The notes beneath the pieces were generated by a model that did no database searches, had not been told where the DNA came from, and worked only from the letters and a program-made list of their open reading frames with translations. A DNA stretch of 64,000 bases from Massilia frigida (GTDB lineage: Bacteria; Pseudomonadota; Gammaproteobacteria; Burkholderiales; Burkholderiaceae_D): contig NZ_WHJG01000001.1 of the NCBI RefSeq assembly GCF_011682175.1, positions 248,001-312,000 of the forward strand. The letters are read 5' to 3'. The position numbers and the translations under genes were made by a program. Positions 1-64,000 of the stretch are shown piece after piece; within the stretch, counting starts at the first letter, position 1, and each line of letters opens with the position of its first letter.

Positions 1-392
1 TAGCCGTCCGGACTGACGATCACGCCGGAGCCGAGGCTGGAGCGCTGTTCCCCGGGCGGCAGGCGGTCGCCGAAAAAGCGCCGCAACAGCGGGTCGCGCA
101 GCAGCGGATGGGCCTGCCCGCGTTGGGTGCTGGCGAGGATGTTGACGACGGCGGGCATGGCGCGCGCGGCCGCCTCGCGGTAGCTGCCCGGGGCCGGCTG
201 CGCGCCGGGCGCCTGCAGCACCGGCACGCCGCTGGCGACCTGGCCTGGCGCGACCCGGTCAGGCGCGACCCGGTCAGGCGCGCCCCGGCGCGGGGGCAGG
301 CCGGGCCAGTCGGGACGCAGGGCCACGCCCACGAAATACAGCGCCAGGGCAACCGTGACCACCTGGGCGAACAACAGCCATAAGCGCCGCAT
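1..392 (-). CDS. S1C serine protease (DegQ/AlgW-like), N-terminal part
   Basis: Reading the minus strand from the ATG at 390-392 gives about 130 residues with no stop up to the window edge, so the gene continues to the left. The start reads MRRLWLLFAQVV and has one hydrophobic segment at residues 4-25, which suggests an inner-membrane anchor. The text AVVNIL, then a double Phe, then SLGSGVIVSPDG near residues 78-130 is the typical beginning of the trypsin-like domain of DegS/DegQ/AlgW periplasmic proteases. The catalytic His, Asp and Ser lie outside the window. A duplicated 15-bp unit (247-276) encodes DRVAP twice in the linker between membrane anchor and protease domain. The 3' neighbour mscL is on the same strand but reads first, 13 bp upstream. 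Confidence 0.85.
   Translation of the reverse strand, partial: MRRLWLLFAQVVTVALALYFVGVALRPDWPGLPPRRGAPDRVAPDRVAPGQVASGVPVLQAPGAQPAPGSYREAAARAMPAVVNILASTQRGQAHPLLRDPLLRRFFGDRLPPGEQRSSLGSGVIVSPDG
247..276. repeat. 15-bp unit repeated twice in protease linker
   Basis: Two identical 15-bp copies lie head to tail at 247-261 and 262-276, and the first bases of a third follow. The repeat keeps the reading frame of the protease gene and codes for DRVAP DRVAP in a Pro/Ala-rich linker, so length changes here would be tolerated. Confidence 0.8.
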
Positions 393-405
393 CGCGCCCT
401 CCGCT

Positions 406-825
406 CTATTTTTTGAGGGAATCCCGGATCTCGCGCAGCAGCAGCACGTCTTCGGGGGTCGCGGCAGCCGCCACGGCGGGCGCTTCCTCGGCGCGGCGCA
501 GCTGGTTCATCAGGCGGATCATCTGGAAGATGATGAAGGCCAGGATGATGAAATTAAGCAAGATGGTCAGGAAGTTGCCGTAGGCGAGTACCGCGCCCGC
601 CTTCTTGGCTTCGGCCAGGGTCAGGTTCATGGCCTGGTTGTTCAGCGGCAGGTAGTAATTGGCAAAATCGAGTCCGCCGAACAGGCGGCCGATGGGGGGC
701 ATGATGATGTCTTGCACCAAGGAATCTACAATCTTGCCGAAAGCACCACCAATGATCACGCCGACCGCCAGGTCGACCACATTGCCCTTCATTGCGAACT
801 GCCGGAACTCGCCCATCATCGTCAT
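406..825 (-). CDS. mscL: Large-conductance mechanosensitive channel MscL
   Basis: This 139-residue protein matches MscL in length and layout. The N-terminal amphipathic helix is [19 protein letters not shown], followed by TM1 with [15 protein letters not shown] (about residues 22-45) and TM2 with [16 protein letters not shown] (about 84-105). A charged C-terminal helix ends in [12 protein letters not shown]. MscL forms a homopentamer in the inner membrane and opens under high membrane tension to release solutes during hypo-osmotic shock. The start at 825 has a GGGGG stretch about 7 bases upstream. It is transcribed away from petA, so 826-1119 holds two divergent control regions. Confidence 0.97.
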
Positions 826-1026
826 TTTTGCCCCCAGGATTGTGAAATAGCCATTCCGATCATACCCCCACTGGGGTTAGAAACCAAACCGCGGCATCGG
901 TTCCCGCCGCAGCGGCAGCTTGCCGCGCGGGCGCCCGCAGGCACGGCAATTGCGCGCATTGGGCGCCCGAATCGTTTCAAAATGGCGATGATTCGCTCTT
1001 GACAGGCGCGCGTGCAACATTTTTTC

Positions 1027-1055
1027 TTTAACTCGCCCCCCTATTCCCTTATAAT
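1027..1055 (+). promoter_or_regulatory. Predicted sigma-70 promoter for petABC
   Basis: A perfect TATAAT at 1050-1055 is preceded by TTTAAC at 1027-1032 with a 17-bp spacer. It lies 65 bp before petA in the divergent mscL-petA gap, and nothing closer to petA looks better. Expression is inferred only from motif match and position. Confidence 0.6.
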
Positions 1056-1119
1056 TTAAGGTTGCTAGAAGCTCTAAGTAGCTTTTTAAGATTTCGCATT
1101 TTGACTGATTGGGGTTGGT

Positions 1120-1728
1120 ATGAGTAACGAAAAGCAGGTCGATCCGGGCCGACGCGTCATGCTCGCCGCTACGTGCGCGGCGGGTGGTGTTGTCGGTTTG
1201 GCCACGGCGGGAGCCTTGGTAAGCACATTCCAGCCGTCGGAGAAGGCAAAAGCCGCTGGCGCGCCGGTGGAAGTAGACATTACCGGCATGGCTGCCGGCG
1301 AAATGAAGACCGTTGAGTGGCGCGGCAAACCCGTATGGATTCTCAAGCGTTCGCCCGACATGGTCGCTTCGCTGAAGAAGACCGACGGCGTGGTCGCCGA
1401 TCCGAAATCGGAACGGACCCCGGACGCGCTCACGCCCGAATACGCGCGCAACGAACACCGTTCGATCAAGCCGGAATACCTGATTGCGGTCGGTATCTGC
1501 TCGCACCTGGGCTGCTCGCCAACCTCGAAGTTCGCTGAAGGCGCCCAGCCTAACCTGCCGGACGACTGGGCCGGCGGCTTCCTGTGCCCTTGCCACGGTT
1601 CGACCTTCGACCTGGCCGGCCGCGTGTTCAAGAACAAGCCGGCACCGGACAACCTCGAAGTGCCGCGCCATATGTACTTGAGCGAGAATAAGCTGATCAT
1701 CGGCAAAGACGAGAAAGGCGAGGCATAA
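1120..1728 (+). CDS. petA: Ubiquinol-cytochrome c reductase, Rieske iron-sulfur subunit
   Basis: This 202-residue protein is the Rieske subunit of the cytochrome bc1 complex. It carries the 2Fe-2S cluster that takes an electron from quinol and passes it to cytochrome c1. The cluster ligands are visible as CSHLGC (about residues 127-132) and CPCHGS (about 156-161). The N-terminus has a twin arginine (GRRVML, residues 10-15) before one hydrophobic segment (about 14-35), fitting Tat-dependent insertion with an uncleaved anchor. petB follows after one base, so the two are certainly co-transcribed. Length is normal for proteobacterial PetA. Confidence 0.98.
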   Translation: MSNEKQVDPGRRVMLAATCAAGGVVGLATAGALVSTFQPSEKAKAAGAPVEVDITGMAAGEMKTVEWRGKPVWILKRSPDMVASLKKTDGVVADPKSERTPDALTPEYARNEHRSIKPEYLIAVGICSHLGCSPTSKFAEGAQPNLPDDWAGGFLCPCHGSTFDLAGRVFKNKPAPDNLEVPRHMYLSENKLIIGKDEKGEA

Positions 1729-1729
1729 C

Positions 1730-3142
1730 ATGGCCGCTTTTAAAGAAACAAAGTTCCCCGCGAATGCGCCGGTGGCCGACAAGGCGCTGGGCTGGGTGGA
1801 TGACCGTTTTCCGCTGACCAAGCTGTGGAACGACCAGTGGGGCCAGTACTACGCTCCGAAAAACTTCAATTTCTGGTACATCTTCGGCTCGCTCGCGATG
1901 CTGGTGCTGGTGCTGCAGATCGTCACCGGCATTTTCCTGACCATGCACTACAAGCCGGACGCCCTGCTGGCCTTCGGTTCGGTCGAATACATCATGCGCG
2001 AAGTACCGTGGGGCTGGCTGGTGCGCTATATGCACTCGACCGGCGCCTCGGCCTTCTTCATCATCGTCTACCTGCACATGACGCGCGGGCTGCTGTACGG
2101 TTCCTACCGCAAGCCACGTGAACTGATCTGGCTGTTCGGCTTTGCGATCTTCCTGTGCCTGATGGCGGAAGCCTTCTTCGGCTACCTGCTGCCATGGGGC
2201 CAGATGTCGTACTGGGGCGCCCAGGTGATCGTCAACCTGTTCGGTGCGATTCCTTTCATCGGCCCTGACCTGTCGCTGTGGATCCGCGGCGACTACGTTG
2301 TGTCCGACGCGACCCTGAACCGCTTCTTCGCCTTCCACGTGATCGCGATTCCGCTGGTTCTGCTGGGCCTGGTTGCTGCCCACCTGATCGCGCTGCACGA
2401 AGTCGGCTCGAACAATCCTGACGGTATCGAAGTCAAGGAAACCCTGGGTCCGGACGGCCATCCGCTCGATTCGATCCCATCGCATCCTTACTACTCGGCG
2501 CACGATCTGTTCGGCGTGTCGGTGTTCCTGCTGATCTTCAGCGCGGTGGTGTTCTTTGCCCCGGAAATGGGCGGTTACTTCCTGGAGTACAACAACTTCA
2601 TCCCGGCCGATTCGCTCAAGACCCCTGCGCACATCGCGCCGACCTGGTACTTCACGCCGTTCTACTCGGTGCTGCGCGCCACCACGGCCGACTTCATGTA
2701 CGTGCTGATGGGTGCGATCGCCCTGTACGTGGCCTTCATCTGGGTCAAGACGCGCCTGCCATTCCTGGTCAAGGCCGCGATTGCCGGCGGCGCGCTGCTG
2801 GTCATCATCGGCATGCTGCCGCAGGTGCTGGACGCGAAGTTCTGGGGTGTGGTGCTGTTCGGTTCGTCGGTGATGATCATCGCCGCCCTGCCGTGGCTGG
2901 ACCAGTCACCGGTCAAGTCGATCCGCTACCGTCCTGACTGGCACAAGTATGTGTACATCGTGTTCGGCGTGTCGTTCGTGACCCTGGGCTACCTCGGCAC
3001 CCAGCTGCCGACCGCCCTGTTCACGGCACTGTCGCAAGTGTGCACGCTGTTGTACTTCGGTTTCTTCATGTTGATGCCTTGGTGGAGCTCGATGGGCACC
3101 TTCAAGCCCGTGCCGAAACGTGTGACGTTCCAGCCGCACTAA
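1730..3142 (+). CDS. petB: Cytochrome b of the bc1 complex
   Basis: This 470-residue polytopic membrane protein is cytochrome b, which holds the quinol oxidation and reduction sites and two b haems. Family hallmarks include GWLVRYMHSTGASAFFI, GYLLPWGQMSYWGA, and the PEW-type loop region (here APTWYFTPFYSVLR) near the quinol-oxidation site. About eight hydrophobic segments are followed by further segments in the C-terminal extension, a layout common in betaproteobacteria. It sits one base after petA and 29 bp before petC in an operon. Confidence 0.97.
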   Translation: MAAFKETKFPANAPVADKALGWVDDRFPLTKLWNDQWGQYYAPKNFNFWYIFGSLAMLVLVLQIVTGIFLTMHYKPDALLAFGSVEYIMREVPWGWLVRYMHSTGASAFFIIVYLHMTRGLLYGSYRKPRELIWLFGFAIFLCLMAEAFFGYLLPWGQMSYWGAQVIVNLFGAIPFIGPDLSLWIRGDYVVSDATLNRFFAFHVIAIPLVLLGLVAAHLIALHEVGSNNPDGIEVKETLGPDGHPLDSIPSHPYYSAHDLFGVSVFLLIFSAVVFFAPEMGGYFLEYNNFIPADSLKTPAHIAPTWYFTPFYSVLRATTADFMYVLMGAIALYVAFIWVKTRLPFLVKAAIAGGALLVIIGMLPQVLDAKFWGVVLFGSSVMIIAALPWLDQSPVKSIRYRPDWHKYVYIVFGVSFVTLGYLGTQLPTALFTALSQVCTLLYFGFFMLMPWWSSMGTFKPVPKRVTFQPH

Positions 3143-3171
3143 TCGACGACATCACAGCAAAAGGACATTAC

Positions 3172-3933
3172 ATGAATTTTCCGAAAAAACTGATCGCGAT
3201 CCTGGCATTGCTGCCGGGCCTGGCGTTAGCCAGCGAAGGCACCTTCAAGCTGGACAAGGCGCCCGAGCGCCCAAGCCTGACCTCGCTGCAAAACGGCGCC
3301 AAGCTGTTCGTCAACTATTGCCTGAACTGCCACTCGGCTTCCTCGATGCGCTACAACCGCCTGAAAGACCTGGGGCTGTCCGAAGAGCAAATCAAGGAAA
3401 ACCTGTTGTTTACAGGCGAGAAAGTCGGCGCCCTGATGACGACCGCGCTGCGCCCGGCCGACGCCAAGGAATGGTTCGGCGTGGTACCGCCGGACCTGTC
3501 GGTGATTGCCCGCGCCAAGGCTTCCTCGGCCGGCAGCGGTCCCGACTATCTGTACACCTACCTGCGTACCTTCTACAAGGACGATACCCGTCCGACCGGA
3601 TGGAACAATATGGTCGTGCCGAACGTGGCCATGCCGCACGTCATGTGGCAGCAGCAGGGTGTGCGCACCGTCAAGATGGTCGAAGAAAAAGATCCGCATG
3701 ATGCAAGCAAAACCGTGCACACGTTCAAGGGTTTCGAGCAAGTCGCACCTGGCACCATGACATCGCTTCAGTTCGACGAAGCGACCGCCGACCTGGTCGC
3801 CTACCTCGAGTGGATGGCCGAGCCTGCCGCGGCCACCCGCAAGTCGCTGGGCGTCTGGGTCCTGTTCCTGATGTCGATCTTTGCCCTGTTCGCGTGGCGT
3901 CTGAGCGCGTCGTTCTGGAAAGAAGTCAAGTAA
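3172..3933 (+). CDS. petC: Cytochrome c1 of the bc1 complex
   Basis: The ATG at 3172 follows an AAAGGA ribosome site and gives a 253-residue protein, beginning with a clear signal peptide (residues 1-20, cleavage after LALA). An in-frame reading upstream runs back into petB and is not used. The haem c site CLNCH is at residues 50-54. The C-terminus has one membrane anchor (SLGVWVLFLMSIFALFAWRLS) just before a short basic tail, as in cytochrome c1. It is the third subunit of the bc1 complex and passes electrons to soluble cytochrome c. Confidence 0.97.
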   Translation: MNFPKKLIAILALLPGLALASEGTFKLDKAPERPSLTSLQNGAKLFVNYCLNCHSASSMRYNRLKDLGLSEEQIKENLLFTGEKVGALMTTALRPADAKEWFGVVPPDLSVIARAKASSAGSGPDYLYTYLRTFYKDDTRPTGWNNMVVPNVAMPHVMWQQQGVRTVKMVEEKDPHDASKTVHTFKGFEQVAPGTMTSLQFDEATADLVAYLEWMAEPAAATRKSLGVWVLFLMSIFALFAWRLSASFWKEVK

Positions 3934-3955
3934 GCCAGCAAGCAAGTCATTCATT

Positions 3956-3974
3956 GCCCGCGACGTCAGCGGGC
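3956..3974 (+). terminator. Short GC hairpin after petC
   Basis: GCCCGC and GCGGGC form a 6-bp stem around a 7-base loop, 22 bp after the petC stop. No clear T run follows, so this may be only a weak terminator or an RNA-processing site between petABC and sspA. Confidence 0.35.
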
Positions 3975-4031
3975 ACATTTCGGGGTGATCCGCTCGTCGT
4001 TTCACCCCTTTGTTTCTAAGGAACTATAAAA

Positions 4032-4643
4032 ATGATGGTTCTCTACTCCGGCACCACGTGCCCATTTTCCCAACGCTGCCGCCTGGTCCTGTTTGAAAAA
4101 GGCATGGACTTCGAAGTGCGCGATGTGGACCTGTTCAACAAGCCCGAAGACATCTCGACGATGAATCCGTACGGCCAGGTACCGATCCTGGTCGAGCGCG
4201 AACTGATCCTGTACGAATCGAACATCATCAACGAATACATCGACGAGCGCTTCCCGCATCCGCAGCTGATGCCGGCCGATCCGCTGATGCGCGCGCGCGC
4301 GCGCCTGATGCTGTTCAACTTCGAGAAAGAACTGTTCGTCCATGTGCACGTGCTCGAAAGCGAGCGCGCCAAGGCCAACGACAAGAGCCACGACAAGGCG
4401 CGCGCGGAAATCCGCGACCGCCTGACCACGCTCGCGCCGCTGTTCCTGAAGAATAAGTACATGCTCGGCGACGAATTCTCGATGCTCGACGTGGCCGTCG
4501 CCCCGCTGCTGTGGCGCCTGGATCACTACGGGATCGAACTGTCGAAGACGGCTGCACCGCTGATGAAGTACGCCGAGCGCATCTTCTCGCGTCCGGCCTA
4601 CATCGAAGCGCTGACCCCGTCCGAGAAAGTCATGCGCCGCTGA
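4032..4643 (+). CDS. sspA: Stringent starvation protein A (GST-fold RNA polymerase-associated protein)
   Basis: This 203-residue protein has a glutathione S-transferase fold. An N-terminal thioredoxin-like domain (YSGTTCPFSQRCRLVLFEKG, then NPYGQVPILVE and LYESNIINEYIDE) is followed by an all-helical domain. In the SspA family the fold does not act as a transferase; the protein binds RNA polymerase and supports survival in starvation and acid stress. The AAGGA at 4018-4022 fits the start at 4032 (the second ATG at 4035 is equally possible). Following petABC and preceding sspB is the standard order in Burkholderiales. Confidence 0.95.
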   Translation: MMVLYSGTTCPFSQRCRLVLFEKGMDFEVRDVDLFNKPEDISTMNPYGQVPILVERELILYESNIINEYIDERFPHPQLMPADPLMRARARLMLFNFEKELFVHVHVLESERAKANDKSHDKARAEIRDRLTTLAPLFLKNKYMLGDEFSMLDVAVAPLLWRLDHYGIELSKTAAPLMKYAERIFSRPAYIEALTPSEKVMRR

Positions 4644-4748
4644 TCGGCGGCTGCCCTTTCGCCACTTTCGTTACACGCCAGTCACAACGCCTTCGGGCGA
4701 ATCGCAGTAGACTGGCGTGTACACGTCGTACCACACCACTACCAGAAC

Positions 4749-5273
4749 ATGCCCGACATCTCAACCAAGCCCTATATGCTGCGCGCCATTTACGAGTGGT
4801 GTACCGACAGCGGGTTTACGCCCTACCTCGCCGTGAAGGTCGACGCCGCTACCACGGTGCCGATGGAATACGTCAAAAAAGGCGAAATCGTACTCAATAT
4901 CAGCTTCGGCGCCACCTCGGGCCTGAAGATGGACAATGACGCGGTCCAGTTCCATGCCCGCTTCGGCGGCGTCTCGCGCGAGATTTATGTCCCGGTGCAA
5001 AATGTGCTGGCGATTTACGCGAACGAGAACGGCCAGGGCATGGCGTTCGAGGTGAGCAGCACGGCATCCGAGAACGCGGCGGGCCAGCCGACCGACAGTC
5101 CGCTGTCGAGCGTACCGTCGCTGGCCAAGGCACCGGCTACGGCGCTGTCGAGCGTGGCGGACACAGGGTCGGAGACTGTGCCGACGGGCGTGCCGGCCAC
5201 CGCGCCGTCGCCGGACGACAACAACGATCCGCCTAAAAAAGGCGGCCGTCCGACGCTCACGCGCATCAAATAG
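4749..5273 (+). CDS. sspB: ClpXP protease specificity-enhancing factor SspB
   Basis: This 174-residue protein has the compact SspB substrate-binding domain in its first 110 residues (PYMLRAIYEWCTDSG, then VLNISFGATSGLKM and FGGVSREIYVPVQNVLAIY). SspB binds ssrA-tagged peptides from stalled ribosomes and hands them to ClpXP. A long flexible Ser/Thr/Ala linker leads to the C-terminal tail GGRPTLTRIK, which resembles the ClpX-tethering tail of the family. It lies 105 bp after sspA; no strong ribosome site is visible. Confidence 0.95.
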   Translation: MPDISTKPYMLRAIYEWCTDSGFTPYLAVKVDAATTVPMEYVKKGEIVLNISFGATSGLKMDNDAVQFHARFGGVSREIYVPVQNVLAIYANENGQGMAFEVSSTASENAAGQPTDSPLSSVPSLAKAPATALSSVADTGSETVPTGVPATAPSPDDNNDPPKKGGRPTLTRIK

Positions 5274-5275
5274 CG

Positions 5276-5281
5276 TATAAT
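5276..5281 (+). promoter_or_regulatory. -10 box of the tRNA-Thr promoter
   Basis: A perfect TATAAT lies two bases after the sspB stop codon and 19 bp before the tRNA. The -35 region would fall inside sspB and matches poorly, so the -10 is the only well-supported element. Confidence 0.5.
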
Positions 5282-5299
5282 CCGGGCTGTAAAAGTTTC

Positions 5300-5375
<76 letters not shown>

Positions 5376-5393
5376 GAATTTAGCAGCGGTATC

Positions 5394-5430
5394 AAGGGGT
5401 TACATGCTCGGGCGTGTGATCCCTTTTTAT
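5394..5430 (+). terminator. Rho-independent terminator of tRNA-Thr
   Basis: A 14-bp stem (5394-5407 with 5412-5425, including a few G-T pairs) closes a TCGG tetraloop and runs into a TTTTTATTTT tract. It begins 18 bp after the tRNA CCA end and is the strongest intrinsic terminator seen in the window. Confidence 0.85.
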
Positions 5431-5593
5431 TTTCCCGGCCGGGTTTCGATCAAGCAGCTGGGCAAAGCAAATCCTCCTGCAACGCCCGCGCCTCGCCGGG
5501 CCGCCCGTTCGGTCAGCGGAAACCAGAAGAAAACGTTCGCCTTCCTGTGCTACCTGCCAGGGCACACCACCGCCAGTTGCGATAGGATGCCTG

Positions 5594-5875
5594 ATGCGAG
5601 TAATCTCCAACAAGGCCCTGAAGAGCTTCTCAGCGATCCAGCAGGACGCGGACGGCGCGCTGCAGGCCTGGCGAAAAAGCATCGAGTCGAAAGCATTCCT
5701 GAATTTCGCGGACCTCAGGCTGACGTTCAATGCGACCGACAAGGTCGGTGACTATTATATTTTTGACGTGGGTGCTAACAAATATCGGCTCGTCACGTCA
5801 ATTCATTTCAACAGTCAGCAACTATTTATACGGGATGTGTTCACTCACAAGGAATACGACAAATGGAAACCCTGA
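5594..5875 (+). CDS. higB: HigB-type mRNA interferase toxin
   Basis: This 93-residue protein matches the HigB (RelE-like) toxin family: MRVISNKALKSFS at the start, a helix with ALQAWRKSIESKAF, then strands ending in YRLVTSIHFNSQQLFIRDVFTHKEYDKW. HigB toxins cleave mRNA on the ribosome. The AGGA at 5585-5588 supports this start. Its last 13 bases overlap the next gene, which encodes the matching antitoxin, so the two are translationally linked in the toxin-first order typical for hig modules. Confidence 0.92.
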   Translation: MRVISNKALKSFSAIQQDADGALQAWRKSIESKAFLNFADLRLTFNATDKVGDYYIFDVGANKYRLVTSIHFNSQQLFIRDVFTHKEYDKWKP

Positions 5876-6285
5876 TGGATCAGGAAGTCGTCGACAAGAT
5901 CACCTCCCACTTCCACGCGCTCAGCTCCCTTATTCCTCTTCATCCGATACGTTCGGAAGATGATTACGACAAAGCGGTCACCGCGTTGAACCTGTTGCTT
6001 GACGCCGGTGCCGCCGATGAAACGCATGCCCTTGCCGATCTCGCCGCCATGCTGGGGACCCTGATCGCTGCTTACGACGAGAAGCACTATCCGGCGTCGC
6101 CAGTTTCACCCCTTGCGATGCTGCGTTTTCTGATGGACCAACATCAACTCTCTCAATCGGAACTTCCCGAAATCGGCGCCGAGGGCATTGTGTCGGACAT
6201 CCTCGACGGAAAGCGAGAACTCGATGCGGTACAAATCAAGGCACTGGCGGCGCGTTTTCACCTGCCTGCCGCCTTGTTCATCTGA
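5863..6285 (+). CDS. higA: HigA-type antitoxin with C-terminal helix-turn-helix
   Basis: This 140-residue protein starts inside the end of higB. Its second half, MLRFLMDQHQLSQSELPEIGAEG and ALAARFHLPAALFI, is a Cro/Xre-like helix-turn-helix as in HigA antitoxins that bind the toxin and repress their own promoter. The N-terminal 75 residues form the toxin-facing part. The longer length (140 rather than about 100) is normal for this HigA subgroup. The promoter should lie between the tRNA terminator (5430) and 5594. Confidence 0.9.
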   Translation: METLMDQEVVDKITSHFHALSSLIPLHPIRSEDDYDKAVTALNLLLDAGAADETHALADLAAMLGTLIAAYDEKHYPASPVSPLAMLRFLMDQHQLSQSELPEIGAEGIVSDILDGKRELDAVQIKALAARFHLPAALFI

Positions 6286-6380
6286 CTGCGCAATGCTGGC
6301 CGAATCCGGTCCGCATCGGCGCTCTGGCCTCGATCCATTGAGCCGCACAGCGGCGCCCAAGTCCGCGCCTGTACGACGAC

Positions 6381-6884
6381 ATGCTCAAGGACATCGCCTC
6401 GAACTTCAACGCCTTCGTCTCCCAGCGCGAGGATGGCGCCCTGATGGGGCCATGGAACCCGTGGCTGCACGAGCCCGCCATCGGCAAGGCGATCCGGAAC
6501 CTGACCCTGGCGATGACCGCCAACGCCGTGCTGCCAGATAAGGTGCGCCCGATCGCCATCCTGGTGGTCGGCGCGCGCTTCGATGCCGCCTACGAGCTGT
6601 ACGCCCATATCGCCGTGGCCGAGGCCGAAGGCATGCCGCTGGAACGCCTGGCAACCCTGGTGGCCGACCTCAAACCGTCCGACCTGAACAAGGAAGAAAG
6701 CGTCGCCTACGACCTCGCCTACGCCCAGTGCCGCGGCGGCCTGCTGCCCGAGCCGATCTACCGCCTGGCGCTGGCCACCTTCGGCCAGAAAGGCACGAAT
6801 GAACTGATTTACCTGGTCGGACTCTATTCCATGGTATCGACCACGCTCAATGGTTTCGACGTTCCGGTACCTGAACATGCGTGA
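6381..6884 (+). CDS. AhpD/carboxymuconolactone decarboxylase-like protein, 5' end doubtful
   Basis: The 167 residues from the ATG at 6381 resemble the carboxymuconolactone decarboxylase/AhpD-like fold, with NLTLAMTANAVLPDKVRPIAILVVGARFDAAYELYAHIAVAEAEGM and a second helical half. The usual CxxC redox pair is absent, so peroxidase activity is unlikely and the reaction is unknown. No ribosome site precedes this start, and the family normally has about 20-30 more N-terminal residues. Upstream, plausible coding text appears in other frames (6312-6335 reads RIGALASI; 6337-6369 reads IEPHSGAQVRA; then YDDMLKDI continues in the main frame), suggesting two small frameshifts at about 6336 and 6370. 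The gene may be damaged at its start. It overlaps the patatin gene by 8 bases. Confidence 0.6.
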   Translation: MLKDIASNFNAFVSQREDGALMGPWNPWLHEPAIGKAIRNLTLAMTANAVLPDKVRPIAILVVGARFDAAYELYAHIAVAEAEGMPLERLATLVADLKPSDLNKEESVAYDLAYAQCRGGLLPEPIYRLALATFGQKGTNELIYLVGLYSMVSTTLNGFDVPVPEHA

Positions 6885-8121
6885 CGGATCAGCCCAAGGA
6901 GTACCTCATACCCGCGCCACCGCCCCGCCCGAAGCGGCGCGCCCGGGCGCCACGCCCTTCGCCAGCATCGCCCTGCTGCTGCAAGGCGGCGGCGCGCTCG
7001 GCGCCTACCAGGCCGGCGTCGACGAACGCCTGCTGGAAGCGGGCATCAAGCCGACCTGGGTGGCCGGCATCTCGATCGGCGCCATCAACAGCGCCATCAT
7101 CGCCGGCAACCCGCGCGCGGAGCGGGTCGCCAAGCTGCGCAGCTTCTGGGAAAAAGTCAGCAACGCCGGCGACGGCGGCGCCAGCGATGACTGGACCGGC
7201 CTGCTCACCGGCGACGCCGTGCGCGGCTGGGCCAACCAGATGGCGGCCGGACGCGTACTCTCGCATGGCGTACCGGGCTTCTTCCAGCCGCGCATGCCGC
7301 CGCCCTATCTGCCGCTGGCCAACCGCGGCGCCACCAGCTATTACGACACCGCCATGCTTGAAGGCACGCTTAACAAACTGGTCGACTTCGACCGCATCAA
7401 CAGCCGCGAGATGCGCCTGAGCGTGGGCGCCGTGAACGTGCGCACCGGTAACTTCGCCTACGTCGACAACGCGGTCGACACCATCGCCGCCAAACACATC
7501 ATGGCCAGCGGCGCGCTGCCGCCCGGCTTCGACGCGGTCCAGATCGATGGCGAGCATTACTGGGATGGCGGGCTGGTCTCGAAGACCCCGCTCGACTGGG
7601 TGCTGTCGGCGCGTTCGGGGCTCGACACCCTGGTGCTGCAGGTCGACCTGTGGAGCGCCAGCGGCGAGATCCCGCGCGACCTGAGCGAGGTGGCCGTGCG
7701 CATGAAGGAAGTGCAGTTTTCCAGCCGCACGCGCGCCGCCACCGACAAGTTCCGCAAAATGGCCGAGCTGCGCACCGCCTTCAAGGAACTGCTGGCCCAG
7801 ATGCCGGCCGCGCTGGCCGACACGCCGCAGGCGCGCCTGCTGGCCGAAGCCTCCGACGATGCGGTGTACAACATCGTCCAGCTGGTGTACCGCTCGCCCA
7901 ATGACGAAGGCCAGTCGAAAGACTTCGAGTTTTCGCGCCGCACCATGAACGAACACTGGCGTTCAGGCTACGATGATGCAGCGCTGACCCTGTCGCATCC
8001 GCAGATCATGGCCTTGCTGGCGGCCGGGCAAAGCCCCGCCATTTACGATTTCCTTACTTCCCGGCACGCAAGTGCCGCCACCAACACGTTGAAAGAGGTG
8101 TCCCATGAACTTGCAGGATAA
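6877..8121 (+). CDS. Patatin-like phospholipase family protein (DUF3734-type)
   Basis: This is a patatin-family hydrolase of about 414 residues. The oxyanion loop reads [16 protein letters not shown], the nucleophile elbow GISIG carries the Ser, and the catalytic Asp lies in [12 protein letters not shown], so the Ser-Asp dyad is complete. The C-terminal part resembles the DUF3734 region found in proteobacterial proteins next to 3-hydroxybutyrate dehydrogenase. The gene end overlaps bdhA by 17 bases, implying coupled translation and a shared role, perhaps in lipid or polyhydroxybutyrate turnover (inference). The start is uncertain: ATGs at 6850 and 6877 both lack a good ribosome site, and an AAGGAG at 6896 has no in-frame start behind it. 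Confidence 0.85.
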
Positions 8122-8887
8122 AGTTACTGTCATTACCGGCGCCGCCAGCGGCATCGGCAAACACATCGCCCAAGTCTACTTCGACAGCGGCGCCAAGGTC
8201 GTCATCGCCGACCTCAACCTCGAAGCGGCCCAAGCCACCGCGATAGAACTCGACCCATCCGGCGAGCGCAGCATGGCGGTGGCCATGAACGTCACCAGCG
8301 AGGAGGAAGTCGACAGCGGCATCGCGGCCGTCGCGGCGCGCTTCGGCGGCATCGACGTGCTGGTCTCGAATGCCGGCATCCAGATCGTGGCGCCGCTCCA
8401 GGACTTCGCCTTCGCCGACTGGAAGAAGATGCTCGCCATCCACCTGGACGGCGCTTTCCTGAGCACGCGCGCCTGCCTGAAAGTGATGTACGCGCAAGGC
8501 CGCGGCGGCAGCGTGATCTACATGGGCTCGGTGCACTCGAAAGAGGCGTCGCCGCTCAAGTCGGCCTATGTCACGGCCAAGCACGGCCTGATCGGCCTGT
8601 GCAAGGTGGTCGCCAAGGAAGGCGCGGCGCACGGCGTGCGCGCCAACGTCATCTGCCCCGGCTTCGTGCGCACGCCGCTGGTGGAAAAACAGATCCCCGA
8701 ACAGGCCAAGGCGCTCGGCATGTCGGAAGCCGACGTGGTCAAGAACGTGATGCTCAAGGAAACCGTCGATGGCGAATTCACCACCGTGGACGACGTGGCG
8801 CAGACCGCCCTGTTCCTGGCGGCGTTCCCGAGCAATGCGCTGACCGGGCAATCGATCGTGGTCAGCCATGGCTGGTTCATGCAGTAA
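8105..8887 (+). CDS. bdhA: 3-hydroxybutyrate dehydrogenase
   Basis: This 260-residue short-chain dehydrogenase oxidises 3-hydroxybutyrate to acetoacetate with NAD, the step that returns polyhydroxybutyrate monomers to metabolism. The cofactor motif TGAASGIG is at residues 11-18, and the catalytic Ser142, Tyr155 and Lys159 are present (MGSVHS, YVTAK). HGWFMQ at the C-terminus is typical of bacterial BDH. An AAAGAGGTG ribosome site lies inside the end of the patatin gene, with which it forms an operon. Confidence 0.95.
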
Positions 8888-9014
8888 ACCGGCAACTGGC
8901 CGGCGCCGTACGCCCCGCGCCGTTCCATATTAAGATGGTGGCGCCCGCCCTCGCGGCGAGCGCTGCCGCACGTTCAACCGGACCGGCAGGTGCCATCAAT
9001 CTGCCCGGACCCCT

Positions 9015-9551
9015 ATGCGCCCCACACCCGTCGAAACCGTCATCCCCGCCTCGAGCGCCATTGCGGCCTCGCTTCCCGGAGCCTATTTCCATGATGCCTG
9101 GGCGATCGCCCCGGACGACCCCGGCGCCACCGCGCTGGAACTGTTTCTCCAGGTGAGCTCCAGCACGCCCGGCTGGGTCAACACCCTGATGAGCTTGCGT
9201 AACCGCGTGGTGGCGAAGCTGGGCCTGAAGAATCTCGGCACCTTGTCCGCGCTCGATCCGGCCAAGCCGGCCTCGGCCTACCAGCCCGGCGACCGGGTCG
9301 GCATCTTCACCCTGTTCGCCAACACCCCCGACGAGGTGCTGCTGGGCGACAAGGACAAGCACCTGGACGTGGTCCTGTCCGTGCACAAGGCGGTCGACGC
9401 CGCCAGCGGGAAAATGCTGGCCACGGTCAGCACCGTAGTCCACGTGCACAACTGGCTGGGCCGCCTCTACATGCTGCCGGTGACGCCCCTGCACCGCATC
9501 ATCGCGCCGGCGGTGCTCCAGAACGCTGCCCGGGCGGTGCCCACGGCGTGA
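9015..9551 (+). CDS. DUF2867 domain protein
   Basis: This 178-residue protein matches the DUF2867 family, with FHDAWAI, the conserved GWVNTLMSLRNRVVAKLGLKN block, and VVLSVHKAV with STVVHVHNWLGRLYMLPVTPLHRIIAP at the end. Members have no established function; they resemble ligand-binding SRPBCC-like folds. There is no signal peptide, so it is probably cytoplasmic. It stands alone, 127 bp after bdhA on the same strand, with only a weak ribosome site. Confidence 0.8.
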   Translation: MRPTPVETVIPASSAIAASLPGAYFHDAWAIAPDDPGATALELFLQVSSSTPGWVNTLMSLRNRVVAKLGLKNLGTLSALDPAKPASAYQPGDRVGIFTLFANTPDEVLLGDKDKHLDVVLSVHKAVDAASGKMLATVSTVVHVHNWLGRLYMLPVTPLHRIIAPAVLQNAARAVPTA

Positions 9552-9585
9552 TGAAGGTTGCACTTTGTAAGCGAAATTGTCTTTC

Positions 9586-9615
9586 CTGACAATATTGTGT
9601 CAACTGGGCTACACT
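9586..9615 (+). promoter_or_regulatory. Predicted sigma-70 promoter of the lipoprotein gene
   Basis: CTGACA (9586-9591) and TACACT (9610-9615) are separated by 18 bp and lie about 30 bp before the lipoprotein gene. A small inverted repeat TTGTC/GACAA overlaps the -35 box. Confidence 0.5.
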
Positions 9616-9646
9616 TGCGCCATTCTGACCATCCCGTGGATTCCCG

Positions 9647-10234
9647 ATGAGCCGTCGACTCTTGACTGCATGCGCCTGCGCCACCCTGCTGCTGGCCGGA
9701 TGCCTGGTCCCTGAACGCTTTAGCGCCAGGACCGCGTTCCAGGCCGATGGCAGTTACGAGTATTCCTACGCCGGCACCGCCGTGCACACTATCGCGGCCA
9801 CCCAGATGGCCAAGGGCGGCAAGCTCGCCCCCAAGGAAGAGGAAAGCCTGGAAAACGAAGCCGCCAAGATGAAGCACGAGCAGGATATCCGCCAGGCCGA
9901 CTACAAGGGCAATGCGCGCTACGACCTCAGTGTCGAAGGCAAGCGCCAGCGCGGCCAGACGCTCGACCTGCTCGGCGTGCTGCGCGTGGCCACCGACAAG
10001 GATGGGGTGGTCACCCTGGCCGCCGGCAAGCTCGACGACAAGGAAAAAGCCAGCATGGCCAAACTCGGCATCAAGCTCGACGGCACGCTATCGGTGACGG
10101 TGCCGATCAGCGCGCAAGTGTTGTCGCACAATGCCACCTCGACCCCCTCGTTCTTTGGCCTGATCGGCACGTATAGGTGGAAGATCGGCAGCATCGAGCA
10201 GCGTCCCGAGATGAAGATCCGCTTCAAGCAGTAA
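9647..10234 (+). CDS. Predicted lipoprotein of unknown function
   Basis: The 195-residue product has a lipoprotein signal with lipobox LLAGC; Cys19 would be lipidated. The mature part contains a charged helical stretch (PKEEESLENEAAKMKHEQDIRQ) and then beta-rich text ending in an aromatic block (FGLIGTYRWKIGSIEQRPEMKIRFKQ). I do not recognise the family. A good promoter lies just upstream, and the gene appears to be a single transcription unit. Confidence 0.7.
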   Translation: MSRRLLTACACATLLLAGCLVPERFSARTAFQADGSYEYSYAGTAVHTIAATQMAKGGKLAPKEEESLENEAAKMKHEQDIRQADYKGNARYDLSVEGKRQRGQTLDLLGVLRVATDKDGVVTLAAGKLDDKEKASMAKLGIKLDGTLSVTVPISAQVLSHNATSTPSFFGLIGTYRWKIGSIEQRPEMKIRFKQ

Positions 10235-10409
10235 ACGGCGCGCGCCGCCTGCCCGGCGGCTCCGGCGCGACGGCCTGGCAGCACGCTTTCGGTCCCAAAC
10301 CGACACTCCATCCCGCCAAAAGCGCAGTTCATCGCAATCGCCGTGTTGACGATCCCCCCTGTGGCTATAGTTCACTCAACCCAACGAACTTAACCCACAG
10401 GAGTCAATC

Positions 10410-10613
10410 ATGAACATCGCAAAAAACATGGAAGCCATCTTCGTCGCCGCCCTGGTCGTCGTCTCCGCCACCAGCTTTGCCACCGCCAGCGCACCGGCCC
10501 CGCGCAGCAGCGCGCCGGCCGCCGTGCAAGCCGGCGCCGATGCCAGCATGACGGTGGTCACCGTCAGCGCCAAGCGCCTCAGCGCCGCTGAAAAAGCCCA
10601 GCTCAAAGGCTGA
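10410..10613 (+). CDS. Small secreted or membrane protein, unknown
   Basis: This is a 67-residue product with a strong ribosome site (AGGAG, 7 bases before the ATG). A hydrophobic N-terminal stretch (IFVAALVVVSATSFATA) looks like a signal peptide, leaving about 40 residues rich in Ala/Ser that end in VVTVSAKRLSAAEKAQLKG. It is 38 bp upstream of the GIN-domain gene on the same strand and probably co-transcribed, so an envelope role is likely. The family is not recognised. Confidence 0.65.
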   Translation: MNIAKNMEAIFVAALVVVSATSFATASAPAPRSSAPAAVQAGADASMTVVTVSAKRLSAAEKAQLKG

Positions 10614-10651
10614 GCAGCGCCACCTCGCCGACACGACCACGGAGATCCATC

Positions 10652-11422
10652 ATGAACAGATTGTTTGCCAGCGCCCTCATGGCCGCCGCCCTCACCACCA
10701 GCAGCGGCGCGGCCAGCGCGGATGAGCAGGTCAGCGAGCGCCGCAGCGTCGATGCACGGGTGCTGAAGATCACGCTGAACGGCGTCATCAATCTGAACGT
10801 GAAGCAAGGCGCAACGCCCTCCCTGACCCTGTACGGCGACAAGCATGACGTGTCGGAAGTGGCCGTGGCCCAGCAAGGCGACACCTTGCGGATCGGTACC
10901 ACCAGGCGCGATCTGCATATCGGCCACCAGCGCACGCATGAACTGCGCGCCGAACTGACCCTGCCGAACCTGAACGAATTCGTATCGGAGGGCATCGGCT
11001 CGACCGAACTGCGCGGCTTCAAGGGCGAGCGCATCCTGATCAGGCTCGATGGCGCCGGCGCCATCAAGCTGCTCAGCCAGTACAAACAGATCAACGCACG
11101 CCTGGGCAGAGCCGGCAACATGACGCTCGACGCCGGCGACACCGAGCGGGTCGACCTGTCGCTGCGCGGCGCCGGCCGCATCGAGGCCAGCGGGCAGACC
11201 AGGGTGCTGCGCGCCGATCTCGGCGGCGTAGGCAGCCTGGAGGCGGGCAAGCTGCGTGCCGATGCCGTCGAACTCGACATGTCGGGCCTGGGCAGTGCCG
11301 ACGTGTTTGCGAAGAATTCGGCCAAGCTCACGCTCAACGGCCTGGGCTCGGCCACGGTGCGCGGCAAGCCGCCGGTGCGCAGCGCCAGCGCCCACGGCCT
11401 GGGCAGCGTCACCTGGGAATAA
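10652..11422 (+). CDS. GIN domain (DUF2807) periplasmic protein
   Basis: This 256-residue protein has a signal peptide (residues 1-23) and the repetitive beta-helix pattern of head-GIN/DUF2807 proteins. Short strands recur with Gly/Ala turns, for example LDGAGAIKL, LRGAGRIEAS, LGGVGSLEAG, MSGLGSADV, LNGLGSATV and AHGLGSVTW. Family members are thought to be adhesion or envelope-associated auto-transporting folds; no enzymatic role is known. The ribosome site GGAG is well placed, and a clear terminator follows. Confidence 0.88.
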   Translation: MNRLFASALMAAALTTSSGAASADEQVSERRSVDARVLKITLNGVINLNVKQGATPSLTLYGDKHDVSEVAVAQQGDTLRIGTTRRDLHIGHQRTHELRAELTLPNLNEFVSEGIGSTELRGFKGERILIRLDGAGAIKLLSQYKQINARLGRAGNMTLDAGDTERVDLSLRGAGRIEASGQTRVLRADLGGVGSLEAGKLRADAVELDMSGLGSADVFAKNSAKLTLNGLGSATVRGKPPVRSASAHGLGSVTWE

Positions 11423-11448
11423 GGCACGCACCGCACGCGCCGCCATGC

Positions 11449-11478
11449 AGCCGCCCATTGACCGGGGCGGCTTTTTTT
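11449..11478 (+). terminator. Rho-independent terminator after the GIN-domain gene
   Basis: AGCCGCCC (11449-11456) pairs with GGGCGGCT (11464-11471) and is followed by seven T residues. It lies 26 bp past the stop and also separates the plus-strand genes from the converging BON-domain gene. Confidence 0.85.
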
Positions 11479-11487
11479 ATGCCCGTC

Positions 11488-11799
11488 TCAGCGCAGAAGG
11501 ATATCGTTCTTCACGCTCTTGACGCCGTCGATCTTGCGCGTCAGCGCCACCGCCTTGGGGATGTGGTCGGGCGCGCTGACAAAGCCGCTCAGCTGCACCG
11601 TGCCCTTGAAGGTCTCGACATTGATCTCGGTCGCCTTGAGCTCGGGATCGGCCACCAGGGCCGCCTTGACCTTGCCGGTGATGATGCTGTCGTCGATGAA
11701 TTCGCCCGTGCCTTCGCGCTGCGCGGTGGGGGCGCAGGCGACCAGGGCCAGCAGGGCGACCCCGGCCAGGGTCCGTGTAAAGCGTTGTGCAATGCTCAT
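11488..11799 (-). CDS. BON domain lipoprotein (OsmY-like)
   Basis: The ATG at 11799, with GGAG 8 bases upstream, gives a 103-residue protein. The lipobox LVAC places the lipidated Cys at residue 22. The mature part is a single BON domain: DSIITGKVKAALVADPELKATEINVETFKGTVQLSGFV, then AVALTRKIDGVKSVKNDILLR. BON domains bind membranes or phospholipids, and OsmY/DolP relatives act in envelope stress. The usual second BON domain is missing, as is normal for the short subgroup. Confidence 0.9.
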   Translation of the reverse strand: MSIAQRFTRTLAGVALLALVACAPTAQREGTGEFIDDSIITGKVKAALVADPELKATEINVETFKGTVQLSGFVSAPDHIPKAVALTRKIDGVKSVKNDILLR

Positions 11800-11893
11800 G
11801 GGATGCTCCGGTAGTGGATGGATCATCCTATTGTCGCGTGAGCCCCCGCACCGGGTTTGATATGGCACAAACGGACCAGCCCCCGAAGATGCA

Positions 11894-13003
11894 TCAGCCT
11901 GGCGCCGGCCCTTGCCTGCGGCGCGCCGCGATGATAGCCGGCGCGGCCGCGGCCGGCACCAGGTCGCGCCCGATTACCAGGCGCAGGTCGGCACGGCCGA
12001 TGTCGCCTGCGGCCAGCACGCGCGCGGCGCCGAAGCGTTCAGCCAGGCGCTCGGCGGCCTCGCGAAATTCCGGCTGATATTCGATGCGGGTCTGGCGCAC
12101 GCCGAAGCCTTTCTGGTTGCTCAGCCGCACCACGCGCAAGGCGCCCTCGTCCATCGTGCCGGCCAGCGCGCGCGCCATGCCGCTCACGCCGTTGCCGTTG
12201 CGGATTTCCAGCAAGGCCTGGCCCGCACGCGCCTGTGGCACCGCCGCCGCCACCACCGCCGCCGCCGGGGCCGACGCGGCCGGCGGCGGCGCCGGCCGCG
12301 CGCTCACGCGCCGCACCACGAATACGCCGGCGGCGTCCTGGCGCACGTCGGTACGGTCCCACTGCAGCTCCTGGGCCAGCGCCGGCCCGCCCGCCTTGAC
12401 CGCCGTGTCGATGGCGGCCACGCCGGCGCGCTCGGCGAGCGCGTAATCGCTCTTGAAGTCGTGCGTGCGCAGCGCGCTGGCCTGCCGCGCCATCTGCGCG
12501 GCGCGTTCATGCTGCCCGACTTTGGCGAGCGCATCGCCCAGATGCTGCCAGGCGCGGTCGTTGAGCGGATCGAGCAGGCAAGCCTTTTCCAGCGCGGCCA
12601 GGGCCGGCCCGAACTCGCCGTTGAGGAAGTGGGCGTAGCCGAGATTGCTGAACAGGAAGGCGCTGGCTTGCCCGCCGCCGTCCGCCACCTCGCGCGTCAT
12701 GGCTTGCCACAGCGTGATGGCGCGCGCGAAGTCGCCCTGCTCGGCGTACAGGGTGGCCAGGCCGTTGCGCGCTTTCAGGTGCCCGGGTTCGCGCGCCAGC
12801 GCCGCCTCGTAGGATGCGCGCGCCGCCTGGTAGCGGTACGCCAGGTGCGCGCTGCGCCCCAGCAGATAGGCATCCTCGGCGCGCTGCGGGGTGGCATCGG
12901 CCACGGCCGGCGCGCCGGCGGCGGCGTGTCCGCCCGGATTGGTGCAGGCCAGCAGCAGCGCGCCGGCGCACAGCAGGGAACAGCAAGTGAAGGTGGTACG
13001 CAT
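11894..13003 (-). CDS. tadD: TadD-like TPR lipoprotein with LytR C-terminal-like domain
   Basis: This 369-residue protein starts with a lipoprotein signal (LLLAC, Cys20). Residues 40-190 hold tetratricopeptide repeats (AYLLGRSAHLAYRYQAARASYEAALAREPGH and GNLGYAHFLNGEFGPALAALEKA-like units). After an Ala/Pro linker, residues 260-345 have the LytR_C pattern LLEIRNGNGVSGMARAL and RLAERFGAARVLAAGDIGRADLRLVIG. TadD is the lipoprotein of the Tad pilus machine, needed for secretin function. As the last gene of the minus-strand pilus operon, 34 bp after tadC, it most likely fills that role; the fused LytR_C domain is a frequent beta-/gammaproteobacterial variant. Confidence 0.82.
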   Translation of the reverse strand: MRTTFTCCSLLCAGALLLACTNPGGHAAAGAPAVADATPQRAEDAYLLGRSAHLAYRYQAARASYEAALAREPGHLKARNGLATLYAEQGDFARAITLWQAMTREVADGGGQASAFLFSNLGYAHFLNGEFGPALAALEKACLLDPLNDRAWQHLGDALAKVGQHERAAQMARQASALRTHDFKSDYALAERAGVAAIDTAVKAGGPALAQELQWDRTDVRQDAAGVFVVRRVSARPAPPPAASAPAAAVVAAAVPQARAGQALLEIRNGNGVSGMARALAGTMDEGALRVVRLSNQKGFGVRQTRIEYQPEFREAAERLAERFGAARVLAAGDIGRADLRLVIGRDLVPAAAAPAIIAARRRQGPAPG

Positions 13004-13037
13004 GGCAGGCTCCGCGATGAAAATGAACAGGAAGAAT

Positions 13038-13973
13038 TTACTGGCCGTTGACCGACTTGAGCGTGCGCATGATCTGCATGGCGGCGGGGCCGAGCAAGAC
13101 CATCAGCAGGGTCGGGAAGATGAAGAAAATCAGGGGGAACATCAGCTTCACGCCGATCTTGGCGGCTTGTTCCTCCGCCATCTGGCGCCGCTTGGTGCGC
13201 AGGGTGTCGGCATGCACGCGCAGCGAGGTGCCCATGCTGGTGCCGAAGCGCTCGGACTGGATCATCATCGCCACCAGGGTGTCGACGTCTTCCACGCCGC
13301 TGCGCAGGGCAAAATTGCGCAGTGCCTTTTCCTTGCTGAAGCCAGCCCGCATTTCCATCAGCACCAGCTGCATTTCCTGGGCCAGCACCATGCTCTTGAT
13401 GTGGATCTCGGCGGCCACCTTGATCAGCGCGCGCTCCAGGCTCAGGCCCGCTTCCACGCACACCGTGAGCAGGTCGAGCGCGTCGGGAATCGACTCGAAA
13501 ATCTCGCGCTGGCGCCGGCGCGCCGTGAATTCGAGCACGGCATTGGGCAGGTAGTAGCCGAATGCCGCCGTGCCCAGCATCATCGTCATGATGCGCTGCC
13601 CGCTCATGACGTCGCTCGAGAGCGCGATCCACAGCCCCACCAGGGCTGGCAGCAACAGCGCCAGCAAGGTCTTGGCCCCGAAATACAGGGTGGCCACGGC
13701 CGGGCCGCGCCAGCCGGCATTCATGAAGCGGGTGCGCAGGGGCGATTTTTCCCAGCCCTGCTCGGGCAGCGACAGGCTGCTGAAGGGCTGGGCCACCTTG
13801 GCCACCTTTTCCACCCAGCCATCGCTGCGGCGGGTGCTGGTGTCGGCGGTGGCGCCCACGCGCGCCAGGCGCTCGCGCATGTAGCCGGGCCAGAAGGTCA
13901 CCATGGCCAGGCCCGCCAGGCCGACCACGACCGCGAACACGATCAGCAAAAACAGTAATTGCGAGCCGCTCAT
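13038..13973 (-). CDS. tadC: Tad pilus inner-membrane platform protein TadC
   Basis: This 311-residue type II secretion F-domain protein has an N-terminal membrane segment (LLFLLIVFAVVVGLAGLAMV), a pair near residues 105-150, the conserved cytoplasmic block PDALDLLTVCVEAGLSLERAL, and a last hydrophobic segment MFPLIFFIFPTLLMVLLGP. It pairs with TadB to form the platform around the CpaF ATPase that inserts pilin. It lies 9 bp after tadB. Confidence 0.93.
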   Translation of the reverse strand: MSGSQLLFLLIVFAVVVGLAGLAMVTFWPGYMRERLARVGATADTSTRRSDGWVEKVAKVAQPFSSLSLPEQGWEKSPLRTRFMNAGWRGPAVATLYFGAKTLLALLLPALVGLWIALSSDVMSGQRIMTMMLGTAAFGYYLPNAVLEFTARRRQREIFESIPDALDLLTVCVEAGLSLERALIKVAAEIHIKSMVLAQEMQLVLMEMRAGFSKEKALRNFALRSGVEDVDTLVAMMIQSERFGTSMGTSLRVHADTLRTKRRQMAEEQAAKIGVKLMFPLIFFIFPTLLMVLLGPAAMQIMRTLKSVNGQ

Positions 13974-13982
13974 GGCTTCCTC

Positions 13983-14960
13983 CTAGACGCGAATATTGAT
14001 CAGATGGCGCAGCCACAGCACCCCGATGCTGATCATGCCTGCGGCATAGCACAGCAGGCGCACGCCGCTGGGGTCGGTCCACAGCATGCTGATGTATTCG
14101 GGGTTGGCAAAATACATCATTCCGGCGACCGCGAACGGCAGGATGCCGAGAATCCAGGCCGAGATGCGCCCTTCGGCCGACAGTACCCGCACCTGGCCGA
14201 GCAGCTTGAGGCGTTCGCGGATGATGTGGCCGATATTGCCCAGGATTTCCGCCAGGTTGCCACCCGACTCGCGCTGGATCAGTACCGCGATCACCATGTA
14301 GCGCAGGTCGGTCAGGGGAATCCGCTCGGCCAGGCTGTGCAGCGCTTCGCCCATCGGCACGCCGTAGTTGATTTCCTGGTGCACGATGCGAAATTCGCCG
14401 CTGAGCGGCTCGGGCAGTTCGCTGCCGACCATTTGCAGCACGTTGGTAAACGAGTGGCCGGCGCGCATGGCGCGCGCCAGGAAGTCGGCCGCCTCGGGCA
14501 ACTGCTGTTCGATCTTGCCCATGCGCTTGGCGCGCGTGCGCCGCAGCGCGAAATACGGCAGGCCCAGGCCTGCCAGCAGCAGCGGCCAGGTCAGCAGCGG
14601 CGGCGTGTCCCAGGCGTGCGCCGCCAGCGCCGCCGCGCATAGCAACACCAGCGAGGCCACCAGGAACTGCGACACGATCCAGTTCACGCCGGCCTGCAGC
14701 AGCAGGCGGTCGATGGCGTGCGCCAGGCGCAGGCGGTGCAGCATGCCGTCCAGGCCATCGTTGCCGCTGTAGCGGCGCCGCTTGAGGATGGAGATCGCCC
14801 CATCCTCGCTATCGGTGCCGCCCGACATCACGCGCAGGCGGCGCGCGATGCGCTTGGCGCCGCCGCCGCGCGTTTCCGACCAGAACAGGTAGCCGCCTTC
14901 GATCATCAGGATGACCGCGGCAAACAGCAGGACGGCAAAGCCGTAGAAGACATAGTCCAT
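13983..14960 (-). CDS. tadB: Tad pilus inner-membrane platform protein TadB
   Basis: The ATG at 14960 gives a 325-residue protein. An in-frame reading further upstream overlaps cpaF and is not used. It has an N-terminal membrane segment, a pair near residues 90-140, the F-domain (EQQLPEAADFLARAMRAGHSFTNVLQMVGSE) and hydrophobic segments at the end (GILPFAVAGMMYF, LLCYAAGMISIGVLWL). It is the partner of TadC in the Tad platform. It starts 8 bp after the cpaF stop. Confidence 0.93.
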   Translation of the reverse strand: MDYVFYGFAVLLFAAVILMIEGGYLFWSETRGGGAKRIARRLRVMSGGTDSEDGAISILKRRRYSGNDGLDGMLHRLRLAHAIDRLLLQAGVNWIVSQFLVASLVLLCAAALAAHAWDTPPLLTWPLLLAGLGLPYFALRRTRAKRMGKIEQQLPEAADFLARAMRAGHSFTNVLQMVGSELPEPLSGEFRIVHQEINYGVPMGEALHSLAERIPLTDLRYMVIAVLIQRESGGNLAEILGNIGHIIRERLKLLGQVRVLSAEGRISAWILGILPFAVAGMMYFANPEYISMLWTDPSGVRLLCYAAGMISIGVLWLRHLINIRV

Positions 14961-14968
14961 GGCCGTTC

Positions 14969-16315
14969 CTATTCGAAGATGCGGCTGGGGTCGAAGGCTG
15001 AATCGGGCACGGGCGCGCCGAACAGGCGCAGGCGGTCGGCAAAGCGCGGCCGCACCCCGGTGGCGCGGAAGTGCCCGACCACCTTGCCTTCGGCATCGAC
15101 CCCGGTCTGCTCGAAGCAAAAGATTTCCTGCATGGCGATCATCTCGCCTTCCATGCCGGTGATTTCCTGCAGGCTGACCAGCTTGCGCGCGCCATCGGTC
15201 AGGCGCGTCACTTGCAGCACCACCGTGATGGCCGAGCAGATTTGCTGGCGCACCGCGCGCGGGGTGAGCGTGACGCCGGCCATGCCGACCATGTTTTCCA
15301 GCCGCGCCAGGGCGTCGCGCGGGGTGTTCGAGTGGATCGTCGCGAGCGAGCCTTCGTGGCCGGTGTTCATCGCTTGCAGCATGTCCATCGCTTCGGCGCC
15401 GCGCACCTCGCCCAGGATGATGCGGTCGGGCCGCATGCGCAGCGCGTTGCGCACCAGCGCGCGCTGGGTCACCTCGCCCTTGCCTTCGATATTCGGCGGG
15501 CGCGTTTCCAGGCGCACCACGTGCGGCTGGCGCATCTGCAGTTCGGCCGCGTCTTCGATGGTGATGATGCGCTCGTTGGCCGGGATGAAGCCCGACAGCA
15601 GGTTGAGCAGGGTGGTCTTGCCGCTGCCGGTGCCGCCCGAAATCAGGATGTTGATCTTCGAGTGCCCGAGCGACTGCAATACCTGCACCATGGGCGGGGT
15701 CATGCTCTTGAAACGCAGCAGGTTCTCGACCGTCAGCGGAGTGGCCGAAAAACGCCGGATCGACAGGATCGCGCCATCCACCGCCAGCGGCGGGATGATG
15801 GCGTTCACGCGCGAGCCGTCCGGCAGGCGCGCGTCGACCATCGGGCTCGATTCGTCGACCCGGCGTCCGACCCGCGAGACGATCTTTTCGATGATCTTCA
15901 TCAGGTGCGCACTGTCGTGGAAGGTGATGTCGGTCAGTTCCAGCCGTCCGCGCCGCTCGACGTACACCTGGTTGTAGGTGTTGACCAGGATGTCCGACAC
16001 GGTCGGATCTGCCAGCAGCGATTCGAGCGGGCCGAAGCCGAGCATTTCGTGCTGGATGTCGAGCACCAGGTCGTGCCGTTCGTGCTGGTTGAGCACGATG
16101 TGCTCTTCTTCGATGATGTGCTGCACCAGCAAACCCAGTTCATGCTTGAACTGCTCCGGCGTGAGGCGCTTGAGGCGCTCCAGGTCGATGCGGTCGAGCA
16201 CCATCTGGTGCATGTTCTTCTTCAGGTCGTGATAAGCATGGTTGGCCGGTTCCGCTTCGGACGGCTGGGTGGGGCGGCTATCGTCGGTCGCGGTCAGGCG
16301 TTCGCGCAAGGTCAT
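14969..16315 (-). CDS. cpaF: Tad pilus assembly ATPase CpaF/TadA
   Basis: This 448-residue type II/IV secretion ATPase powers pilin extrusion. The Walker A motif [12 protein letters not shown] is near residue 228, the Asp box [11 protein letters not shown] follows, the Walker B region is [39 protein letters not shown], and the His box is inside it. The N-terminal domain ([29 protein letters not shown]) is typical for CpaF. It lies 16 bp after cpaE in the pilus operon. All catalytic motifs are intact. Confidence 0.97.
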
Positions 16316-16331
16316 GGGATTCTCCTGGGGT

Positions 16332-17507
16332 TTATTGTTCGGCCTCGGCGCGCCCGAACAGGCGGGTCAGCAAGCCCTTGGTTTCCGGCACGCGCCGCGC
16401 GGTGACCAGCTCGACCAGTTCGGCCAGGCTGCGCGCTACCGGGCTGGCGCGCGACAATTGCAGCACCGGCACGCCCTGGTTGACCGAATCGGTCACCGCC
16501 ACGTAATCGTTGGGCACGGTGTGCATGACATCGGCGCCGAGCGAGGCTTGCACGTCTTGCAGGCGCAGGCGCCCGCCCTTTTCGTAGCGGTTCACGATCA
16601 GGCGCGTGTTTTCGATGGCGTAGCCGAGCGAGCGGAAGATGTCGAGCAGGCGGCGGCCGTCGCGCAGGTCAGGCAGGGCCAGTTGCAGCACCGGATAGAT
16701 GGCGTCGGCGTTGTCGAGCGCGCGCAGGGAAATGGCGTCGATCTGGCGGCCCACGTCGAGCACCACGTAGTCGTAGTGCTGGCGCGCCACGCGCAGGATG
16801 ATGTCCATCTGTTCCGGTTTCAGGTCGACCGCGTGGGAGGGGTCGTCGGCCGCCGCCAGGATGCCGAAGCCGGGCGTGACGTGCACCAGGCAGGAATCGA
16901 GGAAGGCGCCGTCGATGCGCGCGATCTGGCTGCACACATCGGACAGGGTCATGGCCGGCTTCTGGTCCGACACATACAGGGTGGCATCGCCGAACTGGCC
17001 GTGCAGGTCGATCAGGATGACTTTCTTGTCGGCCAGGCTGGCCAGGGCATAGGCGAAATTGGTCGACAGGAAGGTGGCGCCGCTGCCACCCTTGCAGGAA
17101 ATGAAGGCCAGCACCTTGCCGTCGCACAGCTTGCCGGCATTGGCGGCGTCGGCGATGCGGTTGATGGCGTCGTGGAAGGCGCTGTGCACCAGCGGCAGTT
17201 GCAGCACTTCGCGCACGCCGGCGCGCATGGCGCGGATCAAGAGGTTTTGCTGCTGCTCGCGGGTGAGCAGCATGAAGGTGGCGGCCGGGTACAGCTTGGC
17301 CAGGCGCACCAGCTGTTCGGCCTCGCCTTCATCGAGGCCGCTGGCGTCGACGATCACCAGCGCCGGGCTGTCGGGCAGCACGCGTTCGAGCGCGTCGCGC
17401 AGGCGGCTGCGCACGGCCACCAGGGTCACTGGCGGCATCCGCGCGGCGCCCTGGGCGGCGATCTCGGCTTGCAGCTGGCTGTCGTGAGTGATAAGTAGAG
17501 CTTTCAT
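16332..17507 (-). CDS. cpaE: Tad locus ParA/MinD-like protein CpaE/TadZ
   Basis: The ATG at 17507 gives 391 residues; longer in-frame text upstream overlaps tadE and is rejected. Residues 1-120 are a response-receiver-like domain ([35 protein letters not shown]). Residues 135-380 are a MinD/ParA ATPase domain with [16 protein letters not shown], a deviant Walker A loop whose final Thr is present, and [10 protein letters not shown]. CpaE/TadZ marks the cell pole and recruits the Tad machine there. Confidence 0.93.
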
Positions 17508-17538
17508 GGCACATCCTCGTGGGTAAGGCCGCGCGGCT

Positions 17539-18123
17539 TCAGGGGCCGGGGCAGACTTCGGTGCTACCTGCTTGGTGACCCAGCGACGCGGCCGGGAGGA
17601 TTGTCGCGAAGGTCGGATAGGTGAACGCCCAGCCCAGCAATTTGCCGGCAAACATGGGTTTGTACACCGCTGGATCGCAAGTGGCGCCGCCGCCGGAGGC
17701 GCACAGCTGGGCGCGCACGAAGCGCACGCAGCTCGCGCCATTCGGATTGGCATTGCAGTTGACGACGTTTTGCGAGGGGCAGGCCGGCAAGGAGGCGACC
17801 GCCCCGAAATCGCTGCGCAGGTGGCTGATCGCGATGCGCGCATCCTTCTTTTCGTCCGTACCGAGCGCGATGATGCCGGCGCGCGCCGGCAGCGCGGCCG
17901 CCTGCGCCACCGCCTCCAGCGCGGTGCTGTCGATCGGGTTGACCATGGCCGCCCCGCGCGCCGCCGTGTAGGTCGCGTTCGACAGCATGTTCCACAGGTA
18001 CATCACACGCGCCATTTCGAGCAGTCCCAGCGTAAACAGCAGGAAAATCGGCAAGGTCAGGGCGAATTCGATCAGGGTCGCGCCGCGCATGCGCTGGCGG
18101 GTCGGGCGGAATGCTTGGAACAT
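17539..18123 (-). CDS. tadE: TadE-like pseudopilin (first)
   Basis: This 194-residue protein begins with the TadE pattern: short basic leader (TRQRMRGATLIEFALTLPIFLLFTLGLLEMARVMYLWNMLSNA, residues 8-50), where Gly-Ala-Thr-Leu-Ile-Glu-Phe matches the prepilin cleavage region and the +5 Glu. The C-terminal part has four Cys residues likely to form disulphides. TadE proteins are minor pilins processed by the TadV peptidase. GGGAG precedes the start. Confidence 0.88.
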   Translation of the reverse strand: MFQAFRPTRQRMRGATLIEFALTLPIFLLFTLGLLEMARVMYLWNMLSNATYTAARGAAMVNPIDSTALEAVAQAAALPARAGIIALGTDEKKDARIAISHLRSDFGAVASLPACPSQNVVNCNANPNGASCVRFVRAQLCASGGGATCDPAVYKPMFAGKLLGWAFTYPTFATILPAASLGHQAGSTEVCPGP

Positions 18124-18139
18124 GGAAGACTCCCGGCGC

Positions 18140-18601
18140 TCAGTGGTTGTAAGGAACCGTGACCGACGTCTGGATCGTCATATTGCTCGACATTCCCAGT
18201 TCGGTCATGATGTTGTAGCCGTTCGGTATCGCCACCCCGACCGTGACCGTGACGGTGTCCTGGCGATCGCCCCCGCACAGCAGGTTGCCGTTGCAGTCGA
18301 AGTCGTATTCGAGCAGCGGGATGGCGGGCGCCACGTTGGCGTCGAGCAGCGATTGTTCGATCAACTGCAAGGCCCTGAGCTTCATCGGGCTGTTGAACGC
18401 GGCACTGCCGGCCCACTCGCCTGGCGGCACCGCCGCCAGGCTGGCGGCGGCGGCGGTGGCGGTTTGCTTGAGCACCGCGTATACGTAAAACAGGCGGCCG
18501 ATGCTGAAGATAACCGGCAGCAGGAAAGCCATGAAAGCGAGGATCAGGGCCAGTTCGATACGCGCAATGCCGCGCGCGCGGCGCCGGAAAATGGAAGGCA
18601 T
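18140..18601 (-). CDS. TadE-like pseudopilin (second)
   Basis: The ATG at 18601 gives 153 residues; the longer in-frame reading runs through tadG and is spurious. The leader and hydrophobic helix are RARGIARIELALILAFMAFLLPVIFSIGRLFYVYAVLKQ (quoted in parts: GIARIELALIL, then FLLPVIFSIGRLFYVY), including the Glu expected after cleavage. The mature part has a Cys pair in DCNGNLLCGG. It sits 16 bp upstream of the first tadE-like gene; two minor pilins per locus are usual. Confidence 0.85.
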   Translation of the reverse strand: MPSIFRRRARGIARIELALILAFMAFLLPVIFSIGRLFYVYAVLKQTATAAAASLAAVPPGEWAGSAAFNSPMKLRALQLIEQSLLDANVAPAIPLLEYDFDCNGNLLCGGDRQDTVTVTVGVAIPNGYNIMTELGMSSNMTIQTSVTVPYNH

Positions 18602-18615
18602 GGCGGGGTGCCCTT

Positions 18616-20091
18616 TCACCGGTACAGGACCGTCGAGGAGTTCAGGGAGTCGGCCGTGGCCAGGCCGCCGAATTCGGCGTAGACGCCGGCCGGGCTGTCG
18701 GTCGCGCGCGAGGTCATCAAGAAGCTGCCGACCGCCAGCACCGTGGCCGTGCCGCCGGCGCTCACCGGGCAGGCCAGCAGCGGGATGTTGAGGATGCGCC
18801 GCCCCACCACCTTGGGATAGGTGGACGGGCTGGGATTTTGCTTGAACACGCCGGTCGCCCGGTACGGGACCAGCGGATCGGTCGGAAAGATGGCGGTCGC
18901 TTCGACCTGCTCGCTGGCGACCGGATACAGGACCGGCCAGGCGCTCTTGGGGAAGGTGGCGCCGGGCGTGCCCGGCGTGGCCGCGTTGTAGCGCTGCGGT
19001 TTGGCAAAAGCCCACAAGGGACCGTAGCTGACCGGGTTGGTGGCGGGGCTGGCGCCGTTGACCTCGGCAATGGTCTTGCGCTCGCCGGCGCCGACGACCT
19101 GCAGGGCGCTGGCGGGAATCGTGGCCGGGTTGGGGCTGGCGGCCGCCATGCGCATCCAGTAGGTCGCGACCGTGTATTCCTTGATGTTGGTATCGGCCGG
19201 GGCCGCGACCGAGTTGCAGGTCGAGGGGCCGCCCAGGGTGCCGAAGCGCGAATTGAGCTCGGCCGCGAGCGAGGAGGGAAAGCCTTCCCGCACGTAGATG
19301 CTGGCGCCGTTCGGCAGGAACGGCAGCGCCAGGGTGCCGCTGCACACCATCGGACGCAAGGTAGCGAGGCCGCGGTGCGCCGCGTTCTCCACCGCCGGCG
19401 GAAAATCGATGGGATTGACCTGGTAGTTCAGCGCGGCGGCGCCGCCCGGATTCAGATTGAGCAGGTTGTAACTGACCCCGCGCCGGAAGCCATGCTCGAC
19501 GATCTCCTCGTAACCGGGCGCATTCGCACGCACCGTTTTGGCCTGGTTGTTCATGGCGCAGATGGCCAGCGGCGTAATCTGGACCGCGCTGCGCCCAGCC
19601 ACCGCGCGCACGCCGACCTTCAGGATGGTGAATGTGCGGTCGATGACGCCGGCGAACACGGCCTTTACTTCGCCCAAGCCCTCCAACGCACTGGTATCGA
19701 TGCGGGCGTAACGCATCGTGGCGGCATTGGCCGCAGTGACGGCGCCGGCCGGCAGCCAGATGCCACCAAGCTCTGGGCTGTCGCTAAAGCTCAGGGCGGC
19801 CGGATGCCAGCTCATGGCGTGCGTCAGCGCGTAGGTGCTGGCATTGACGATCTGCGCCGCGCGCGTATCGGCGTTGGCGATGCCGGCCACGGTGCCGTCC
19901 AGCGCGCGCGCCGCCGCCAGCGCGGCCGCATCGGCCGCCGCCTGCAGGTCGGTGCGGCGCATATAGGCCATCGACAGGTCGATCGCCATGCCGCCCAGGT
20001 AGACCAGCGGCATCATCAGCAGGGCGAACACGACCGCGTAAGCGCCGCGCTGGCGCCGGTGCCGGCAAGCCGCAAGGCGCATCTCTGTCAT
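18616..20091 (-). CDS. tadG: TadG-like pilus-associated protein
   Basis: The ATG at 20091 gives 491 residues and overlaps the preceding lipoprotein gene by four bases (ATGA). The N-terminus has RRQRGAYAVVFALLMMPLVYLGGMAIDLSMAYMRRTDLQAAADAA-type text (GAYAVVFALLM, then GGMAIDLSMAYMRRTDLQ), the TadG membrane segment followed by the conserved Asp/Ala-rich helix. The rest is a large extracytoplasmic domain without von Willebrand motif that I can recognise. TadG is thought to anchor the pilus apparatus in the envelope. It lies between the secretin and the tadE genes. Confidence 0.85.
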   Translation of the reverse strand: MTEMRLAACRHRRQRGAYAVVFALLMMPLVYLGGMAIDLSMAYMRRTDLQAAADAAALAAARALDGTVAGIANADTRAAQIVNASTYALTHAMSWHPAALSFSDSPELGGIWLPAGAVTAANAATMRYARIDTSALEGLGEVKAVFAGVIDRTFTILKVGVRAVAGRSAVQITPLAICAMNNQAKTVRANAPGYEEIVEHGFRRGVSYNLLNLNPGGAAALNYQVNPIDFPPAVENAAHRGLATLRPMVCSGTLALPFLPNGASIYVREGFPSSLAAELNSRFGTLGGPSTCNSVAAPADTNIKEYTVATYWMRMAAASPNPATIPASALQVVGAGERKTIAEVNGASPATNPVSYGPLWAFAKPQRYNAATPGTPGATFPKSAWPVLYPVASEQVEATAIFPTDPLVPYRATGVFKQNPSPSTYPKVVGRRILNIPLLACPVSAGGTATVLAVGSFLMTSRATDSPAGVYAEFGGLATADSLNSSTVLYR

Positions 20092-20360
20092 TTTGCGCCC
20101 CCGCCGATGGCCAGCGGCGCCAGCGCGGCGGGCGCGGCGGCCGAGTGCTGGTAGCGCTCCTGGGCGGCGGCCGCCGTCTTGCCGTCCAGGCCGGTCACGG
20201 GACGGGTGTTGCGCACGGCCGCCGGGTCGATCACCTGGGCCGCCAGTGTGCTGCGCACGGCCTGGCCGAAGCGCGCGTCCAAGCGAGGCGTGCTGGAGCA
20301 AGCGCCCAGCCCGACCGTCAATGCCAGCAAGCCGGCGATGCTACCGATGCGTGTATTCAT
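20088..20360 (-). CDS. Small Tad-locus lipoprotein
   Basis: This 90-residue product has lipobox LGAC with Cys21 as the lipid site. The mature peptide, DARFGQAVRSTLAAQVIDPAA then NTRPVTGLDGKTAAAAQERYQHS, is a pattern seen in small proteins between the secretin gene and tadG in betaproteobacterial Tad loci. The gene overlaps tadG by four bases and follows the secretin gene by 9 bp, so it is surely part of the operon. It may help the secretin, but the function is not established. Confidence 0.75.
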   Translation of the reverse strand: MNTRIGSIAGLLALTVGLGACSSTPRLDARFGQAVRSTLAAQVIDPAAVRNTRPVTGLDGKTAAAAQERYQHSAAAPAALAPLAIGGGAK

Positions 20361-20369
20361 GGCGCTCTC

Positions 20370-21896
20370 CTATTTCAGTTCAAAACCGCTGTGCGCGGGG
20401 ACGACGGGCGCCGCGACCGGGGGCCGGGCCTGCTCGCCTTCCAGGCGCGAACCGAGCAGCATCTGGGTGCGCGAGGGCGGCGCCAGGCCATCGGTCGGCA
20501 GGGTGTAGTTCGACGGCAGGGGCTTGACCAGGTGGGCCGTCACGACAAACACCAGTTCAGTGCGGTCTTCCTGAAAATCGGTGCTGCGAAACAGCGCGCC
20601 GAGCACCGGCACTTCGCCCAGCAGCGGCAAGCCCTTGCGGTTGGTGATCAGGTTGTTCTTGATCAGGCCGCCGATGGCGAAGCTCTGGCCGTCGTACAGC
20701 TGCAAGGTGGTGCTGGCGCGCCGCCTGGTGATCAGGGGCAGCACCGCGGCGCCGGAAAAACCGGCGGCGGATACGCCGATGCCTTCGCGCGAGACTTCCG
20801 ACACTTCCGGCGCCACCTTGAGGTTGATGCGCCCGCCGGCCAGCACGGTCGGGGTGAAGCGCAGGCCGACCCCGAATTCCTTTTCTTCCAGGGTGACCTT
20901 GTTGTTGTCCTGGGCCACCGGGATGAAGATGCTGCCGCCGGCCAGGAAACTGCCTTCCTGGCCGCTGACGGCCATCACGTTCGGTTCGGCCAGGATGCGT
21001 ACGATGCCATCCTGTTTTTGCGCTTCCAGGTTGAGGCCCTTGCCGCTGCGCCGGTGCACGCCGAGCGCGCCCTGGGCATTGCCGGTGATGAAATTGGCCA
21101 GCAGGGTGGTGGCCCAGCTGCCCGAGCCGAAGCCCCAGGTGACGCCCCCTTCCAGCCGTTCGAGCAGGCTTTTCGAGACTTCGGCGATCTTCACTTCGAG
21201 CATCACTTGCTGGGGCGCGCCGACCGCCAGCAGGTTGATCACGCGCATCGCCGGTGCTCCCGCACCGGCCCCGGCAGGGCCGCCCGCGCCGCCCTTGGTG
21301 GCGGCCGCGCCACCGGTGGCCGGATCGCCGCCCTGCTGCGCCAGCGTGCGCAGCGGCCGGCTGACGAAGGCGGTCGCCAGTTCGACCGCGCGCAGCACGG
21401 CGGCGCCATCGGCCACGGTGCCGCTCAGCACCAGCGAATCGGCGGCGCTGTGCACGCGGATATCCTTCTCTTCCGGCATCAGGGCCGCCAGGCTCGCTTG
21501 CAGCCCGGCCGGGTCCATGCCGACCACGATGTCGACGATGCTGCAAGCGCCGCTCTTGCCCTGCACGATCATATTGGTGGTGCCGACATCGACCCCGAGC
21601 AGGTACAGGGTGTCGGGCGCGACCAGCATGGCTTGCACCACGGCGGCGTTGCCGATACTGCGGTTGCGCACCGGTTCGGGCAGGCGCAGCAGGTTCGATT
21701 TGCCCACCAGCAGCGTCATATTGCCGGGACGCGCCGCTTCTCCGCTGCAGCGCGGGCCGCTGTCGGCGCGCTCGGACTGGGGCTGGGCTTCCTTGGCGGC
21801 GGCGGCTTGGGCGCCGTTGCCGGCCAGCGCCAGCAGTACGCCGAGCACGGCGGCGGCAGTGCCGGTCGGTTTGCCTGGTTTGATGCATCTGTTCAT
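20370..21896 (-). CDS. cpaC: Tad pilus outer-membrane secretin RcpA/CpaC
   Basis: From the ATG at 21896 (AGGA about 9 bases upstream; in-frame ATGs at 21905 and 21938 are less well supported) the protein has 508 residues and a signal peptide ending near GNGAQAAAA. The N-terminal pilus-formation domain holds LLVGKSNLLRLPEPV and YLLGVDVGTTNMIV. A BON-like segment follows, then the secretin domain with QVMLEVKIAEVSKSLLERLE, ILAEPNVMAVSGQEGSFLAGGSIF and LYDGQSFAIGGLI. It forms the outer-membrane pore for the Flp pilus. A Gly/Ala-rich insert at about residues 200-225 is unusual but in a linker. Confidence 0.95.
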   Translation of the reverse strand: MNRCIKPGKPTGTAAAVLGVLLALAGNGAQAAAAKEAQPQSERADSGPRCSGEAARPGNMTLLVGKSNLLRLPEPVRNRSIGNAAVVQAMLVAPDTLYLLGVDVGTTNMIVQGKSGACSIVDIVVGMDPAGLQASLAALMPEEKDIRVHSAADSLVLSGTVADGAAVLRAVELATAFVSRPLRTLAQQGGDPATGGAAATKGGAGGPAGAGAGAPAMRVINLLAVGAPQQVMLEVKIAEVSKSLLERLEGGVTWGFGSGSWATTLLANFITGNAQGALGVHRRSGKGLNLEAQKQDGIVRILAEPNVMAVSGQEGSFLAGGSIFIPVAQDNNKVTLEEKEFGVGLRFTPTVLAGGRINLKVAPEVSEVSREGIGVSAAGFSGAAVLPLITRRRASTTLQLYDGQSFAIGGLIKNNLITNRKGLPLLGEVPVLGALFRSTDFQEDRTELVFVVTAHLVKPLPSNYTLPTDGLAPPSRTQMLLGSRLEGEQARPPVAAPVVPAHSGFELK

Positions 21897-21928
21897 GTCG
21901 GCCATCCTGTAAGGTGATTGCTCGAAAA

Positions 21929-22813
21929 TCAAAAACATTCTTGTGACGTGGTCACGCCGTTCAAGACGCTGACGCAGTCGCGTTTGACGTGCGCCACCAC
22001 CTGGGCGGGGCGCGCGGCGGCCCGCGAGACCGCGCGCGGCTTGGCCGGCGGCGCCCCTTTGGCGGCGGGCACGGGCAGCGGCGTGGTGGCGGCGGCCAGC
22101 GTGTCGAGCAAGCTGGCCTTGGTGGCCCCGGCCGTCTGCGGCGAGCCGGGATCGACCTGGTTGCGCAGCGCCAGCGACAAGGTGCCGACCCCGCGCGCCA
22201 GGTCGAGCTCCTCGGCCTGTTCCGGCGTGACTTCGAGCGTGACGGCATTGACCACTTTCGGCTTGGTTTCGTCGCGGCTCACTTCCTGGGCCACCGCCAG
22301 CACCAGGATGCGTTCGAGCACGATCTTGGAAATGTGCAAGGCATTACGCTGCTGTCTGGCCTGCTCGTCCGGGTCGCGCTCGGTGTGCACGATGATGTCG
22401 ACGTAATTGCCCGGCAGCGCGAAGCCGGCCACGCCGATGACATCGTTGACGCGCACCGTGATGGCGCGCTTGCCTTCGCTGATCAGGGCCGACAGGCCGC
22501 CCAGGGTGCCGGCCGGGGCCAGCTTGGCTTCGGTCAGCGGCTCGCCCTTGAGGACGTTGGTCTTGAGCACCCGGTCGCTCAGCTTGAGGCTATCCTTGAA
22601 GGCATCCTTGGGCATGGTCGCGGTGGGCCAGTCGACCAGGCGCAGCATGTCGGGCGAAATGCGCTGGCCGCGGCTGATGTCGCCGGTGGCGACGATGACG
22701 CGGCTGGCGGCGTTGCCCGGTTGCCCGAGCAGCCAGAGCGAGGCCAGGATGACGGCGCCGATCCCCAGCAGGACCGCGACGCCCATGGTCAGCAATGCGC
22801 GTTTATTTTTCAT
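21929..22813 (-). CDS. cpaB: Tad pilus assembly protein CpaB/RcpC
   Basis: This 294-residue protein has one N-terminal membrane segment (residues 6-28) and an SAF domain (RVIVATGDISRGQRISPDMLRLVDWP), followed by the RcpC region (ALISEGKRAITVRVNDVIGVAGFALPGNYVDIIVHT in parts). CpaB supports secretin assembly and may bind peptidoglycan. The C-terminal 60 residues are Pro/Ala-rich with one Cys pair. Its start overlaps the upstream ATPase gene by four bases, which couples their translation. Confidence 0.93.
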   Translation of the reverse strand: MKNKRALLTMGVAVLLGIGAVILASLWLLGQPGNAASRVIVATGDISRGQRISPDMLRLVDWPTATMPKDAFKDSLKLSDRVLKTNVLKGEPLTEAKLAPAGTLGGLSALISEGKRAITVRVNDVIGVAGFALPGNYVDIIVHTERDPDEQARQQRNALHISKIVLERILVLAVAQEVSRDETKPKVVNAVTLEVTPEQAEELDLARGVGTLSLALRNQVDPGSPQTAGATKASLLDTLAAATTPLPVPAAKGAPPAKPRAVSRAAARPAQVVAHVKRDCVSVLNGVTTSQECF

Positions 22814-24237
22814 GAGATCCTCTCGTACAAGGTGGTGCCGTTATCGGCTGGAAAAGACATCGGCGGATGGGACGGGGCGCTGGCCGGCGTGCCCGGCCCC
22901 AGCGACATGCTGTGCCAGGCTTGCTCGATGGCCGCCGCGCTCAGGCGTGCCGTGGTGCCGGCGAAGGCGGCGAAATCGTTGAGCCGCCCGAGCAGCTCGG
23001 CCGGATAGCTGGCCAGCAGCGGCCGTCCGCTGGCGCGGTGCAGGCGTCCAATCAGGTAATCGAGCACGGCTTCGTCGCAGGCCAGCGCATGCTGGTGGCA
23101 CTGGCGCCGGAACAGGGTGGCGTAGGCCGCTTCGGACAGCGGGCCGACCAGGATCTTGTAGCCGATGCGGCGCAGGAAAGCGTCGTCCAGCAGCAGGTTC
23201 GGGGCCAGGTTGGTGGCCAGCACCAGGGTGACGTCGAACGGCACCGCGATCTTGCAGCCGCCCTCGATGGTGAGCTGGTCGCTGCCGCTGTCGAGCGGGG
23301 CGTTGAAGCGGTTGAGCAATTCTTCGCTGGGAATGCGCTGGCGGCCCAGGTCGTCGATCACCAGGACGCCGTTATTGGCCATGAAGTGCGGCGGCGCGCG
23401 GTACACGCCGCTGGCCTGGTCCAGGCGCAGGTCGAGCATTTCGTAGCCCAGCTCGGCGCCGACCTGCACCACCGGGCGCTGGCACAGGGTCCAGCGCGCG
23501 TCCGGCTTGCGCCGCTCTTCGCTCTGGCGCAGGTTCAGGGGCGAGGCCGGCACGTGCAGGGCCGGGTCGTGGAACTGGATGATATGGCCCTCGGCCAGGA
23601 TCGCATGCGGAATGGCCACCAGCCCGCTCTGGAGCTGGCCCAGCTTGCGCGCCAGGGTGGTCTTGCCGCTGCCGGACGGGCCGTGCAGCAGCAACGGGCG
23701 GCGCGACTGCAGCGCCGCGCCGAGCAAATCGCGTACATTGGGATCGAGCACGTCGTCGGCAAAAGCGGCGGCCATCTCGGCCATGCCGATCTGCGCGCCC
23801 TTGCCGTGCCGGCTGGACTGGCGCTCGGCCAGGTCGCGGTAAGCCTGCAGGGTGACCGGCGCCGGCCCCACATAGCGGCAGCGCGCCAGGAACTCGGCCG
23901 CGCGCAGGCGCCCGCCGTCGGTGAGCTGGTAGTGGACGTCGAGATCGGAGTCACCACGCCCCGCCACTTCGGCCAGGTGGTCGGCCTGCATGGTGTCCAG
24001 CACTTCGCGCAAGACATTGATCGACAGCTTGAGCTTGCCGGTAAGGACAGGCAGGTGGATCTTGCCGATCGAATACATCGCCTTGGCCACCAGTTCGATC
24101 ACGAGTCCCATGTCGAGGCCGGTGTCGCGCACGCAGCGCGGCTGCGGCGGCGCGCTGTTGATGCCGTAGTCGGAAGGAGGAGTACGCACCCGCAGGCTGC
24201 TGGGCGGAAGCGCTCCGGGCGGGGCGGTGTAACTCAT
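22810..24237 (-). CDS. AAA+ ATPase of the Tad locus
   Basis: This 475-residue protein has an AAA core: Walker A HGPSGSGKTTLARKL near residue 185, Walker B GVLVIDDLGRQRIPSEELLNRFN near residue 290, and LATNLAPNLLLDDAFLRRIGYKI containing sensor 1 and an Arg finger-like pair. The first 130 residues look like a winged-helix region (IGKIHLPVLTGKLKLSINVLREVLD). It is a conserved companion in some betaproteobacterial Tad loci but is not one of the core tad genes, and its role is unknown. Position and the four-base overlap with cpaB show it belongs to the operon. Confidence 0.85.
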   Translation of the reverse strand: MSYTAPPGALPPSSLRVRTPPSDYGINSAPPQPRCVRDTGLDMGLVIELVAKAMYSIGKIHLPVLTGKLKLSINVLREVLDTMQADHLAEVAGRGDSDLDVHYQLTDGGRLRAAEFLARCRYVGPAPVTLQAYRDLAERQSSRHGKGAQIGMAEMAAAFADDVLDPNVRDLLGAALQSRRPLLLHGPSGSGKTTLARKLGQLQSGLVAIPHAILAEGHIIQFHDPALHVPASPLNLRQSEERRKPDARWTLCQRPVVQVGAELGYEMLDLRLDQASGVYRAPPHFMANNGVLVIDDLGRQRIPSEELLNRFNAPLDSGSDQLTIEGGCKIAVPFDVTLVLATNLAPNLLLDDAFLRRIGYKILVGPLSEAAYATLFRRQCHQHALACDEAVLDYLIGRLHRASGRPLLASYPAELLGRLNDFAAFAGTTARLSAAAIEQAWHSMSLGPGTPASAPSHPPMSFPADNGTTLYERIS

Positions 24238-24342
24238 GTCGGTTCCTCAAAGTGCTGGTGGCGTTTCCAAAAGGCACAATTTATTTTAGCCACGCCGTCC
24301 TTGGCCGGCTTGATAAACAGCAAGCTCTGACCGCACGGAAAC

Positions 24343-24876
24343 TTACAGCCAGGGCTGTGCCAGAGTAAAAAAAGTGCCGGCGGCGATGGCGACGGCGTAT
24401 GGCATATTTCCCACACTGGGGGTCGGCATCGGTTCGGCCGCGACCGGCAGGCCGCCAATACGCAGAAACAGGGGGCGCAGCAGCGATATCAGATTGGCGC
24501 AGGTATCGCGCAGGCGCCCGCTGGCGAGAATGAGCAGCAGCGCCATGACGCCGCCGGCGCAAAAGGCTGCCAGCGCAATCTGCAGGGCCAGGACGGGACC
24601 GGTGAAGGCACCCACGGTGGCCATCAGCTTGACGTCGCCGGCGGCCATGCCGCGCAGGCAGTACAGAGGCAGGAACAGCAGCAGGCCGGCGGCGAAACCG
24701 GCCAGGCCCGTGCTGAGCAGCGCGAGCGGCGTCCCGGAACACAGATGCAGGATGGCGGCACAGGCCAGGCCGGCGGCCAGCAGGCGGTTGGGAATGCGGC
24801 GCGAAGCCAGGTCGCTGGCGGCGGCGGCGAGCAGCAAAGCAATCAGCACAAGGTGGAGGAGAGTCAAGGCAGGCAT
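24343..24876 (-). CDS. tadV: Prepilin peptidase CpaA/TadV
   Basis: This 177-residue polytopic protein is the small type A24 peptidase of Tad systems. The two catalytic aspartates are visible in ASDLASRRIPN (about residues 20-30) and GDVKLM (about 80-85). It should cleave the Flp prepilin and the TadE/TadG leaders at the inner membrane. The large methylase domain of type IV PilD is absent, as expected for TadV. It follows flp after a likely attenuating terminator. Confidence 0.93.
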   Translation of the reverse strand: MPALTLLHLVLIALLLAAAASDLASRRIPNRLLAAGLACAAILHLCSGTPLALLSTGLAGFAAGLLLFLPLYCLRGMAAGDVKLMATVGAFTGPVLALQIALAAFCAGGVMALLLILASGRLRDTCANLISLLRPLFLRIGGLPVAAEPMPTPSVGNMPYAVAIAAGTFFTLAQPWL

Positions 24877-24888
24877 GGGCTACTCACG

Positions 24889-24927
24889 TAAAAATGCCCC
24901 CCGGAACAGGGCCCTGTCGCGGGAGGC
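24889..24927 (-). terminator. Terminator or attenuator between flp and tadV
   Basis: On the minus strand GCCTCCCG (24927-24920) pairs with CGGGGGGC (24903-24896) around a loop that contains its own small hairpin (ACAGGG/CCCTGT), and ATTTTTA follows. Being inside the operon just after the pilin gene, it may stop most transcripts there and keep pilin mRNA far above that of the assembly genes. Confidence 0.65.
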
Positions 24928-24968
24928 GTGGTGCAGCGAACGACGGCTCAGGTGGGGCCCGGGACGCC

Positions 24969-25145
24969 TTACGTTTGCAGGCCAGTGACAACCCGAGCGA
25001 ACAAGGACTTCAGCTCGTCCTGTACCGATTTCAACGACGAGACGATCGCAACTGCAATCAGGGCGGCGATCAGGCCGTACTCGATGGCGGTGGCGCCGTC
25101 TTCGTCGTTGATAAAGGCTTGCACTGCGGTGGTGATGGTGCTCAT
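24969..25145 (-). CDS. flp: Flp-type major pilin
   Basis: The ATG at 25145, with GGAGG 7 bases upstream, gives a 58-residue protein. The sequence NDEDGATAIEYGLIAALIAVAIV contains the Flp leader cleavage site after Gly, the invariant Glu at +5 and the following Tyr (the Glu-Tyr Flp signature), then the hydrophobic helix. It is the major subunit of the Tad pilus used for surface attachment and biofilms. As the first gene of the locus, it is probably the most strongly expressed. Confidence 0.95.
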   Translation of the reverse strand: MSTITTAVQAFINDEDGATAIEYGLIAALIAVAIVSSLKSVQDELKSLFARVVTGLQT

Positions 25146-25582
25146 GGTGACCTCCGGTTGGTTAAGAACTGCCAACTTCTGGCATGGGTTCGGCCTTGCT
25201 GCTGCCTTGCCTTGAAGTACCTTACTGCTGTACCTCAATTTTTCCGCCATTGGGTCCACTATAGGCAGGTGAGGAATCGACGATTTGACTTCACGCAACT
25301 TTCCTTCAAGGCACTAATTTTGCTATCATGGAAACTGTCGATATACGACAAGATGGCGAAAAAGTTGCTGTGCGGTGAGCCGCAAGACGCCGCACAACGG
25401 TAGAATCGGGTGAGCGCGAGCGTTAATGCACGACAATTGCCGATCAGGCAACACCGCGGGCCGGGCACGATATGTCAAGCGGAACGCGCCCGGCGATCAG
25501 GTACACTAGGCTGTGCCAATGTCGATGGACATCGATTCTTCCGCTACGTGGTAGTTGTTTGATTTACATTTCCGAGAACGAC
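25146..25582. promoter_or_regulatory. Divergent control region between flp and the diguanylate cyclase
   Basis: This 437-bp stretch has no gene. On the minus strand TTGTCG (25351-25346) and TGATAG (25328-25323), 17 bp apart, are a candidate promoter for flp about 180 bp upstream of it. The inverted repeat TGTCG-N5-CGACA at 25336-25350 overlaps its -35 box and could be an operator. No convincing sigma-54 promoter was found. On the plus strand a TACACT at 25502-25507 could be the -10 box of the cyclase gene, with a poor -35. Confidence 0.4.
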
Positions 25583-26623
25583 ATGGATTCCCTTCTTAAA
25601 CACATGGTGGACATGACTGGCCACCGCGACCACACGATGCTCGACATCTCGGTGATCTCGGCGGTTCAGGAACTGGCACGGGCGTCGCAGACGCGCGTGC
25701 TGACCATCATGCATGTGCGCGGGGAACAGTATGTGCGCGTGCGCGCCAGCATCTGCGCTGGTGGCCTCGCTAAAATGGAAGAGCCTGCCGATGCGAATGC
25801 CCTGGGCGAGCCGATCGCCAGTTTCCCGGCCCTGGCCGCCTGCATCGCCAACAATGAAACGAGCGCCGAGAGCCTGTCGGCCGATGGCAAGCGCACCTTG
25901 TGGCTGCCGATCTGGATCGGCGAAAAGGCCGACACCTGCCTCGAAATCCTGCATCCGACCCCGTACACGAGCGATACCATCCACGTCATCGGCGGCATTG
26001 TCAGCGTGTACCGCAACTTCCAGAACCTGCTCGACTACAGCGAACGCGATTCGCTCACAGGCCTGCTCAACCGCAAGACCTTCGACGACCAGCTGGCCAA
26101 GATGCTGCACGTCACCGCCGAGCAAGAGTCGCTGGAACCGGGCGTGCAAGAGCGGCGCCAGCATTCGGAAGCGGAAAAGCAATGGCTGGCGGTGGTCGAC
26201 GTCGACCATTTCAAGCTGGTCAACGACAAATTCGGCCATCTGTACGGCGATGAAGTGCTGATCCTGATCGCCAACCTGCTGCAATCGTCGTTCCGCTCGC
26301 AAGACCGGGTCTTCCGTTTCGGCGGCGAAGAGTTCGTGGTGCTGCTGCGTTCGACCACGCTCGACAATGCACAAAAAATCATCGACCGCTTCCGCACGAA
26401 TGTCGAATCGCATGATTTCCCCCAGGTGGGGCAGGTCACGGTGAGTGTCGGCTTCGTCAGCATCAGCCCGTACGAGTCGCCGGTGATCATTCTCGGGCGT
26501 GCCGACCAGGCGCTGTACTACGCCAAGAGCCACGGACGCAACCAGGCGTGCCACTACGACCAGCTGGTGTCGGGCGGGCTGCTGCAAGCGGTGGCCTCGA
26601 ACGATACGGCCGAGTTCTTCTAG
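25583..26623 (+). CDS. GGDEF diguanylate cyclase
   Basis: From the ATG at 25583 the protein has 346 residues. Residues 1-165 form a GAF-like sensory region without membrane segments. The GGDEF domain begins at SLTGLLNRKTF and has the active-site motif GGEEF near residues 247-251. The inhibitory c-di-GMP site RxxD (RSQD) lies five residues before it, so the enzyme should make c-di-GMP and be product-inhibited. The end is 22 bp from the converging HD-GYP gene. Confidence 0.93.
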   Translation: MDSLLKHMVDMTGHRDHTMLDISVISAVQELARASQTRVLTIMHVRGEQYVRVRASICAGGLAKMEEPADANALGEPIASFPALAACIANNETSAESLSADGKRTLWLPIWIGEKADTCLEILHPTPYTSDTIHVIGGIVSVYRNFQNLLDYSERDSLTGLLNRKTFDDQLAKMLHVTAEQESLEPGVQERRQHSEAEKQWLAVVDVDHFKLVNDKFGHLYGDEVLILIANLLQSSFRSQDRVFRFGGEEFVVLLRSTTLDNAQKIIDRFRTNVESHDFPQVGQVTVSVGFVSISPYESPVIILGRADQALYYAKSHGRNQACHYDQLVSGGLLQAVASNDTAEFF

Positions 26624-26645
26624 CGACAAGCCGCGCTGCGGATGT

Positions 26646-27866
26646 TTACCCGACGCTGATGAAGCGCATCGGGTCGACATTCCACTTGTGCGGCGACTCG
26701 GGGCGGACAATCTTGTCGCCGCCGCCGAAACCCAGCGGGCGCGACAAATCCACCGTCTCCGGCTTGATATACCCATTGTGTTTGGTGTTGAAAAACACAT
26801 TCACCTTGGGCGCGAGCAGATTGGTTTCGTGCGGTGCGATCACCACCGCCAGCCGCCCCGATTCCAGCATCACCATGGTTCCCACCGGATAAATCCCCAC
26901 GCAGCGCATGAATTCCTGCGCATACGTGGGATGAAAGTGGAACTTGCTCCACTCATAAATCTTGCGCAGCGCTTCGGCCGCCGAGATGCCCTTGTGATAG
27001 CAGCGGTCGGCCGTGATGGCGTCGTACACATCGACGATGGCCGCCATCTGCGCCAGCTCGCTGATGGCGCCCTCGCCCTGCTGGTCCGGATAGCCGCTGG
27101 CATCGCGCCGCTCGTGGTGATGCAGGGTGATATCGAGCGCAATCGGGCCGACATCGGGCGACTTGACCAGGATATCGTAGCCGTCGCGCGGGTGCTTCCT
27201 GACGATGGCAAACTCCTCGTCCGTCAGCCGCCCCGGCTTGTTGAGGATATGGTCCGGCACCAGCGCCTTGCCGGTATCGTGCAGCAGCCCGCCCAGGCCA
27301 GCCTGGTGGGTGGTGTGGGCATCCATCCCGCGCGAGCGGCAAAACGCCACCAGCAGGGTGCACACGCTGACCGAATGCAAAAAGGTGTAGTCATCCTTGG
27401 TTTTGATGCGCAGCAGGCCCATCAGCGCGGCGGGATTGCGCAGGATCGATTCGGTGATGTTCTGCACCACCGGCGACACGTTGTCGAGTTCGATGGCCTT
27501 GCCCAGCCGCGCATCCTGCATCACGGTGCGCACCAGGCCGGTCGCCTGGTGGCGGATCACGGCGGCGCGCTTGAGTTCCTCGGCCAGGCTGGTGCGCGTG
27601 ACGATCACCGGCGGCGCGGCGATGGCCACCAGCGCCTCTTCGGTGCGCTGGCGGGTTTCGTCGAGCGTGGGTGCATGGTCGACGTCGAGCCCCTTGCTGC
27701 AATCGATCACCACGTCGTGGATGCCGGCATCGATCATCTTGCGGATTTCCTCGTCGCTGGCCAGCATGAAACGGTTGCGCACGAACGGATGCGTCATCCA
27801 GTCGCAGCTCAGGTCATGGATGTACATGCCGGGCTTGAGGTGGGAAGCATCGACTTTCTTGAGCAT
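26646..27866 (-). CDS. HD-GYP domain phosphodiesterase
   Basis: The ATG at 27866 gives 406 residues, an AGGCGG lying upstream; an upstream alternative start at 27899 adds 11 residues. Residues 1-120 are the DUF3391 region (VDASHLKPGMYIHDL). The HD-GYP domain has LLHDTGK near residue 195, HHHER, and DASGYP near residue 255, the signature of enzymes that degrade c-di-GMP. It faces the diguanylate cyclase tail to tail beside the Tad locus, so the two may set c-di-GMP for pilus-based attachment (inference). Confidence 0.93.
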   Translation of the reverse strand: MLKKVDASHLKPGMYIHDLSCDWMTHPFVRNRFMLASDEEIRKMIDAGIHDVVIDCSKGLDVDHAPTLDETRQRTEEALVAIAAPPVIVTRTSLAEELKRAAVIRHQATGLVRTVMQDARLGKAIELDNVSPVVQNITESILRNPAALMGLLRIKTKDDYTFLHSVSVCTLLVAFCRSRGMDAHTTHQAGLGGLLHDTGKALVPDHILNKPGRLTDEEFAIVRKHPRDGYDILVKSPDVGPIALDITLHHHERRDASGYPDQQGEGAISELAQMAAIVDVYDAITADRCYHKGISAAEALRKIYEWSKFHFHPTYAQEFMRCVGIYPVGTMVMLESGRLAVVIAPHETNLLAPKVNVFFNTKHNGYIKPETVDLSRPLGFGGGDKIVRPESPHKWNVDPMRFISVG

Positions 27867-27990
27867 TTTTCTGTCCGCCTGTGGTGTAATCTCGCGCAAT
27901 TGCGGCGACCACGACAGTATAACGTCAATATTTCCCTAATGCATCTATACTTGCCGAAACCCACCAGCCCACTCACCACCCCGGACCATC

Positions 27991-28923
27991 ATGGAATTAC
28001 GCCAGCTGCGCTACTACGTCGCCATTGTCGATCACGGCTCGCTATCGCGCGCGGCGCTGGTGCTGCACGTGGCCCAGCCGGCCCTGACCCAGCAATTGCG
28101 CCAGCTCGAAGACGATCTCGGCGCGCAACTGCTGCACCGCTCGGCCCAGGGCGTACTCACCACCGACGCCGGCAAGGTGTTTTACGAGCATGCGCTGGCC
28201 ATTCTCAAGCAGGTGGGAGATGCCCGTTCGGCCGTGACCCAGTCAACCACCAGGCCTTCCGGCAGTGTCACGCTGGGGCTGCCGCACAGCATCTCGGGCG
28301 CCCTGGCCCTACCCTTGCTGATGGCGGCGCGCAACACCTATCCGGAAATCACCCTCCAGCTCACTGAAGAGTTATCCGGCAATCTGAACGAACAGCTGAA
28401 GTCGGGCCGGATCAACCTGGCGGTGCTGTTCGACGATGGCCAGCTGGGGGCCTTCGCCAGCAGCGCGCTGGTGGAGGAAGAGCTGAGTTTCATCTGCCGC
28501 TCCGGATCGGCTTTCAGCCCGCCGGGCGAGCAGGTGGCGCTGGCCGACGCGCTGGCCACCACCCTGATCTTGCCGGCCCAGCAGCAAGGAGTGCGTCCGC
28601 GCATCGAGAACGTGGCGCGCGCGGCCGGCCTGCACCTGTCGAACGTGATCGAAATCAACTCGATCGCCATCCTCAAGTCGGCGATCCTGGCCGACATGGG
28701 CGCCACCATCCTGCCGGTGGCCCCGCTGCTGGCCGACATCGAACGCGGCGCCATGCTGGCCCGGGCTATCCACAGCCCGGCGCTGGCGCGCACGGTGACC
28801 CTGTGCGCCTCGCGCAATATCCCCCTGACCAACGCGGCCGCCGCGGTCAAGCGCCTGGTGCACCAGGTGACCGAAGAACTGTGCGCCGGCGGCGCCTGGC
28901 CGGGCGCGCGCCTGCTCAAATAA
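27991..28923 (+). CDS. LysR-family transcriptional regulator
   Basis: This 310-residue regulator has a winged helix-turn-helix in residues 1-60 (LRQLRYYVAIVDHGSLSRAALVLHVAQPALTQQLRQLEDDLGAQLL) and a periplasmic-binding-like effector domain (VTLGLPHSISGALALPLLMAAR). The N-terminal text is close to the Nac/CynR-like group. It is divergent from the HD-GYP gene, and nothing upstream of the oxidoreductase gene proves it as a target. The ligand is unknown. Quoted residues are shown in parts of the full motif. Confidence 0.9.
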   Translation: MELRQLRYYVAIVDHGSLSRAALVLHVAQPALTQQLRQLEDDLGAQLLHRSAQGVLTTDAGKVFYEHALAILKQVGDARSAVTQSTTRPSGSVTLGLPHSISGALALPLLMAARNTYPEITLQLTEELSGNLNEQLKSGRINLAVLFDDGQLGAFASSALVEEELSFICRSGSAFSPPGEQVALADALATTLILPAQQQGVRPRIENVARAAGLHLSNVIEINSIAILKSAILADMGATILPVAPLLADIERGAMLARAIHSPALARTVTLCASRNIPLTNAAAAVKRLVHQVTEELCAGGAWPGARLLK

Positions 28924-29157
28924 GTAGCAGCTACACCGAGCCATCACTTTTTCTTATACCCCCATCCCGAAACCGTATTTCCCCTGCGCGCGTGAAGGTC
29001 ATACACTCCACGCCAACGGCGATCCATACCGGATAGTCTTGTAAAATCACGCTGTAAAACAAGCCGCATTAAAGCGGCACCCTACTCCGTCACCAAGGCG
29101 CCTACCCGGCGCCGTCCTGGCGGGGCAACATCCCGAATACCATTTTGGAGACTCACC

Positions 29158-32100
29158 ATGCCAGATACCCCGGCAACGGCGCCTGCCCCGCAGGACGTCG
29201 CTTCACGCCTGACCACGGTCACCCTCGACGACAAATACACGGCGACCACGGGCAATATTTTCCTGTCCGGTATCCAGGCGCTGGTGCGCCTCCCGATGAT
29301 GCAGCGCGAACGCGACCAGGCCGCCGGCCTGAACACGGCCGGCTTCATCTCCGGCTACCGCGGCTCGCCGCTGGGCGGCCTCGATGAAAACCTGTGGAAA
29401 GCCAAGGCCCACCTCGAAGCGCACCACGTGAAATTCGTGCCGGGCGTGAACGAAGACCTGGCCGCGACCGCCGTGTGGGGCTCGCAGACGGTCGACCTGA
29501 TCGGCCCGGCCAAGTACGACGGCGTGTTCGCCATGTGGTACGGCAAAGGCCCGGGCGTGGACCGCTGCGGTGACGTCTTCAAGCACATGAACCACGCCGG
29601 CACGTCCAAGCACGGCGGCGTGCTGCTGGTGGCCGGCGACGACCATGGCGCCTATTCCTCGACCCTGCCGCACCAGTCGGACCACATCTTCTCGGCTTGC
29701 ATGGTGCCGGTGCTGTACCCATGCAATGTGCAGGAATACCTGGACCTGGGCGTGCACGGCTGGGCCATGTCGCGTTTTTCCGGCTGCACGGTGGCCTTCA
29801 AGGCGCTGGCCGACACGGTCGAATCGAGCGCCTCGGTCGACGCCAACCCGTTCCGCGTGCAAGTCAAGCTTCCGCAAGACTTCGTGATGCCCGAAGGCGG
29901 CCTGAATACGCGCCTCTCGTCCGATCCGCTCGGCCTGCAGGCGCGCAAGCAGGAAGCGCTGATGCAGGACTATAAAATCTACGCCGCGCTGGCCTATGCG
30001 CGCGAGAACAAGCTCAATCACACCACCATCGACAGCGCCAACGCCAAACTGGGCATCATCGCGTCCGGCAAATCGTACCTCGACGTGCTCGAAGCGCTGG
30101 AAGAACTGGGCATCGACGAGAAAATGGCGGCCGACGTCGGCCTGCGCCTGTTCAAGGTCGCCATGCCATGGCCGCTGGAGCCGGACAGCGTGCGCGAATT
30201 CGCGCAGGGGCTCGACGAAATCCTGGTGGTCGAAGAAAAGCGCCAGATCGTCGAATACCAGCTCAAGGAGCAGCTCTACAACTGGCGCGACGATGTGCGC
30301 CCGAAAGTGATCGGCAAGTTCGACGAAAAAGGCGAATGGGTCGCCCCGCGCGGCGAATGGCTGCTCACTTCCAAGGCCGATTTCTCGGTCTCGCAAGTGG
30401 CGCGCGTGATCGCCTCGCGCATCTCGCGCCTGATTACCGATGCCCGCACCTGTGACCTGATCAAGGCGCGCCTGACCTTCTTGGACGCCAAGGATGCGGT
30501 GCTGCGCAAGGCCATCAACACGCCGTTCCGCCCCGCGTTCTACTGCTCAGGATGCCCGCACAACACCTCGACCAAGGTCCCGGACGGCAGCTTTGCGCTG
30601 GCCGGCATCGGCTGCCACGTGATGGCCACCGCGATCTATCCGGGCATGAACAAGCTGACCACCCACATGGGCGGCGAAGGCGCGCCGTGGATCGGCCAGC
30701 AGGCGTTTTCCGAAGTACCGCACGTGTTCCAGAACCTGGGCGACGGCACCTACTTCCACTCCGGTTACCTGGCGATCCGCGCGGCGGTGGCGGCCAAGGT
30801 CAACATGACCTACAAGATTCTCTACAACGATGCGGTGGCAATGACGGGCGGCCAGCCGGTCGACGGCCAGACCTCGGTGCCGATGATCGCGCAGCAGATG
30901 GCGGCCGAAGGCATCAAGCGCATTGCGCTGGTCACCGAAGATTTGTCGCGCTACAGCGACCGCTCCTCGCTGCCGTCCATCGTCAGCCTGCACGACCGCA
31001 AGGAGATGGATGCGGTGCAGCGCGAACTGCGCGAGGTCGAAGGCGTATCGGTGCTGATCTACGACCAGACCTGCGCGGCCGAAAAACGCCGCCGCCGCAA
31101 AAAGGGCGAGTTCCCCGACCCGAACAAGCGCATGGTCATCAACGATGCCGTGTGCGAAGGCTGCGGCGACTGCGGCGTGCAGTCGAACTGCGTCTCGATC
31201 CTGCCGAAGGAAACCGAATTCGGCCGCAAGCGCACCATCGACCAGTCGTCCTGCAACAAGGACTACTCGTGCGTGAAAGGCTTTTGCCCGAGTTTCGTCA
31301 CCGTCGAAGGCGGCACGCTCAAGAAGACCAAGACCGGCGTCACCAAGAATAACGTGGACGATGGCTTCGGGCCGCTGCCGGAACCGGTTTTACCGAGTAT
31401 CGACCAGCCGTACAACATCCTGATCAACGGCATCGGCGGCACCGGCGTGATTACCGTCGGCGCGCTGATGGGCATGGCCGCCCACCTCGAAGGCAAGGGC
31501 GCATCGGTGCTGGACATGACCGGCATGTCGCAGAAAAACGGTTCGGTCACCTCGCACGTGAAGGTGGCGCGTTCGCCCGACCATCTGCGCGCGCAGCGCA
31601 TCGCCACCGGCGAGGCGGACCTGATCCTCGGCTGCGACATGCTGACCGCCGGCGCGCAGGACGCGATTTCCAAGATGCGTCCGGGCCGCACCATGGCCGT
31701 GATCAACCTGCACGAGCAGCCACCAGGCACCTTCGCGCAGAATGCCGACTGGGAGTATCCAGCGGCGGAAGTGCGCGCGCTGATCATGGAATCGGTCGGT
31801 GCGCCGGCCATTGACGCGGCTGACTTTATCGACGCGACAAAATTAGCCACCGCGCTGATGGGCGACTCGATCGCCGCCAACCTGTTCATGATGGGTTATG
31901 CGTGGCAGAAGGGCCGCATTCCGCTGACCGAGGCGTCGCTGCTGCGCGCCATCGAGTTGAATGGCGTGGGCGTGGAGCCGAACAAGAAGAGCTTCCTGTG
32001 GGGCCGCCGCGCCGCCGTGGACCTGAAGCGCGTGGAAAAAGTGGCTACGCCAACCCAGGCCATCGTGGTGCAGATGCCGCAAAGCCTGGAAAATGTCATC

Positions 32101-32721
32101 AAGAAGCGCGTCGAGTTCCTGACCGAGTACCAGGATGGCGCTTACGCGGCGATCTACGAGCAGCTGGTGGCCAAGGTGCGGGCGGCGGAAACGGCGCAGT
32201 CACTGGGCAACCGGCTGTCGACGGCCGTGGCCAAGTACTACTTCAAGCTGATGGCGTACAAGGACGAATATGAAGTGGCGCGCCTGTACACCGATGGCCG
32301 GTTTGTCGAGCAGCTCAAGTCGCAGTTCGAGGGCGATTTCTCGGTCAAGTTCAACCTGGCGCCGCCGATGTTCGCCAAGAAGGACGCCAAGGGACATCTG
32401 GTGAAGGCGGAGTTTGGATCGTGGATTTGGAAGGCGTTTGCGCTGCTGGCCAAGTTCAAGGGCCTGCGCGGTGGGGCGTTCGATATTTTCGGGCGCACCG
32501 AAGAACGCAAGATGGAGCGCGCGCTGATTGTGGAGTATCGCCAGATGATCGAAGGTTTGGTCGCCGGGCTCAATGCGGACAATCATGCGACTGCGGTGGA
32601 ACTGGCCAACCTGCCGGAGCAGATTCGCGGGTATGGACATGTGAAGGAAAAGGCAGTGGCGCAGTTCCGCGTGGAGAAGGCGCGGCTGCTGGGGGATGGG
32701 GCGCACAAGCACGCGGCCTAA
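29158..32721 (+). CDS. Fused indolepyruvate ferredoxin oxidoreductase
   Basis: This 1187-residue protein joins the alpha and beta parts of indolepyruvate oxidoreductase: an N-terminal pyrimidine and thiamine-diphosphate binding half (GFISGYRGSPLGGLDENL, then GIGCHVMATAIYPGMNKLTTHMGGEG), a double 4Fe-4S module near residue 665 (VCEGCGDCGVQSNC, then CNKDYSCVKGFCPSF), and a C-terminal gamma-type domain (GIGGTGVITVGALMGMAAHLEGKG). It oxidatively decarboxylates arylpyruvates, or related 2-oxo acids, to acyl-CoA, passing electrons to ferredoxin. GGAG lies just before the ATG. The hairpin repeat at 32734-32756 follows its stop codon. Confidence 0.93.
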   Translation: MPDTPATAPAPQDVASRLTTVTLDDKYTATTGNIFLSGIQALVRLPMMQRERDQAAGLNTAGFISGYRGSPLGGLDENLWKAKAHLEAHHVKFVPGVNEDLAATAVWGSQTVDLIGPAKYDGVFAMWYGKGPGVDRCGDVFKHMNHAGTSKHGGVLLVAGDDHGAYSSTLPHQSDHIFSACMVPVLYPCNVQEYLDLGVHGWAMSRFSGCTVAFKALADTVESSASVDANPFRVQVKLPQDFVMPEGGLNTRLSSDPLGLQARKQEALMQDYKIYAALAYARENKLNHTTIDSANAKLGIIASGKSYLDVLEALEELGIDEKMAADVGLRLFKVAMPWPLEPDSVREFAQGLDEILVVEEKRQIVEYQLKEQLYNWRDDVRPKVIGKFDEKGEWVAPRGEWLLTSKADFSVSQVARVIASRISRLITDARTCDLIKARLTFLDAKDAVLRKAINTPFRPAFYCSGCPHNTSTKVPDGSFALAGIGCHVMATAIYPGMNKLTTHMGGEGAPWIGQQAFSEVPHVFQNLGDGTYFHSGYLAIRAAVAAKVNMTYKILYNDAVAMTGGQPVDGQTSVPMIAQQMAAEGIKRIALVTEDLSRYSDRSSLPSIVSLHDRKEMDAVQRELREVEGVSVLIYDQTCAAEKRRRRKKGEFPDPNKRMVINDAVCEGCGDCGVQSNCVSILPKETEFGRKRTIDQSSCNKDYSCVKGFCPSFVTVEGGTLKKTKTGVTKNNVDDGFGPLPEPVLPSIDQPYNILINGIGGTGVITVGALMGMAAHLEGKGASVLDMTGMSQKNGSVTSHVKVARSPDHLRAQRIATGEADLILGCDMLTAGAQDAISKMRPGRTMAVINLHEQPPGTFAQNADWEYPAAEVRALIMESVGAPAIDAADFIDATKLATALMGDSIAANLFMMGYAWQKGRIPLTEASLLRAIELNGVGVEPNKKSFLWGRRAAVDLKRVEKVATPTQAIVVQMPQSLENVIKKRVEFLTEYQDGAYAAIYEQLVAKVRAAETAQSLGNRLSTAVAKYYFKLMAYKDEYEVARLYTDGRFVEQLKSQFEGDFSVKFNLAPPMFAKKDAKGHLVKAEFGSWIWKAFALLAKFKGLRGGAFDIFGRTEERKMERALIVEYRQMIEGLVAGLNADNHATAVELANLPEQIRGYGHVKEKAVAQFRVEKARLLGDGAHKHAA

Positions 32722-32733
32722 GAAATCTCCTGT

Positions 32734-32756
32734 CGTTTCTACCATTGGCAGAAACG
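32734..32756 (+). terminator. Stem-loop after the indolepyruvate oxidoreductase gene
   Basis: CGTTTCT and AGAAACG close a stem with an inner CC/GG pair around ATT. It lies 13 bp past the stop codon, and a copy with 20 of 23 identical bases follows icmF at 36186-36208. No T run is present, so it may be an RNA 3' end stabiliser or a Rho-linked site. Confidence 0.5.
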
Positions 32757-32798
32757 AAGCCCCGCGAGGGCGCTAGCTCCCTTCGCTCGCGCCAGCTC

Positions 32799-32826
32799 CG
32801 TCGTTCCCGCCTTCGCGGGGACGACG
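32799..32826. repeat. REP-like palindrome
   Basis: CGTCGTTCCCGC and GCGGGGACGACG form 12-bp arms with one mismatch around CTTC. Such short GC palindromes are common between genes in Burkholderiales and can act as REP elements. A related larger palindrome lies at 54407-54510. Confidence 0.6.
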
Positions 32827-32835
32827 GGAGTCGCT

Positions 32836-32855
32836 TGACGTTTACGTAAACGTCA
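32836..32855. promoter_or_regulatory. Perfect 20-bp palindrome, operator of icmF
   Basis: The half site TGACGTTTAC is followed by its exact complement, 35 bp before icmF. It overlaps a TTGACG box (32835-32840), with TACCTT 17 bp further on. The pattern resembles, from memory, the LiuR (MerR family) operators of branched-chain amino acid breakdown genes, which fits an isobutyryl-CoA mutase gene. The regulator itself is not in the window. Confidence 0.65.
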
Positions 32856-32889
32856 TATACCTTACAAGAACGATATCGCAAGGATCATC

Positions 32890-35800
32890 ATGAACGACCT
32901 GACTCCCGCCGCCAAACTGAATCTCCCCGAACAGCCGAAACTGGCCAACAAAGTCCGCTTCGTCACCGCCGCCTCGCTGTTCGACGGCCACGACGCATCG
33001 ATCAACATCATGCGCCGCATCCTGCAATCGAACGGCGTCGAAGTAGTCCACCTGGGCCACAACCGCTCGGTCGACGAAGTCGTCACCGCGGCGCTGGCCG
33101 AAGATGTGCAAGGCATTGCCATCTCCAGCTACCAGGGTGGCCACGTCGAATACTTCAAGTACATGATCGACCTGCTCAAGGAACGCGGCGGCGCCCACAT
33201 CAAGGTGTTCGGCGGCGGCGGCGGCGTGATCGTCCCCGACGAAATCGCGGACCTGCATGCCTATGGCGTGACCCGCATCTTCAGCCCGGAAGACGGCCAG
33301 CGCATGGGTTTAGTCGGCATGATCCAGTCGATGATCCAGACCTGCGACATCGACCTGTCCACCTATTCCCCGACCACGCTGGCGCCCCTGCAGCAGGGCG
33401 ACGTGGCGTCGCGCCACCGCCCGTTGGCGCAGCTGATCACCGCACTCGAAAACGAGAAGGCCACGCCCGAACTGCGCAAGGCTATCGTCGACGCGGCCGA
33501 AGGCCTGCACGTGCCGACACTGGGCATCACCGGCACCGGCGGCGCCGGCAAATCGTCGCTGACCGATGAACTGATCCGCCGCATCCGCCTCGACCAGAAC
33601 GATGCGCTGAACATCGCGATCATCTCGATCGACCCGTCGCGCCGCAAATCGGGCGGCGCGCTGCTGGGCGACCGCATTCGCATGAACGCGATCAATCCTT
33701 GGAACGGCCAGGCACGTGTGTTCATGCGCTCCCTGGCCACGCGCGAAGCCGGTTCCGAAATCTCGCAGGCCCTGCCCGACGTGATCGCCGCCTGCAAGGT
33801 GGCCGGTTTTGACCTGGTGATCGTCGAAACGTCCGGCATCGGCCAGGGCGACGCCGCCATCGTGCCGCACGTGGACGTGTCGATGTACGTGATGACGCCG
33901 GAATTCGGCGCCGCGTCGCAGCTCGAAAAAATCGACATGCTGGACTTTGCCGACTTCATCGCGATTAACAAATTCGACCGCAAAGGCTCGCTCGACGCCC
34001 TGCGCGACGTCGCCAAGCAGTACCAGCGCAACCGCGAAATGTGGAGCAAGCGTCCGGAAGAAATGCCGGTGTACGGCACCCAGGCGTCGCGCTTCAATGA
34101 CGATGGCGTGACCGCGCTATACCACGGCCTGCTGCCGAAACTGGGCGAATTCGGCCTGCATATCACGCCGGGCAAGCTGCCACAGACCGACATCCGCCAT
34201 TCGAGCGGCAAGCACGTGATCGTGCCGCCGGCACGCGCGCGCTACCTCGCCGAAATCTCCGACACCGTGCGCGGCTACCACAAGAACGCATCGAAGCAGG
34301 TCAAACTGGCACGCGAGCGCCAGCAACTGACGGAAGCCAAACGGATGCTGGCGCTGGCATCGAAGAGCGCCGATTTCGACGAGCTGATTACGGAGCGCGA
34401 CAACGCCCTCGACGCCACCGCCAAGAAGCTGCTGGCGATGTGGCCCGAGATGCAAGCCGCGTACGCGGGCGACGACTACGTGGTCAAGATCCGCGACAAG
34501 GAAATCCGCACGCGTCTCATTCAACATACCCTGTCCGGCACCAAGATCCGCAAGGTGGCGCTGCCGCGCTATGAAGACCACGGCGAAGTGCTGCGCTTCC
34601 TGATGCTGGAAAACGTGCCGGGTTCGTTCCCGTTCACGGCCGGCGTGTTCGCGTTCAAGCGCGAGGGCGAAGACCCGACCCGCATGTTCGCTGGCGAAGG
34701 CGATTCGTTCCGCACCAACCGCCGCTTCAAGCTGGTATCGGAAGGCATGGACGCCAAGCGCCTGTCGACTGCGTTCGACTCGGTGACCCTGTACGGCGCC
34801 GATCCGGCGCTGCGTCCAGACATTTACGGCAAGGTCGGCAACTCGGGCGTGTCCATCGCCACGCTGGACGACATGAAGGTGCTGTACGACGGCTTTAACC
34901 TGTGCAGCCCGAGCACCTCGGTATCGATGACGATCAACGGCCCGGCACCGACCATCCTGGCGATGTTCATGAACACCGCCATCGACCAGCAGATCGACAA
35001 GTTCGTGGTCGAGAACAAGCGCCAGCCGACCGATGACGAAGCCGCAAAAATCCGCGCCTGGGTGCTGCAGAACGTGCGCGGCACGGTGCAGGCCGACATT
35101 CTCAAGGAAGACCAGGGCCAGAACACCTGCATCTTCTCGACCGAGTTTTCGCTGAAAGTCATGGGCGACATCCAGGAGTATTTCGTGCATCACCAGGTGC
35201 GCAATTTCTACTCGGTGTCGATCTCGGGCTACCACATCGCCGAAGCGGGCGCGAACCCGATTTCGCAGCTGGCGTTTACGCTCTCGAACGGCTTCACGTT
35301 CGTGGAAGCGTACCTGGCACGCGGCATGCACATCGACGATTTTGCGCCGAACCTGTCGTTCTTCTTCAGTAACGGCATGGACCCGGAATACACGGTGCTC
35401 GGCCGCGTGGCGCGCCGCCTGTGGGCGGTGGCGATGCGCGACAAGTACGGCGCCAATGACCGCAGCCAGAAACTCAAGTACCACATCCAGACCTCGGGCC
35501 GCTCGCTGCACGCGCAGGAAATCGACTTCAACGATATCCGCACCACCTTGCAGGCGCTGATCGCGATCTACGACAACTGCAACAGCCTGCACACCAACGC
35601 GTACGACGAGGCGATCACCACGCCGACCGACGAATCGGTACGGCGCGCGCTGGCGATCCAGCTGATCATCAACCGCGAATGGGGCCTGGCCAAGAACGAG
35701 AATCCGAACCAGGGTTCGTTCATCATCGAGGAACTGACTGACCTGGTCGAGGAAGCGGTGCTGCAGGAGTTCGAACGCATCGCCGAACGTGGCGGCGTGT

Positions 35801-36177
35801 TGGGTGCCATGGAAACCGGCTACCAGCGCGGCAAGATCCAGGAAGAGTCGATGCTGTACGAGCACCAGAAGCATGACGGCACGCTACCGATCATCGGCGT
35901 GAACACCTTCCGTAATCCGAAGGCGAACGACACGCCGCAAAAGATCGAACTGGCGCGGTCGACGGACGAGGAAAAGCAGTCGCAGTTGACGCGCCTGGAC
36001 GACTTCCATCGCCGCAACGCCGAGCAGGCGCCACAGGTGCTGGCGGCATTGCAGCAGGCAGCCATCGACAATGCGAACGTGTTCGAGAAGCTGATGGAAG
36101 CGGTGCGGGTTTGCTCGCTGGGGCAGATTACGACGGCGCTGTTCGAGGTGGGTGGGCAGTACAGAAGGAATATGTAA
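32890..36177 (+). CDS. icmF: Fused isobutyryl-CoA mutase IcmF
   Basis: This 1095-residue protein is the fused adenosylcobalamin enzyme IcmF, converting isobutyryl-CoA and n-butyryl-CoA. Domains in order: B12-binding (residues 20-160, [16 protein letters not shown] with the lower ligand His34), MeaB-like GTPase chaperone (about 200-420, P-loop [17 protein letters not shown]), a linker, and the mutase TIM-barrel from about residue 560 ([38 protein letters not shown]). The fusion carries its own G-protein for cofactor loading. It should link valine or butyrate metabolism to acyl-CoA pools. A perfect palindrome is centred 45 bp before the start codon. Confidence 0.96.
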
Positions 36178-36185
36178 GCCTGGGT

Positions 36186-36208
36186 CGTTTCTGCCATCGG
36201 CAGGAACG
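36186..36208 (+). terminator. Stem-loop after icmF
   Basis: CGTTTCTGCC pairs with GGCAGGAACG (one T-G pair) around ATC, 8 bp past the icmF stop. It also lies 11 bp beyond the end of the converging Thg1-like gene, and it matches the hairpin at 32734-32756 at 20 of 23 positions. Confidence 0.5.
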
Positions 36209-36218
36209 GCCCAAGTCA

Positions 36219-36974
36219 TCAGGGAAGCATACCTCGGACCAATTGAGCGTATGCTTCGCCTTCTGGCAAATAAATATCCGTTTTGATCGCGCGCTTGCTC
36301 GACACCACCTCACGCTGTTCTTTCGGGTTGTATCCGCGCTTCTCGTCGTCCACCCAGTAAAACGCGGTCCCGCGCAACTGCCACTTTGGCAGCGTGTAGA
36401 AATCGATGCCACGGCTGGCCAGCAGCGCCACTTTGTCCTCAAGGGTGCGGCCCTCGATCTGCGCCGCCGCAGCGCCCTTCGCCACGCCCTCTTTCCTCAG
36501 CATCCAGTAGCAGTGCGCGTTCAAGCCATTCCTGTGCGCGTCTTCATTACGCCAACGGAAATAATCGACAACGGTCTTGCGGTCCGGCAGCTCGCAAATC
36601 CGGCAATCGAAGGCCGCCAGCTCGCCCAGCATCAGGCTGAATTTGGCCGATGCCTCACCGGCCAGGATCGAGTTGTACTTGCGCACCTTTCGCCCGTAAG
36701 CATTGATGTCCAGGTCGAACAACAGCGAAATTTCATCGCTTTCGCTGTAACCGTATGTCACCTTGAAACCGCAGTTCATCAAGTGCCGCGTGGTGTCGGC
36801 CATCAGTTCGCGGAATCGCACGTCGAACGGCGCATTGAAGCTGACCTTCTCCTTGGTCAGCTTGGTAAAGCTGCGGCCATCGATGCGCGCCACCATGTAC
36901 ACGCCCTGCTCCACGCAGCGGTCGTTGGCGGTCTCGTAGACGCGCATCATCGCGTCAAGTTCGTCAAATTTCAT
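36219..36974 (-). CDS. Thg1-like protein (tRNA-His guanylyltransferase family)
   Basis: This 251-residue protein has the Thg1 catalytic core. MVARIDGRSFTKLTKEKVSF carries metal ligand Asp32, and VTYGYSESDEISLLF carries the second acidic cluster near Asp80. Thg1-like proteins add nucleotides in the 3'-5' direction to RNA 5' ends; bacterial members repair truncated tRNA 5' ends rather than adding the tRNA-His G-1. The start overlaps the upstream kinase gene by 11 bases, so both are made together. A two-gene kinase plus reverse polymerase unit fits RNA 5'-end repair: the kinase prepares the end, Thg1-like extends it (inference). Confidence 0.92.
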   Translation of the reverse strand: MKFDELDAMMRVYETANDRCVEQGVYMVARIDGRSFTKLTKEKVSFNAPFDVRFRELMADTTRHLMNCGFKVTYGYSESDEISLLFDLDINAYGRKVRKYNSILAGEASAKFSLMLGELAAFDCRICELPDRKTVVDYFRWRNEDAHRNGLNAHCYWMLRKEGVAKGAAAAQIEGRTLEDKVALLASRGIDFYTLPKWQLRGTAFYWVDDEKRGYNPKEQREVVSSKRAIKTDIYLPEGEAYAQLVRGMLP

Positions 36975-37407
36975 GCCACGCCTTTACAATGAATTGGTCG
37001 TCAATGATATCGACGTAGTGTATCTCGTCGAAGCCCTCCCCCATGGTGGGAAGTTCGATTCTCTTGTGCGTGTCGAAAATGCCGACGTCCGGAATCAGGG
37101 CGGCGCCGCTGCGGCCACGGTTCCAGGCGAGCGAGCGCTCCAGGTCAATCCGGAAGTAGACGCAGATGATCCTGAACTTGCTGCCCTTGAGAACATCGAT
37201 GTACTTCGCACGCACGTCCCGGGTGGGATTGGTGTTGTCGACCACGAAGGGCATGCCGGTTTCGAGGCAAATTTCAACCAGCTTTTTCTCGCGGTATTTG
37301 GTTTTCAGCAGGTCGTTGCTGATACGCAGATGCGTGTTGAAATAGTTGTTTTTGTAAAAGGTCGACTTGCCGCTGGCTTGCAGTCCGACAAAAATGATGG
37401 CTTCCAA
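36964..37407 (-). CDS. P-loop kinase, polynucleotide-kinase-like
   Basis: A TTG at 37407, preceded by AAGAGAAC, gives a 147-residue protein starting EAIIFVGLQASGKSTFYKNN after the initiator Met. This is a P-loop (residues 8-16) at the very N-terminus, as in AAA_33/polynucleotide kinase-like families; longer readings upstream run into the neighbouring gene. Further motifs are ISNDLLKTKYREKK, VVDNTNPTRDVRAKYI and YFRIDLERSLAWNRGR, the latter like the lid of small kinases. The substrate is unknown; partnership with Thg1-like suggests RNA. It starts 17 bp after the third membrane-family gene. Confidence 0.85.
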   Translation of the reverse strand: MEAIIFVGLQASGKSTFYKNNYFNTHLRISNDLLKTKYREKKLVEICLETGMPFVVDNTNPTRDVRAKYIDVLKGSKFRIICVYFRIDLERSLAWNRGRSGAALIPDVGIFDTHKRIELPTMGEGFDEIHYVDIIDDQFIVKAWHEI

Positions 37408-37424
37408 TTGTTCTCTTTCATGTT

Positions 37425-37973
37425 TCAGCGCGTTGGCAGCGAATCGAGGAAGGCGGCGCCAGCCCCTTTCAGCCGTGCTTCGGATCTGCTGACGTGCACC
37501 GCAGTTAGTACATGCCTGGCGAAGCTGCCGACAATGGCGGCGACCAGCCAAAAAAGACCAGCCATCGAACCGATCAGCAGGCTTTCCTCGATAACCGCGG
37601 CAACCAGCGTTGCGATGCCGAGCCCAAGAATGGCAAGCGAGATATGATTAATGCAAAGGCGCCGGCGCCGATGACGGTCACACAGGCCAATGGCCACCTT
37701 GGTGGACTCTTGCAACGCAGCGGCCATTACGATATGCACAATGAAGTTGATCGATATCAATGGGTCCCATGTAGGATCGTGGCAGGAAAACCTTTGTGGC
37801 TTGCCCATCTGCGCTGACGCATTGCACTTGACGCAGCGCGCAGGCAAAGATGCACCGGCAGGGACGACAAGCAGATTGCCATCGCGCCAACAGCCCGTTG
37901 CCGGGCTCATTGGAGCCTCCACTTGCGGCAAAGCGTAAGGGGTTGGGGAAGTCTCTTTCACAGCAGCTTTCAT
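37425..37973 (-). CDS. Membrane protein of a tandem CxxC/CxxH family, copy 3
   Basis: From the ATG at 37973 this is a 182-residue protein. It shares with its two upstream neighbours: a Pro/Ala-rich start (SPTPYALPQVEAP), a GCWRDGNLLVVP strand, ARCVKCNASA (CxxC), GLCDRHRRRR (CxxH, followed by basic residues), hydrophobic segments near residues 65-85, 105-125 and 130-155, and the C-terminal KGAGAAFLDSLPTR. It is the most divergent copy, with the central block around CHDPTWDPLISINF changed. The CxxC and CxxH pairs could bind one zinc ion at the membrane face (inference). The family function is unknown to me. Confidence 0.75.
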   Translation of the reverse strand: MKAAVKETSPTPYALPQVEAPMSPATGCWRDGNLLVVPAGASLPARCVKCNASAQMGKPQRFSCHDPTWDPLISINFIVHIVMAAALQESTKVAIGLCDRHRRRRLCINHISLAILGLGIATLVAAVIEESLLIGSMAGLFWLVAAIVGSFARHVLTAVHVSRSEARLKGAGAAFLDSLPTR

Positions 37974-38062
37974 GCAACGCTTCAACTTGCGATATTACTC
38001 GAGAAATATACCAGCGAAGCTTGAACTTGCTGCCTATAAAAATCGATAGTCCTCTTGCTGCG

Positions 38063-38614
38063 TCAGTACTCCGGTAGCGAATCCAGAAAGGCTGAACCGC
38101 ATCCTTTCAAGCGGATTTCATGCTCCGTAATGCGCACCGGTTGCAGCAGGCGTGGGCCGGTAACAGCAAGCACGGTGCTAATCAACAGCAACACACCTGC
38201 GGGGAATGCCAGCCAGAGCTTGCTCAGTCCAAAAGCGCCAAACAAAGCGATCATGCCGAGCGCGCCGAGGACATGCGCGCCAACGGAACTATTGCGGCGC
38301 CGGCGGCGATGCTCATCGCACAGGCCCAACACAACGACCGCCCTTTTCCTAACGAAAAGGCACACCACCATATATACAACTAGTGGAATCAAGGCATACC
38401 AGCCGGGATGGTGCCACATAAAGGCGCGCGGACTGTCCATCGTGGCCGGCTTGTTGCACTTGACACAGCGCGGCGGCAAATGGGCGGGCACGGAAGCGAT
38501 CAGGATGTTTCCCTCACGCCAGCATGGTCCTTCTTCAAGCGGGTTTTGTGCGCTGAAGATGGGCTCGAAAGATGCTTTTGGCGCTTCGTAGGGGTTGGAA
38601 AGGATCGGTGTCAC
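38063..38614 (-). CDS. Membrane protein of a tandem CxxC/CxxH family, copy 2
   Basis: I chose the GTG at 38614 because its codon and the following TPI-NPY-AP text match copy 1, and CCGAGAAC lies before it; a TTG at 38644 is the alternative. About 183 residues: NPYEAPKASF, CWREGNILIAS, PPRCVKCNKPA, TM around GWYALIPLVVYMVVCLF, GLCDEHRRRRR, two more hydrophobic segments, and C-terminal EIRLKGCGSAFLDSLPEY. It is very similar to copy 1 (same spacing of all motifs), showing recent tandem duplication. Its gap to copy 1 is only 37 bp, so they are probably co-transcribed. Confidence 0.75.
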   Translation of the reverse strand: MTPILSNPYEAPKASFEPIFSAQNPLEEGPCWREGNILIASVPAHLPPRCVKCNKPATMDSPRAFMWHHPGWYALIPLVVYMVVCLFVRKRAVVVLGLCDEHRRRRRNSSVGAHVLGALGMIALFGAFGLSKLWLAFPAGVLLLISTVLAVTGPRLLQPVRITEHEIRLKGCGSAFLDSLPEY

Positions 38615-38651
38615 GACGTTCTCGGAGAATCGTTGAGGAGGCAATGTGAAC

Positions 38652-39185
38652 TCAGCGTTCGGGAAGCGAGTCGAGAAAGGCGGGGCCGCAGCCTTTCAAG
38701 CGGATTTCGTGCTGGGTGATGCTGACCACACGCAAGGTACGCTGACCGCCGATGGCAAGCAAGAGGCCGCCCAGCATGAGCAGGCAAGCAAGCCATCCCA
38801 GCAAAGGATTGACGCTCCCGGTCGCGTTGAACAGCGCGACGATGCCGAGCGCGAAAAGGCCATACGCGGCCAGCGACACATTGCGGCGGCGGCGGCGGTG
38901 TTCGTCGCACAGGCCAATCACGAGGGTCGCCCTTTTTCGGACAAACATGCTGGCCGTGATGTACACCAGTATCGGAATCAGCAGATACCAGCCTGGATGA
39001 TGCCAGGAAAAGGAACGCGGCTTGTCCATGATCGCCGACTTGTTGCACTTGACGCAGCGCGGCGGCAGGTGCTCGCGTCTGGACGCGACCAGGATGCCGC
39101 CATCGCGCCAGCATCGGTTGGTCGCCACGCCGTCATTGAAGGAAGCCTTCGGCGCAGCATACGGGTTGGGGGACATCGGTGTCAC
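38652..39185 (-). CDS. Membrane protein of a tandem CxxC/CxxH family, copy 1
   Basis: The GTG at 39185 has GGAG 6 bases upstream; an ATG at 39176 and a TTG at 39215 are alternatives. The 177-residue product reads NPYAAPKASF, CWRDGGILVAS, PPRCVKCNKSA, a first TM (GWYLLIPILVYITASMF), GLCDEHRRRRRN, a second and third TM, and EIRLKGCGPAFLDSLPER. It is the first gene downstream of the reverse transcriptase on the same strand, 80 bp away. If the reverse transcriptase is a retron, membrane proteins at this position would be effector candidates, as with the two-TM effector of retron Ec48 (known), but that is only inference here. Confidence 0.75.
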   Translation of the reverse strand: MTPMSPNPYAAPKASFNDGVATNRCWRDGGILVASRREHLPPRCVKCNKSAIMDKPRSFSWHHPGWYLLIPILVYITASMFVRKRATLVIGLCDEHRRRRRNVSLAAYGLFALGIVALFNATGSVNPLLGWLACLLMLGGLLLAIGGQRTLRVVSITQHEIRLKGCGPAFLDSLPER

Positions 39186-39265
39186 TACGCACTCCGGGAA
39201 CGGTTGAGAATGCAATTTTAGTCAGGCCAAGTGACTATAGGAAACTATTTTGCTTGCCGCTGTTG

Positions 39266-40600
39266 TTATCCGGGCGGCCAGGCGATGGCCTCGAACAGGC
39301 GCTGCAGACGCTGTCCGCGCTGGGGATTGACCATTGTCACATAAGCGACCTTGCCCGCGAGGTAAGCGCGAAAGTCAGGGCGATGGTCGCGGTTCTGCGC
39401 CTGCGGCCCGTGGCGGGCGCAGTTGGTTAGCGTGGCCTTGAGCAGATCGAATTCGGTACGCGCGATGTTGGGATGGCGGTTGACGACGATGCCGGTGACC
39501 TGTTGACGGGTCCCGGCGCGCATCAGGCGCGTCTTGCGCGTGTTGATGGCAAAGCCTTCTTCGATGGCGATGGCGCCCACTTGCGCGTGGAAACTCTCCA
39601 TGGCGCGTTCCAGTTCGCGCGCGCCGGAGAATACCAGATCGTCCGCGTAGCGGCTGTAGCGCGCGCCGAGCGATTGCGCCAGGGCGTCGAGGCGCACATC
39701 GAGCCGCCAGGCGCAGGCGTTGGCCAGTGCCGGCGAACAGGGCGAACCTTGCGGCAGGTGCGGCGCGCGCAGTGCCTGGCGCCGGGTCCAGGTGAGTGCG
39801 TCGTCGCCGGCGGGTGTGCGCAGCACGCCGGCCGGCACGCGGTTGACGCACAGGCGCGCCAGCACGCGCGCCACGGTCTGGGAATACCCCAGCTTCGCAA
39901 ACAGCGCATGAATGCGCGAGGCCGGAATGCTGGAGAAAAAATCCTTGAGGTCCATGCGGATCACCACCCGCTGTCCGCTGTGCAGGGCCGCATGGGTGAC
40001 GCAGGAATGCCCGCGCCGGAAGCCATGTGCGGCGGGATGCGCAGGCACGCGGTCGAGCAGTTCGCGCAAGATGGTGGCCTGCATGGCGCGCAGGCGCGGC
40101 TTGGGGATTTCGATCAGACGCACGCCGCCGCTGCGCTTGGGCACCCAGCGGTAGTGGTAGTGCTCCAGTTGCGCGTCCGGCATGGGTTCGCGGCGCCACT
40201 GGTCGGCGAACCACCCAAGTTCGTCGGGGCGCAGCCGCAGCCAGTGCGCCAGGTCGCCCACGGAGGGCAGCGGCGGCAGCGCGAGCACGGCCAGCCAGTC
40301 GGGGGGCGGCGGGACCAGCGGCAGGTCGAGGCAGTAATGCTTGATGTGCGGCGCCGGTCCCTCGCCCTCCCACGCCTCGTGAAACTCCTCCAGCTCAAAA
40401 ATGATCTGCGCCAGTTCATCGCGGCTGAAATAGTAAAAGTGTTCGGCGGTGCGCGCGTGGATTTGCTCGCACAGCGCCGGTATCCATGGCCACGGATGGC
40501 CCAACGCCCACGTCGCGCTGGCGATCAAGCCGGCGAGGGTTGCGTCGCGCGCCAGCATGGTGTCGGCGAGCGCCAGGGCGACGGCGTCTTTGGGAATCAT
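39266..40600 (-). CDS. Retron-type reverse transcriptase
   Basis: This 444-residue reverse transcriptase has all core motifs: domain start YRWVPKRSGGVRLIEIPKP (about 150-168), DLKDFFSSI (217-225), LPQGSPCSP (282-290), catalytic YADD (318-321), and the GFAINTRKTRLM block. Two features point to retrons: HAALH (203-207) in place of the retron NAxxH, and VTGIVVN (368-374), matching the retron VTG motif that contacts the msr RNA. There is no maturase or endonuclease domain (so not a group II intron protein). The first 145 residues form an N-terminal extension with no recognised domain. The ncRNA that its start codon follows is described separately. Confidence 0.9.
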   Translation of the reverse strand: MIPKDAVALALADTMLARDATLAGLIASATWALGHPWPWIPALCEQIHARTAEHFYYFSRDELAQIIFELEEFHEAWEGEGPAPHIKHYCLDLPLVPPPPDWLAVLALPPLPSVGDLAHWLRLRPDELGWFADQWRREPMPDAQLEHYHYRWVPKRSGGVRLIEIPKPRLRAMQATILRELLDRVPAHPAAHGFRRGHSCVTHAALHSGQRVVIRMDLKDFFSSIPASRIHALFAKLGYSQTVARVLARLCVNRVPAGVLRTPAGDDALTWTRRQALRAPHLPQGSPCSPALANACAWRLDVRLDALAQSLGARYSRYADDLVFSGARELERAMESFHAQVGAIAIEEGFAINTRKTRLMRAGTRQQVTGIVVNRHPNIARTEFDLLKATLTNCARHGPQAQNRDHRPDFRAYLAGKVAYVTMVNPQRGQRLQRLFEAIAWPPG

Positions 40601-40619
40601 GGGTTGTCAGCTTTAAGGG

Positions 40620-40783
40620 GGGCGGAGAGCCTTCAACCAGTCTGGTGAAGCTTGAGTTGTGGTGCGCGTCAGCGCACCGGCACTCATGCGGTGAATTGCA
40701 CAGCAATGAATATCCCACGGGGTAGCCCCGTAGAGGCTTGTCCCTGCACGAGGCAAGAACACGCCGGCTTGAAGGATCCGCCC
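40620..40783 (-). ncRNA. Candidate retron msr-msd RNA
   Basis: Just upstream of the reverse transcriptase an inverted repeat flanks about 130 nt. On the minus strand a1 (40783-40769) reads GGGCGGATCCTTCAA, and a2 (40636-40620) reads TTGAAGGCTCTCCGCCC, so GGGCGGA and CTTCAA pair exactly with a small internal bulge. The base after a1 is the G of AGC at 40768, the expected branching guanosine. Between the arms are hairpins: ACGGGG-CTA-CCCCGT (40731-40717), ATTGC-TGT-GCAAT (40707-40695), and a perfect 7-bp stem around TGAC (40678-40661), which could be the msd hairpin. The RNA ends about 20 nt before the reverse transcriptase start, the usual retron order. Confidence 0.75.
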
Positions 40784-40789
40784 GCGTAG

Positions 40790-40818
40790 AGAGTAAGACA
40801 ATTTTGCATGAACGTCAA
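40790..40818 (-). promoter_or_regulatory. Predicted promoter of the retron RNA
   Basis: TTGACG (40818-40813) and TACTCT (40795-40790) are spaced by 17 bp on the minus strand. The transcript would start near 40783, which is exactly where a1 begins. The -10 box is a poor match. Confidence 0.45.
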
Positions 40819-40837
40819 TGCGGCTGCCGCACCGCTA

Positions 40838-41848
40838 TCAGCCGATGCAGCGCCCGACAGTGGCACCGGGCAGCAGCACCGGCTGCCACAAGACCTGCAA
40901 CTGCGCCGGCGGCATGCCCGCCACCAGCGCCGACAGCATTTCGGTCATCTTGGCGCCGGCCTCGTTGGGGCCCGGCTGGTCGATGGTGGTGACGTTCGAT
41001 CCCACCAGACTGTCCTCGATGCTGCCCCAGACGATGACGGACATGTCCTTGCCGATCTCGATGCCGGCATCAAGCAGCGCGCGCACCGCGCCCACGCCGG
41101 AGAGGTGATTGTCGACGATGACGGCGGTCGGGCGCGGCGAGCGGGCCAGCAGCTCCTGCATGGCCTGATAACCGGTGCGGCGGTCGAGCGTATTGTCGAC
41201 CAGGTGACGCGGATCGACGGCCAGTCCCGCCGCCTGCATGCAGGCGATGAAGCTGTTCTTGCGCTGGCACGCGAAATTGAGTTCGAGCGGCGCGCTCACC
41301 AGCGCGATGCGGCTGTGGCCATGTTCAATCAGGTGCGCGCACGCCAGCCCGATGCCGGCCTCGTTGTCGTAGTCGAACCAGGCGTATGGCTGCTTGAGTT
41401 CCGTGCGGCCGTGCGCCACGAACGGAAAACCCTTCTTCACCAGATAGGCAATGCGCTCGTCGTGGACCAGCGTGCGGCTGACCACCAGGCCATCGACGCG
41501 GCGCCCGCGCACCATCTGCTCGTACGACGGCAGTTCGTTTTGCGGCGACACCGGCGCGATGATCAGGTTCATCTTGCTCTTTTCAAGCGCGGCCGACATG
41601 CCGCCCACCACGCCCAAAAACATCGGGTCACCCAGGTCGCTCGGCAGCAGCGGATAGATGATGCCGAAGACATTGGTGCGCCCCACCGCCAGGCTGCGCG
41701 CCATCGGATTGGCTTCGTAGCCGGCTTCCTTGGCGGCGGCCAGCACGCGCTCGCGCGTGTGCACATTGACTTCGGGGTAGCCGTTCAGGGCACGGCTGAC
41801 GGTGGTCTTTGAAATCCCGAGCGTACGGGCCAGGCTCTTGAGATTCAT
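40838..41848 (-). CDS. LacI-family regulator of the disaccharide operon
   Basis: This 336-residue regulator has the N-terminal helix-turn-helix (SLARTLGISKTTVSRALNGYPEVN, residues 4-27) and a sugar-binding periplasmic-type domain (NVFGIIYPLLPSDLGDPMFL, then DGLVVSRT). It resembles AglR-type regulators of alpha-glucoside use. It is the last gene of the operon GH65 phosphorylase-pgmB-MFS transporter-regulator and probably represses the operon promoter at 46231-46260 through the CAAACCGGTTTG palindromes (inference). Confidence 0.92.
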   Translation of the reverse strand: MNLKSLARTLGISKTTVSRALNGYPEVNVHTRERVLAAAKEAGYEANPMARSLAVGRTNVFGIIYPLLPSDLGDPMFLGVVGGMSAALEKSKMNLIIAPVSPQNELPSYEQMVRGRRVDGLVVSRTLVHDERIAYLVKKGFPFVAHGRTELKQPYAWFDYDNEAGIGLACAHLIEHGHSRIALVSAPLELNFACQRKNSFIACMQAAGLAVDPRHLVDNTLDRRTGYQAMQELLARSPRPTAVIVDNHLSGVGAVRALLDAGIEIGKDMSVIVWGSIEDSLVGSNVTTIDQPGPNEAGAKMTEMLSALVAGMPPAQLQVLWQPVLLPGATVGRCIG

Positions 41849-41899
41849 GGTCGAACTTCGTTGGGCGATGTCGTAAAGACTGCGATTATAGCAACAGGG

Positions 41900-43129
41900 T
41901 CACGCGGCACGATCGACCTGCCGTTTAAAGAAGTACAAGGTGATCAGCACCAGCGTGATTGGCACCAGCGTCAGGTAGAACGCGAAGTGGCCGCTGAAAT
42001 TGCCGAACACGTAGCCGGTGATGAAAGAGCCGGTGGTGCCGCCCAGCGCCGAAAAAATCACCAGCAGCCCGGTCATCGACGAGTGCTGGTGCGGCGGCAG
42101 GGAACTGAGCATGACCGAATTGATGCCCGGGTAAATCGGCGCCATGAACAGGCCAATCAGCGGGAACAGGAAGGTCGCCAGCGGCGCGCTGGACCAGGTG
42201 ATGTTGGGGTCGGCCACCACGTCGTGCGTGAGCGGGAGCGCCAGCAGCACCATGGCGGCCATGCCGATCACGCAGATGTTCATCACCGGGTACCAGTTCA
42301 TCTTGCGCATCACAACACCGGCGGACAGGCGCCCGATGGCGAGGCAGGCGGCGAAGATGCTGGTCACCTGCACGCTCATGGCTGCCGGCAGCTTGAGGAT
42401 TTCATTGTTGAAGGTCGGCAGCCAGGTGCCCACGCTTTGTTCGATCAGCACGTACAGGAAGGCGGTCATGACGAACACGCATACCAGCGGCTTGAAAAAC
42501 AGCTTGAGCATGGCGGTAAAGTCGTCCCAGCGGCTGCGCCCCGCGGGCAGCTGCGCGCTGCCTTCCTCGAACGTGGTGGACAGCACCAGCACGAACGTGA
42601 CAGCACACAGCGCGGCCAGCACCCAGTACACCTGCAGCCAGCTGCGCGAAGCAGGGTCGGACGAATCGATGAAGTAGCCGAAGATCCAGTACGCGCTCAA
42701 CACGCCGACCATGAACACGCCTTCCAGGGTATTCATGATGCCGGCGTGGTGGCGGCGGTCGCGCGCGATCAGGCCCAGGGTCGAATACACCGACACCTTG
42801 ACCAGCGCGAACGCCACGCCCACGCACAGGAACAGCAGCTTGGCGGTCCAGAAGGCGGGTACCAGCGGCATGGCGATGCTGGCGGCGGTGACCAGCGCCA
42901 GGGCTGCGAGCATGGCGTTCTTGTAGCCGATGCGGGGCAGGAAGGACGCCACCAGGAACGACACGACCGCGATCGGCAAGTCCTTGAACGCTTCCAGGAT
43001 GCTGGCGCTCGATTTGCTCACGCCGTAGTTGCCGATGACCTGGAGGATGACCGTGCCGACGCTGTTAAGCAGGATCGCAAAGACGAAGTAAATCAGAAAA
43101 AGGGCTAACATGATGCGTTGGTTTTTCAC
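41900..43129 (-). CDS. MFS sugar transporter
   Basis: The GTG at 43129, with GGAG 6 bases upstream, gives a 409-residue protein; another GTG at 43165 adds 12 residues. It has about twelve hydrophobic segments and the MFS profile (FLPRIGYKNAMLAALALV, ARDRRHHAGIMNTLEGVFMVG, FSALGGTTGSFITGYVFG). Between a GH65 phosphorylase operon and the LacI gene it most likely brings a disaccharide or oligosaccharide across the inner membrane. Family members in such loci often transport maltose-like or kojibiose-like sugars. Confidence 0.88.
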   Translation of the reverse strand: MKNQRIMLALFLIYFVFAILLNSVGTVILQVIGNYGVSKSSASILEAFKDLPIAVVSFLVASFLPRIGYKNAMLAALALVTAASIAMPLVPAFWTAKLLFLCVGVAFALVKVSVYSTLGLIARDRRHHAGIMNTLEGVFMVGVLSAYWIFGYFIDSSDPASRSWLQVYWVLAALCAVTFVLVLSTTFEEGSAQLPAGRSRWDDFTAMLKLFFKPLVCVFVMTAFLYVLIEQSVGTWLPTFNNEILKLPAAMSVQVTSIFAACLAIGRLSAGVVMRKMNWYPVMNICVIGMAAMVLLALPLTHDVVADPNITWSSAPLATFLFPLIGLFMAPIYPGINSVMLSSLPPHQHSSMTGLLVIFSALGGTTGSFITGYVFGNFSGHFAFYLTLVPITLVLITLYFFKRQVDRAA

Positions 43130-43183
43130 GCTGTCTCCATTGTATTTTTTTATTCTGTGTTCCACGACGGACCTGCTGGACGC

Positions 43184-43828
43184 TTACTGGTAATCCTCCA
43201 GCTTGAAGCGGTCCAGTGCCGGGATGACGCGGTCGGCCTGCGTGAGCACGTCCGGGCTGCCGATGCCCAGTGCCCACATGCCGGCGCTCTTGATCGATGC
43301 CACGCCGGCCACCGCGTCTTCCACGCCAAGGCAGTCCGTTGGCGCCACGCCCAGTTCGCGCGCAGCCGTCAAAAAAATCTCCGGGTGCGGCTTGCTGTTG
43401 GCGATCAGCGCGGCATCCACCACGTAATCGAAGCGCTCGCGGATGCCGAGGCGTTCGAGCACCGTGAACGCATTTTTACTGACCGATGCGAGGCCGATGC
43501 GCAGGCCCGCCGCGCGCACCGCCGCCAGCGCATCGACCGCGCCGGGCAGCAGATCGGCCGCTGACATGGTGGCGATCAGCTCCTGGTAGTGGCGGTTCTT
43601 GGCGTCGGCCAGCGCCAGCTTTTGTTCGTCGCTGTAGCTGCGCGACGCACCGGCCAGGATCAGGTTCAGGGACCCCATGCGGTCGATGCCTTTCAGCTGT
43701 TCGTTGAACGTTTCGTCGAAATGCACGCCTTCCGATTCGGCCAGCCGTTTCCACGCCAGGTAATGATAATGCGCGGTGTCGGTGATGACGCCATCGAGAT
43801 CGAAAATCACTGCCTTGAACCTGCTCAT
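43184..43828 (-). CDS. pgmB: Beta-phosphoglucomutase
   Basis: This 214-residue HAD-superfamily enzyme has the nucleophile motif AVIFDLDGVITDTA (Asp10 and Asp12), the conserved ASVSKNA block (motif II), and GVEDAVAGVASIKSAGM (motif IV). It converts beta-glucose 1-phosphate, the product of inverting GH65 phosphorylases, to glucose 6-phosphate. It overlaps the GH65 gene by four bases, so the phosphorylase and mutase are made together as one pathway. Confidence 0.95.
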   Translation of the reverse strand: MSRFKAVIFDLDGVITDTAHYHYLAWKRLAESEGVHFDETFNEQLKGIDRMGSLNLILAGASRSYSDEQKLALADAKNRHYQELIATMSAADLLPGAVDALAAVRAAGLRIGLASVSKNAFTVLERLGIRERFDYVVDAALIANSKPHPEIFLTAARELGVAPTDCLGVEDAVAGVASIKSAGMWALGIGSPDVLTQADRVIPALDRFKLEDYQ

Positions 43829-46170
43829 GCCTTTTCCTCCTGAAGTGCACGCGCGACCGATACCGATGGCGCGGCGCGGGTGAGCGCAACGCGCTCGCCG
43901 CAGTGGGTCAGTCCGAGCGCCTCGCCTTGCAGCAGGGTGTAGCGCGCGTGGGTGGCGTCGATGCGTACTTGCAGCAGCGCGCCGTGGATGTGGATCTGGA
44001 ACTGGTAGTGCTGCCAGCGCGCCGGCAGGGTGGGCGCAAAGCGCAGCGCGCCGTCGGTCACGCGCATGCCGGCAAAGCCGTAGGCCACGCCCATCCAGGT
44101 GCCCGCCATGGCCGCCGTGTGCACGCCGTAGTGGGTGTTCCCGTGCGTGTCGTCCAGATCCAGGCGCGCGGTCTCCATGAAGTAATCGTAAGCCTTGTCG
44201 TGGTAGCCCACTTCCGAGGCGATGATGCTGAAGATGCAGGACGACAGTGACGAATCATGCGTGGTCACGGCTTCGTAATAGTCAAAGTCGCGCTTCTTGT
44301 CGTCTTGCGTGAACTGGTCGGACAGCAGCAGCAGCGCCAGCACCACGTCGGCCTGCTTGCACACCTGGTGGCGGTAGATCACCAGTGGGTGGTAGTTCAG
44401 TAGCAGCGGATAGTTTTCTTTTGGCGTGGCGGCGAAGTCCCACGGCTTTTTGCCAAGGAAGCTGTCGTCCTGCTCGTGGATGCCGAGGGCGGCGTCGTAG
44501 GGCAGCGCCATGCGGCCGGCGGCGCGGCGCCAGGCGGCTGGTTCGGCGTCGTCAAGGCCGATGGCTTGCGCGATGCGCTCGAAGTCGTGCGGGCGCGCGC
44601 CGCGCAGGGTGTCGACAATCTCCGCCGCGAAGCGCAAGTGCATCTGCGCCATGGCATTGGTGTAGTAGTTGTTGTTGACCAGCGCCGTGTATTCGTCGGG
44701 ACCGGTGACTTCGTTGATGCAGAAGCGCCCGGCGCGGTCGTAGTTGCCGATCCCGATCCAGATGCGCGCGGTCTCCAGCACGATTTCGGCGCCGGCCGAC
44801 GCCATGTAATCGAGGTCGCCGGTGGCGTCCAGGTACAGCTTGATGGAGTAGGCGATATCGGCGTTGATGTGGTACTGCGCGGTCCCGGCCGGGAAATAGG
44901 CGGAGCACTCTTCGCCAGCGATGGTGCGCCACGGGTAGAGCGCGCCTTTGGCGTGCGACATCTGGCGCGCACGGGCGCGGGCTTGGTCAAGACCGGCGTA
45001 GCGGTAAGCCAGCAGTTGTTTGGCGATTTCCGGTTTGCTGTACAAGAAAAACGGGAAGATGTAGATCTCCGTGTCCCAGAAGTAGTGGCCTTCGTAGCCT
45101 TCGCCGGTCACGCCCTTGGCCGCGATGTTGGTCTTGCCGTCGCGGCCGACCGATTGCAGCAGGTGAAACTGGTTGAAGCGAATGCCTTGCTGGAGCGCGT
45201 CGTCGCCGGCGATCTCCACGTCGGCACGGTCCCAGAAGTCGGCCAGGTACGCCCCCTGGCGCGCGCACAGGGCATCGAAGCCGTCGGCTTTGGCCTTGGT
45301 CAGCGCGGCGCTGGCGAGGCCCGCCAGTTCCGCCTCGGGATAGTCGCGCGACGAAAAATAGACACCGTACTTGGTCAGGCTTTGCGGCAGCATCACGTCC
45401 AGGTTGAACACAAAACTGTGGCTGGCCGCCAGCTCCTGGCGGCTCGCGCTGCCCGCCACCGCAGCCGCGGTGTCGATGGCGCTCACCAGGGTGAAGCCGC
45501 TGTTGTGGGTGCGCTGGGTGAGGCTGGACGCCGTGGCGCCCTGCTCCACCGCCAGCAGGCGTAGCGCGGGCCCCGACACGGCGGAGCCGATGCGCGGATC
45601 GTCGCCGGCTTCCTGGTTGCGCACAGCGCCGTCAATGCCGGAGACCACGCGTACCTGGCCGGAGAAATTGAGCGCGGTCAGTTCGACATCGAGCGCGAAC
45701 AGGTGCTTGTCGGCCAGCGAGACCACGCGCCGCGTGACGAGGCCAAGGCGCTTGCCGCTCGGGGAGGTCCATTCCAGGCTGCGCCGCAACACGCCGGTGC
45801 GAAAGTCGAGCACGCGCTCGTAGCGATCGAGCGTGCCTTGCAGCGGGTCGAAGCGTTCGTCGCCGAGCCAGACTTCGATGCCTTTCGCGTTCGGCACGTT
45901 GAGCATGAACTGGTTGGTCTTGGCCAGCGCGAAGGCGGCTTCCGGATAGACGATCGGTTCGGACTCGTAGAAGCCATTGAGGTAAGTACCGTCAAGCGAG
46001 GTGCCGGCCGGGCCGCTGTAGCCTTCTTCCGGCGTGCCGCGCAGGCCGATGTAGCCGTTACCGAGGGCGAACAGGGTCTCGTTCAAAAAATGCGTGGCGG
46101 GGTCGAAGACGGTCTCGCGAAGGCACCATGGATCGGTCGGGAGAGCGTGGGGGATACTTGCGTGCGGCAC
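43825..46170 (-). CDS. GH65 disaccharide phosphorylase
   Basis: This 781-residue glycoside hydrolase family 65 enzyme begins at a GTG (46170) with AAAGGA 7 bases upstream. The general acid Glu lies in NEVTGPDEYT near residue 485. Other family text: FALGNGYIGLRGTPEEG at the start, GHYFWDTEIYIFPFFLYSKPE and the phosphate-loop region near HTNTHYGVHTAAMAGTWMG. GH65 phosphorylases split alpha-linked disaccharides (maltose, trehalose, kojibiose, nigerose) with phosphate to give beta-glucose 1-phosphate; which one cannot be read from sequence. Its partner pgmB follows immediately. Confidence 0.95.
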   Translation of the reverse strand: MPHASIPHALPTDPWCLRETVFDPATHFLNETLFALGNGYIGLRGTPEEGYSGPAGTSLDGTYLNGFYESEPIVYPEAAFALAKTNQFMLNVPNAKGIEVWLGDERFDPLQGTLDRYERVLDFRTGVLRRSLEWTSPSGKRLGLVTRRVVSLADKHLFALDVELTALNFSGQVRVVSGIDGAVRNQEAGDDPRIGSAVSGPALRLLAVEQGATASSLTQRTHNSGFTLVSAIDTAAAVAGSASRQELAASHSFVFNLDVMLPQSLTKYGVYFSSRDYPEAELAGLASAALTKAKADGFDALCARQGAYLADFWDRADVEIAGDDALQQGIRFNQFHLLQSVGRDGKTNIAAKGVTGEGYEGHYFWDTEIYIFPFFLYSKPEIAKQLLAYRYAGLDQARARARQMSHAKGALYPWRTIAGEECSAYFPAGTAQYHINADIAYSIKLYLDATGDLDYMASAGAEIVLETARIWIGIGNYDRAGRFCINEVTGPDEYTALVNNNYYTNAMAQMHLRFAAEIVDTLRGARPHDFERIAQAIGLDDAEPAAWRRAAGRMALPYDAALGIHEQDDSFLGKKPWDFAATPKENYPLLLNYHPLVIYRHQVCKQADVVLALLLLSDQFTQDDKKRDFDYYEAVTTHDSSLSSCIFSIIASEVGYHDKAYDYFMETARLDLDDTHGNTHYGVHTAAMAGTWMGVAYGFAGMRVTDGALRFAPTLPARWQHYQFQIHIHGALLQVRIDATHARYTLLQGEALGLTHCGERVALTRAAPSVSVARALQEEKA

Positions 46171-46207
46171 GGGTTTGTCCTTTGTCTGTCTTTTGAAATT
46201 TTCACTT

Positions 46208-46260
46208 CAAACCGGTTTGGATTCGAGCCGAGTCTATTTCAAATCGGTTTGGAAAGTCAA
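46208..46260 (-). promoter_or_regulatory. GH65 operon promoter with two LacI-type operators
   Basis: On the minus strand TTGACT (46260-46255) and TAGACT (46236-46231) with an 18-bp spacer form a promoter. The palindrome CAAACCGGTTTG (46208-46219) lies just downstream of the expected start, and CAAATCGGTTTG (46240-46251, one mismatch) lies in the spacer. Their centres are 32 bp apart, about three helix turns, as expected for co-operative LacI-family repression. Confidence 0.7.
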
Positions 46261-46284
46261 TTTATTTAGATTTTGTTGGAAAAA

Positions 46285-47322
46285 TCAGGTCTGGCGCGCG
46301 ATCAGGGTAGTCGGCAGCATTTCGGATTCGACCTGCTCGCCGTTCATCAGCGCCAGCATTTTTTTGGCGAGCAGCACGCCGCCGTCGCGCAGGTACTGGT
46401 GCACGCTGGTCAGCGGCGGCACGAAGCTGGCCGCGCCTGGCGTATCGTCGTAGCCGATGACCGAGACGTCGTCCGGCACGCGCAGCTGGTGTTCGGTGAG
46501 CGCGCGGATCGCGCCCATGGCCAGCAAATCGCTGGCGGCAAACACGCCGTCGAACGCGTGGCCTTTTTTCTTGAGCAGCGCGGTCATGCTGTCGAAGCCC
46601 GACTCGAAGGTGAAGGCCTTGGGGCGGATGATGTGGACCGTGCCCTGCCCGCCCAGCGCGTCGATGAAGCCGGCGCAGCGCTCCTGGACTTCGGCGTGGT
46701 CGACGTCACCGAGGAACACCAGCTTGCGCCGGCCTTGCGCGAGGAAGCGTTCGGCCACGCTGGCGCCGCCGCGGCGGTTGTCGCTGCCGACCACGATGGC
46801 GCCGCTTTCCGGCGCACCCCACACCACCAGCGGCAGGCCGGCTTTTTGCAGGAAGCGCACCGCTTCGCCGTGCGAGCCCTGGCCGAGCAAAATCAAACCG
46901 TCGGCGCCCTGCACCGGGGCGGTGTCCATCAACTGCTTGGAGGTGAGCACCACGCTGTAGCCGGCCGTGGTCAGTTCCTGGGTGATGCCGCCCAACAGTT
47001 CAAGCGGATACGGGTCCGACATGGGACGGCCCTTCACGGGCGTCATTTCGACCACCACCGCGACCGAATAGCTGCGCCGCATGCGCAGGTTGCGCGCGCT
47101 GATGTTCAGGCGGTAGCCCTGTTCGTCGGCGATGCGGCGGATTTTTTCGCGCGTCTTTTCCGTCACCAGCGGGCTGTCGCGCAACGCGCGCGATACCGTG
47201 ATCGTGGAAACGCCCGCCAGGCTGGCGAGGTCTTCCATCGTCAGCGCGGCATCATTCTTGCGAGGTGCGATCGTGCTTGCTGCCGGCGCGGCAGTCTTGC
47301 TTGCAGCCTTGTTTGCGGCCAT
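46285..47322 (-). CDS. LacI-family regulator divergent from the TonB-dependent receptor
   Basis: The ATG at 47322 gives 345 residues (a TTG at 47334 adds four). An Ala/Lys-rich leader of about 27 residues precedes the helix-turn-helix (LTMEDLASLAGVSTITVSRALRDSPLVTEKTREKIRRI), and the rest is the sugar-binding domain (LLGGITQELTTAGYSVVLTS, DGVFAASDLLAMGAIRALTEH). It is transcribed away from the TonB-dependent receptor and shares with it a 291-bp control region holding two ATCGAT-centred palindromes, its likely operators. It is distinct from the LacI protein at 40838. Quoted motifs are partial. Confidence 0.9.
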   Translation of the reverse strand: MAANKAASKTAAPAASTIAPRKNDAALTMEDLASLAGVSTITVSRALRDSPLVTEKTREKIRRIADEQGYRLNISARNLRMRRSYSVAVVVEMTPVKGRPMSDPYPLELLGGITQELTTAGYSVVLTSKQLMDTAPVQGADGLILLGQGSHGEAVRFLQKAGLPLVVWGAPESGAIVVGSDNRRGGASVAERFLAQGRRKLVFLGDVDHAEVQERCAGFIDALGGQGTVHIIRPKAFTFESGFDSMTALLKKKGHAFDGVFAASDLLAMGAIRALTEHQLRVPDDVSVIGYDDTPGAASFVPPLTSVHQYLRDGGVLLAKKMLALMNGEQVESEMLPTTLIARQT

Positions 47323-47397
47323 GGAAACGCTCAATTTTGGTAGGAAAACAACGACACCGCCGCATTATGACAGGTTTACGGCATGCCACAGACAAAA

Positions 47398-47446
47398 TGA
47401 CATCGATAACATTTTGATTGACATCGATATCATTTCTTGTTTCAAT
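47398..47446 (+). promoter_or_regulatory. TonB-dependent receptor promoter with two LacI-type operators
   Basis: TGACATCGATAACA (47398-47411) and TGACATCGATATCA (47419-47432) are near-perfect palindromes centred on ATCGAT, 21 bp apart (two helix turns). The second overlaps TTGACA (47418-47423), with TTCAAT 17 bp downstream as -10 box. The LacI gene next door is the obvious candidate regulator. Confidence 0.65.
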
Positions 47447-47613
47447 GATTCGTCTTTCCTTGCCATCCTAATAAATTGCAGACGAGCCCGATGTGCGGCA
47501 AGGTGGGGAAAGGAAAGTGGACACGCATGCGGCAGGCACTCGGAAAGCGAATGCGCAGCCAGTCCAGGAGACGGATTTCAACAAGAACACACGATAAAAA
47601 AGCGAGCATAACG

Positions 47614-50055
47614 ATGAACAGTCACAAGCACTTCCTGCTTTCCTCAGTCACGCTGGCCGTGCTGACCCTGATGAACCAGGCCCAGGCAGCCGGCCAGGCC
47701 GCGCCCCCTGCCGCGCCGGCACCAGATGCGGTGGCGACCGAAATCCAGCAGGTGGTGGTGACCGGCACCGCCTCGGCGCGCGGCACGCGCAAGATCGACA
47801 CCAGTTTTTCGATCACCACGGCAACCGAGGAACAGCTCAAATCGGCCTCGCCCAGCAGCACGGCCGACGTGCTCAAACTCGTGCCGGGCGTGTATGCGGA
47901 GTCGACCGGCGGCCAGTCGGGCGCGAATATCGAAGTGCGCGGCTTTCCGTCCGGTAGCGATTCGCCCTTCGTGTCGGTGCAGATGAACGGCAATCCGCTG
48001 TATCCGGTGCCGGTGCTGTCGTTCTTCGAGGGATCGTCCGCGTTCCGCCTGGACGACACGGTGGCGCGGGTCGAAGTGCTGCGCGGCGGGCCGAGCACGA
48101 TTTACTCGGTCGGCCAGCCGGGCGCGACGATGAACTTCATTCTCAAGAAGGGCGACGATACGCCGGAAGCGACCCTGCGCGTCACCACCGGCACCGGCAA
48201 GCTGCGCCGGCTCGACGGCTTTGTCGGCGGCAAGATTGCCGATGGCTGGTACGGGACCATCGGCGGCTTCGCGCGCCAGACCCAGGGCGTGCGCGATCCC
48301 CAGTTCAAGGCCGACGATGGCAAGCAGCTGACCGCCTCGCTCACGCGCAGGCTCGACGAAGGCGAAGTGACCGCCTACGTGCGTACCACCAAGGAAAAGA
48401 ATGCGTTTTACACGGGCGTGCCGCTGATTTCGAGCGACAACGGGCGCACGATCACGGAGTTTCCCGGCTTCGATCCGCTCACCGGCACTTTGATGAGCAA
48501 TGAAATGCGCCACTTCACCATCGACGCGGCGCCCGGCAAGACGCTCACGCGCGACCTGGCGGACGGGCGCGGCATGGACGCGACCGTGTTCGGTGCCGAG
48601 TACGAGCAAAAACTGGGCGGCTGGGACGTGTCGAACAAGGCGAATTACTTCAGCGGCGACCTGAACACGATCTCGATGTTCACCGGGAATAACCCGCTGA
48701 CGGCGGCGGCCTACCTGGCCAACGCCAACGCGACCCACAATCCGGGCGCGGCGGCCGGTTCGGGCAGCATCAGCTATGTAAAAGGCGGCGCGGTCGATCC
48801 CAATCAGCAAGTGGTGCAGGCCGGATTGTGGTCGGTCGAGAAGAAACTGAGCTCCTTCACCAACGAATTCCGTATCAGCAAGGAGCTGCTCAAGAACAAT
48901 ACGACCACGGTGGGCGCCTATGTGGCGCGCTACAAGTCGAATGACGAGTGGTATCTGGGCAACAGCCACCTGATGACGGCCACGCCCAACGCTAGCCTGA
49001 TCAATGTACAACTGAGTAACGGCACCATCGTGTCGCGCAACGGGGTGGACGGCAATGTGTTTTATGCGCCGCTGGCCGCGTACAAGGGCAACAATACCGC
49101 CCTGTTCGTCGCCAATGAGTGGAAAGTGAACGAGCAGATCAAGGTGGACGTGGGTGCGCGCCGCGAAAAGCAGAGCCTGAAAGCGACGATCTCGAACCTG
49201 ACCTCGATGGACACGGACGCCAATCCGCTAACGGTGTACAACAACGGCACCTCGGTTGCGACCGGCACCAACACCCAGCTCAGCCGCGACGACAGCGTCA
49301 ACTCCTTCACGGTGGGCGGCATCTACAAGTTGTCCAAGGATATGAGCGTATTTGCGCGCGCCAATACCGGCCACACCTTCATCTATTTCGACGATATGCG
49401 CAACGCCGGCACCCAGGCGGCGCTGAACGACCGCAAGGGCGTGCCGACCCCGAAAGTGACGCAGTACGAAGTCGGTTTCAAGACCGTGGGCGCCATGTAC
49501 AGCGCATACATCAACGGGTTTTACACGGACTTCACCGGCATTTCGTTCCAGCAGATCACGACCGATGCGGTGCTCAACTCGGTGAGCGGTTCGCGCGGGC
49601 ATGGCGTGGAGTTCGAACTGGCCGTGCGGCCGGTGAAAAACCTGCAGGTGAGCTTGATGGGCAATTATCAGGAATCCAAATACCGCGACAATCCGGCGAT
49701 TTCCGGCAAGCTGGTGCAGCGCCAGCCGAAGATGCAGTTCCGCCTGTCGCCAAGCTACCGGATTCCGATGGGCGACAATTCGCTCAAGCTATACGGGACC
49801 TACGCGCATGTGGGCAGCCGCTGGGCCGACCAGGCCAATCTGTCTTATTTGCCGTCGTATAAAACGGTGGACGCCGGCATCCTGGCATCAATGGGCGCGC
49901 ATTGGGAATTCCGGCTCGCGGGCACGAACCTGAGCAATGAACTGGGGCTGACAGAGGGAAATTCTCGCCTGACCGGGGCGCAGAGCAGCGGTCCGATCAA
50001 TGCACGGCCGATTTTCGGGCGCGCGGTGGAGGCGTCGTTACTGTACCGGTTCTAA
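47614..50055 (+). CDS. TonB-dependent receptor
   Basis: The ATG at 47614 gives an 813-residue outer-membrane protein with a signal peptide (cleavage near NQAQA, residue 24). A TonB box-like stretch (TEIQQVVVTGTASA) is followed by the plug domain (VLKLVPGVYAESTGGQSGANIEVRGFPSGS, partial quote) and a long beta-barrel rich in Gly/Asn and ending in SLLYRF, the C-terminal aromatic required for outer-membrane insertion. It probably imports an oligosaccharide, since it sits between two LacI regulators and the GH65 operon. Longer in-frame text upstream is not supported by a ribosome site. Confidence 0.93.
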   Translation: MNSHKHFLLSSVTLAVLTLMNQAQAAGQAAPPAAPAPDAVATEIQQVVVTGTASARGTRKIDTSFSITTATEEQLKSASPSSTADVLKLVPGVYAESTGGQSGANIEVRGFPSGSDSPFVSVQMNGNPLYPVPVLSFFEGSSAFRLDDTVARVEVLRGGPSTIYSVGQPGATMNFILKKGDDTPEATLRVTTGTGKLRRLDGFVGGKIADGWYGTIGGFARQTQGVRDPQFKADDGKQLTASLTRRLDEGEVTAYVRTTKEKNAFYTGVPLISSDNGRTITEFPGFDPLTGTLMSNEMRHFTIDAAPGKTLTRDLADGRGMDATVFGAEYEQKLGGWDVSNKANYFSGDLNTISMFTGNNPLTAAAYLANANATHNPGAAAGSGSISYVKGGAVDPNQQVVQAGLWSVEKKLSSFTNEFRISKELLKNNTTTVGAYVARYKSNDEWYLGNSHLMTATPNASLINVQLSNGTIVSRNGVDGNVFYAPLAAYKGNNTALFVANEWKVNEQIKVDVGARREKQSLKATISNLTSMDTDANPLTVYNNGTSVATGTNTQLSRDDSVNSFTVGGIYKLSKDMSVFARANTGHTFIYFDDMRNAGTQAALNDRKGVPTPKVTQYEVGFKTVGAMYSAYINGFYTDFTGISFQQITTDAVLNSVSGSRGHGVEFELAVRPVKNLQVSLMGNYQESKYRDNPAISGKLVQRQPKMQFRLSPSYRIPMGDNSLKLYGTYAHVGSRWADQANLSYLPSYKTVDAGILASMGAHWEFRLAGTNLSNELGLTEGNSRLTGAQSSGPINARPIFGRAVEASLLYRF

Positions 50056-50108
50056 AACCGATGGCAGGCGTGGACAGATTGCCTGTCCACGCCGGGGCCA
50101 CGGCCCAT

Positions 50109-50462
50109 TTACTCGACGACCCAGGAATACTTGACCTTGGCCCATGCCAGCGCAGCCTGGCCGTCTTTCGCACCCGGTTCAAACTTGCAGCGGGCGCCAG
50201 CGCGGACCGATGCACGATCGACGCGCACCGCGCCGCTCGACTCAAGCACTTTCGACTGCACCACTTTGCCATCCGTATCGACCAGGTAAGCAATGGTCAC
50301 GGTGCCGCTTTCGCCGTCATCCTGCCAGCGGACCGGGAATTCAGGTTTTTCGCAGCCGGCTACTTCGAGGCGGGCCGGGCGGTCTTCAGCCATGGCCTGG
50401 GTCGCGCTCAGGCACAGTAAGGTCGCGGATAGTACGGTGGCAAAACGGGTAGTGGCAAACAT
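50109..50462 (-). CDS. TonB C-terminal-domain protein (energy transducer-like)
   Basis: The ATG at 50462 with GGAGGGTG directly upstream gives a 117-residue protein. A signal peptide (residues 1-25) is followed by only the TonB C-terminal domain: PEFPVRWQDDGESGTVTIAYLVDTDGKVVQSKVLESSG (partial). It lacks the long Pro-rich spacer of true TonB and would sit in the periplasm. It converges with the receptor gene, 53 bp from its end, so it may support this receptor (inference). Upstream lies a 325-bp region with notable palindromes. Confidence 0.85.
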   Translation of the reverse strand: MFATTRFATVLSATLLCLSATQAMAEDRPARLEVAGCEKPEFPVRWQDDGESGTVTIAYLVDTDGKVVQSKVLESSGAVRVDRASVRAGARCKFEPGAKDGQAALAWAKVKYSWVVE

Positions 50463-50787
50463 ACACCCTCCAGAGGGATAAGGGATAAATTCGGCGCTTC
50501 TGGCGCTCGAATCGTCTGCTGCGTAGCCAGCTGACAGTTCAAAATATACTGCGCCGCAGCATATTTTCTCCATTTATTATCTCCATGCCGGATATGCCAG
50601 ATGCGCATAACTTATTGCCATGCACCAACATATTGCATTCACAAACTGGATAACAGTGATGAAAGACCTATGTTGGTGCATATGAACCAAGAAAACCGTT
50701 TCAAATGACCCGATTTATAGCGAAACCCTGTGTTGGTGCGTGATAGTGGCTTGTAGCAATAACGCGACGCCCTGTTGCAAATCATGC
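50463..50787. promoter_or_regulatory. Intergenic region with palindrome and three GTTGGTGC repeats
   Basis: No gene is visible in this stretch. A 27-bp near-perfect palindrome lies at 50541-50567 (AAAATAT and CTGCG arms around a central C, one mismatch). Three copies of the core TRTGTTGGTGCRT follow: 50620-50632 (inverted), 50669-50681 and 50729-50741; the first two are exact 13-bp inverted copies. The core equals half of a known NtrC box (TGCACCAACAT), but a sigma-54 promoter is not visible. Confidence 0.55.
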
Positions 50788-51873
50788 TCAGCCGGGGGTG
50801 GGATCGACCCGTTTCCACCACGCCTTGCCGGGTGCAGGGTCCCTCAGGTCGAGCGCCTGGCCCATTTCCGGGGTGGTGAGAAGCACGCCGCGCGCGGTGG
50901 CGAGCGCGGCGATGCGGTCGAAGGGTTCGTGCCAAGCGTGCAGACCCAGGTCGAAGGTGCCGTTATGCACCGGCATCAGCCATTTTCCCTTGAGGTCGAG
51001 GAACGCTTGCAGGGTCTCTTCCGGTTGCATATGCACGTCCGGCCATTGCTTGTCGTACGCGCCCGTTTCCAGCATGGCCACGTCGAAGGGGCCGAATTTC
51101 TCGCCGATCGCCTTGAAACCGTCGAAATAACCGGTGTCCCCACTAAAGAAGACGCGCAAGTCCTTGTGCTCGAACACCCACGATGCCCACAGGGTCGAGT
51201 TGCCATCGGTTACGCCGCGCCCTGAAAAGTGCTGGGCCGGGGTAGCGACCAGGCGCACATTGCCCACCTTGCGTTCCTGCCACCAGTCGAGCTGGCTCAC
51301 CTTGGCGGCGTCAATGCCCCAGGCCACCAGGCGCTCGCCCACGCCGAGCGGGGTGAGAAACTGTTCGGTCTTGGCCGCCAGCGCCAGGATCGAGGCATGG
51401 TCGAGGTGGTCGTAATGGTCATGCGAGAGGATAACGGCCTTGAGCGGCGGCAGCTCCTCGATGCTGATCGGCGGCTGGTGAAAGCGCGCCGGGCCGGCCC
51501 ACTGCACCGGCGAGGCGCGCTTGGAAAACACCGGATCGGTCAGGTAAAAGGCATTGTCGAGCTTGAGCAGCAGGGTCGAATGGCCGAGGCGGAACAGGGT
51601 ATTGTCGGGCGCGGCCAGCAATTGCGCGCGGGTGAGCGCTTGCACCGGGATGACGCCGCTCGGCACGGTATTCTTGTTCTTTCCGGTTAAAAAGGTCCAC
51701 ATGAGGCCAGCCATCTCGGCGGCGCTTTGCTTGAACATGGGAACCGGGTTGCGGAATTTGCCCGCGCTGAACTGGGGCGACTGGTGACGCGGCGCGGCGC
51801 TGTCGGCGAAGGTGCAAGAAACCATGGCAAGGAGTGTCCCTATGAAGATGAGGATGAAGAAAAGTCGGTGCAC
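50788..51873 (-). CDS. Metallo-beta-lactamase-fold hydrolase (NAPE-PLD/UlaG-like)
   Basis: I used the GTG at 51873 (CGGA 8 bases upstream); a TTG at 51888 and an ATG at 51825 are alternatives. The about 361-residue protein has an N-terminal hydrophobic segment ending in LAMVSC, possibly a lipobox. The metal-binding motif SHDHYDHLDHAS, the later STLWASWVF and SGDTGYFDGF blocks, and MPVHNGTFDLGLH give the full set of metal ligands of MBL-fold lactonase/phospholipase-like enzymes such as NAPE-PLD relatives. The substrate is unknown. It is divergent from a TetR-type gene that probably controls it. Confidence 0.9.
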   Translation of the reverse strand: MHRLFFILIFIGTLLAMVSCTFADSAAPRHQSPQFSAGKFRNPVPMFKQSAAEMAGLMWTFLTGKNKNTVPSGVIPVQALTRAQLLAAPDNTLFRLGHSTLLLKLDNAFYLTDPVFSKRASPVQWAGPARFHQPPISIEELPPLKAVILSHDHYDHLDHASILALAAKTEQFLTPLGVGERLVAWGIDAAKVSQLDWWQERKVGNVRLVATPAQHFSGRGVTDGNSTLWASWVFEHKDLRVFFSGDTGYFDGFKAIGEKFGPFDVAMLETGAYDKQWPDVHMQPEETLQAFLDLKGKWLMPVHNGTFDLGLHAWHEPFDRIAALATARGVLLTTPEMGQALDLRDPAPGKAWWKRVDPTPG

Positions 51874-51896
51874 AGCGAGTCCGATCAAAAATGTAC

Positions 51897-51911
51897 ACTA
51901 CACAGTGTAGT
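51897..51911. promoter_or_regulatory. TetR-type operator in the divergent gap
   Basis: ACTACAC-A-GTGTAGT is a perfect 15-nt palindrome with one central base, 44 bp before the TetR gene and 24 bp before the metallo-hydrolase gene. It is the natural binding site for the regulator next to it. Confidence 0.7.
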
Positions 51912-51954
51912 TTCATTTTTTGGAAAAGTAAACTGGTAGGTGTAAAATATTCAA

Positions 51955-52578
51955 ATGAACGCACCCCAACGCCTGACCGACCGAAAACGCCTGGCCATCC
52001 TGGCCGCCGCCGCCGCCCAATTCCGCAGTTGCGGCTTCGAAGCAAGCAGCATGGACAAGATCGCCGCCGACGCCGGCGTGTCGAAACGCACGGTTTACAA
52101 CCACTTCCCCAGCAAGGAAGAGTTATTCGCCGAAACGCTGGTGCAGCTGTTCGAGCGCAGTGCCGCCGATCTGGACTTGCCTTATCGCGGCGACGCCAGC
52201 CTGCGCGCGCAATTGACCGACCTGATGACCATTAAATTGCGGGCCATGGCCGACCGCGACTTTCTCGACCTGGCGCGGGTAGCCATTGCCGAGGCCATGC
52301 ATGCGCCGGAGCGGGTGGGCGCGATCGTGAAGCGCCTGGGCGAGCGCGAGGAAGGGGTGACGCGCTGGATCCGCGCGGCCCTGGCCGACGGCAAGCTCAA
52401 GGAGTGCGACCCGGTCTTCGCCGCTACCCTGCTGCAAGGGCAGGTCAAGGCGATGGCATTCTGGCCGCAGGTGACCATGGGCGCGCCGCCACTGGCGCCG
52501 GAACTGCACCCCGCCGTGGTCGACGCCGCCGTCAGCATGTTCCTGGGCTACTTCGCTCAGGCAAAACACGCCGCGTAG
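51955..52578 (+). CDS. TetR-family transcriptional regulator
   Basis: This 207-residue regulator has a TetR helix-turn-helix (RLAILAAAAAQFRSCGFEASSMDKIAADAGVSKRTVYNHFPSKEELF, residues 11-57, partial quote) and a C-terminal ligand domain like the AefR/YbiH group (LARVAIAEAMHAPERVG). It lies back to back with the metallo-hydrolase gene, with a perfect palindrome between them, so it probably controls that gene and itself. Its last 22 bases overlap the converging BNR-repeat gene. Confidence 0.92.
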   Translation: MNAPQRLTDRKRLAILAAAAAQFRSCGFEASSMDKIAADAGVSKRTVYNHFPSKEELFAETLVQLFERSAADLDLPYRGDASLRAQLTDLMTIKLRAMADRDFLDLARVAIAEAMHAPERVGAIVKRLGEREEGVTRWIRAALADGKLKECDPVFAATLLQGQVKAMAFWPQVTMGAPPLAPELHPAVVDAAVSMFLGYFAQAKHAA

Positions 52579-53645
52579 ACGGGCGGCATGGTGGTCGACA
52601 GGGTGCGCCAGCTGTCGCCGGCATTCTCGGACATCCACACGCCGCCGCTGGTCGAGGCCATCAGCAAGGTGGTGGCATCGTCGGCCACTGCCAGCCCGTG
52701 GCGGTAGACCAGGTCGTAGCAATGCTGCTGCGGCAAGCCCCCATTCAGGACCTTGAAACTGTGGCCGCCATCGTCGGTGCGGGTGACCGCCAGCGCGGCG
52801 CCGACCGGGATGCGGCGCTGGTCGGCCTCGGCCGGCGCAAACCAGGCGCTGCCGCCATCGCGCGGATGGGCGGCCACGGCAAAGCCGAAGTTCGACAGCG
52901 GTACGCTGGTGATTTCGGTCCAGTGGTGACCGTTGTCGCCGGAACGCCAGATACCGTTATGGTGCTGGCACCACAGCACATCCGGGTCGCCAGCCGAGCG
53001 CACGATGCGGTGCGGATCTTGCACCGCTTCATTTTCGTTCAGCTCGGGCGGCATGTAGTCGGCGCGCATGCCGGTGGCGCTGATGGTCCAGCTGGCACCG
53101 CCATCTTCCGTGCGCCAGACGCCGCCGCAGGACACGCCGACCAGCACGTGATTGCTGTTACGCGGATCGACGCAAATGCTGTGAATGCCGGGCACGTCAT
53201 AGCCGCCGCCGAACCATTCGGCGCGCTGGGGCACATCCCACAGGGAACGCACCAGCTCCCACGAGGCGCCGCAGTCGCTTGAGCGGAACAGGCCGCCCGG
53301 CAAGGTGCCGGCCCACAGCACGCCCGGCTGGTCGGCCCCGCCCGCTTCCAGCGACCAGATCAGCTTGTTTTTCCACTCGATTTTATCCGTGCTCTCTTCC
53401 GGCTTGGGCGGATAGGCGGGCGCGGCGATTTCGGTCCAGGCCTCGCTGCCGGCATCCTTGCGGTGCAGCTTGACGCCGAAGTGGCCCAGGTTGAGGGCTG
53501 CGTACAGCGCGCCGTCGCGCGGATCGGCCAGCGTGATCGAGACCGGCTCGCCAAGGAAGTGGCTGGGACCGATTTCCCATCCCGCGCTGCCGCGCTGCAA
53601 TTCAAACAGGCCCTTGCGGGTGGAAAGATAGGCACGCGCATGCAT
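52557..53645 (-). CDS. BNR/sialidase-like beta-propeller protein
   Basis: The ATG at 53645 with GGAGG upstream gives 362 residues; a longer in-frame reading overlaps the MoaD-like gene and is spurious. Repeated Asp-box text (SSDCGASWELV, TEDGGASWTIS, SGDNGHHWTEI, TDDGGHSFKVL, SENAGDSWRTL) shows a sialidase-type beta-propeller, but without the signal peptide or catalytic Arg triad pattern. Such proteins are annotated as exo-alpha-sialidase or WD40-like; the true role is unknown. It is followed by (transcribed after) a MoaD-like gene, and only 2 bp separate the two. Confidence 0.85.
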   Translation of the reverse strand: MHARAYLSTRKGLFELQRGSAGWEIGPSHFLGEPVSITLADPRDGALYAALNLGHFGVKLHRKDAGSEAWTEIAAPAYPPKPEESTDKIEWKNKLIWSLEAGGADQPGVLWAGTLPGGLFRSSDCGASWELVRSLWDVPQRAEWFGGGYDVPGIHSICVDPRNSNHVLVGVSCGGVWRTEDGGASWTISATGMRADYMPPELNENEAVQDPHRIVRSAGDPDVLWCQHHNGIWRSGDNGHHWTEITSVPLSNFGFAVAAHPRDGGSAWFAPAEADQRRIPVGAALAVTRTDDGGHSFKVLNGGLPQQHCYDLVYRHGLAVADDATTLLMASTSGGVWMSENAGDSWRTLSTTMPPVYAACFA

Positions 53646-53647
53646 GT

Positions 53648-53917
53648 TCAGCCTCCGGAAAGTGCTTGCAGGATGTAAACGGTACTGTTGGGTGTGAGAG
53701 GGTCGTCGAGGCGGGCGCGTTCTTCGCTGCGGCGGCCATCGATGAAGACGACGACGTTCTCGCGCAGATGGCCTTGATCGTCGAGCACATAGCCGCGCAG
53801 CAAAGGATTGGCAGCGAAGGCTGTGTCGAGTCCGCCGCGCAGGGTGGCCGCAGTGGTGTCGACCTGCGGCACAGCGGTGAAGCGGGCAAGCTGCTGGGTG
53901 AAAATGAGACGCGCCAT
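53648..53917 (-). CDS. MoaD/ThiS-like small sulfur-carrier protein
   Basis: The ATG at 53917 gives 89 residues (an ATG at 53926 adds three). The beta-grasp pattern ARLIFTQQLARFTAV, VDTTAATLRGGLDTAFAAN, LRENVVVFIDG and the C-terminus LQALSGG match MoaD/ThiS-like carriers that carry sulfur on a terminal Gly-Gly. No E1-like or MoaE partner is nearby. The tight coupling to the beta-propeller gene (2 bp) is a recurring but unexplained pair in bacteria. Confidence 0.82.
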   Translation of the reverse strand: MARLIFTQQLARFTAVPQVDTTAATLRGGLDTAFAANPLLRGYVLDDQGHLRENVVVFIDGRRSEERARLDDPLTPNSTVYILQALSGG

Positions 53918-54037
53918 GGCATCCAATCACAGGTGTGACGACGATGGGGAATCAAAGCCGTTTAATTTTATCGCGGATCGGCGCGCCTGTCGCGTGCGGG
54001 CCTAGAATGGAAGCGAGTCAACTTTCTGGAGCCGGGC

Positions 54038-54349
54038 ATGCCGATCAAACCTCAAGAACTTGCCGCGCTGATGCTGGAAGTCGAGCACGAAGACCCCATC
54101 GATTTCGCCGACCTGCCCTTCGGCGAGGCCGAGCTGCGCGAACTGGTGGCGGCCCATCTGTGCGAGATGGCGGCGGCGATGGACAACTTCAGCACCGAAG
54201 ACCGACTGATGACCCTGCTGGCGGTGTCGGCCAAGCTGGTGCTGGAAAACCTGGTGCTGCACCTGCAATTGCTGCGCCAGCATGGCTTGCCGGTGAGCGA
54301 CAGCGTCGAGGAATTGCTGAGCCGGCTGCGCAAGCCGGACGGGGCTTGA
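54038..54349 (+). CDS. Helical hypothetical protein
   Basis: This 103-residue protein is acidic and helical throughout (ELAALMLEVEHEDPIDFADLPFGEAEL, then MTLLAVSAKLVLENLVLHLQLLRQHG). There is no signal peptide. Third-base GC use fits a real gene. I do not recognise the family; it is monocistronic and followed by a palindromic repeat element. Confidence 0.65.
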   Translation: MPIKPQELAALMLEVEHEDPIDFADLPFGEAELRELVAAHLCEMAAAMDNFSTEDRLMTLLAVSAKLVLENLVLHLQLLRQHGLPVSDSVEELLSRLRKPDGA

Positions 54350-54406
54350 TCGGGCGTCGTCTGAGCTCAGCATTGACGAGCTAAGGTACGCGCATATCCG
54401 TCAATA

Positions 54407-54510
54407 CCGTCGCCCCCGCGCAGGGGGGAACGCATGCGTTCCCCCCAAGTCCTACGCTCAGTCGTGGGCTACGGGGCGAACTCGGCCCCCCGCCTGCGCG
54501 CGGGCGACGG
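54407..54510. repeat. Composite palindromic element, REP/BIME-like
   Basis: Outer arms of 18 bp (54407-54424 and 54493-54510, one mismatch) enclose an inner perfect 24-bp palindrome (54423-54446: six G, AACGCA, TGCGTT, six C). The GC-rich outer arms resemble the palindrome at 32799-32826. The element lies in a gap of 221 bp with no gene. Confidence 0.65.
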
Positions 54511-54570
54511 GTGGTAATTCGGCCCATGCGGCCGATGGTAAAATTGGCCGGTACCCCTTAGAGAGTCTGT

Positions 54571-55062
54571 ATGCGCCCGATCGAAGCCCTTCTGTTTATC
54601 TCCGCCGCGCTGTTCGGCGCCACTGCGCTGGCGGCCGACAAAGCGACACCCGCCTTCGTGCCCGACGCGGCGGTCCAGCGCGCGGCCAGCGCCTATGCAG
54701 CGCAAGCCGTGGCGACGGCGCGCGACCAGTTCGGCATCAAGCTCGACGGCAGTGATGCCAGCATGGTGCAGCTCGAAGCCGTGCTGGCGCGCGCACACAC
54801 CTCGTACGCGGCCAAATCGCCACGTCCGTCGGATGAACAGGTGATGGCGGTGGCGCGGATGTACGGCAGTTACCTGGGCGAAGTGGTTCGCCTCAAACAT
54901 GGTGGCGTGTGGGGCATGGCCCCGCTGGACGGACAGACGCTGCCGGGGATGCGAACCACGGCGGGAACCAACTTCTGGCCATGGACACAAGCGTCGCAGC
55001 GCATCAGCAAGGGGGCCGGCAATAACGTTGCCGACTATTACAAGGTACTGCTGACCAAATGA
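54571..55062 (+). CDS. Secreted hypothetical protein
   Basis: This 163-residue product has a signal peptide (MRPIEALLFISAALFGATALAA). The mature part is helical at first (ASAYAAQAVATARDQFGI, VQLEAVLARAHTSYAA) and ends in GTNFWPWTQASQRISKGAGNNVADYYKVLL. I do not recognise the family. It overlaps the ATP-grasp gene by four bases (ATGA), so the two are co-translated. Confidence 0.7.
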   Translation: MRPIEALLFISAALFGATALAADKATPAFVPDAAVQRAASAYAAQAVATARDQFGIKLDGSDASMVQLEAVLARAHTSYAAKSPRPSDEQVMAVARMYGSYLGEVVRLKHGGVWGMAPLDGQTLPGMRTTAGTNFWPWTQASQRISKGAGNNVADYYKVLLTK

Positions 55063-55871
55063 GCGGCGTCCACCCTGCCCCATCGATGCACCTGCTGTTC
55101 CCCTGCGACCCGTTCAACAAGCGCATGGCCGACGAAGCGTATGGCGAGGAATTCGACGCCGCACGCGCGGCTGGTTTCGCGTGCTCGCTGTTCTCCTTCG
55201 AAGACGTCGAAACGGGGCAATTCAAGGCACAGCCGGCCCTCTCGGCCGGAGTCAAGGTGCTGTACCGTGGCTGGATGCTGACGCCGGATGGCTACGCGAG
55301 GCTGCATCACGCCATCGCGGAGCATGGCTGTGCGATGGCAACCAGTCCGGCCCAGTACCGCCATTGTCATTACCTTCCCGAATGGTACGCACTGTGCGAA
55401 GAATTCACCCCGGAAACGGTGATCGTCGCGCGCGATGCGGACTTCGCCGCTGCGGTGGACGGCAGGAACTGGCCCGCCTATTTCGTCAAGGACTACGTCA
55501 AATCGCTGACCACCCAGCGCGGCTCGGTTGCGGCAACACCACAGGAAATTGCGGAAGTGGTCGGCTTGATCGAAAAATACCGGGGTGCGGTGGAAGGCGG
55601 CGTTTGCATCCGCAAGTTTGAGCAGCTGCAAGCTGACAGCGAGGAGCGCTATTTCGTGCTGCATGGCCAGGCGCATGGCCGCGATGGCAGCGCACCTGAG
55701 CTCGTGCACGAGCTCGCCCGACGCATCGACAGCCCGTTTTTCTCGGTCGATGTGGTCGCATCAAGCCAGGGAGAACGTCGCCTCATCGAACTGGGCGACG
55801 GCCAGGTATCGGACCGCAAACTGTGGCCGGCCGATCGTTTCATGGCGATGCTGGCCGCCACGTCCGCCTGA
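55059..55871 (+). CDS. ATP-grasp-like protein (DUF4343 type)
   Basis: This 270-residue protein has the C-terminal half of an ATP-grasp fold: YFVKDYVKSLTTQ (nucleotide-binding Lys), EKYRGAVEGGVCIRKFEQL (conserved acidic and basic pair), RYFVLHG, and FFSVDVVASSQGERRLIELGDGQVSD (metal ligands Asp and Glu). It may ligate a carboxylate to an amine or thiol, with substrate unknown. Alternative starts exist at 55086 (second ATG). It is coupled to the upstream secreted protein by overlap. Confidence 0.82.
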   Translation: MSGVHPAPSMHLLFPCDPFNKRMADEAYGEEFDAARAAGFACSLFSFEDVETGQFKAQPALSAGVKVLYRGWMLTPDGYARLHHAIAEHGCAMATSPAQYRHCHYLPEWYALCEEFTPETVIVARDADFAAAVDGRNWPAYFVKDYVKSLTTQRGSVAATPQEIAEVVGLIEKYRGAVEGGVCIRKFEQLQADSEERYFVLHGQAHGRDGSAPELVHELARRIDSPFFSVDVVASSQGERRLIELGDGQVSDRKLWPADRFMAMLAATSA

Positions 55872-55885
55872 GCCGGCGCCCGCCG

Positions 55886-56221
55886 TTAAGGGCGCTCTTC
55901 GGTGCCAATGACGGGTGCGGCGCGGTACAGCTTGAGGAATTTGAACATCTTCGGCCATTCATCGCGCGGACGAAAGACGATCGCCACTTCGCGGTTGTCG
56001 AGCGCGGACTCGGTCAGCACGACGTGATCTTCCACCTGCTTCGCATTCTCGAATTCCCTGGCATTGACGATGCAGACCGCCTTGAAGAACGGCCCCGCCA
56101 GCCACGCCTGAACCTCGGGCGTGTCCTTGAATGTCAGATAGCCAGCCAGCGATGCATGGGCCACGGCCACCATCGCAAAACCGAGCGGCACATCATCGCG
56201 CACCAGAATATACATTTTCAT
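55886..56221 (-). CDS. Peptidyl-tRNA hydrolase 2-like protein
   Basis: The ATG at 56221 gives a 111-residue protein; longer readings upstream run into the GH9 gene. MKMYILVRDDVPLGFAMVAVAHASLAGYL resembles the start of Pth2 (KMVLVVR-type strand followed by a helix with conserved His/Ala). The rest (FKAVCIVNAREFENAKQVE, NREVAIVFRP) keeps the fold. Whether it retains activity is uncertain, since the canonical Lys and Asp are replaced. It is widespread as a single small gene in bacteria. Confidence 0.7.
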   Translation of the reverse strand: MKMYILVRDDVPLGFAMVAVAHASLAGYLTFKDTPEVQAWLAGPFFKAVCIVNAREFENAKQVEDHVVLTESALDNREVAIVFRPRDEWPKMFKFLKLYRAAPVIGTEERP

Positions 56222-56345
56222 CGTGACGGCTACACTCACACAATAGGTTGGACAGATACTGCTCACGCCAAGTGTAATGCACAACACCCTGCGTGCGCAG
56301 TATCTGCGCGGCCGTCCCGCTGATGCTTGCTGCGTGATGCGATGG

Positions 56346-58379
56346 CTACGATACGAAGCGCGACAGCAGGCGGATATAGGCACTCTGGTAGCCGTTCGAG
56401 TTTTCGGTCACCGACCACGAATTGAGCGGCCAGGAATCGTTGAAGTCGAGATAGGACTTCTGCGGCGGCTGGCCGAAGGGCGGCGCGGGAACCGCCGTAC
56501 CGCAGCCCGGATGCAGGCCGGGGCAACCGTTTTCCCAGTTGTAGCCCGGATTCGGGCCACCCACCAGAAAACCCGGCGGCGGGCCAAAGGTCGACTCCTT
56601 GACGCTATCCCATTTGGCGGAACCGTGCGCGAACCAGGTGTGATAAAACTGGTCGACCGAATTTTCGGCACCGAGCGTGCCCATGTTCGACAGATAGACC
56701 TTGCCGAGCGGATTAACCCCGTGCAAGTAGTGAATATAGTGCGACGCGGCGTTCATATTGGCCGCGGCCGGGCGCGTCCCCAGACCGTCATGTGCCAGCG
56801 CGGCGAACATATTGCCTTCGTGCGACTTGATGGCGTTGCTGCCCCAGGTGTACACCTGCAGATGGGCCACGTAAGGGTCGGTCTTGCCGCTCATCGCGGT
56901 CCAGTGGTCGGTGCCTTCCATGCCGGTGGCGAAGGCCGTGCGGATGGCGGCGGCCGTGGCCGGCGTTGCCGTGGACAGGCTGGCGTAATGCAGCAGCGCT
57001 TGCTGGAGCGCACCTTCAAACGGCGAGGCATAGTTGTACCACACAAACAAATGCGCGTTCAAGTACTGTGCGTTGACAAAGTTGTTATAGACGGCTTTGC
57101 CGGTCAGTTGATAAAGATAAACTGCGGCGGCCAGCTTGTGACCAAACCGCCCGTAATCGTCGGTTTCTTGCTGGCCGGCACCCAGTCCCTGGGAGTTGTA
57201 GGCGGCGTCATTGTTCTTGAACAAAACGTTGGGATTGGCGACAGCCCAGTTCCACGCGCGCTCGGCCCGCGTCTTCAAGCCAGCGCCGTAACTGGACAGG
57301 CCGGCACGCGCACCGAACACTTTGGCGCCCAGCGCAAAGGCGCCGGCCGCAGCCAGCGTGGCCGACGTATTGGGCGGCCCGTACAGTGTCGGGCCGGTGG
57401 CCGCCGAGGGCGGGCTGGCGTGGGCCAGGCCGGCGATCGACAGCATCGCGCCGCTGGTTTCCTGCATCTTGATCAGCCAATTCATGCCCCACTTGATTTC
57501 GTCAAGCAGATCGGGGTGCTGATTTCCCGATTCGGGAATGTTGTAATCCTTGCCCCAGATGCCGGGATTGTCGGCAAATGCGTGCAGCAGGTCGATCAGG
57601 TAGCCGGCGTGCCAGCGCGTGTACTTGTTGAAGTCGCCCGCGTCGTACCAGCCGCCCGAGACATCGCGCTCGGTCGAGGCATCGCCAGGAGAGCTGAACA
57701 GGCGCGCATGCTTGTCCTGCAAGGGCCCCATGTGCGAGGCGGCATCGGCCCAGCCGGCGCCGGCCAGCGCCGCCGTCTTGGCGATGCCGGCGCGCTGGTA
57801 ATAGAAGTAGCGCACTGCGGCGCGCAGCACCGGTTTGTAGACGTCGGCCGCGATCCTGAAGGCCGGCGACGTCACGTTTCCCTGGGAATCGCGAATAAAA
57901 TACTGGCCGGGAGCGGTCACCGTGCTGAAATCGACGTGCCAGGCCTGGTCGCCCGACGTGGCATCGGTCGCGCCGCCCTTCCAGGCGACCGGCGCGCCGC
58001 TGAAAACGACCACATTGGTCACGGCGTTGACCACCTCGTACACCGTGCCGGGGGTAAAACGGTCAGCCGCGTCGAAGCCGGTCTGGGGATTGCGCACCAC
58101 CGCGATCTTGTCGTGTGCCGGCAGGTAGCCGAACTGGTCCACGACGATGGCCGGTCCCAGTGTCATGGTCGACGCCGGTGAGGACTTCGACAGTGCCCTT
58201 GACGCGGTCTGCGACCCGGATGAAGCCGGTGGCGAGGCCGATGGCGGCGCCGCTGCGGCAGACGCTGGTGCGGAAGACGGCGCGGAACCGCCGCCGCATC
58301 CGATCAGGCCCATGGGGATCAGGGCGCCTGTTGCCAGCAAAAATTTGCGTCGTTTGTTTGTCGTATCACCTGTGTTCAT
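56346..58379 (-). CDS. GH9 glycoside hydrolase lipoprotein (endoglucanase-like)
   Basis: This 677-residue protein has a twin-Arg-like start (KRRKFLLATGALIPMGLIGC) with lipobox LIGC, then a Ser/Ala/Pro linker of about 45 residues. A CelD N-terminal Ig-like domain follows (VDQFGYLPAHDKIAVVRNP). The GH9 catalytic barrel holds the nucleophile motif SGGWYDAGDFNKY near residue 245 and the proton-donor Glu in SVTENSNGYQ near residue 659. GH9 enzymes cut beta-1,4-glucans. All catalytic residues are present. It is anchored to a membrane rather than free. Confidence 0.93.
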   Translation of the reverse strand: MNTGDTTNKRRKFLLATGALIPMGLIGCGGGSAPSSAPASAAAAPPSASPPASSGSQTASRALSKSSPASTMTLGPAIVVDQFGYLPAHDKIAVVRNPQTGFDAADRFTPGTVYEVVNAVTNVVVFSGAPVAWKGGATDATSGDQAWHVDFSTVTAPGQYFIRDSQGNVTSPAFRIAADVYKPVLRAAVRYFYYQRAGIAKTAALAGAGWADAASHMGPLQDKHARLFSSPGDASTERDVSGGWYDAGDFNKYTRWHAGYLIDLLHAFADNPGIWGKDYNIPESGNQHPDLLDEIKWGMNWLIKMQETSGAMLSIAGLAHASPPSAATGPTLYGPPNTSATLAAAGAFALGAKVFGARAGLSSYGAGLKTRAERAWNWAVANPNVLFKNNDAAYNSQGLGAGQQETDDYGRFGHKLAAAVYLYQLTGKAVYNNFVNAQYLNAHLFVWYNYASPFEGALQQALLHYASLSTATPATAAAIRTAFATGMEGTDHWTAMSGKTDPYVAHLQVYTWGSNAIKSHEGNMFAALAHDGLGTRPAAANMNAASHYIHYLHGVNPLGKVYLSNMGTLGAENSVDQFYHTWFAHGSAKWDSVKESTFGPPPGFLVGGPNPGYNWENGCPGLHPGCGTAVPAPPFGQPPQKSYLDFNDSWPLNSWSVTENSNGYQSAYIRLLSRFVS

Positions 58380-59127
58380 CGCGTCTCCTTATTGGTTTTC
58401 CGGGGACCGCGACTGCGCGCGGGCCTGGCATACGGATGAATAAGCTCGGCAGACGGACAGGCTCATGCGCACGGCATTCGCCAGACCACCTCATGTCAGG
58501 TGAGGTCGTTCGCGCCCCTGCCCAGGACGCGCAACTTTTGTATTTATGAAAATATTCTCGCTGGCGTTCGTAGCGCCGTCAATGCGGATCGGGATTGTTG
58601 TCGTTGTTTAGCCGGGGGCACTAAACAGCCTGCCGGACCGCTCGGCCGGAGGGTTGACCAATGCGTTAACATCACGTCGGCCATCGTTTGATGGCAGCGT
58701 TGTTCGACCTGGGCGCAGGCAAAGAGATAGCCGGACGCGATTACCGCGTCACGCGGCAGCTCCAGCAGGCCGGCCATGCCGGGTGCCGAAAACTATTGTA
58801 TCGGGTACGAATCGAATTCGCTAACCGTCGCCAGTAGCAGGATCTGCACCGGGCACATCGCATTGCGCGCACCCTCATGCTGCTTGCCGATATGGCCGGC
58901 AGGCAGCAACGGACGGTCCTACTGGAATAGCGCCAAGCGCAGTCACGTCGTGGTGATCGCCGCGTTAATCACTTTGCTGATTATTGCTTCACCGCTTTGC
59001 TGATGGCTGCTGTAAGCACCGTGCTGGTTACTACTGTAAGCGCCGTACCGATTGCTGCTGTAACCTCCGCACTAACTGGTGCCGCAACCGCCGTGCTGCT
59101 TGCCGCGGTTGCAGCCCCCGCTGCCGC
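58380..59127. other. Gene-free stretch upstream of GH9
   Basis: About 750 bp hold no convincing gene on either strand: codon bias is poor and no ribosome sites fit. The right end holds a 24-bp tandem repeat (59006-59125, listed separately). The first 150 bp are likely to contain the GH9 promoter, but no clear boxes were found. Confidence 0.6.
59006..59125. repeat. Five imperfect 24-bp tandem repeats
   Basis: Units start at 59006, 59030, 59054, 59078 and 59102 with the pattern GCTGCTGTAAGCACCGTGCTGGTT and variants (quoted to its first 20 bases: GCTGCTGTAAGCACCGTGCT). Divergence between units is high, so the array is old. It ends 2 bp before the stop codon of the converging lipoprotein gene. 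Read in the plus frame it would give an eight-residue Ala/Val-rich repeat, but no gene is supported. Confidence 0.6.
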
Positions 59128-59580
59128 TTACTGCGTGATGTGCATGTCAAAACGCGCGCCGCTGGAAAACACGCACGTGCCGGAACCCATTTCGGCACGC
59201 GTCATCACGTATTCGCAGCGCGTATAACCGCCGCGGTTACCGGACGCATTGGCCACGCCTTTGGTCGCGCCCGGATCGCGTGTCGCTTCACCAGAGAAAG
59301 CTTCGCCGCCGACAGCGAACGAGAATTCGCCATGCCCGCGTTCAGGATTACTGATCGTGCCCGAAATGCGGCCCAGGCGCGATGCCTCGTCGTTGGCCGG
59401 ATACAGGCGCGCCGTGTACACCGGACGGATGGCCGGCACCGGCACGATGGCGACGCCGCCGCCGTTGTTATTGTAGTTGCCGTTTCCGCGAGGTGGATAT
59501 TGATCGATCGGAACGACATAGCAAGCCGACAGCATGGTCGATACCGCTACCAACGCCAGAATTTTTTTTGCCTTGATCAT
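59128..59580 (-). CDS. Small outer-membrane lipoprotein, unknown
   Basis: This 150-residue product has a lipoprotein signal with lipobox LSAC (Cys20) and an Asn/Gly-rich spacer (RGNGNYNNNGGG). The rest has strands (ARLYPANDEASRLGRISGTISN, HGEFSFAVGGEAFSGEATR) and ends in TRCEYVMTRAEMGSGTCVFSSGARFDMHI, a pattern seen in small secreted proteins of Burkholderiales. The family is not named with certainty. Two Cys residues could form a disulphide. Confidence 0.75.
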   Translation of the reverse strand: MIKAKKILALVAVSTMLSACYVVPIDQYPPRGNGNYNNNGGGVAIVPVPAIRPVYTARLYPANDEASRLGRISGTISNPERGHGEFSFAVGGEAFSGEATRDPGATKGVANASGNRGGYTRCEYVMTRAEMGSGTCVFSSGARFDMHITQ

Positions 59581-59777
59581 GATACCAATCTCCTGAGTAA
59601 AAACGCATCGCGAAGCCCGTGCTCTGCAGCGTCATCCAGTCTGGCTGACGCACTGCAAGTTCGGCTGGTTCGCAGTATAGGTACCCAGGTTGCGAAAAAG
59701 TAAACCCCACCGGTGGTAGCGAAAATTGATACTGTCCGTGCATAAACATGACACCGCCACCCGCTTGCGCTTGCCCG

Positions 59778-60953
59778 TCAATGCTGAGGATGCATGACGA
59801 CCTTGATGCAGTGATCCTGCTTGTGCTTGAACATGTCGTAAGCCTGCGGCGCTTCATCCAGGTCGAGGTGATGCGTGATGATGCAGGCCGGATCGATTTC
59901 GCCGTTGAGCACGCGTTCAAGCAGGGCTTGCATATAGCGCTGCACATGGCACTGCCCGGTGCGAATGGTCAGGGAGCGGTTCATCACCGCCCCGAACGGA
60001 AACTTGTCGCTGAAGCCGCCCTACACGCCCGGCACCGACACCACCCCGCCATTGCGGCAACTGAGCAGTGCCTCGCGCAGGGCCGTGGGCCGGTCCGATT
60101 CGAGCCGCATCGCCTGCTTGACGCGGTCGTACGCATAAGCGACACCGGCGCCGTGCGCTTCCATGCCGACGGCATCGATGCAGGCATCCGGGCCGCGCCC
60201 GCCCGTCATCGCGCGCAGGGCGTCGACGATATCGACCTCGTCGACATTGAGCGTCTCGGCATGCGACACGGTGCGCGCCATATCGAGCCGGTCGGCGTAA
60301 TGGTCGATCGCGATCACGCGTTCCGCGCCGAGCAGGTACGCGCTCTGGATCGCGAATTGCCCGACCGGACCGCAGCCCCACACCGCCACCACCGCGCCAG
60401 GCACGATGTCGCAGGCTTCGGCCGCCATGTAGCCGGTGGGAAGGACGTCGGACAGGAACAGCGCCTTGTCGTCGGGCAGTTCGCCGGGCACGACCAGCGG
60501 CCCCACGTCGGCAAAGGGCACGCGCGCGTACTCGGCTTGCCCGCCGGCGTAGCCGCCGGTCAGGTGCGAGTAGCCGAAGATGCCGGCCGTGGCGTGGCCC
60601 CACATTTTTTCGGCCAGGTAAGCGTTCGGGTTGGAGTTCTCGCACACCGAAAACAGTTTTTGCTCGCAGAAAAAGCACTGGCCGCAGGCGATGGGAAACG
60701 GCACCACCACGCGCTGGCCCACCTTGAGGCGTTTGACACTGGCGCCGATCTCGACAATCTCGCCCATGAATTCGTGGCCGAGGATGTCGCCGTGCATCAT
60801 GCCCGGTACCACGCCGTTGTACAGGTGCAGGTCGGAGCCGCAGATGGCGGTGGACGTGATTCTGACGATCGCGTCACCCGGATTGAGGATGCCCGGATCG
60901 GGCACCCGTTCGACGCGCACATCGCGCACGCCATGCCAGCACCTCGCTTTCAT
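59778..60953 (-). pseudogene. Zinc-dependent alcohol dehydrogenase interrupted by an amber stop
   Basis: The full 391-codon frame is a zinc-dependent dehydrogenase of the glutathione-independent formaldehyde/threonine-like MDR family. Catalytic-zinc ligands Cys38 and GHE (His60, Glu61), structural-zinc Cys90, 93, 96 and 104, and the cofactor motif GCGPVG are all present. At codon 311 (60021-60023) a TAG stops translation where the family has Tyr (VPGV-Y-GGF). The remaining 80 codons continue in the same frame to the TGA at 59778 with family text (GGFSDKFPFGAV, TIRTGQCHVQRYMQALLERV). The gene would lose its C-terminal part, so it is probably a pseudogene, unless suppressed. It overlaps the upstream gene by four bases. 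Confidence 0.85.
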
Positions 60954-61984
60954 TGGCCGGCTCCTTTGCGGAACAGGGTGGACTCCAGGCTGCGCGCGCC
61001 GCTCGGCTGGCCGCGGGTGGTCGGGATTTCGCCGGTTTCGATCAGTTGCTTGAAGCGGCGCAAGTCGTCACGCACCTGGATCATGGGGTCCTCGCCGAAC
61101 AGCCTGGCCACCGCGGCGCTGGCGCGCCCTGCCGGCGGGTGATAGCTCATCTGCACCTGCAGCACCGTGGCGCGGCCGCCGTTGGCGGGGATGAAGCGCA
61201 CGCTGCCGGCATTGTCGACGTCGGCCCCGGGCACCGAACGCCAGCGCAGTAACCGGTCCGGCTGGTCTTCGGTGATCTCGGCATCCCACTCGACCTTGCG
61301 CCCGGCCGGCCCCCTGGCGCACCAGTGCGAAAACCGCTCATCGATGATCGTGACCGATGCGAGGTGCTGCATGAAGCCAGGCAGGCGCGCAAGATCGCGC
61401 CAGAAGCGGTAGCATTCGCCGGGCGGACGGTTGATGCTGACCGCGTGCTGGACCCGCTGCCCGCCCTGCGGCCCGGCCAGCGTCCCATGGGAGGGCGTGC
61501 GGCGCGGCGGATTGCCGGCCCGCAGGTCGAGCGCGCCGACCGAGGCCAGCGCCAGCGCCGTCGATGCCAGCCGGCGCCGGTTGGCATCAGGGTGGATCGC
61601 GGCGACGCCGACGATGCCCAGGTCCATGGCGTCGCCCACCATGCGCGACCAGCGCCACAGCTGGTCGTCGGGCCGGTTCAGCAAGCCCACGCCGCTGACC
61701 AGTTCGCGCATGCCCATCACGCGCAGCACCTGCGGCCAGTCCGGCATGCCGGCCGCGCGCGCCATGAAACGCGGCGCCATCAGGCCGGCCAGCCCCAGGC
61801 CGATGCTGAACCATCCGAGCGCCATGCCGAGCCGGATGTCGCGCGCGCCATGCGGCGGGCCGGTCAGATGCGCCGGCATGTCGCCAGCGGCGCCAGCCTC
61901 GTCGACCACGCCGGGCGCGGCGCCGGGATATTGCCAAAAGCCGGGACGCGCCTGGCGCCGGCCGGTGTCGCTACTGGTTTCCAT
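60950..61984 (-). CDS. SRPBCC/cyclase-dehydrase-like protein with membrane N-terminal half
   Basis: This 344-residue protein has a hydrophobic N-terminal half (about residues 50-160: [59 protein letters not shown]) and a C-terminal SRPBCC domain from about residue 185 ([38 protein letters not shown], partial), typical of coenzyme-Q-binding/polyketide-cyclase-like proteins. It is coupled to the dehydrogenase by a four-base overlap. The substrate is unknown. Confidence 0.82.
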
Positions 61985-62626
61985 GAGGCCTCCTGGCGGA
62001 TGGCGGGCGCCGCCGGTGGCGACGCCCAGTGACTATGGAATTAGGCCGCGGCGGGCGCCAGATGTTCCCGCATGGAGGTCATGTTCAAGTTCTCGGCGAC
62101 GCACTTTGCGAGCGCACAAACTAACGCCAGATAGGCGCTGGTCCATGCTAAAAAAACGTCGGGGCGAAAACGCAACAGTTACTAATAATACTTTTTTAGC
62201 CCGGTGGCAGCTCATTACAATAGAGATTCAGGCCCGTCTTATGTGGCCTTTTCCGGAGCGCGGCGCGACCCTTGATCGCGTCCACCCGGCGCACCCGGAT
62301 GCGCCGCTCCCGCGAAACGCCACCCGCTGTCATGGACAGATAAAAATAACAACACAAATTTCTTTTAAAGTTAGTTAAATTGTAACTAACTTTGCTATTT
62401 CGCAAGGAAAGAGTGTATATTCCTAATGGTATGCTGCCGATCATTCTTTATTGATCGGCGACCTGTGCCGCGTGCAATCTTGCCGGCCCCTCATTCGTGC
62501 CATGTGGCGTGAGGCGACGCCCGGGAAAACGATCCGGTGAGCGCTCGGTCGTTCTTTTCAAACAGGAAATTTTGCCGCTGTAATTCAGTTGCTATAATAA
62601 CAAATACGTTATAACAGGGAATCCAG
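61985..62626. promoter_or_regulatory. AT-rich control region before the nucleotide-sugar dehydrogenase
   Basis: No gene is visible in 642 bp, which is richer in A+T than its surroundings from 62100 on. A perfect 11-bp-arm inverted repeat lies at 62367-62393 (AAAGTTAGTTA, AATTG, complement). A second perfect repeat is at 62436-62459 (GCCGATCA, 8-base loop, TGATCGGC). A promoter near the gene has TATAAT at 62593-62598 with TTTTGC 17 bp upstream. Confidence 0.55.
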
Positions 62627-63919
62627 ATGGAAGCAGCAGCAAAAGTAGTGGCCGTCGTTGGCCTGGGTTATGTCGGCCTGCCATTGGCTGTCGAATTCGG
62701 CAAGAAACGCACGACGATCGGTTTCGACCTGTCGACCAGCAAAATCGATAGCTATCGGCGTTTCATCGACCCTACCGGCGAACTGAACAGTGACCAGTTG
62801 CGCGCCGCGCAGCACCTGACCGTCAGCGCCGACCCTGCCGCCATCGCCGGCGCCGATTACATCGTGGTGGCCGTGCCGACCCCGGTCGATAGTGCCCACA
62901 ATCCCGATTTCACGCCGCTGGCCGGCGCCAGCAAGACCGTCGGCCTGCATATGAAGAAAGGCGCGATCGTCATTTTCGAGTCCACCGTGTACCCGGGCGC
63001 GACCGAGGAAGTCTGTATTCCCATCCTGGAACAGCATTCTGGCCTGAAGTGGATGGAAGACTTCCACGTCGGCTTCTCGCCGGAGCGCATCAATCCGGGC
63101 GACAAGGAACATACCCTGACCACCATCCTCAAGGTGGTGTCGGGCGACGACGAGGCCACCCTGGACGAAGTGGCCAAGCTGTACGAATCGATCATCACGG
63201 CTGGCGTGTACCGGGCCTCGTCGGTCAAGGTGGCGGAAGCGGCCAAGGTCATCGAAAACACCCAGCGCGACTTGAATATCGCGCTGATGAACGAACTTGC
63301 CATCATTTTCGATAAAATTGGCATCGATACGCTGGAAGTGCTAAAAGCGGCCGGGACCAAGTGGAATTTCCTGCCGTTCCGCCCGGGCCTGGTGGGCGGG
63401 CATTGCATCGGCGTCGATCCGTATTACCTGACGCACAAGGCCGACATGCTCGGCTACCACCCGCAGGTGATCCTGGCGGGGCGCCGCATCAACGATGGCA
63501 TGGCCAAGTTCGTGGCCGAAAAAACCATCAAGTCGATGATCGCGGCCGGTTTTAACGTCAAGGGTGCGAAGGTCAACGTGATCGGCCTGACGTTCAAGGA
63601 AAACTGCCCGGACCTGCGCAATTCCAAGGTCGCCGATATCATCACCGAACTGACAACCTACGGCGTACAGGTGCACGTGCACGATCCGGTGGCCGATGCC
63701 GCCGAAGCCATGCACGAGTATGGCGTGGAACTGGAAAGCTGGGATCGCCTGCCGCAAGCCGACGCCATCATCGCGGCGGTCTCGCACAAGGAGTTGCTGG
63801 CGCGTCCGCTGTCCGACCTGCAGGCCAAACTGAACAAGAATGGCTGCTTCATGGATGTCAAATCGCTGTTCGACCAGGACGCCTTGCGCGCCGCCGGTTT
63901 TTCCGTCTGGCGCCTGTAG
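62627..63919 (+). CDS. UDP-sugar 6-dehydrogenase (UDP-N-acetylhexosamine type)
   Basis: This 430-residue nucleotide-sugar dehydrogenase has the Rossmann motif GLGYVGLP (residues 12-19), the conserved EVCIPILEQ and FSPERINPGD blocks, a central helix, and the catalytic Cys in GGHCIGVDPYY near residue 260. The C-terminal domain holds GLTFKENCPDLRNSKV. It matches the TviB/WbpA/WbpO group that makes UDP-N-acetylgalactosaminuronic or glucosaminuronic acid for surface polysaccharide. The GGGAATCC at 62617-62624 precedes the ATG. A polysaccharide cluster probably continues beyond the window. Confidence 0.93.
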   Translation: MEAAAKVVAVVGLGYVGLPLAVEFGKKRTTIGFDLSTSKIDSYRRFIDPTGELNSDQLRAAQHLTVSADPAAIAGADYIVVAVPTPVDSAHNPDFTPLAGASKTVGLHMKKGAIVIFESTVYPGATEEVCIPILEQHSGLKWMEDFHVGFSPERINPGDKEHTLTTILKVVSGDDEATLDEVAKLYESIITAGVYRASSVKVAEAAKVIENTQRDLNIALMNELAIIFDKIGIDTLEVLKAAGTKWNFLPFRPGLVGGHCIGVDPYYLTHKADMLGYHPQVILAGRRINDGMAKFVAEKTIKSMIAAGFNVKGAKVNVIGLTFKENCPDLRNSKVADIITELTTYGVQVHVHDPVADAAEAMHEYGVELESWDRLPQADAIIAAVSHKELLARPLSDLQAKLNKNGCFMDVKSLFDQDALRAAGFSVWRL

Positions 63920-63938
63920 GGGCGCTTGGGAAGCGCCC
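63920..63938 (+). terminator. Hairpin after the nucleotide-sugar dehydrogenase
   Basis: GGGCGCTT and AAGCGCCC form a perfect 8-bp stem around GGG, starting at the base after the stop codon. No T run follows, so it is more likely to be a weak or processing hairpin than a full terminator. Confidence 0.4.
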
Positions 63939-63985
63939 GCTGGTGCTTCCTTGTATGCAGCATGAATAAGAAACTGGAGTCTGCC

Positions 63986-64000
63986 GTGGGTAAATTCATC
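63986..64000 (+). CDS. Start of a downstream gene, truncated by the window end
   Basis: A GTG at 63986 has GGAG 6 bases upstream and reads Met-Gly-Lys-Phe-Ile before the edge. An ATG at 63962 is in the same frame (reads MNKKLESAVGKFI) but lacks a ribosome site. Too little remains to name the product. Confidence 0.4.

Follow-up and report, generated by a model that had tools for sequence, protein, structure and literature searches.

The locus described here appears to be a genuine retron, from an untyped lineage that neighbours type XIII. It lies in a window of 64,000 nt from Massilia frigida (GCF_011682175.1, contig NZ_WHJG01000001.1, positions 248,001 to 312,000 of the forward strand). On the sequence evidence we put the probability of this identification at about 0.92, a value that refers to retron identity and not to function. 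The retron looks like an orphan, and the kind of system is not new. A family-wide effector gene was looked for beside it and not found, and an effector may lie elsewhere in the genome. The features are listed in Table 1; the branch point and the msd ends are predicted by retron convention.

Table 1. Features of the retron locus and its downstream neighbours (window coordinates).
Feature	Position	Strand	Basis
Promoter-like element	40790-40818	minus	-35 TTGACG (40813-40818), 17-nt spacer, -10 TACTCT (40790-40795); read directly
msr-msd ncRNA (model span)	40618-40784	minus	cmsearch 179.3 bits, window within training set; fold z-score; covariation
a1, 5' arm of outer stem	40769-40783	minus	pairs with 40620-40636
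a2, 3' arm of outer stem	40620-40636	minus	read back exactly; fold; covariation
Predicted branching G (AAGC)	40768	minus	invariant in 38 aligned ncRNAs; chemistry inferred
msr region, two stem-loops (40735-40765, 40714-40734)	40714-40767	minus	fold; covariation
Predicted msd template	40637-40700	minus	retron convention; 3' edge from a2, 5' edge about 40697-40712
msd hairpin GCATGAG...CTCAAGC, inner hairpin 40661-40678	40650-40689	minus	fold; covariation
Retron reverse transcriptase (RT)	39266-40600	minus	ORF, 444 aa
N-terminal helical domain, residues 1-100, five main helices	40301-40600	minus	AlphaFold2
Three tandem paralogues, small protein, two apparent membrane helices	38652-39215, 38063-38644, 37425-37985	minus	helices by eye

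A covarying RNA upstream of the reverse transcriptase

The RT ORF is separated from an upstream lacI-type gene (low end 40838) by a gap of 237 bp (40601-40837). The original prediction had placed in this gap an inverted repeat with an AGC immediately after a1 and internal hairpins. Both arms were read back exactly and the AGC was present where claimed, the role of its G in branching being a prediction. Pairing of a1 with a2 was interrupted only by a 1x3 internal loop. When 40601-40800 of the minus strand was folded, the minimum free energy was -85.4 kcal/mol; shuffled sequences averaged -63.0 (sd 4.1, z -5.5), and none of 200 folded as low. In the predicted fold a1 pairs with a2 and encloses two msr stem-loops and the long msd hairpin.

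Conservation of this fold was examined in homologous regions. A search of 196 relatives, the window's own genome included, turned up 16 genomes with a window-type RT (E below 1e-90). Upstream regions of 14 of these 16 family loci aligned over the entire RNA; the two left out were L005, with no RNA beside the RT, and the broken L016. Changes on both sides that kept the pair were found in 19 of 44 predicted pairs in the 14 sequences, and 98.8% and 99.0% of cells were paired in the two parts of the outer stem. In a second alignment, of 38 ncRNAs chosen by us, such changes affected 21 of 34 pairs. None of 500 shuffles scored as high. In the main helices of the two msr stem-loops 4 of 5 and 5 of 9 pairs were changed in this way in the 38 sequences, and the internal hairpins are backed by covariation. 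Paired cells made up 95.8% in the 38 sequences versus 86.8% when shuffled and 36-50% with partners slid, the slide control favouring the ncRNA structure because the structure came from the same alignment. C40771, A40770 and A40769 at the end of a1 and the predicted branching G40768 were invariant in all 38. The results indicate that a covarying fold is common to the homologous upstream regions; its absence had been named as an outcome that would speak against a retron.

A Rfam 15 search of the region gave no match at gathering scores and merely chance matches at E ≤ 10. Titles and the beginnings of abstracts held no description of the ncRNA, which does not establish its absence from print. Covariance models for msr-msd RNAs are distributed with PADLOC, according to a passage of PMC9252829.

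A promoter placed to start transcription at a1 had also been claimed. The promoter-like element of Table 1 was found at that place and read directly, with a 17-nt spacer that recurs in 26 of the 32 relatives bearing the motif. For this comparison the motif was defined as TTGACN, 16 to 19 nt and TAnnnT no more than 60 nt upstream of the ncRNA, and we used 58 loci of our own choice with an RNA match, six of them from near-identical Massilia. It was found in 32 of the 58 loci versus 0.19% of mononucleotide shuffles. The 26 loci without the strict motif comprised seven from Oxalobacteraceae, six of which have TTGATT or TTGC at -35; most of the others are from Acidobacteria and Planctomycetes. A strict sigma-70 scan of the window called no promoter.

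The RNA extends well beyond close relatives. In a one-per-species genome scan the best 80 of 584 related loci were used, and the covariance model matched on the RT strand in 77 of them, in keeping with the expectation of homologous ncRNAs upstream of related RTs. The model had been built from 32 of the 80 loci; among the other 48 it matched in 45. The three loci without a match at E ≤ 0.01 were L061 and L092, whose contigs leave under 100 nt ahead of the RT match, and L101, where the match reaches E 0.19 only. At L080 the match was weak (31 bits) and overlaps the start of the RT match.

Hosts of these best 80 loci belong to Burkholderiales, Acidobacteriota, Planctomycetota, Myxococcota and others, and include Massilia, Duganella, Rugamonas, Collimonas, Undibacterium, Burkholderia, Rhizobacter, Hahella, Acidobacteria, Planctomycetes and Pyxidicoccus. 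On viral contigs none of the best 80 of 197 matches started before query residue 90, and none of 36 phage records listed held a full-length member. Three of 323 plasmid records listed covered at least 80% of the query, all of them Burkholderia replicons of 0.88-1.26 Mb; a flank search of the Burkholderia replicons gave no clean empty site.

Several copies were seen to be damaged. The RT copy at L011 has an internal TGA. In the Massilia glaciei copy (L016/L116) the RT is missing its 5' part, so that the ncRNA continues in part directly into the RT core, and the RNA match of L116 sits on this truncated RT. In G007, inferred to be M. rubra, an insertion with apparent terminal inverted repeats (L062, 2675-6000) parts the ncRNA from the RT, so that the RNA match lies 3.3 kb away; by eye the insertion carries a P-type ATPase gene.

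The reverse transcriptase among known retrons

The motifs YADD, VTG and HAALH were found in the RT as predicted, at residues 318-321, 368-370 and 203-207, respectively. YADD was present in 64 of 65 aligned family RTs, and the VTG block varied among them (e.g. LAG). In region X the window RT reads HAALH in place of NAxxH. None of the 65 RTs has the N, which is replaced by H or F (Y in two), and H207 was kept in all 65. NAxxH is usual but not defining: according to passages of PMC6868368, it is found in 14 of 16 validated retrons and lacking in Ec48 and Mx65. Outside the alignment, NAxxH was seen by eye in five relatives, mostly Planctomycetes (L085, L086, L100, L108 and L111).

In PADLOC the window RT scored 487 bits with RT_other, 458 with RT_outgroup and 335 with RT_XIII, and each of the three models was matched by all 65 aligned members at E ≤ 1e-30. 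RT_other and RT_outgroup are model labels only. Both match the window RT over nearly its full length, N-terminal domain included; the lineage is therefore already among the retron RTs without a numbered type, and is already represented in PADLOC. With NCBIfam models the RT gave 189 bits for retron St85, below the cut-off of 235, and 63 bits for group II. The top matches of a PDB sequence search were Ec86 and Ec67. The AlphaFold2 model of the RT (pLDDT 91.1) had Ec86 as its best Foldseek match, with E 1.1e-20 and 25% identity over the structural alignment. The best fold matches were the retrons Ec86, Ec67, Eco7 and Ec78; group II RTs followed from rank 19 and the first DGR RT stood at rank 23.

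A maximum-likelihood tree was constructed from 36 RTs, among them 15 chosen family members and four group II-like RTs, so labelled from their low family scores and the reading of one sequence. The 15 members and two unlabelled RTs (L017 and L133) formed one clade with 100/100 support, and the group II-like RTs were split from it with the same support. Type XIII RTs adjoined the clade with weak support (83/61). PADLOC, the PDB search, the fold search and the tree all side with retron RTs. A grouping with group II introns or DGRs, which had been named as evidence to the contrary, was not found, judging group II by the tree, which held no DGR RTs, and DGRs by fold rank only.

Type XIII, which includes Mx65 and Mx162, is the nearest typed clade, by profile and weakly by tree. 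Like the window RT, its members are retron RTs with an N-terminal extension, and the Mx65 RT likewise has no N in the NAxxH position, according to passages of PMC6868368. However, the window RT is not of this type: it prefers RT_other to RT_XIII, and neither SWIM nor WGR/HEAT genes stand beside the RT at any of the 80 family loci (best 80 of 584).

The distinction could be followed in a Myxococcus genome (G252, inferred to be Myxococcus xanthus DSM 16526). We take its 485-aa RT, by its length, to be Mx162; RT_XIII is the best model for this RT (510 bits). The Mx65 RT has been assigned to FNOH01000027.1, 37959-39242, in Table 2 of PMC8934634. At these positions contig 27 of G252 has a 427-aa RT, also best to RT_XIII (435 bits). 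A full-length Myxococcus homologue of the window RT was rejected as a candidate for Mx65, since the published coordinates fit another RT of the same genome. The RNA model of the window's family found nothing convincing near Mx65 or the presumed Mx162 (best 11.6 and 9.5 bits). Besides these two, G252 has a third retron-like locus (L130; L146 4444-4610). The tree places it in the family of the window (98/94 with Pyxidicoccus), and so does the RNA model with 54.5 bits. Its RT is 39% identical to the window RT. The literature passages searched held no description of this third RT.

The locus had been said to be built like Ec86 (Eco1). Its general msr-msd layout is like that of Ec86, and the RT folds are alike. 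The comparison is a loose one: the nearest typed retrons are those of type XIII, and Ec86 has a separate effector (title of PDB 7v9x), whereas none common to the present family was found.

Neighbouring genes and the search for an effector

Genes linked to the retron were compared across the best 80 of 584 loci by clustering ORFs of at least 70 aa, up to 6 kb on each side, at E ≤ 1e-6. The main RT cluster covered 61 loci; elsewhere the crude choice of ORFs picked antisense frames. Other clusters found in at least 4 of the 80 loci were judged by their distribution to be lineage synteny or antisense frames. A downstream test with ORFs of at least 35 aa within 2.5 kb of the RT covered 75 of these loci (L065, L080, L092, L098 and L116 left out) and gave no family-wide neighbour. 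In Burkholderia the downstream genes were an H-NS-like one, named from an annotated record, and one for an MFS transporter; in the Rhizobacter group the gene was ubiA, this name and that of the transporter being our reading. PADLOC had no match for five downstream genes of the window. No dedicated effector gene was thus found among the linked genes; one is not required of every retron.

Lone retron RTs have been published before. Passages of PMC12548924 describe Retron-Bth1, and Retron-Sda1 without the usual type III genes, as an RT and ncRNA with no obvious or usual effector, and the effectorless state as such is therefore not new. These are single cases, one of them split by a group II intron, according to the same passages.

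The effector could be the N-terminal domain of the RT itself, making a fused, single-protein system; we consider this unlikely, though the best of the alternatives. Residues 1-112 modelled alone by AlphaFold2 gave five main helices with pLDDT 90.7 and pTM 0.80. The domain is thus confidently predicted and was present in most members inspected, and a fused RT-effector retron is known in Eco2/Ec67 (PMC12405507). However, a PDB fold search with the domain gave no match at E ≤ 0.001, and Pfam no family below E 0.1 for residues 1-100. The tblastn match began only after residue 60 in 15 of the best 80 of 584 loci. Three of these (L061, L092 and L116) are explained by contig ends or truncation. Ten were inspected, L102 and L117 being left out: the N-terminus was diverged but of similar length in seven, the RT stood so close behind the RNA in L086 and L114 that there was no room for the domain, and in L118 the domain was missing in frame. 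The domain is usual in the family and not obligatory, and its being dispensable in some members weakens an effector role. Type XIII RTs, too, carry N-terminal extensions despite having separate partners.

In the window and in six Massilia genomes with the same locus, a lacI-type gene (Pfam) is followed by the retron and then by one to three small membrane-protein genes. Behind these lie an AAA-type kinase gene and a Thg1-like gene (Pfam); in G012 neither of the two was detected. The far end is marked by icmF (our naming) on the opposite strand, with extra membrane-gene copies adjoining it in three of the same-locus genomes. In G011 and G006 icmF lies within about 140 nt after lacI, which indicates that the retron sits in a variable islet (window 36177-40838) bounded by these two conserved genes. 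The Thg1-like gene of the window (36222-36974; Pfam Thg1, 102 bits) lies beside the AAA-type kinase gene of this islet.

A tripartite retron in Massilia, with the small membrane protein as its toxic effector, seems to us rather improbable. Membrane effectors serve some retrons, such as Ec48, and the gene was found downstream of the RT in all seven same-locus Massilia genomes examined; in M. atriviolacea a few bases of it overlap the RT stop (offset -4). However, it lies near the RT at just 4 of the 80 family loci (best 80 of 584), all Massilia. It begins about 0.7 kb past the RT in G016, homologues without a linked RT occur in G005 and G006, and copies are found elsewhere in the islet too. PADLOC found nothing in the three window copies. 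The paralogues at 37425-39215 are a lineage-specific neighbour and probably do not belong to the retron.

A type XIII retron is also present elsewhere in the window's own genome, on a different contig (L031 and L032, 5637-12719), with its RT beside SWIM and WGR genes. These genes are 98% and 95% identical to those of the congener G009, where PADLOC gave 621, 760 and 1107 bits to type XIII models (SWIM 760, WGR 1107). By tblastn, SWIM and WGR homologues were also found beside a type XIII RT in G007, G012, G014, G016, G081 and G147; for G009 PADLOC was used.

It is conceivable, but quite improbable, that the window RT serves effectors in trans, namely those of this type XIII operon (RT, SWIM and WGR/HEAT). 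A type XIII-like RT was found in at least 8 of the 16 genomes with a window-type RT (E below 1e-90) versus 2 of 180 without; up to 8 candidates were scored per genome, and the count is therefore a lower bound. SWIM and WGR adjoin the type XIII RT in the window's own genome and in five further family-bearing genomes, and type XIII is the nearest typed clade, at the tree support given above. Against this, the other 8 of the 16 genomes showed no type XIII-like RT, 7 of the 8 positives come from a single genus and are therefore not independent, and the family loci have no SWIM or WGR gene nearby.

That the window retron is a decaying remnant is very improbable. The broken relatives (L011, L016/L116 and L062) would fit such a history, but the dN/dS of the RT was 0.16-0.20 in six comparisons within Massilia, values that point to purifying selection on the window RT, and YADD, the arms and the promoter motif are kept. 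Least probable of all, the RT would come from a group II intron, a DGR or another non-retron class and stand beside an incidental inverted repeat; its low-scoring matches to models of group II and DRT lend this reading little against the far stronger retron models, the well-supported tree split and a covarying RNA in the same position in relatives.

Proposed mode of action and significance

We thus return to a retron with its own msr-msd RNA. The sequence shows the promoter-like element followed by the conserved structured RNA of ~167 nt directly upstream of the RT on the same strand. By analogy with retron biology, the RT would bind the msr-msd RNA, prime from the 2'-OH of G40768 where a1 meets a2, and copy the msd hairpin between roughly 40637 and 40700. 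The product would be a branched RNA-DNA remaining on the RT, and the msDNA expected from the predicted template would measure about 60-76 nt. The retron looks like a two-component unit of RNA and RT, with no family-wide dedicated effector gene; in most members inspected the RT carries the helical domain at its N-terminus. Its likeliest role would be in phage sensing or another stress response, and we guess that either the RT complex or some protein of the host might act as the output.

Retrons of known function typically join RT and RNA with a toxic effector, according to the abstract of PMC12548924. Our tentative proposal, held at somewhat less than even odds, is that the present family is a phylum-crossing retron lineage without a dedicated effector gene. 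The conserved msr-msd and RT would then form a complete two-component chromosomal unit, acting through the RT complex with its N-terminal domain or through a host function, outside the toxin-release logic of typed retrons. The Myxococcus genome G252 would carry such a two-component unit as its third retron, besides the classical Mx65 and Mx162.

The alignment offers a means to annotate an ncRNA that has no entry in Rfam 15. It may be speculated that RTs of the family might serve as a means to make single-stranded DNA in Burkholderiales. With a deeply conserved RNA and no linked effector found across at least four phyla, the family would open the role of effectorless retrons to direct testing.
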